A DNA stretch of 13,686 bases from Candidatus Altimarinota bacterium (GTDB taxonomy: Bacteria; Patescibacteriota; Gracilibacteria; BD1-5; UBA2023). The position numbers and the translations under genes were made by a program. The stretch lies in contig CALREC010000002.1 in assembly GCA_943355085.1 (NCBI GenBank), forward strand, positions 1 through 13,686, given 5' to 3'. The notes under the pieces are model-generated. The model searched no databases, had not been told where the DNA came from, and was given only the letters and a program-made list of their open reading frames with translations. This document shows, piece by piece, positions 1 to 13,686 of the stretch (its first letter is position 1; the number at the start of each line of letters is the position of its first letter).

Positions 1-391
1 TAATGGTATAAGCAACCACCGAAAGTATGACCCCAACCAGCGAGTAAATAATCGTTTGTTTTGCATGCTTTACTTTTTCCTCGTTTCAGATAGAAGTCAG
101 AAACTGAATCCCCCCCCAAGATATAGCAAGAATGGCCAATAAACCAACATACTTGATCGTTTCTTTGATAATCTTCACGATCGGCGTAGTAGCATCACTA
201 CTTCACTCAAATGGCAGTCCGAGAGCTGCGGGTTTTGGCATACCATTCGAATCCAGATCTTGAAGTGCATAAGCAAGAGAAAATGAAGAGAGAAACAATG
301 CTATCAATAATAGCAACTTCCATGGGTTCTTGAAAAAGGATGAAATTTGTCATGAAAATCGAGGACCGGAATGAGATGTACGACTGTACAT
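1..391 (-). CDS. T4SS pilin-like small membrane protein (partial, C-terminus beyond window start)
   Basis: Read with TGA as Gly, the frame runs from ATG at 391 off the left edge (130 codons visible). A hydrophobic N-terminal segment at about residues 24-43 (KLLLLIALFLSSFSLAYA) looks like a signal peptide ending in an AYA cleavage site. A short polar linker follows, then a helix containing GGIQFLTSIGNEEKVKHAK and a second hydrophobic helix. The GGxxFLTSxGNEEKVKxAKxTI pattern between two helices is what I know from the CPR type IV secretion pilin family (VirB2/TrbC-like). In-frame TGA codons fall at the Gly in PFEGSS and in SIGNEE. The start is uncertain: 391 is the only in-frame ATG, it has no clear Shine-Dalgarno, and it puts about 20 residues before the signal peptide. 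It lies 53 bp downstream of the next pilin-like gene on the same strand, so the two are probably co-transcribed. Pilin family membership is inferred from the pattern. Confidence 0.7.
376..391. repeat. Perfect inverted repeat over the start codon of the partial pilin-like gene
   Basis: ATGTAC-GACT-GTACAT is a 6-bp perfect stem with a 4-nt loop. Its minus-strand 5' arm begins with the proposed ATG. It could occlude initiation in RNA or be a protein site, or the ATG may not be the true start. Short palindromes of this size also occur by chance. Confidence 0.3.
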
Positions 392-444
392 TGAATGAGG
401 AACCGGAGATTTGAATGCGAAGTTCGCCTTTTGCGAGGACCTAG

Positions 445-1290
445 TTATGCGATGATCCATGATACAAGTCTGATAATAGAATAAGAAAACAGCGCGATGA
501 TGATAGCGGCAATATTGAGCACGATGATCGTCTTCCCTTTGGCAGCACGATCACTCGGACCCGTGGTCGAGATCATGAGTCCACCAATGACGATAGAGAG
601 TACTGCTATAGAAGTGGTTGCGATGAGAAGGTACCTTCCAATATTTGCAAGCATGGTCTTAAAATTCGACTCCGTGCCCTGGTTATATATCTTGTTCGAA
701 GGACTCAGATTTCATGGACTCAGAGTAAAGCTCGCACTGGTCATGTCATCAGGACTTCAGGGAGATTTTTTTGCTTTTGGAGCAGATGCATCAAGTGCTT
801 TATCAGTCCATGCTCATGTTACTCGATCAATATTTCATTGTCATATTTGAGCCTCAAATTCCGCCCTACTTAAATCCCCCACATCTTTACCTGTACGAGG
901 ATCCATTTTTTTGTCCGCAATCCTTGATGTCGCTTCTTCATCAGTAAATGCCGAGGAAGGTTTTGTAGATTGTGCTTCATTTGTAGAAGTGGTTGTAGCG
1001 TTAGAAGATCCATCTGTTGCTTCTTTATCTTTATCAGTAGATACCGAGGAAGGTTCTATAGGTTGAACTGCTGGGGTTGGAGTAGTAGCTGGCGTTGGAG
1101 TGGTAACTGTCGTTGGAGTGGTAACTGTCGTTGGATTGGTAGCTTTTGGAGAATCAAATGGAACTCATAAAAAATCAACTGAACAAGGTGCAATAGTAGG
1201 GTCACAACGAGCGTATATTGGTTGTGTTTCAGAAAAAATACAAATCAGAACAGTAGTTATTAATAATTTTATAAATATCCTCTTTTTCAT
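445..1290 (-). CDS. Secreted/anchored pilin-like protein with a Thr/Pro-rich stalk and two C-terminal membrane helices
   Basis: With TGA read as Gly, one continuous 281-residue frame runs from ATG 1290 to TAA at 445, crossing six TGA codons (at 1167, 843, 837, 816, 759 and 714). An N-terminal signal peptide (MKKRIFIKLLITTVLICIF..IYA) precedes a Cys-containing stretch (CDPTIAPC). Then come a Thr/Pro/Val repeat (about residues 49-75), a Ser/Thr/Asp/Lys-rich segment and a polar region rich in Gly and Asp. Two hydrophobic helices follow (about 220-241 and 254-281), with GGLMISTTGPSDRAAKGKTI between them. That last part matches the helix-GG-x-STG-x-AKxxI-helix layout of T4SS pilin-like proteins, as in the neighbouring partial gene. 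An ATG at 1356 is also in frame, but 1290 places the Lys-rich signal peptide at the N-terminus. I do not know the function. A surface-displayed pilin subunit or a component of a secretion/conjugation apparatus is an inference. Confidence 0.72.
1076..1147. repeat. 18-bp tandem repeat coding for the Thr/Pro/Val stalk
   Basis: About four 18-bp units start at 1076, 1094, 1112 and 1130. The copies at 1094-1111 and 1112-1129 are identical (gttggagtggtaactgtc); the outer two diverge. On the minus strand they encode TPTTVT-type hexapeptides in the stalk of the pilin-like protein. Such in-frame minisatellites change copy number easily, so stalk length may vary between strains. Confidence 0.8.
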
Positions 1291-1333
1291 ATCTCGGGAG
1301 ATAACAAATAACAAACATGTGCATAGTATCCAT

Positions 1334-1353
1334 TTTTGGAAAAAAATCCAAAA
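1334..1353. repeat. Inverted repeat between divergent genes
   Basis: TTTTGGA-aaaaaa-TCCAAAA is a 7-bp stem with a 6-nt loop, in the 122-bp gap between the divergent starts at 1290 and 1413. It could be an operator shared by the two promoters. The rest of the gap is A-rich on the plus strand, and a second small palindrome (ATCTC-GG-GAGAT, 1291-1302) lies directly against the minus-strand ATG. No function is demonstrated. Confidence 0.25.
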
Positions 1354-1356
1354 CAA

Positions 1357-1383
1357 TTGCGAAAAAAAGAAAAAAGATATACT
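1357..1383 (+). promoter_or_regulatory. Candidate promoter of the holin-like/secG/SBP operon
   Basis: TTGCGA (1357-1362) and TATACT (1378-1383) are separated by 15 bp. This is slightly short of the optimum, but the pair is well placed 30 bp upstream of the ATG at 1413. It is supported only by resemblance to sigma-70 boxes in A-rich DNA. Confidence 0.3.
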
Positions 1384-1412
1384 CTCTGTACTACTCTTTG
1401 ATTTTTTGTGTT

Positions 1413-1796
1413 ATGAAAATCCTTATATCCGTCCTTGCGAATGCGCTCATCCTTTTTGGAATCGCGTATTTTCTCCCGTATGATAGTCTGACTGGTACAT
1501 GAGTGGTTGCCACAGGAGGATTGCAGTTATATGCAGCTGGTGGTATCGTGCTCGGTCTTCTGAATGTGATCGTTCGGCCCATCCTCAAGATATTTGGATT
1601 TCCTTTTATGCTCGTAACTTTTGGGCTCTTTATACTGGTTATAAATGGTATCATCCTGAAACTCCTCGAAACCGTGATACGGGCAATCGGGATACATGGA
1701 GTAAGTTATGAGATACATGGGATAGCGATTTTTGCAATTGCGGTTGCAATTTTTACTATTTTCAATACAATCGCGAACACTTTAGTTAAAAAATAA
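1413..1796 (+). CDS. Phage holin superfamily IV-like membrane protein
   Basis: A 127-residue protein with four hydrophobic segments, continuous when the TGA at 1500-1502 is read as Gly (GTGVVATGG). The stretch NVIVRPILKIFGFPFMLVTF, followed by GLFILVINGIILKLLE, is the signature of the small four-helix family PF04020 (mycobacterial four-TM holin superfamily IV), in which a conserved R-P-x-L/I and F-x-T-x-G-L-F occur in this arrangement. Despite the name, chromosomal members are widespread and usually of unknown function; there is nothing phage-like nearby. The ATG at 1413 restores the first helix (KILISVLANALILFGIAYFL), which a start after the TGA would remove. SecG begins 17 bp after the TAA. 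Confidence 0.85.
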
Positions 1797-1813
1797 TAGT
1801 AATCACATCTTTT

Positions 1814-2032
1814 ATGCTTAAAATATTTTTTATCATTCAGATAGTCGTAAGCATCCTCCTGATACTCCTGATCCTCGTACAAGCAAAGGGCAATGGACTA
1901 TCCATAGCACCTGGGTCCAATGACTTTGGAAAGTTCGAGAAGCGTGGAGCAGAAAAAACTCTTCACATCGCAACCATCGTTCTTGGAGCAATATTTGTCG
2001 TAAATGCCACTATCTACTTCTTTCTTTCATAA
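1814..2032 (+). CDS. secG: Preprotein translocase subunit SecG
   Basis: A 72-residue protein with the SecG layout: an N-terminal helix (about 3-22, FFIIQIVVSILLILLILVQ) ending in the conserved V-Q-A/x-x-G-x-G-L motif, a short cytoplasmic loop with F/G-rich residues (APGSNDFGKFEKRGAEK), and a second helix (about 49-71). SecG binds SecYE in the cytoplasmic membrane and assists SecA-driven export. The length is typical of the family. It lies between the holin-like gene (17 bp) and the solute-binding protein (22 bp) in one operon and contains no TGA codon. Confidence 0.92.
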   Translation: MLKIFFIIQIVVSILLILLILVQAKGNGLSIAPGSNDFGKFEKRGAEKTLHIATIVLGAIFVVNATIYFFLS

Positions 2033-2054
2033 AAAGATTTTCTAATATCGACTC

Positions 2055-4190
2055 ATGTCTATATATCAAACTATCAAGAAGTACTTTCTATTTCTGTCTG
2101 TTTTTTTTGTTTTCACGATAAGTATTCATCTTGTTTTTCTCTATGTATCAGAAGATGCACTGCGTGTACCAGAAGAAGGTGGTACGATTAACATAGGCAT
2201 AATAGGCTCAGTACCGAACCTCAATCCTGCAACATATGGGACAGATCCTCTTTGAGATTATCTTCTGCGTTTTGTCTCTCGTTCACTCCTTCGGTATAAT
2301 GTCAGCACAAAACAGATGGAGGGCGATCTTGCCAATTGTAATCTCGGCAAAAACTTTTCTGAGATTAAGTGTTATGTCAAAAATGATGCACGATGGAATG
2401 ATGGAACTCCCGTTACCAAAGAGGATATCCTGGCGACTTACCAGATGTTTCAACATGACGATCTCAATAAAACAGCAAAGAAAATATTATCAGGCATAAC
2501 TATAGAAGATCAGGGAGAGTATATACAATTTTCTGGAAAGGCCGATGTACTGGTACTTGATATGTTGCTCTATCCAATCATACGGAAGGATATTGTTGAG
2601 AAGATTAAAAAAGACAGCTTTTCTATAAGTGAAAATGTATCATCTGGACCATATATTTTCGAAAAACGGGAAACTGATGATACCACGAATCATGAAAAAG
2701 TTTCATTCGTGAGAAATGGAAAAAATATACAAAAAAATATCTATATTGGACGGTATATATTTCGTTTTTTTGACGACAAGAATGAACTCATAGCAAACAA
2801 AGATAGTCTCAATATAATATTCCCACATAACAGCATCGATACATTTTCATCTCCGCGGTTTCATACGTATAAATTTATCCTTCCAGAATATATTTCCCTG
2901 TTTCTCAATGTAGAAAAATTGGGTCCGGAGCTTCGAAATATCATACTTGGATCTCTCTCTGGAGTACGCTTTGCATCTCTCGATGAAGAGACGGGGAGAT
3001 TGCTCAAGAATCCATTTTTTACCGATGAATCGATCCTACCTATAACCTCTGGTACATGAAACATAGAAACCACTCTGAAAAATATGGGATATTTTAAAAA
3101 AGAGGTTCTTTCTGCTCAATTTTCTGATGTAAAGACAGAACCAAAAATAGTAGCTGATGAGGTGTATACCTATTTTGAAAGTCCAAGTAATAAAAAATAT
3201 TTCGTCACAAAAGAGTCAGATTTCCTCATCTCAGGAAATACCCCGGCAGGAATCACGGGGGTATTTATCAACGATTATCGATTAAGAACATTTGTCCCAA
3301 AAGATCGAAAATTTTATTATCGTGCCAATGTCGCGATATGAACCCTGAAAAATGGTGCAAATACCTATACTCTCGCATTTGAAGTACAAGGTAAAAAGAT
3401 ACCGAAAGAAACCATGACAATCTTTCTTGCAACAACAGATGAGGAACGGGAAAAGCAGCAAAAAATCTATACAGAAAGCTTACTCAAAGAAAAAATATCC
3501 AACCTTGCACAGGAAGAGAAAAAAATAAATGAAAATCAAAATATTCTTGCGAAAATTGCGCCACTCGATGGCAATTATTATTACAATAAAAATCTTGAAA
3601 AATTTTCCCTAGCATTTGCGTACACGCAGCAGGTACCTTACATGAAAAATCTAGCAACAGAGATTGCAAACCGACTAAAAACCCTTGGAGTAGACGTGGT
3701 CATCAAAACTCTCTCAACCGACGATCTCCAAACAATTATATCAAAAGGAGAAAAACAATATTCCATGATTTTGACTGGTATCAACCTTGGACTTTTTGAT
3801 TATAACATATTTCCGTTCCTTCACTCATGACAGGCGGAAAAAGGCTTTAATTTTGCCAAACTCAAAGACATCGGTCTTGATATACTTCTTGAGCGACTTA
3901 AATCGAGTCAGTTCAACTCAGATTCTCTCAAAATTATAGAATCTCAGATTCTTGAGATTCTCAAAAAAGATAACGTATTTGCCCCTCTCTACAGCCCATA
4001 CAATACACTATATGTGGACAAGAACTTGAAACAATTTAATATATCGCCAGTACTCCCCTACTCTTCATCCATATATGATCTCGGTGAAAACAGCTATCTC
4101 AAAGAGCAATTTACTATCCAATTCGCATGAAAATCTTTACTATGATTCATGGAGTGGATGAAACAACATACCCCCATCATAAATTTCTAG
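2055..4190 (+). CDS. Family 5 (peptide/oligopeptide-type) extracellular solute-binding protein with an inserted beta domain
   Basis: One 711-residue frame with six TGA codons read as Gly (2253, 3057, 3339, 3828, 4128, 4143), ending at TAG 4190. An N-terminal membrane segment (about residues 9-30) acts as signal or anchor. Then EGGTINIGIIGSVPNLNPAT.. GTDPLGDYLLRFV and the RWNDGTPVTKEDILATYQM segment are the hallmark N-lobe motifs of SBP_bac_5 proteins such as DppA/OppA. Near the C-terminus, AYTQQVPYMKNLATEIANRLKTLGVDVV is the typical C-lobe strand-helix. Between the lobes lie an extra beta-rich, Ig-like segment (about 383-460) and a Lys/Glu-rich coiled coil (about 462-497). Family members are usually about 500-600 residues, so the extra length is this insert. 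No ABC permease is in the window. Ligand specificity cannot be read; peptide binding is inferred from the family. Confidence 0.85.
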
Positions 4191-4192
4191 CT

Positions 4193-5266
4193 ATGGAAAC
4201 ACCACATATCTCATCTCTACCTGACGAAATAGATGACCACAAGATATTGCAAGATACATCGGATCTGCACACACCCGACCATCCTGCCGACATCTCCTCA
4301 AAAGATCATATCCTCCGAGAAATTATAGTCGGTCCTGCTTGGGAACTTGTTATGACGACATCTTTCCTTAAGAAATTTAATTTCTTTCCTTCCCTTCTCT
4401 CGACTATCTATCTCGGGTGTATTATTTTATATCAACTCGCGTTTGCATACGTATATATCTTTAAGCTCAAGGATCAGTTTTTTGCTCTCATTATTGAGTG
4501 GATTCATACTTCATATTTTCCAGAGTTTGTCACAGCCCTTATTATCAGTATTCTACTCTATATATTCATAACCCCCCTTGCTGAAGGAGGACTTGTTTCT
4601 CTTATCGCAAAAAGACAAGATCGAGGGCCGGATATCACCGATAATAAAGGCCGGATATCATATGGAATCTCTCGCGGTCTCCTGAATTTTCTGCCCATAT
4701 TTGAACTAAGTAACTCCCTCGCGATATTTAAACTCCTCTCCATCATAACCTTCTATCTTTTTCTCCTTAGGATATTTGGAAAAGAATACTTCATCGTCAT
4801 AACCATACTTATGACCCTCTACTTAGGATTTGCGTTTGTTGTAAATATATTGTTTTCTTATGCTCGTTTTTTTATAATATTTGAACACAAAAAGGCGCTG
4901 GAAGCACTGAGTCTTTCGGTTGGCATGGCACTGAGTAATCTCTCTATAACATTTCACCTCTACTTTACACTTTTGGTCGTGTACATACGAACCTTCGTAA
5001 CGGCAACTATTTTTATAGTATTTCCTTTTATCATATCGGCACTCTTGACCTATGTCACGATCTCCTGGCTACAGATTTTCTCGATAACAGTACTCTCTCT
5101 TCTTTTTTGCATACTTCTCGTATTTATATCTCACCTCAACTCGGTACTCGAGATATTTGTTGAAACTATTTGGTACAATGCATACAAAGAGAATAAAAAA
5201 CATTTCGATGGAGATGGTGACAAAACTTCTCACCATAATCACCACACAGAAAAAAGTCACCATTAA
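4193..5266 (+). CDS. Uncharacterised six-helix membrane protein with a His-rich C-terminus
   Basis: 357 residues with no TGA codon. The ATG at 4193, two bases after the TAG of the upstream gene, is chosen over the in-frame ATG at 4127, which lies inside the end of the solute-binding protein. An acidic, His-containing soluble N-terminus of about 60 residues precedes roughly six hydrophobic segments, with a charged loop after the second (IAKRQDRGPDITDNKGRIS). The last 20 residues are His-rich (several HH pairs), which may bind metal or may simply be low complexity. I do not recognise the family; the layout recalls multi-helix CPR proteins of unknown function. Close spacing to the solute-binding protein suggests a linked role, but that is an inference. 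Confidence 0.75.
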   Translation: METPHISSLPDEIDDHKILQDTSDLHTPDHPADISSKDHILREIIVGPAWELVMTTSFLKKFNFFPSLLSTIYLGCIILYQLAFAYVYIFKLKDQFFALIIEWIHTSYFPEFVTALIISILLYIFITPLAEGGLVSLIAKRQDRGPDITDNKGRISYGISRGLLNFLPIFELSNSLAIFKLLSIITFYLFLLRIFGKEYFIVITILMTLYLGFAFVVNILFSYARFFIIFEHKKALEALSLSVGMALSNLSITFHLYFTLLVVYIRTFVTATIFIVFPFIISALLTYVTISWLQIFSITVLSLLFCILLVFISHLNSVLEIFVETIWYNAYKENKKHFDGDGDKTSHHNHHTEKSHH

Positions 5267-5278
5267 TGGTGACTTTTT
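5251..5278. terminator. Bidirectional Rho-independent terminator containing the stop codon
   Basis: AAAAAGTCACCAT/ATGGTGACTTTTT is a near-perfect hairpin (stem of about 13 bp around a TA centre) flanked by A and T tracts, so it can end transcription on both strands. The TAA of the plus-strand membrane protein gene (5264-5266) sits at the centre of the hairpin, so its last codons form one arm. On the minus strand it lies 38 bp past the end of the AAA_14/DUF4143 gene. Confidence 0.85.
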
Positions 5279-5316
5279 ATGATGCGAGATAAAAAATAGA
5301 AAATTCTGGACTTCTT

Positions 5317-6582
5317 CTATATCTTCATAAAAGGCAGAAGTACAGCGGGGATATAATATAAATCATCTTCCTGAGAGAGATACTCTTTCGTGATAATAAT
5401 TTTCTGGTGCTTTCCATAGCTTTCCTCAAAATTCCGCATGATGACAGGCACTGGAATTTTCTTGTTTCTATATTTTACTTCTATTAAGATATACTTCTCA
5501 AAACTTTTTTCGATGACGAAGTCTATTTCGGCTTTTGAGACGGTTCTATAAAAATAGATTTGTTTCTTCTCAAATTGTTTCGTGAGTTCGTTATAAACGA
5601 AGTTTTCTACTTCTGATCAGAGGTCTATTTTTTTCGTTATCGAGTCAAATTGCCGCAAGGAGTAATTTTTTATTCATATATCCTCTATATATATCTTCGG
5701 CATTTTGGATAACTCTTTCCGTATGTTTTTAAAAAACGGAGAAATCCTCGAGAAGACAAAAGTTCATTCTAAGATATCAAGATATTTATTGACCGTTTGT
5801 ACGGAGATATTGAGAGTAGATGAAATCTCGTTGATGTTTACCAGATTTCAAATATTGGATGCGAGGAGTTTTATAAGATTATTAAATGCGCCAATATTTT
5901 CAATTTTCAGAAAATGTATAATATCCTTTTGAATATAGGTTTCTATTATCTGGCTAAGAATCAGCTCTTTCGATTTATTCTCTTTATTTACGACTATTTC
6001 TGGGTATCATCCGTATGTCAGATAAGATATGAAATCATGTTCTAATTTCTGCTTAAAAAGCGCATAAAAACTCTTCAATTCATCATGTTGGCTCATCTCA
6101 AAAACTGGAATATGAGTCAGATTATGACGGTATATGAAAAACTCCCTAAAACTGATCCGGTCAATATAAAAATCGATGGCTCTTCCGGTGAGAAATTCAC
6201 TATTTTTACTAATCTCCAAACTAGAAGACCCAGAAACAATTATCTGGAGCCTGTCCTTGTATTCGTCAAAAATATTTTTGAGAAATGTTCCTGCATTATT
6301 TATGAATTGAAACTCATCTATAAAAACGAAAATATATTCGTTCGGAAAATTATAGTTGTATTTGAGATAATTTAGAAAATTATCTGGTGTTGAAAAGATA
6401 TTCTGGTTATCTATCTTGTCAGCAAAGAGAAAGAGGGTTTTTCATAAATTTTCTTGTTGTATATATTGCTCTATTTTTTTCATGAGTGTTGTTTTTCCAA
6501 CCTGACGTGCTCATTTTAAAATGATAATCTTTTCTTTTTGTAACCAGAATTTGATTTCCTCTATATATTTTCTTTGTATCAT
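5317..6582 (-). CDS. AAA_14/DUF4143 family ATP-binding protein
   Basis: 421 residues on one frame from ATG 6582 to TAG 5317, crossing seven TGA codons read as Gly. The N-terminal AAA_14 domain has Walker A GARQVGKTT (residues 24-32, its first Gly encoded by TGA), Walker B IFVFIDEFQ (Asp89, Glu90) and the following IIVSGSSSLEI and LTGRAIDFYI segments typical of this family. The C-terminal part (about 200-421) matches DUF4143: a helix-turn-helix-like stretch (VNINEISSTLNISVQTVNKYLDIL), the IEDIGIKN region and a terminal AEIDFVIE...YILIEVKYR segment of the restriction-nuclease-like fold. The family is widespread and its cellular role is poorly defined. The gene is alone between opposing transcription units and is AT-richer than its neighbours, as mobile or accessory genes often are. 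Confidence 0.88.
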
Positions 6583-6667
6583 ACATGATCATGTTATGAA
6601 ATAACTGGAATAATATAAACATTAGTTATATAAAATCAAGCTTTTTATAATAACATAATATTTTTAA

Positions 6668-6695
6668 TTGACTTTCCAACAAATATAATTAACCT
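6668..6695 (+). promoter_or_regulatory. Candidate promoter of the copper operon
   Basis: TTGACT (6668-6673) lies 16 bp from TAACCT (6690-6695), a weak -10 that overlaps the CsoR-like operator. A better -10 box, TATAAT (6684-6689), has no good -35 at normal spacing. Either way the operator covers the -10 or start region, as expected for repression. Confidence 0.4.
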
Positions 6696-6708
6696 ACCCC
6701 CTAGGTAT
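6692..6708. promoter_or_regulatory. CsoR-type copper operator
   Basis: acctaccccctaggtat contains two nested inverted repeats, CCTA-ccccc-TAGG and TACC-cccta-GGTA. CsoR operators are GC-rich pseudo-palindromes of the form TACCC...GGGTA embedded in AT-rich promoters. This one is in such a setting, 20 bp upstream of a csoR gene. It suggests autoregulation of the whole copper operon, released when Cu(I) binds CsoR. Confidence 0.65.
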
Positions 6709-6728
6709 ATTTCCTGATCTTAACAACT

Positions 6729-7007
6729 ATGATAGAGCCATATAAGGCAAAACTTCTTACCAATCTCAAAAAAACTCGTTGACTCCTAGAGACTATCGAG
6801 AAAATGGTTCAAGATGACCGATATTGTATGGATATTGCTCAACAACTCAACGCTTCGCTTGGTCTCATGAAAAGCGCAAAAAGCCTCGTGCTTGAAAGCC
6901 ACCTCAACTCCTGTGGGGCACATAAGCTCATGTCACCAAAACAAGAAGAAAAAGAGCAATTCATACAAGAACTTATGGATATATTTCACATTTCTCACAA
7001 AAAATAA
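6729..7007 (+). CDS. csoR: CsoR-family copper-sensing transcriptional repressor
   Basis: A 92-residue, all-helical protein of the CsoR/RcnR/FrmR (DUF156) family, continuous across one TGA read as Gly (TRGLLE, Gly18). Cys33, His58 and Cys62 have exactly the spacing of the Cu(I) ligands of CsoR (Cys-x24-His-x3-Cys), within RYCMDIAQQLNASLGLMKSA and ESHLNSC. RcnR and FrmR differ at these positions, so copper sensing is the best reading. Starting after the TGA, as the standard code would require, deletes helix 1, which contributes to DNA binding. It is the first gene of the copper operon, with the next start two bases after its TAA and a CsoR-like operator upstream. Confidence 0.93.
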
Positions 7008-7009
7008 TC

Positions 7010-8347
7010 ATGAAAAAACTTACTATCGATGTTGCAGGAATGCATTGTAAATCATGTGAACTCCTCCTAGAACACTCCATGAGAGACATAAAAAATGTCG
7101 AAAAAGTACACGCAAGCCAATCAAAAGGCGTCGTGGAGATTTCTTATGGTGAAAATATACCCGATGAAAGAGAGATAGAAGCGCGCATCAGAGAAAATTG
7201 ATATACCCTCTGAAAAGAAACTACCCCTCCATGGTTTCATGCAGATATCCGCAAGTATGGAGATCATATTCTTATGATCCTGGGGATATGAGTATTGTAT
7301 ATGATAGGAACTATGCATGGTTTATCCTGGGATCATGTGACTCATATTTCATCTCCTACTTTTGGTGTGGCATTTCTGGTAGGATTGACGGCTGGTATAT
7401 CGAGCTGCATGGCCTTGGTCGGATGACTCACACTTGCAGTGAGTGCTAGATGGAATGAGGAGCATCTAAAAGCTTCAAAATGGCACAGATTCGAACCACA
7501 CTTATATTTTAATATCGGTCGCATTATTGGCTTTGGGATATTTGGTGGATTACTGGGAATATTTGGAGCCTTTATATCTCTTTCGCCTTTTTTTATCGGA
7601 ATACTCACTGGTATCACAGGAATTATTATGCTTGTTCTCGGTATAAAGCTTGCAGATATTTCTCCACGATTATCGCGAATATCTATAACTCTACCGAAGT
7701 TTTTTCGGGCCGATATTGCGAATAATGGAGGTGTATCAAAACATATAGCTGCAATGAGCACAGGCGCATTAACCTTCTTTCTTCCTTGTGGATTTACTCT
7801 TGTCATGCAAGCGTATGCAATAACCACGGGAAGCTTCGTAATCTGAGCACTGACTATGATGACATTTGCCCTGTGAACAACTCCAGGACTGCTCGGGGTC
7901 GGAGGTCTTACCTCGTACCTCTCAGGAACTTTTGCCAAACGGTTCTTCAAATTTACTGGAGTACTCGTACTTCTCTTGGCCCTCTTCAATATCTCCAATG
8001 GATATACCCTTATGAATCTCGGAAGTTCTACAAAGGTGGTACCATCCACAGGAGTTGTATCCGATGAAGTCCAAGAAATCCGCATGACCGAGTCAGATAG
8101 TTGATATAGTCCGAATATCTTTCACATCAAACCAAACATGAAAACTCGTTGGACAATACAAGCAGATAACCCCTACTCATGCGCAAGCCAACTCATAGCA
8201 CCATCTATCGGCGTTCGAAAGCAATTACAATTGTGAGAAAATATAATTGAGTTCATATCTGGAGCGAGTGGAACCATCAATTTTTCATGTAGCATGGGTA
8301 TGTATTCTGGGAAAATTATCATCGATGCAACAAAGAAGGAGAAGTAA
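7010..8347 (+). CDS. HMA - DsbD/SafE-like membrane - cupredoxin fusion protein
   Basis: 445 residues, continuous across eight TGA codons read as Gly. Residues 1-65 are a heavy-metal-associated domain with GMHCKSC (Cys13, Cys16). About residues 85-330 form six hydrophobic segments of the DsbD_2/SafE type, with GISSCMALVGG (Cys133) and FFLPCGFTLVMQ (Cys260) as the paired transmembrane cysteines that carry electrons or bind metal in this superfamily. About residues 365-445 are a cupredoxin-like domain with Cys391 and FSCSMGMYSGKIII (Cys427, Met429, Met431). The HMA domain would sit in the cytoplasm and the cupredoxin outside. This order is seen in copper-resistance loci of other bacteria. I infer copper relay or copper-linked thiol reduction; transport has not been shown. 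It lies 2 bp after csoR and 23 bp before copA. Confidence 0.85.
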
Positions 8348-8370
8348 AAGGTTTTTTAACCACACTATAT

Positions 8371-11300
8371 ATGAAAATATCTACATTTGAAATCTCTGGA
8401 ATGCACTGTACAAGCTGTGCACTGCTGATAGAAAAGTCCCTCAAAAAAATCCCCTGAGTCCATGAGGTATATGTAAACTTCGCGTCTGAAAAAGCCCGAG
8501 TGACTTTTGATCCCATTGTTACCAATGAGCGTATTCTTGAACAAAATATAACAAACTCGGGGTACTCAGCTTCCCTATTCATAGAATCTTCTCTGAACTG
8601 TGGCAAACATTCTCAGCGGAAAAATGAAGTCAAAAAATGGCACACACGTGTGGTCTCATCTCTCATTCTTTCATTGCCGATGGCATTTTTCATGATATTT
8701 GATTTTGTACGAATTCCCTCATACGAAAGATTCGTCATGCCCTATATGGCTATAATCTCTTTTTTACTCACAACACCGGTATTACTCGTCATCGGACGGG
8801 AGTATTTTTCGGGGGCCTGGTCAGCACTCAAGATGCGAACCGCAAATATGTACTCACTCATCACCATTGGAACCCTCACAGCATACCTTTATAGTATTTA
8901 TTCATATACTGTGTACTTCATACAGACCGGATCGCTCATCGGAGTAAATGGCATGAAAGTTCCTGGGATATATTTTGAAGTAGCTGCCTTTCTCATCATG
9001 TTCATATCTCTTGGAAAGTACCTAGAAGCCCGGGCAAAAGGAAAGACCTCAGAAGCGATCGAACGACTTATAGATATGACACCAAAAATGGCCCATATCC
9101 GACGGCATGACACTGTCATAGAAATCTCAACCCAGGAAGTACAAAAAAATGATATCGTGATAATATACCCTGGTGATCAAATTCCTGTCGATGGAATTAT
9201 CTGCACAGGATATTCGAGCATAAATGAATCCATGCTTACAGGAGAAAGTATGCCAGTCGAAAAAGTCGTCGGATCAAAAGTATTTGCTGGAACCATGAAT
9301 GGAGTATGAAGCTTCGAATTCCGGGTCACGGGTATAGGCACTGAGACGGCTCTTGCACGCATCATCACACTCATAGAAGATGCTCAGGGATCTAAGGCTC
9401 GGATTCAAGGGTTTGCCGATTCGGTCGCTGCGATATTTGTACCAGTGGTTATCGTGATAGCGCTTGTCACATTTGTTATCTGGTACACCGTGCTCGACTC
9501 GACATTTGCAACGGCGCTTTTATATTTTGCAGCTGTTATTGTTATAGCCTGCCCCTGTGCTCTCTGACTTGCGACCCCAACTGCCATAATGGTCGGAACA
9601 GGAAAGTGAGCCGAATACGGTATACTCATCAAATGAGGAGAACCACTCGAGATGGCCTGCCAGATCGATACAATAGTACTGGATAAAACGGGGACTATTA
9701 CCGAAGGGAAACCAAAAGTAACCAATATAATTTCTCTTGCGGATACGAAAGAATCAGAGATTCTCTCTATCGCGGCAGCACTCGAACTAAAATCCGAGCA
9801 TCCTCTTGCTGCAGCGATTGTCTGAAAAGCACTCGAGATGAAAATACAAACCCCTTCAGTAGAAGGATTTGAAGCGATTCCAGGGAGATGAATTCGTGGG
9901 AAGATTTATGGAACAGTCTATCTGCTCGGCACAAGACTTCTGCTTGAGGAAAATAATATCACTCTCGAGATGCAATCCAAGATGGAACATCTCGAAACAG
10001 AAGGAAAAACTGTTATGTTATTGGCAAACGAGCAAGAACTACTTGGCTTCATAGCTGTTGCAGATACCATTAAACCCACATCTCTAGAGGCTATAGCTCG
10101 CATGAAAAAACTCGGACTCATGGTCTATATGGTAACAGGAGACAATGCACGAACCGCGTATGCCATTGCACAAAAAGTCGGTATTGAACATATACTGTCA
10201 GACGTACTTCCAGAAAACAAAGCACTCGAAGTCAAAAAACTTCAACAAGCAGGGAAAAAAGTTGCGATGGTGGGAGATGGGATCAATGATTCCCCCGCTC
10301 TCGCACAAGCTGACCTTGGTATAGCCATGTGAAGCGGTGCTGATGTGGCACTGGAATCAGGGGGTATAATAATTATGCGAAATGATCTACGAGATATTCT
10401 CACATCTATAGAGCTCTCTCATCAAACAGTCGGAAAGATTCGTCAGAATATGTTCTTTGCCTTTTTTTATAATATCCTATGAATTCCTGTAGCAGCAGGA
10501 GTATTCTCGACACTCTGATTCATCTTAAAACCAGAACTTGCTGGACTTGCGATGGCACTTTCATCCGTATCGGTCGTTATGAATTCACTCCTTCTTGGCA
10601 CTTTTCGACCTGGATATAAAAATATATTTTCAAGGAAGATAGCACCTATTCTTATGACCATATTTTTCATCGGGATCTTCTGGCAATTTGCCCAATTTGG
10701 AAATATTGCCGAAGCAGGTCGTTCATATGTCACCAATAATCCACGCATCCTTTCGGAGATACAATCTTTTATGACCAATACTCCTGTAAAAATAGGATTT
10801 GACGGACTTGGACTCCCAAAGGTATTTTTTGGAACAGACAATATGCCTTCTGGACTTGAGTTGCGATATGGATATACAGATCTTACACAACACAACATGA
10901 TCGTCGGTTGGTCAGAAGCTCAGATGATGATACAAGAAGGACTTATACAGTGAGCGGGTGATGAACTGCATGACTTCTTCGGAGTAGAAAAAGTGCGTAT
11001 TGTTTGAATATTAAAACCTACTGGGACATTTCTGGATGATGCACATATTCTCTCTCTGGACAACTATTCTCGAATCATGTTCAAAGAAGATTTACTTATA
11101 ATCAAAACACCACTCGGTGAGATGAAATACTTTTATCTCTTTGATGATACGAATATCCCCGTAGTCCTTAAAAGCACTCTCCATCCAACAAAAAAGAGCT
11201 ACAAGGTGAATGACAAGGAATATATGAGTACCTATATCGGATATGACGAATCAAAAATGATGCAAAAAGAAAAATTATTTTCTCAGACATATGACACCAT

Positions 11301-11430
11301 CATAGGACTTTTCGGAAGTAACATAATCATAGCAGGACTTCCGAAGAAAACATTTACCTCGCTCGACATGATGCACTTTGTTCCAAAAATTTTCCGAGAA
11401 AATTACCTACGATCCATAAACAAGCCGTAG
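8371..11430 (+). CDS. copA: Copper-exporting P1B-type ATPase with a novel C-terminal extension
   Basis: 1019 residues, about a dozen TGA codons read as Gly. N-terminal HMA domain with GMHCTSC (Cys13, Cys16); actuator TGES (290-293); metal-site CPC (394-396) in ACPCALGLATP; phosphorylated Asp438 in DKTGT; His477-Pro in the nucleotide domain; MVTGDN; hinge GDGIND (635-640); and the YN...P and [12 protein letters not shown] motifs of the last two helices, all diagnostic of Cu(I) exporters. The ATPase core ends near residue 745, the normal CopA end. About 270 residues follow: a ninth helix (about 757-773) and a soluble domain that would be extracytoplasmic, with [20 protein letters not shown] (about 876-895), which recalls the periplasmic domain of MacB/FtsX-type permeases. 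Third gene of the copper operon; its TAG is 5 bp from the convergent gene, with no obvious terminator. Confidence 0.93.
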
Positions 11431-11435
11431 AGCTT

Positions 11436-11702
11436 TTAATAGGTAAATCGATGTTCTTGTATGATTTCTTCACCAATAGTAGCCCGATACTGACGACCAT
11501 CGAGCATGATAATAATAGACTTCTGCGGTGTATCATATGAGGTGATAGAGGTACGATTCTCCATAATACTCCCCTTCAGCACAAGAGGATCGAGCGCATA
11601 ACTCTTATCTCCGCCATAATAAGCCCCAACAAACATGAGAATCGCGATATATCAAACGAGACTCGTGGTATTAGTTATGAGATTATGGAAGAATTTTTGC
11701 AT
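11436..11702 (-). CDS. Small membrane-anchored protein of unknown function
   Basis: 88 residues from ATG 11702 to TAA 11436, with one TGA read as Gly (SLVGYIAIL). One N-terminal membrane helix (about residues 12-28) is followed by a beta-prone soluble region (LVLKGSIMENRTSITSYD, then SIIIMLDGRQYRATIGEEII), probably outside the cell. An in-frame ATG at 11636 would leave the helix truncated, so the longer form is preferred. I do not recognise a family. It ends 5 bp from copA on the opposite strand and lies downstream of pheS, with its own plausible promoter. Confidence 0.7.
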
Positions 11703-11744
11703 GGTTGTATCTTTATTTTTATGTATAACATCTAGATTATTTTC

Positions 11745-11773
11745 AGTGTATCAGATGTTTTTTGAAACTGCAA
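11745..11773 (-). promoter_or_regulatory. Candidate promoter of the small membrane protein gene
   Basis: On the minus strand, TTGCAG (11773-11768) and TACACT (11750-11745) are spaced by 17 bp. They lie about 43 bp upstream of the ATG at 11702. Confidence 0.4.
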
Positions 11774-11797
11774 AAGATTTTTGTATTATTTGACAAA

Positions 11798-11824
11798 GGA
11801 TCTTATCCGATGGGCATAAGATCC
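11798..11824. terminator. Strong stem-loop downstream of pheS (probable terminator)
   Basis: GGATCTTAT-n9-ATAAGATCC is a perfect 9-bp stem that can extend by two GC pairs inside the loop. It lies about 130 nt past the pheS stop and is followed on the minus strand by an imperfect T run (TTTGT). It probably ends or protects the pheS transcript. The weak T tract leaves open an RNA processing or small RNA role. The rest of the 253-bp gap (11703-11955) is AT-rich and, apart from the promoter at 11745-11773, shows nothing recognisable. Confidence 0.5.
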
Positions 11825-11955
11825 AGATAGCGACCATTTTTTCATCATGATTATGAGACAATAAACATGCAAGGGAGTTTGTGATACGTATAGATTTTTT
11901 TAAATTTGATACCGAGCAATACAACGCATGAGATTTTCAGGTATAAAAATTTTTT

Positions 11956-13209
11956 TTATCTCAGTATATATCCTAGTTCATTTTCTAATTTTGATCGAAT
12001 AGCAAAATATATAACGTTGATTTCATCATTGGTAAGAGTTCGCTCGAGTGAACGAAACGTTATACGTATGGTAATGGATTTCTTCTCTATGCCAAATCGA
12101 GCATCATCCTCAAACATTCCGGTGATTTTTACCTCTTCGATGAGATCGCCTGAAACATCACGAATCGCACTAGTGATAGCAAAAAAATGCGACTCCGTGT
12201 CCCGAGTGAGCTCGAGTTCTCAGGATTTTTCCATCTCTTTGAAATCTTGTATAAACGATCGCTTGGGCGCTATGAAAGAAATATCTTTGAACACTGGGGG
12301 AAAGTTACTCACTTCTTTATAAGGCTTAAAATCACCCCACTGAGCAGTAATTCGTGGATCCTGGCTCCAAAATATACGAATATCTGGCACTTTTTTGAGT
12401 GGCATCGCGAGTCGCTCGATCCCAAATCCAAATGCCCAGCCATTGTACTTCTCGGGATCGATTCCAAGTTTTTCCAGTACACTTGGATGAACAATTCCCG
12501 CCCCCAGTACTTCAATCCATCGACCTTCATACTCGACTTCCACCTCGAGGCTATCAAGTGTATAAGGGAAATTATCGCTGTGGAATCGGTATTGGACTCA
12601 GGCCCCAAAGAGTGCTGTGATCGTGGCAGAAAGTACATTTTTGAGAGTATTTTGATCGATGATCTCACGATCTTTAGCCACTATCCGGAGTCCATCGATC
12701 TGATGGAAGCATTCATGGTGAGTTTTATCGAGCTCATCGACACGATAGACTTTCCCTGATGAGAGAACCTTGATTTCGCCTTCATGATGGAGTTTCTCAA
12801 TTTCTTTATCTGCCACCAGGTGGTAGTACCACATAACCGATGTATGAGGCCGGAGGAGGATACTTTCATTTTTAATGTTCGATTTTTCGATAAAATAGCT
12901 ATCACTCGGACGTCTCGCTACATGATCCTCTGGGAAATTAAACAGGTCAAATGTTTCCCATTCAGACACGATTTCTGGTACTTGTACATGTGAAAACCCC
13001 GAGAAAAATGGTGAAGTGGTGAGAGATTCCACGATCATCTGAATCGGATGTCCTTTTCGCTCTATCAGATTCTCCATAGAGAGCACTCGAAGGATACGAG
13101 CATAATATGCTCGATTTTCCTCCGTTACCTGAGAATCTTGCAATTTTTTCTGGATTTTTTCTATCCATTTTCTGTCTGCATCTTGTATACCTAAAGGAAT
13201 AGTGTTCAT
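11956..13209 (-). CDS. pheS: Single-chain phenylalanyl-tRNA synthetase (PheS catalytic core fused to FDX-ACB)
   Basis: 417 residues from ATG 13209 to TAA 11956, with TGA-encoded Gly204 and Gly330. It charges tRNA-Phe with phenylalanine. The class II core includes LLRPHTSVMWYYHL (118-131), motif 2 ECFHQIDGLRIVAKDRE (166-182), the Phe-site region FPYTLDSLEVEVEYEGRW, LGAGIVHPSV (235-244) and motif 3 GWAFGFGIERLAM (257-269). It does not end there, as a bacterial PheS (about 330-350 residues) would: VPDIRIFW...NFPPVFKDISFIAP leads into a complete FDX-ACB domain (about 303-417; DLIEEVKITGMF, KKSITIRITFRSLERTLTNDEI, ELGYILR). This domain normally sits on the PheT C-terminus. The core + FDX-ACB order, without the long N-terminal coiled coil of bacterial PheS, is that of monomeric mitochondrial PheRS. 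It is preceded by a leader-peptide attenuator. Confidence 0.92.
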
Positions 13210-13221
13210 AATAAAAAAAGG

Positions 13222-13256
13222 TAAAAAAATAAAAAAACCTCCGAGTGATCGAAGGA
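13222..13256 (-). terminator. Attenuator terminator hairpin (segments 3:4) of pheS
   Basis: On the minus strand, CCTTCGA (13255-13249) pairs with TCGGAGG (13244-13238) around a TCAC loop, one G-U pair included, and is followed directly by a T tract (TTTTTTTATTTTTTT). It lies between the leader peptide and the pheS ATG, so it must be bypassed for the gene to be expressed. Confidence 0.85.
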
Positions 13257-13312
13257 TTTGTTTGGCAATTCGTAAGTATTACACCAAAAACAGTCCTTCG
13301 GAGATTCGAAAG
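13250..13312 (-). promoter_or_regulatory. Phe attenuator: alternative hairpins 1:2 and 2:3
   Basis: Segment 1, CTTTCG (13312-13307), inside the Phe codon run, pairs with segment 2, CGAAGG (13300-13295). Segment 2, CGAAGGA (13300-13294), can instead pair with TCCTTCG (13256-13250), the 5' arm of the terminator. That antiterminator extends through TTTGG (13288-13284) with CCAAA (13265-13261). The two states exclude each other. A ribosome stalled on the Phe codons would cover segment 1, freeing segment 2 to form the antiterminator. A ribosome that reaches the leader stop (13281-13279) would block the antiterminator and let the terminator form. Confidence 0.8.
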
Positions 13313-13350
13313 AAGAAACTAAAAGAAAATTGTTTTTGTATGTGGTTCAT
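13279..13350 (-). CDS. Phe-rich leader peptide of pheS
   Basis: A 23-codon ORF on the minus strand, ATG 13350 to TAA 13279: MNHIQKQFSFSFFFRISEGLFLV. Six of 23 residues are Phe, five within codons 8-14 with three in a row (12-14). This is the pattern of amino-acid-operon leader peptides and closely resembles in style the short Phe-rich leader of the E. coli pheST operon. It contains no TGA codon. The Phe run lies on segment 1 of the downstream hairpin set, which is what the attenuation mechanism requires. It starts about 26 nt after the predicted transcription start. Confidence 0.85.
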   Translation of the reverse strand: MNHIQKQFSFSFFFRISEGLFLV

Positions 13351-13382
13351 AAGAGAGAATAATAAATACGTCTCGTGAGGGG

Positions 13383-13410
13383 ATAATATGGGAAATGGAA
13401 TGGAAGTCAA
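13383..13410 (-). promoter_or_regulatory. Promoter of the pheS leader transcript
   Basis: On the minus strand, TTGACT (13410-13405) and TATTAT (13388-13383) are spaced by 16 bp, a good sigma-70-type pair. The predicted start is near 13376, giving a leader of about 165 nt before the pheS ATG. Between this promoter and the stop of the next upstream gene (13411-13537) I see nothing else recognisable. Confidence 0.65.
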
Positions 13411-13537
13411 AAGTTTATTGCAGTTGGTCTCATTTTTGTCGAGGGAATCAGTGGGTAGTCTTTTGAAATATAGAGATCTACTCAGAGGTATTTCTCTCTC
13501 CCAATTTCAACACCACTTCCTTAAGCCACTTTTTTCG

Positions 13538-13686
13538 CTATAATATCTTCTCTATATTCCATGCCTGCACATGCTCAATTCCATAATCATCAACAGGAAG
13601 GGTGATGTCATCAAGACTTACTACATATTTTGGGAAACTATCTTTTATGAATCGGAGATTTCCATACTCCCTCTGTATCACTTCTG
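13538..13686 (-). CDS. C-terminal end of a second DUF4143-type ATPase (partial)
   Basis: 48 residues enter from the right edge and end at TAG 13538. VIQREYGNLRFIKDSFPKYV, followed by VSLDD...YGIEHVQAWNIEKIL, matches the usual C-terminal tail of AAA_14/DUF4143 proteins (N/QREyxxLxxIkDnyPKYVlslD...GIxhxnixdfL). The catalytic domain lies outside the window, so intactness cannot be judged. There is no TGA in this fragment. This tail differs from that of the copy at 5317-6582, so they are not recent duplicates. Confidence 0.7.
   Translation of the reverse strand, partial: EVIQREYGNLRFIKDSFPKYVVSLDDITLPVDDYGIEHVQAWNIEKIL

Follow-up and report, generated by a model that had tools for sequence, protein, structure and literature searches.

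The window analysed here, a stretch of 13,686 nucleotides, carries on its minus strand, in this order, a promoter, a leader ORF, an inner 1:2 hairpin, a region 3, a terminator, a T tract and a PheRS-like gene (Table 1). Phe occupies codons 8, 10, 12, 13, 14 and 21 of the leader, i.e. six of 23 codons. The inner 1:2 hairpin as a whole spans codons 13 to 19, and the core of region 2 is able to pair alternatively with TCCTTCG (13256-13250), which forms the 2:3 antiterminator. This helix is extended by TGTTTTTGG, the segment next to the region 2 core, which pairs with CCAAACA. The 1:2, 2:3 and 3:4 helices are mutually exclusive. The original prediction had named a promoter, a 23-codon Phe leader, a 1:2 helix, a 2:3 helix with an extended arm, a 3:4 helix and a T tract, and all of them were located on the minus strand. 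Folding of the RNA, which it had put forward as a check, gives a fold energy that is not remarkable (z -1.51; 13 of 200 shuffles at least as stable), so that the case for an attenuator must be carried by conservation. Scans of positions 11800-13686 detected six promoter sites against 5.0 expected and four terminator sites against 1.0 expected. Elsewhere in the window, a short ORF with a weak hairpin was flagged by script at 8451-8643 (minus strand), within a plus-strand gene, and is probably due to chance.

Table 1. Elements of the predicted attenuator and the gene behind it, in window coordinates.
Feature	Position	Strand	Remark
Sigma-70-type promoter, TTGACT-16-TATTAT	13383..13410	-	consensus and conservation only
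-35 element, TTGACT	13410-13405	-	16-nt spacer to -10
-10 element, TATTAT	13388-13383	-	
Leader ORF MNHIQKQFSFSFFFRISEGLFLV (ATG to TAA), 23 codons	13279..13350	-	related peptides in relatives
Likely outer clamp, 5' strand (leader codons 3-7), partner 13292-13282	13331..13344	-	swap tests
Phe codon run F8-F14 (region 1, control codons)	13309..13329	-	
Inner 1:2 hairpin, 5' strand TCTTTCG, on codons 13-15	13307..13313	-	partner CGAAGGA
Region 2 core, CGAAGGA	13294..13300	-	covarying 2:3 helix
Region 2 tail TGTTTTTGGTG, common to outer clamp and extended 2:3 helix	13282..13292	-	
Region 3 (GCCAAACAAA and TCCTTCGA), antiterminator 3' strand and terminator 5' strand	13249..13266	-	
3:4 intrinsic terminator stem-loop CCTTCGATCACTCGGAGG, 7 bp, loop TCAC	13238..13255	-	
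Terminator T tract	13213..13237	-	
Single-chain PheRS-like gene, 417 aa	11956..13209	-	PF01409 and FDX-ACB; code 25; ATG at 13209

The 417-aa protein contains the domains PF01409 (47-290) and PF03147 (FDX-ACB, 301-417) and no further family. It fits the layout of monomeric PheRS, with the PheS catalytic core and FDX-ACB in one chain and without the PheT editing domains. The reading frame requires TGA as Gly twice, which fits code 25 and bears out the recoded genetic code of the original prediction. The closest solved structure is the human mitochondrial PheRS (7.6e-41). Monomeric PheRS is described as the mitochondrial form in the passages of PMC3275996 that treat it, and FARS2, as presented there, has the same single chain, PheS-like core and C-terminal anticodon-binding domain and likewise lacks an editing domain. 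The window protein differs from FARS2 in being bacterial, patchily distributed (17 of 353 genomes), found beside a canonical PheRS and below the curated cut-off of TIGR00469 pheS_mito (190 of 258.35 bits). A database search with the protein recovered 1600 proteins at E <=1e-60, the top one being 98% identical (among the best 120 of the 1600). A monomeric PheRS downstream of the leader had been predicted, and this part stands. It is not the organism's only PheRS, because a full-length PheT is encoded on contig C29 (L123) of the window's own genome (G000); of the 11 genomes in the order that have a full single-chain gene, 9 also show a separate canonical PheS match (partial in G002). The single-chain form is a second, accessory PheRS. 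No separate canonical PheS match was found in the assemblies G000 (78% complete) and G019 (84%).

The best NCBIfam match of the protein is NF051887 "PheS-related mystery ligase SrmL" (223.1 bits, below the cut-off of 300 bits), and the papers listed for SrmL in the open-access literature are unrelated uses of the letters. This match suggests an alternative in which the attenuation is real and the protein, a ligase derived from PheS, acts on another substrate and is regulated as part of aromatic amino-acid metabolism. The single-chain genes of the Gracilibacteria type display the motifs HQIDG or HQVDG and FPYT (FPFT in L053 and L054), unlike the canonical PheS of G023 with YQVEG and FPFV. This difference agrees with another substrate, as do the PheT of a canonical PheRS in the same genome and the position of the single-chain gene, which adjoins the DAHP synthase gene in G019 and lies on the same contig and strand as DAHP synthase in G038. 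The complete PheRS core with its FDX-ACB anticodon-binding domain and the similarity to the human mitochondrial structure argue against such a ligase, as do the control codons of the window, which are Phe codons as expected for an enzyme making Phe-tRNA; we consider it unlikely. The favoured reading is a Phe-specific second synthetase that would be induced when Phe-tRNA is short, a predicted function that leaves room for another substrate. In the alignment, L042, L046 and L052 have Arg at near-universally conserved Trp positions (e.g. VMRYYYL, YNGRAFGF and NQRGNF), as expected if CGA and CGG are read as Trp there; CGA/CGG is reassigned to Trp in Absconditabacteria.

The single-chain genes are scattered in the class, with 18 genes in 17 of 353 genomes (E <=1e-60). 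Sixteen of them were inspected for leaders, those of G033 (contig edge) and G109 (partial) being left out. A leader and a terminator lie directly upstream of the gene in five cases out of 16: the window (G000), G023, G017, G038 and G059. A sixth case is G019, where two tandem leader-terminator units are followed by a DAHP synthase gene and, 48 nt on, by the single-chain gene. The second of these tandem leaders (L071, G019:C57:5291-5613, minus strand) starts about 20 nt past the T run of the first. At the remaining 10 of the 16 genes, the leader is absent from the 290-420 nt or so inspected upstream. A scan of genome contigs (16 loci) added single-chain genes from two other candidate phyla (L053 and L054), with no leader on inspection upstream, and a cut one (L055). 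The leader peptides MQTIQKQFFFSFFFRKFEGLFLV (G023) and MLTIIQKQYFFYFFFQTFEGLFCGV (G019) are related to that of the window; the relationship is plain for G000, G023 and the first of the two G019 units, whose peptides have IQKQ followed by an aromatic run and then by EGLF. On a tree of 19 single-chain proteins, the leader label needs four changes (shuffled mean 5.3; 85 of 500 shuffles as low). The leader is thus scattered or at most weakly clustered, and the idea that it marks one PheRS clade was rejected. At 26 canonical loci with flanks of at most 1.5 kb, a script scan picked up no combination of Phe leader and terminator ahead of pheS, with a sensitivity that is not full, the G059 leader having been missed by the script and found by eye. 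One weak leader candidate was flagged in the canonical pheS locus L016, on the strand opposite to pheS.

Seven leaders from six genomes (G019 twice) were aligned, and their consensus fold retained the 2:3 helix only. This helix has seven pairs, with 95.9% of cells paired and changes on both sides in five of the seven; its covariation score was matched by none of 500 shuffles and every slid version scored lower. A covariance model was built from the seven leaders and run on 77 genomes of the order (E <=0.01, fast filters, 35 candidates scored per genome). It recovered 32 sites in 25 genomes, seven of them the input leaders. All 32 were inspected and possess an in-frame leader with a control-codon run, a 2:3 antiterminator and a 3:4 terminator, the terminator or the coordinates having been set by hand for three. 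The control runs are aromatic (Phe/Tyr/Trp) at 29 sites and made of Leu at three (G018, G042:C32 and G036:C3). These three Leu leaders, L120 (G018:C1:159730-159891, plus strand; LHLLLLLRFL), L107 (G042:C32:31577-31740, minus strand; TLLLILGTS) and L113 (G036:C3:11503-11668, minus strand; TLLLILRTS), share the scaffold with antiterminator and terminator. Among 212 genomes drawn from the class, matches at E <=0.001 were obtained in nine, all of the window's order, in a search that scored 13 candidates per genome and may lose weak sites outside the order. An in-frame UGA, Gly under code 25, precedes the TAA stop in three leaders (G017, G019a and G022); the leader of the window has none. The comparison of related genomes that had been proposed as a check therefore finds that relatives keep the Phe codons and compensate changes in the 2:3 helix, and ribosome-mediated Phe attenuation, as originally predicted, is the best reading.

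Judging from the genes behind these sites, the predicted attenuator of the window belongs to a family found in front of aromatic biosynthesis genes as well, and is not a feature of PheRS only. Leaders with Phe-rich runs are found before DAHP synthase in G021, G022, G070 and G019, and the G017 leader precedes a 113-aa ORF, chorismate mutase and DAHP synthase in that order. A Phe-rich leader, a small ORF and prephenate dehydratase follow each other in G068 and G069, and the Tyr-run leader MVNFATKYYYYYLS, given up to its stop codon, lies ahead of prephenate dehydrogenase in G019. Aminotransferase genes follow Tyr/Phe runs in G023 and in the window's own genome (G000:C107), whereas a leader with F, W and Y precedes a small ORF, shikimate kinase and dehydroquinase in G071. 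Leader, small ORFs and a pyridine-nucleotide-disulphide oxidoreductase are arranged in this order in G040 (Pfam-checked) and in G036, G041, G042, G045 and G047 (by sequence likeness). At L116, L122, L110, L088, L091 and L086, all in one family of the order, Trp/Phe/Tyr leaders were noticed ahead of small ORFs and a gene resembling thioredoxin reductase. The G048 leader precedes a LysE-type exporter (PF01810); this seven-Phe leader (L117, G048:C5:43725-43881, minus strand) has an unusual target for an attenuator, and the DAHP synthase gene just upstream of the exporter, in the same orientation, is preceded by a separate aromatic leader. Further sites are present in G003, G014, G028, G029 and G061. 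Small first genes (128-148 aa) occur between leader and enzyme or alone (L108:799-1245, L115, L106:384-785, L114:1158-1544, L118 and L119), with no Pfam match in those scanned (L115 left out).

The family was also approached by gene. DAHP synthase was detected in 24 of the 77 genomes of the order (27 rows), G000 not among them. Of 25 loci tried, 24 were readable by script, and an aromatic leader with a terminator-like hairpin was found within 700 nt upstream at 13 of these, four already among the 32 sites and nine new; one of the 13 (G056) is doubtful since the reported hairpin sits on the leader itself. At the other 11 readable loci, no aromatic leader was found in the 700 nt upstream. In a second order, around G082, three of 49 genomes matched DAHP synthase, two above the cut-off, and no aromatic leader with terminator was found in the 560 nt around the start of those two genes.

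The region is T-rich and its single-sequence fold unremarkable, as would be the case for an intrinsic terminator with a U-rich spacer that constitutively ends an upstream transcript, the Phe codons being a by-product of T-rich DNA. The frame of the aromatic codons argues otherwise: between the start codon and region 2, the leaders contain 193 of them in the leader frame against 77 and 98 in the two other frames, and the leader frame is the richest in 28 of the 29 aromatic leaders (G028 ties). Among relatives, moreover, Tyr and Trp codons substitute for Phe codons. A short ORF with at least five aromatic residues out of eight in position is found at 9 of 252 other terminators of the loci, which lends the constitutive terminator some support, but 24 of the 34 terminators at the sites pass the same test and two of the nine passing controls overlap known sites. 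Chance T-rich ORFs were rejected by the frame test and this control, the nine passing controls among 252 notwithstanding. Most relatives have a promoter-like element immediately ahead of the leader: TTGAC occurs upstream of 22 of 31 leaders, where base shuffles predict 1.13, mostly at 16-nt spacing (one of the 32 leaders was omitted, its upstream sequence being too short). Together with the covarying 2:3 helix, these observations make a constitutive terminator very improbable.

The pairings were evaluated by swapping partners between leaders. In all 32 leaders, the mean energy of the native 2:3, 3:4, inner 1:2 and clamp pairings each beats 5000 of 5000 permutations. With the nine leaders below 72% identity, the native value was reached by 0 (2:3), 0 (3:4), 27 (inner 1:2) and 86 (clamp) of 10000 swaps, the tests of 2:3 and 3:4 being biased by windows chosen on the native sequence and those of inner 1:2 and clamp using windows fixed relative to region 2. 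The native partner is better than that of the nearest relative in 9/9 leaders for 2:3, 9/9 for 3:4, 3/9 for inner 1:2 and 4/9 for the clamp. Compensatory changes were counted by covariation for 2:3; support for 3:4 comes from the swap test only. The support for the clamp and the inner 1:2 hairpin is moderate, and a clamp between the first codons of the leader and the segment after region 2 is likely rather than proven, in view of the 86 swaps that reach the native value and the nearest-neighbour result of 4/9.

The window very probably contains, as far as sequence comparison can tell, a ribosome-mediated leader-peptide transcription attenuator that would sense charged tRNA-Phe and control the second, single-chain PheRS. 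Transcription would start near 13376, about 25 nt ahead of the leader ATG. Under a shortage of Phe-tRNA, the ribosome would stall on F8 to F13 and cover the 5' strand of both the inner hairpin and the outer clamp; region 2, left free, would pair with region 3, and RNA polymerase would read into the gene. With ample Phe-tRNA, the ribosome would proceed across region 2 to the TAA just past it, region 3 would pair with region 4 and transcription would stop at the T tract. If the leader is not translated, the 1:2 hairpin and the clamp would favour termination. The spacing of the elements is fixed in the family: in 32/32 leaders, 23-34 nt separate the first control codon from region 2 downstream, and the stop codon falls at -5 to +1 relative to the start of region 2 in seven leaders and at +10 to +32 in 25, so that a terminating ribosome should cover region 2 in either place.

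This geometry was examined by masking a ribosome footprint in an equilibrium RNA fold. For the window RNA, a ribosome with its A site on codons 1-13 yields the antiterminator and one from codon 14 to the stop yields the terminator, which is also favoured in the RNA without ribosome. With the ribosome at the stop codon, the terminator wins in 32/32 leaders. With stalls on the first three control codons, 2:3 prevails in 20/32, not including G038, which is a direct PheRS case, and the ribosome-free RNA favours the terminator in 23/32, not including G023 or G059. Because the model ignores co-transcriptional kinetics and does not single out the Phe codons of the window from codons 1-7, on which a ribosome also favours 2:3, it supports the geometry and does not prove the switch.

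In the phe leaders of enterobacteria (pheA and pheST), genes for Phe biosynthesis or PheRS are preceded by a promoter, a short leader peptide rich in Phe, alternative helices and a terminator. The window has the same promoter, short Phe-rich peptide, alternative helices and terminator, and is a new case of this known kind of ribosome-mediated attenuator. It differs in phylum and code, in the single-chain PheRS downstream and in the probable clamp; unlike in enterobacteria, the ORF of these leaders mostly enters or crosses region 2, the stop lying at +10 to +32 in 25/32. The best Rfam match of the window is RF01859 Phe_leader (29.4 bits, E 0.0031, across the whole model). It stays below the cut-off of 55 bits and shows many non-standard pairs in the long stem of the model, so that we regard the window leader as a ribosome-mediated attenuator and not as a member of RF01859. 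The same family matches 9 of 20 other leaders (E <=0.34), all on the leader strand, with 34.7 bits at best and none at the cut-off. At the gathering score, 20 canonical pheS loci gave no Rfam match.

T-boxes are common at the PheRS genes of Gram-positive bacteria, where they sense tRNA charging to control aminoacyl-tRNA synthetases; charging would be sensed here as well, through translation of the leader. That the window holds a T-box or another direct tRNA- or ligand-sensing RNA with a coincidental ORF is scarcely credible in spite of these common targets, because no Rfam family, T-box included, reaches the gathering score in the window, 20 related attenuator loci gave two tRNAs and nothing else, none of the seven window matches at E <=10 is a T-box (the best being Phe_leader), and the relatives have in common the helices and the in-frame control-codon run. 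A T-box or riboswitch was consequently rejected, as the original prediction had it for the T-box. Outside Proteobacteria, candidate classical leader-peptide attenuators are also placed before synthetase genes in Streptomyces, at trpS and leuS, for Trp and Leu and not for Phe, in the passages of PMC1262725 that concern them; as far as its statements on phenylalanine operons go, no conserved RNA structure lies upstream of them in the Actinobacteria studied. We found no report of leader attenuation in Gracilibacteria, Patescibacteria or candidate phyla in the open-access literature, a result that leaves absence in print unproven.

Given a leader with a conditional stop at PheRS and related leaders before aromatic genes, these relatives among the Gracilibacteria probably sense amino-acid shortage as E. 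coli does. A wider picture is plausible, if tentative. In this UGA-recoded order, the homologous attenuators would form a system that regulates the aromatic amino acids and perhaps also Leu, in which exchanges between Phe, Tyr, Trp and Leu codons re-target one scaffold whose antiterminator strand is clamped by the first codons of the leader, and through which a spare PheRS of mitochondrial type without editing domain would be switched on whenever Phe-tRNA becomes limiting. Accounts of candidate-phylum bacteria with reduced genomes usually dwell on missing functions; for one such lineage, the family provides a concrete, testable amino-acid regulon under a changed code, and many of its leader peptides match the regulated gene. 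With it, Phe attenuation is extended to a single-chain PheRS, and some genomes of the order carry two types of PheRS, one apparently under starvation control. The covariance model can be used to search for further sites. On the reverse strand of L090 (about 2330-2470), MNRLSSTFFFFFFSFLVRR is followed by a terminator and is possibly another Phe leader missed by the RNA model.
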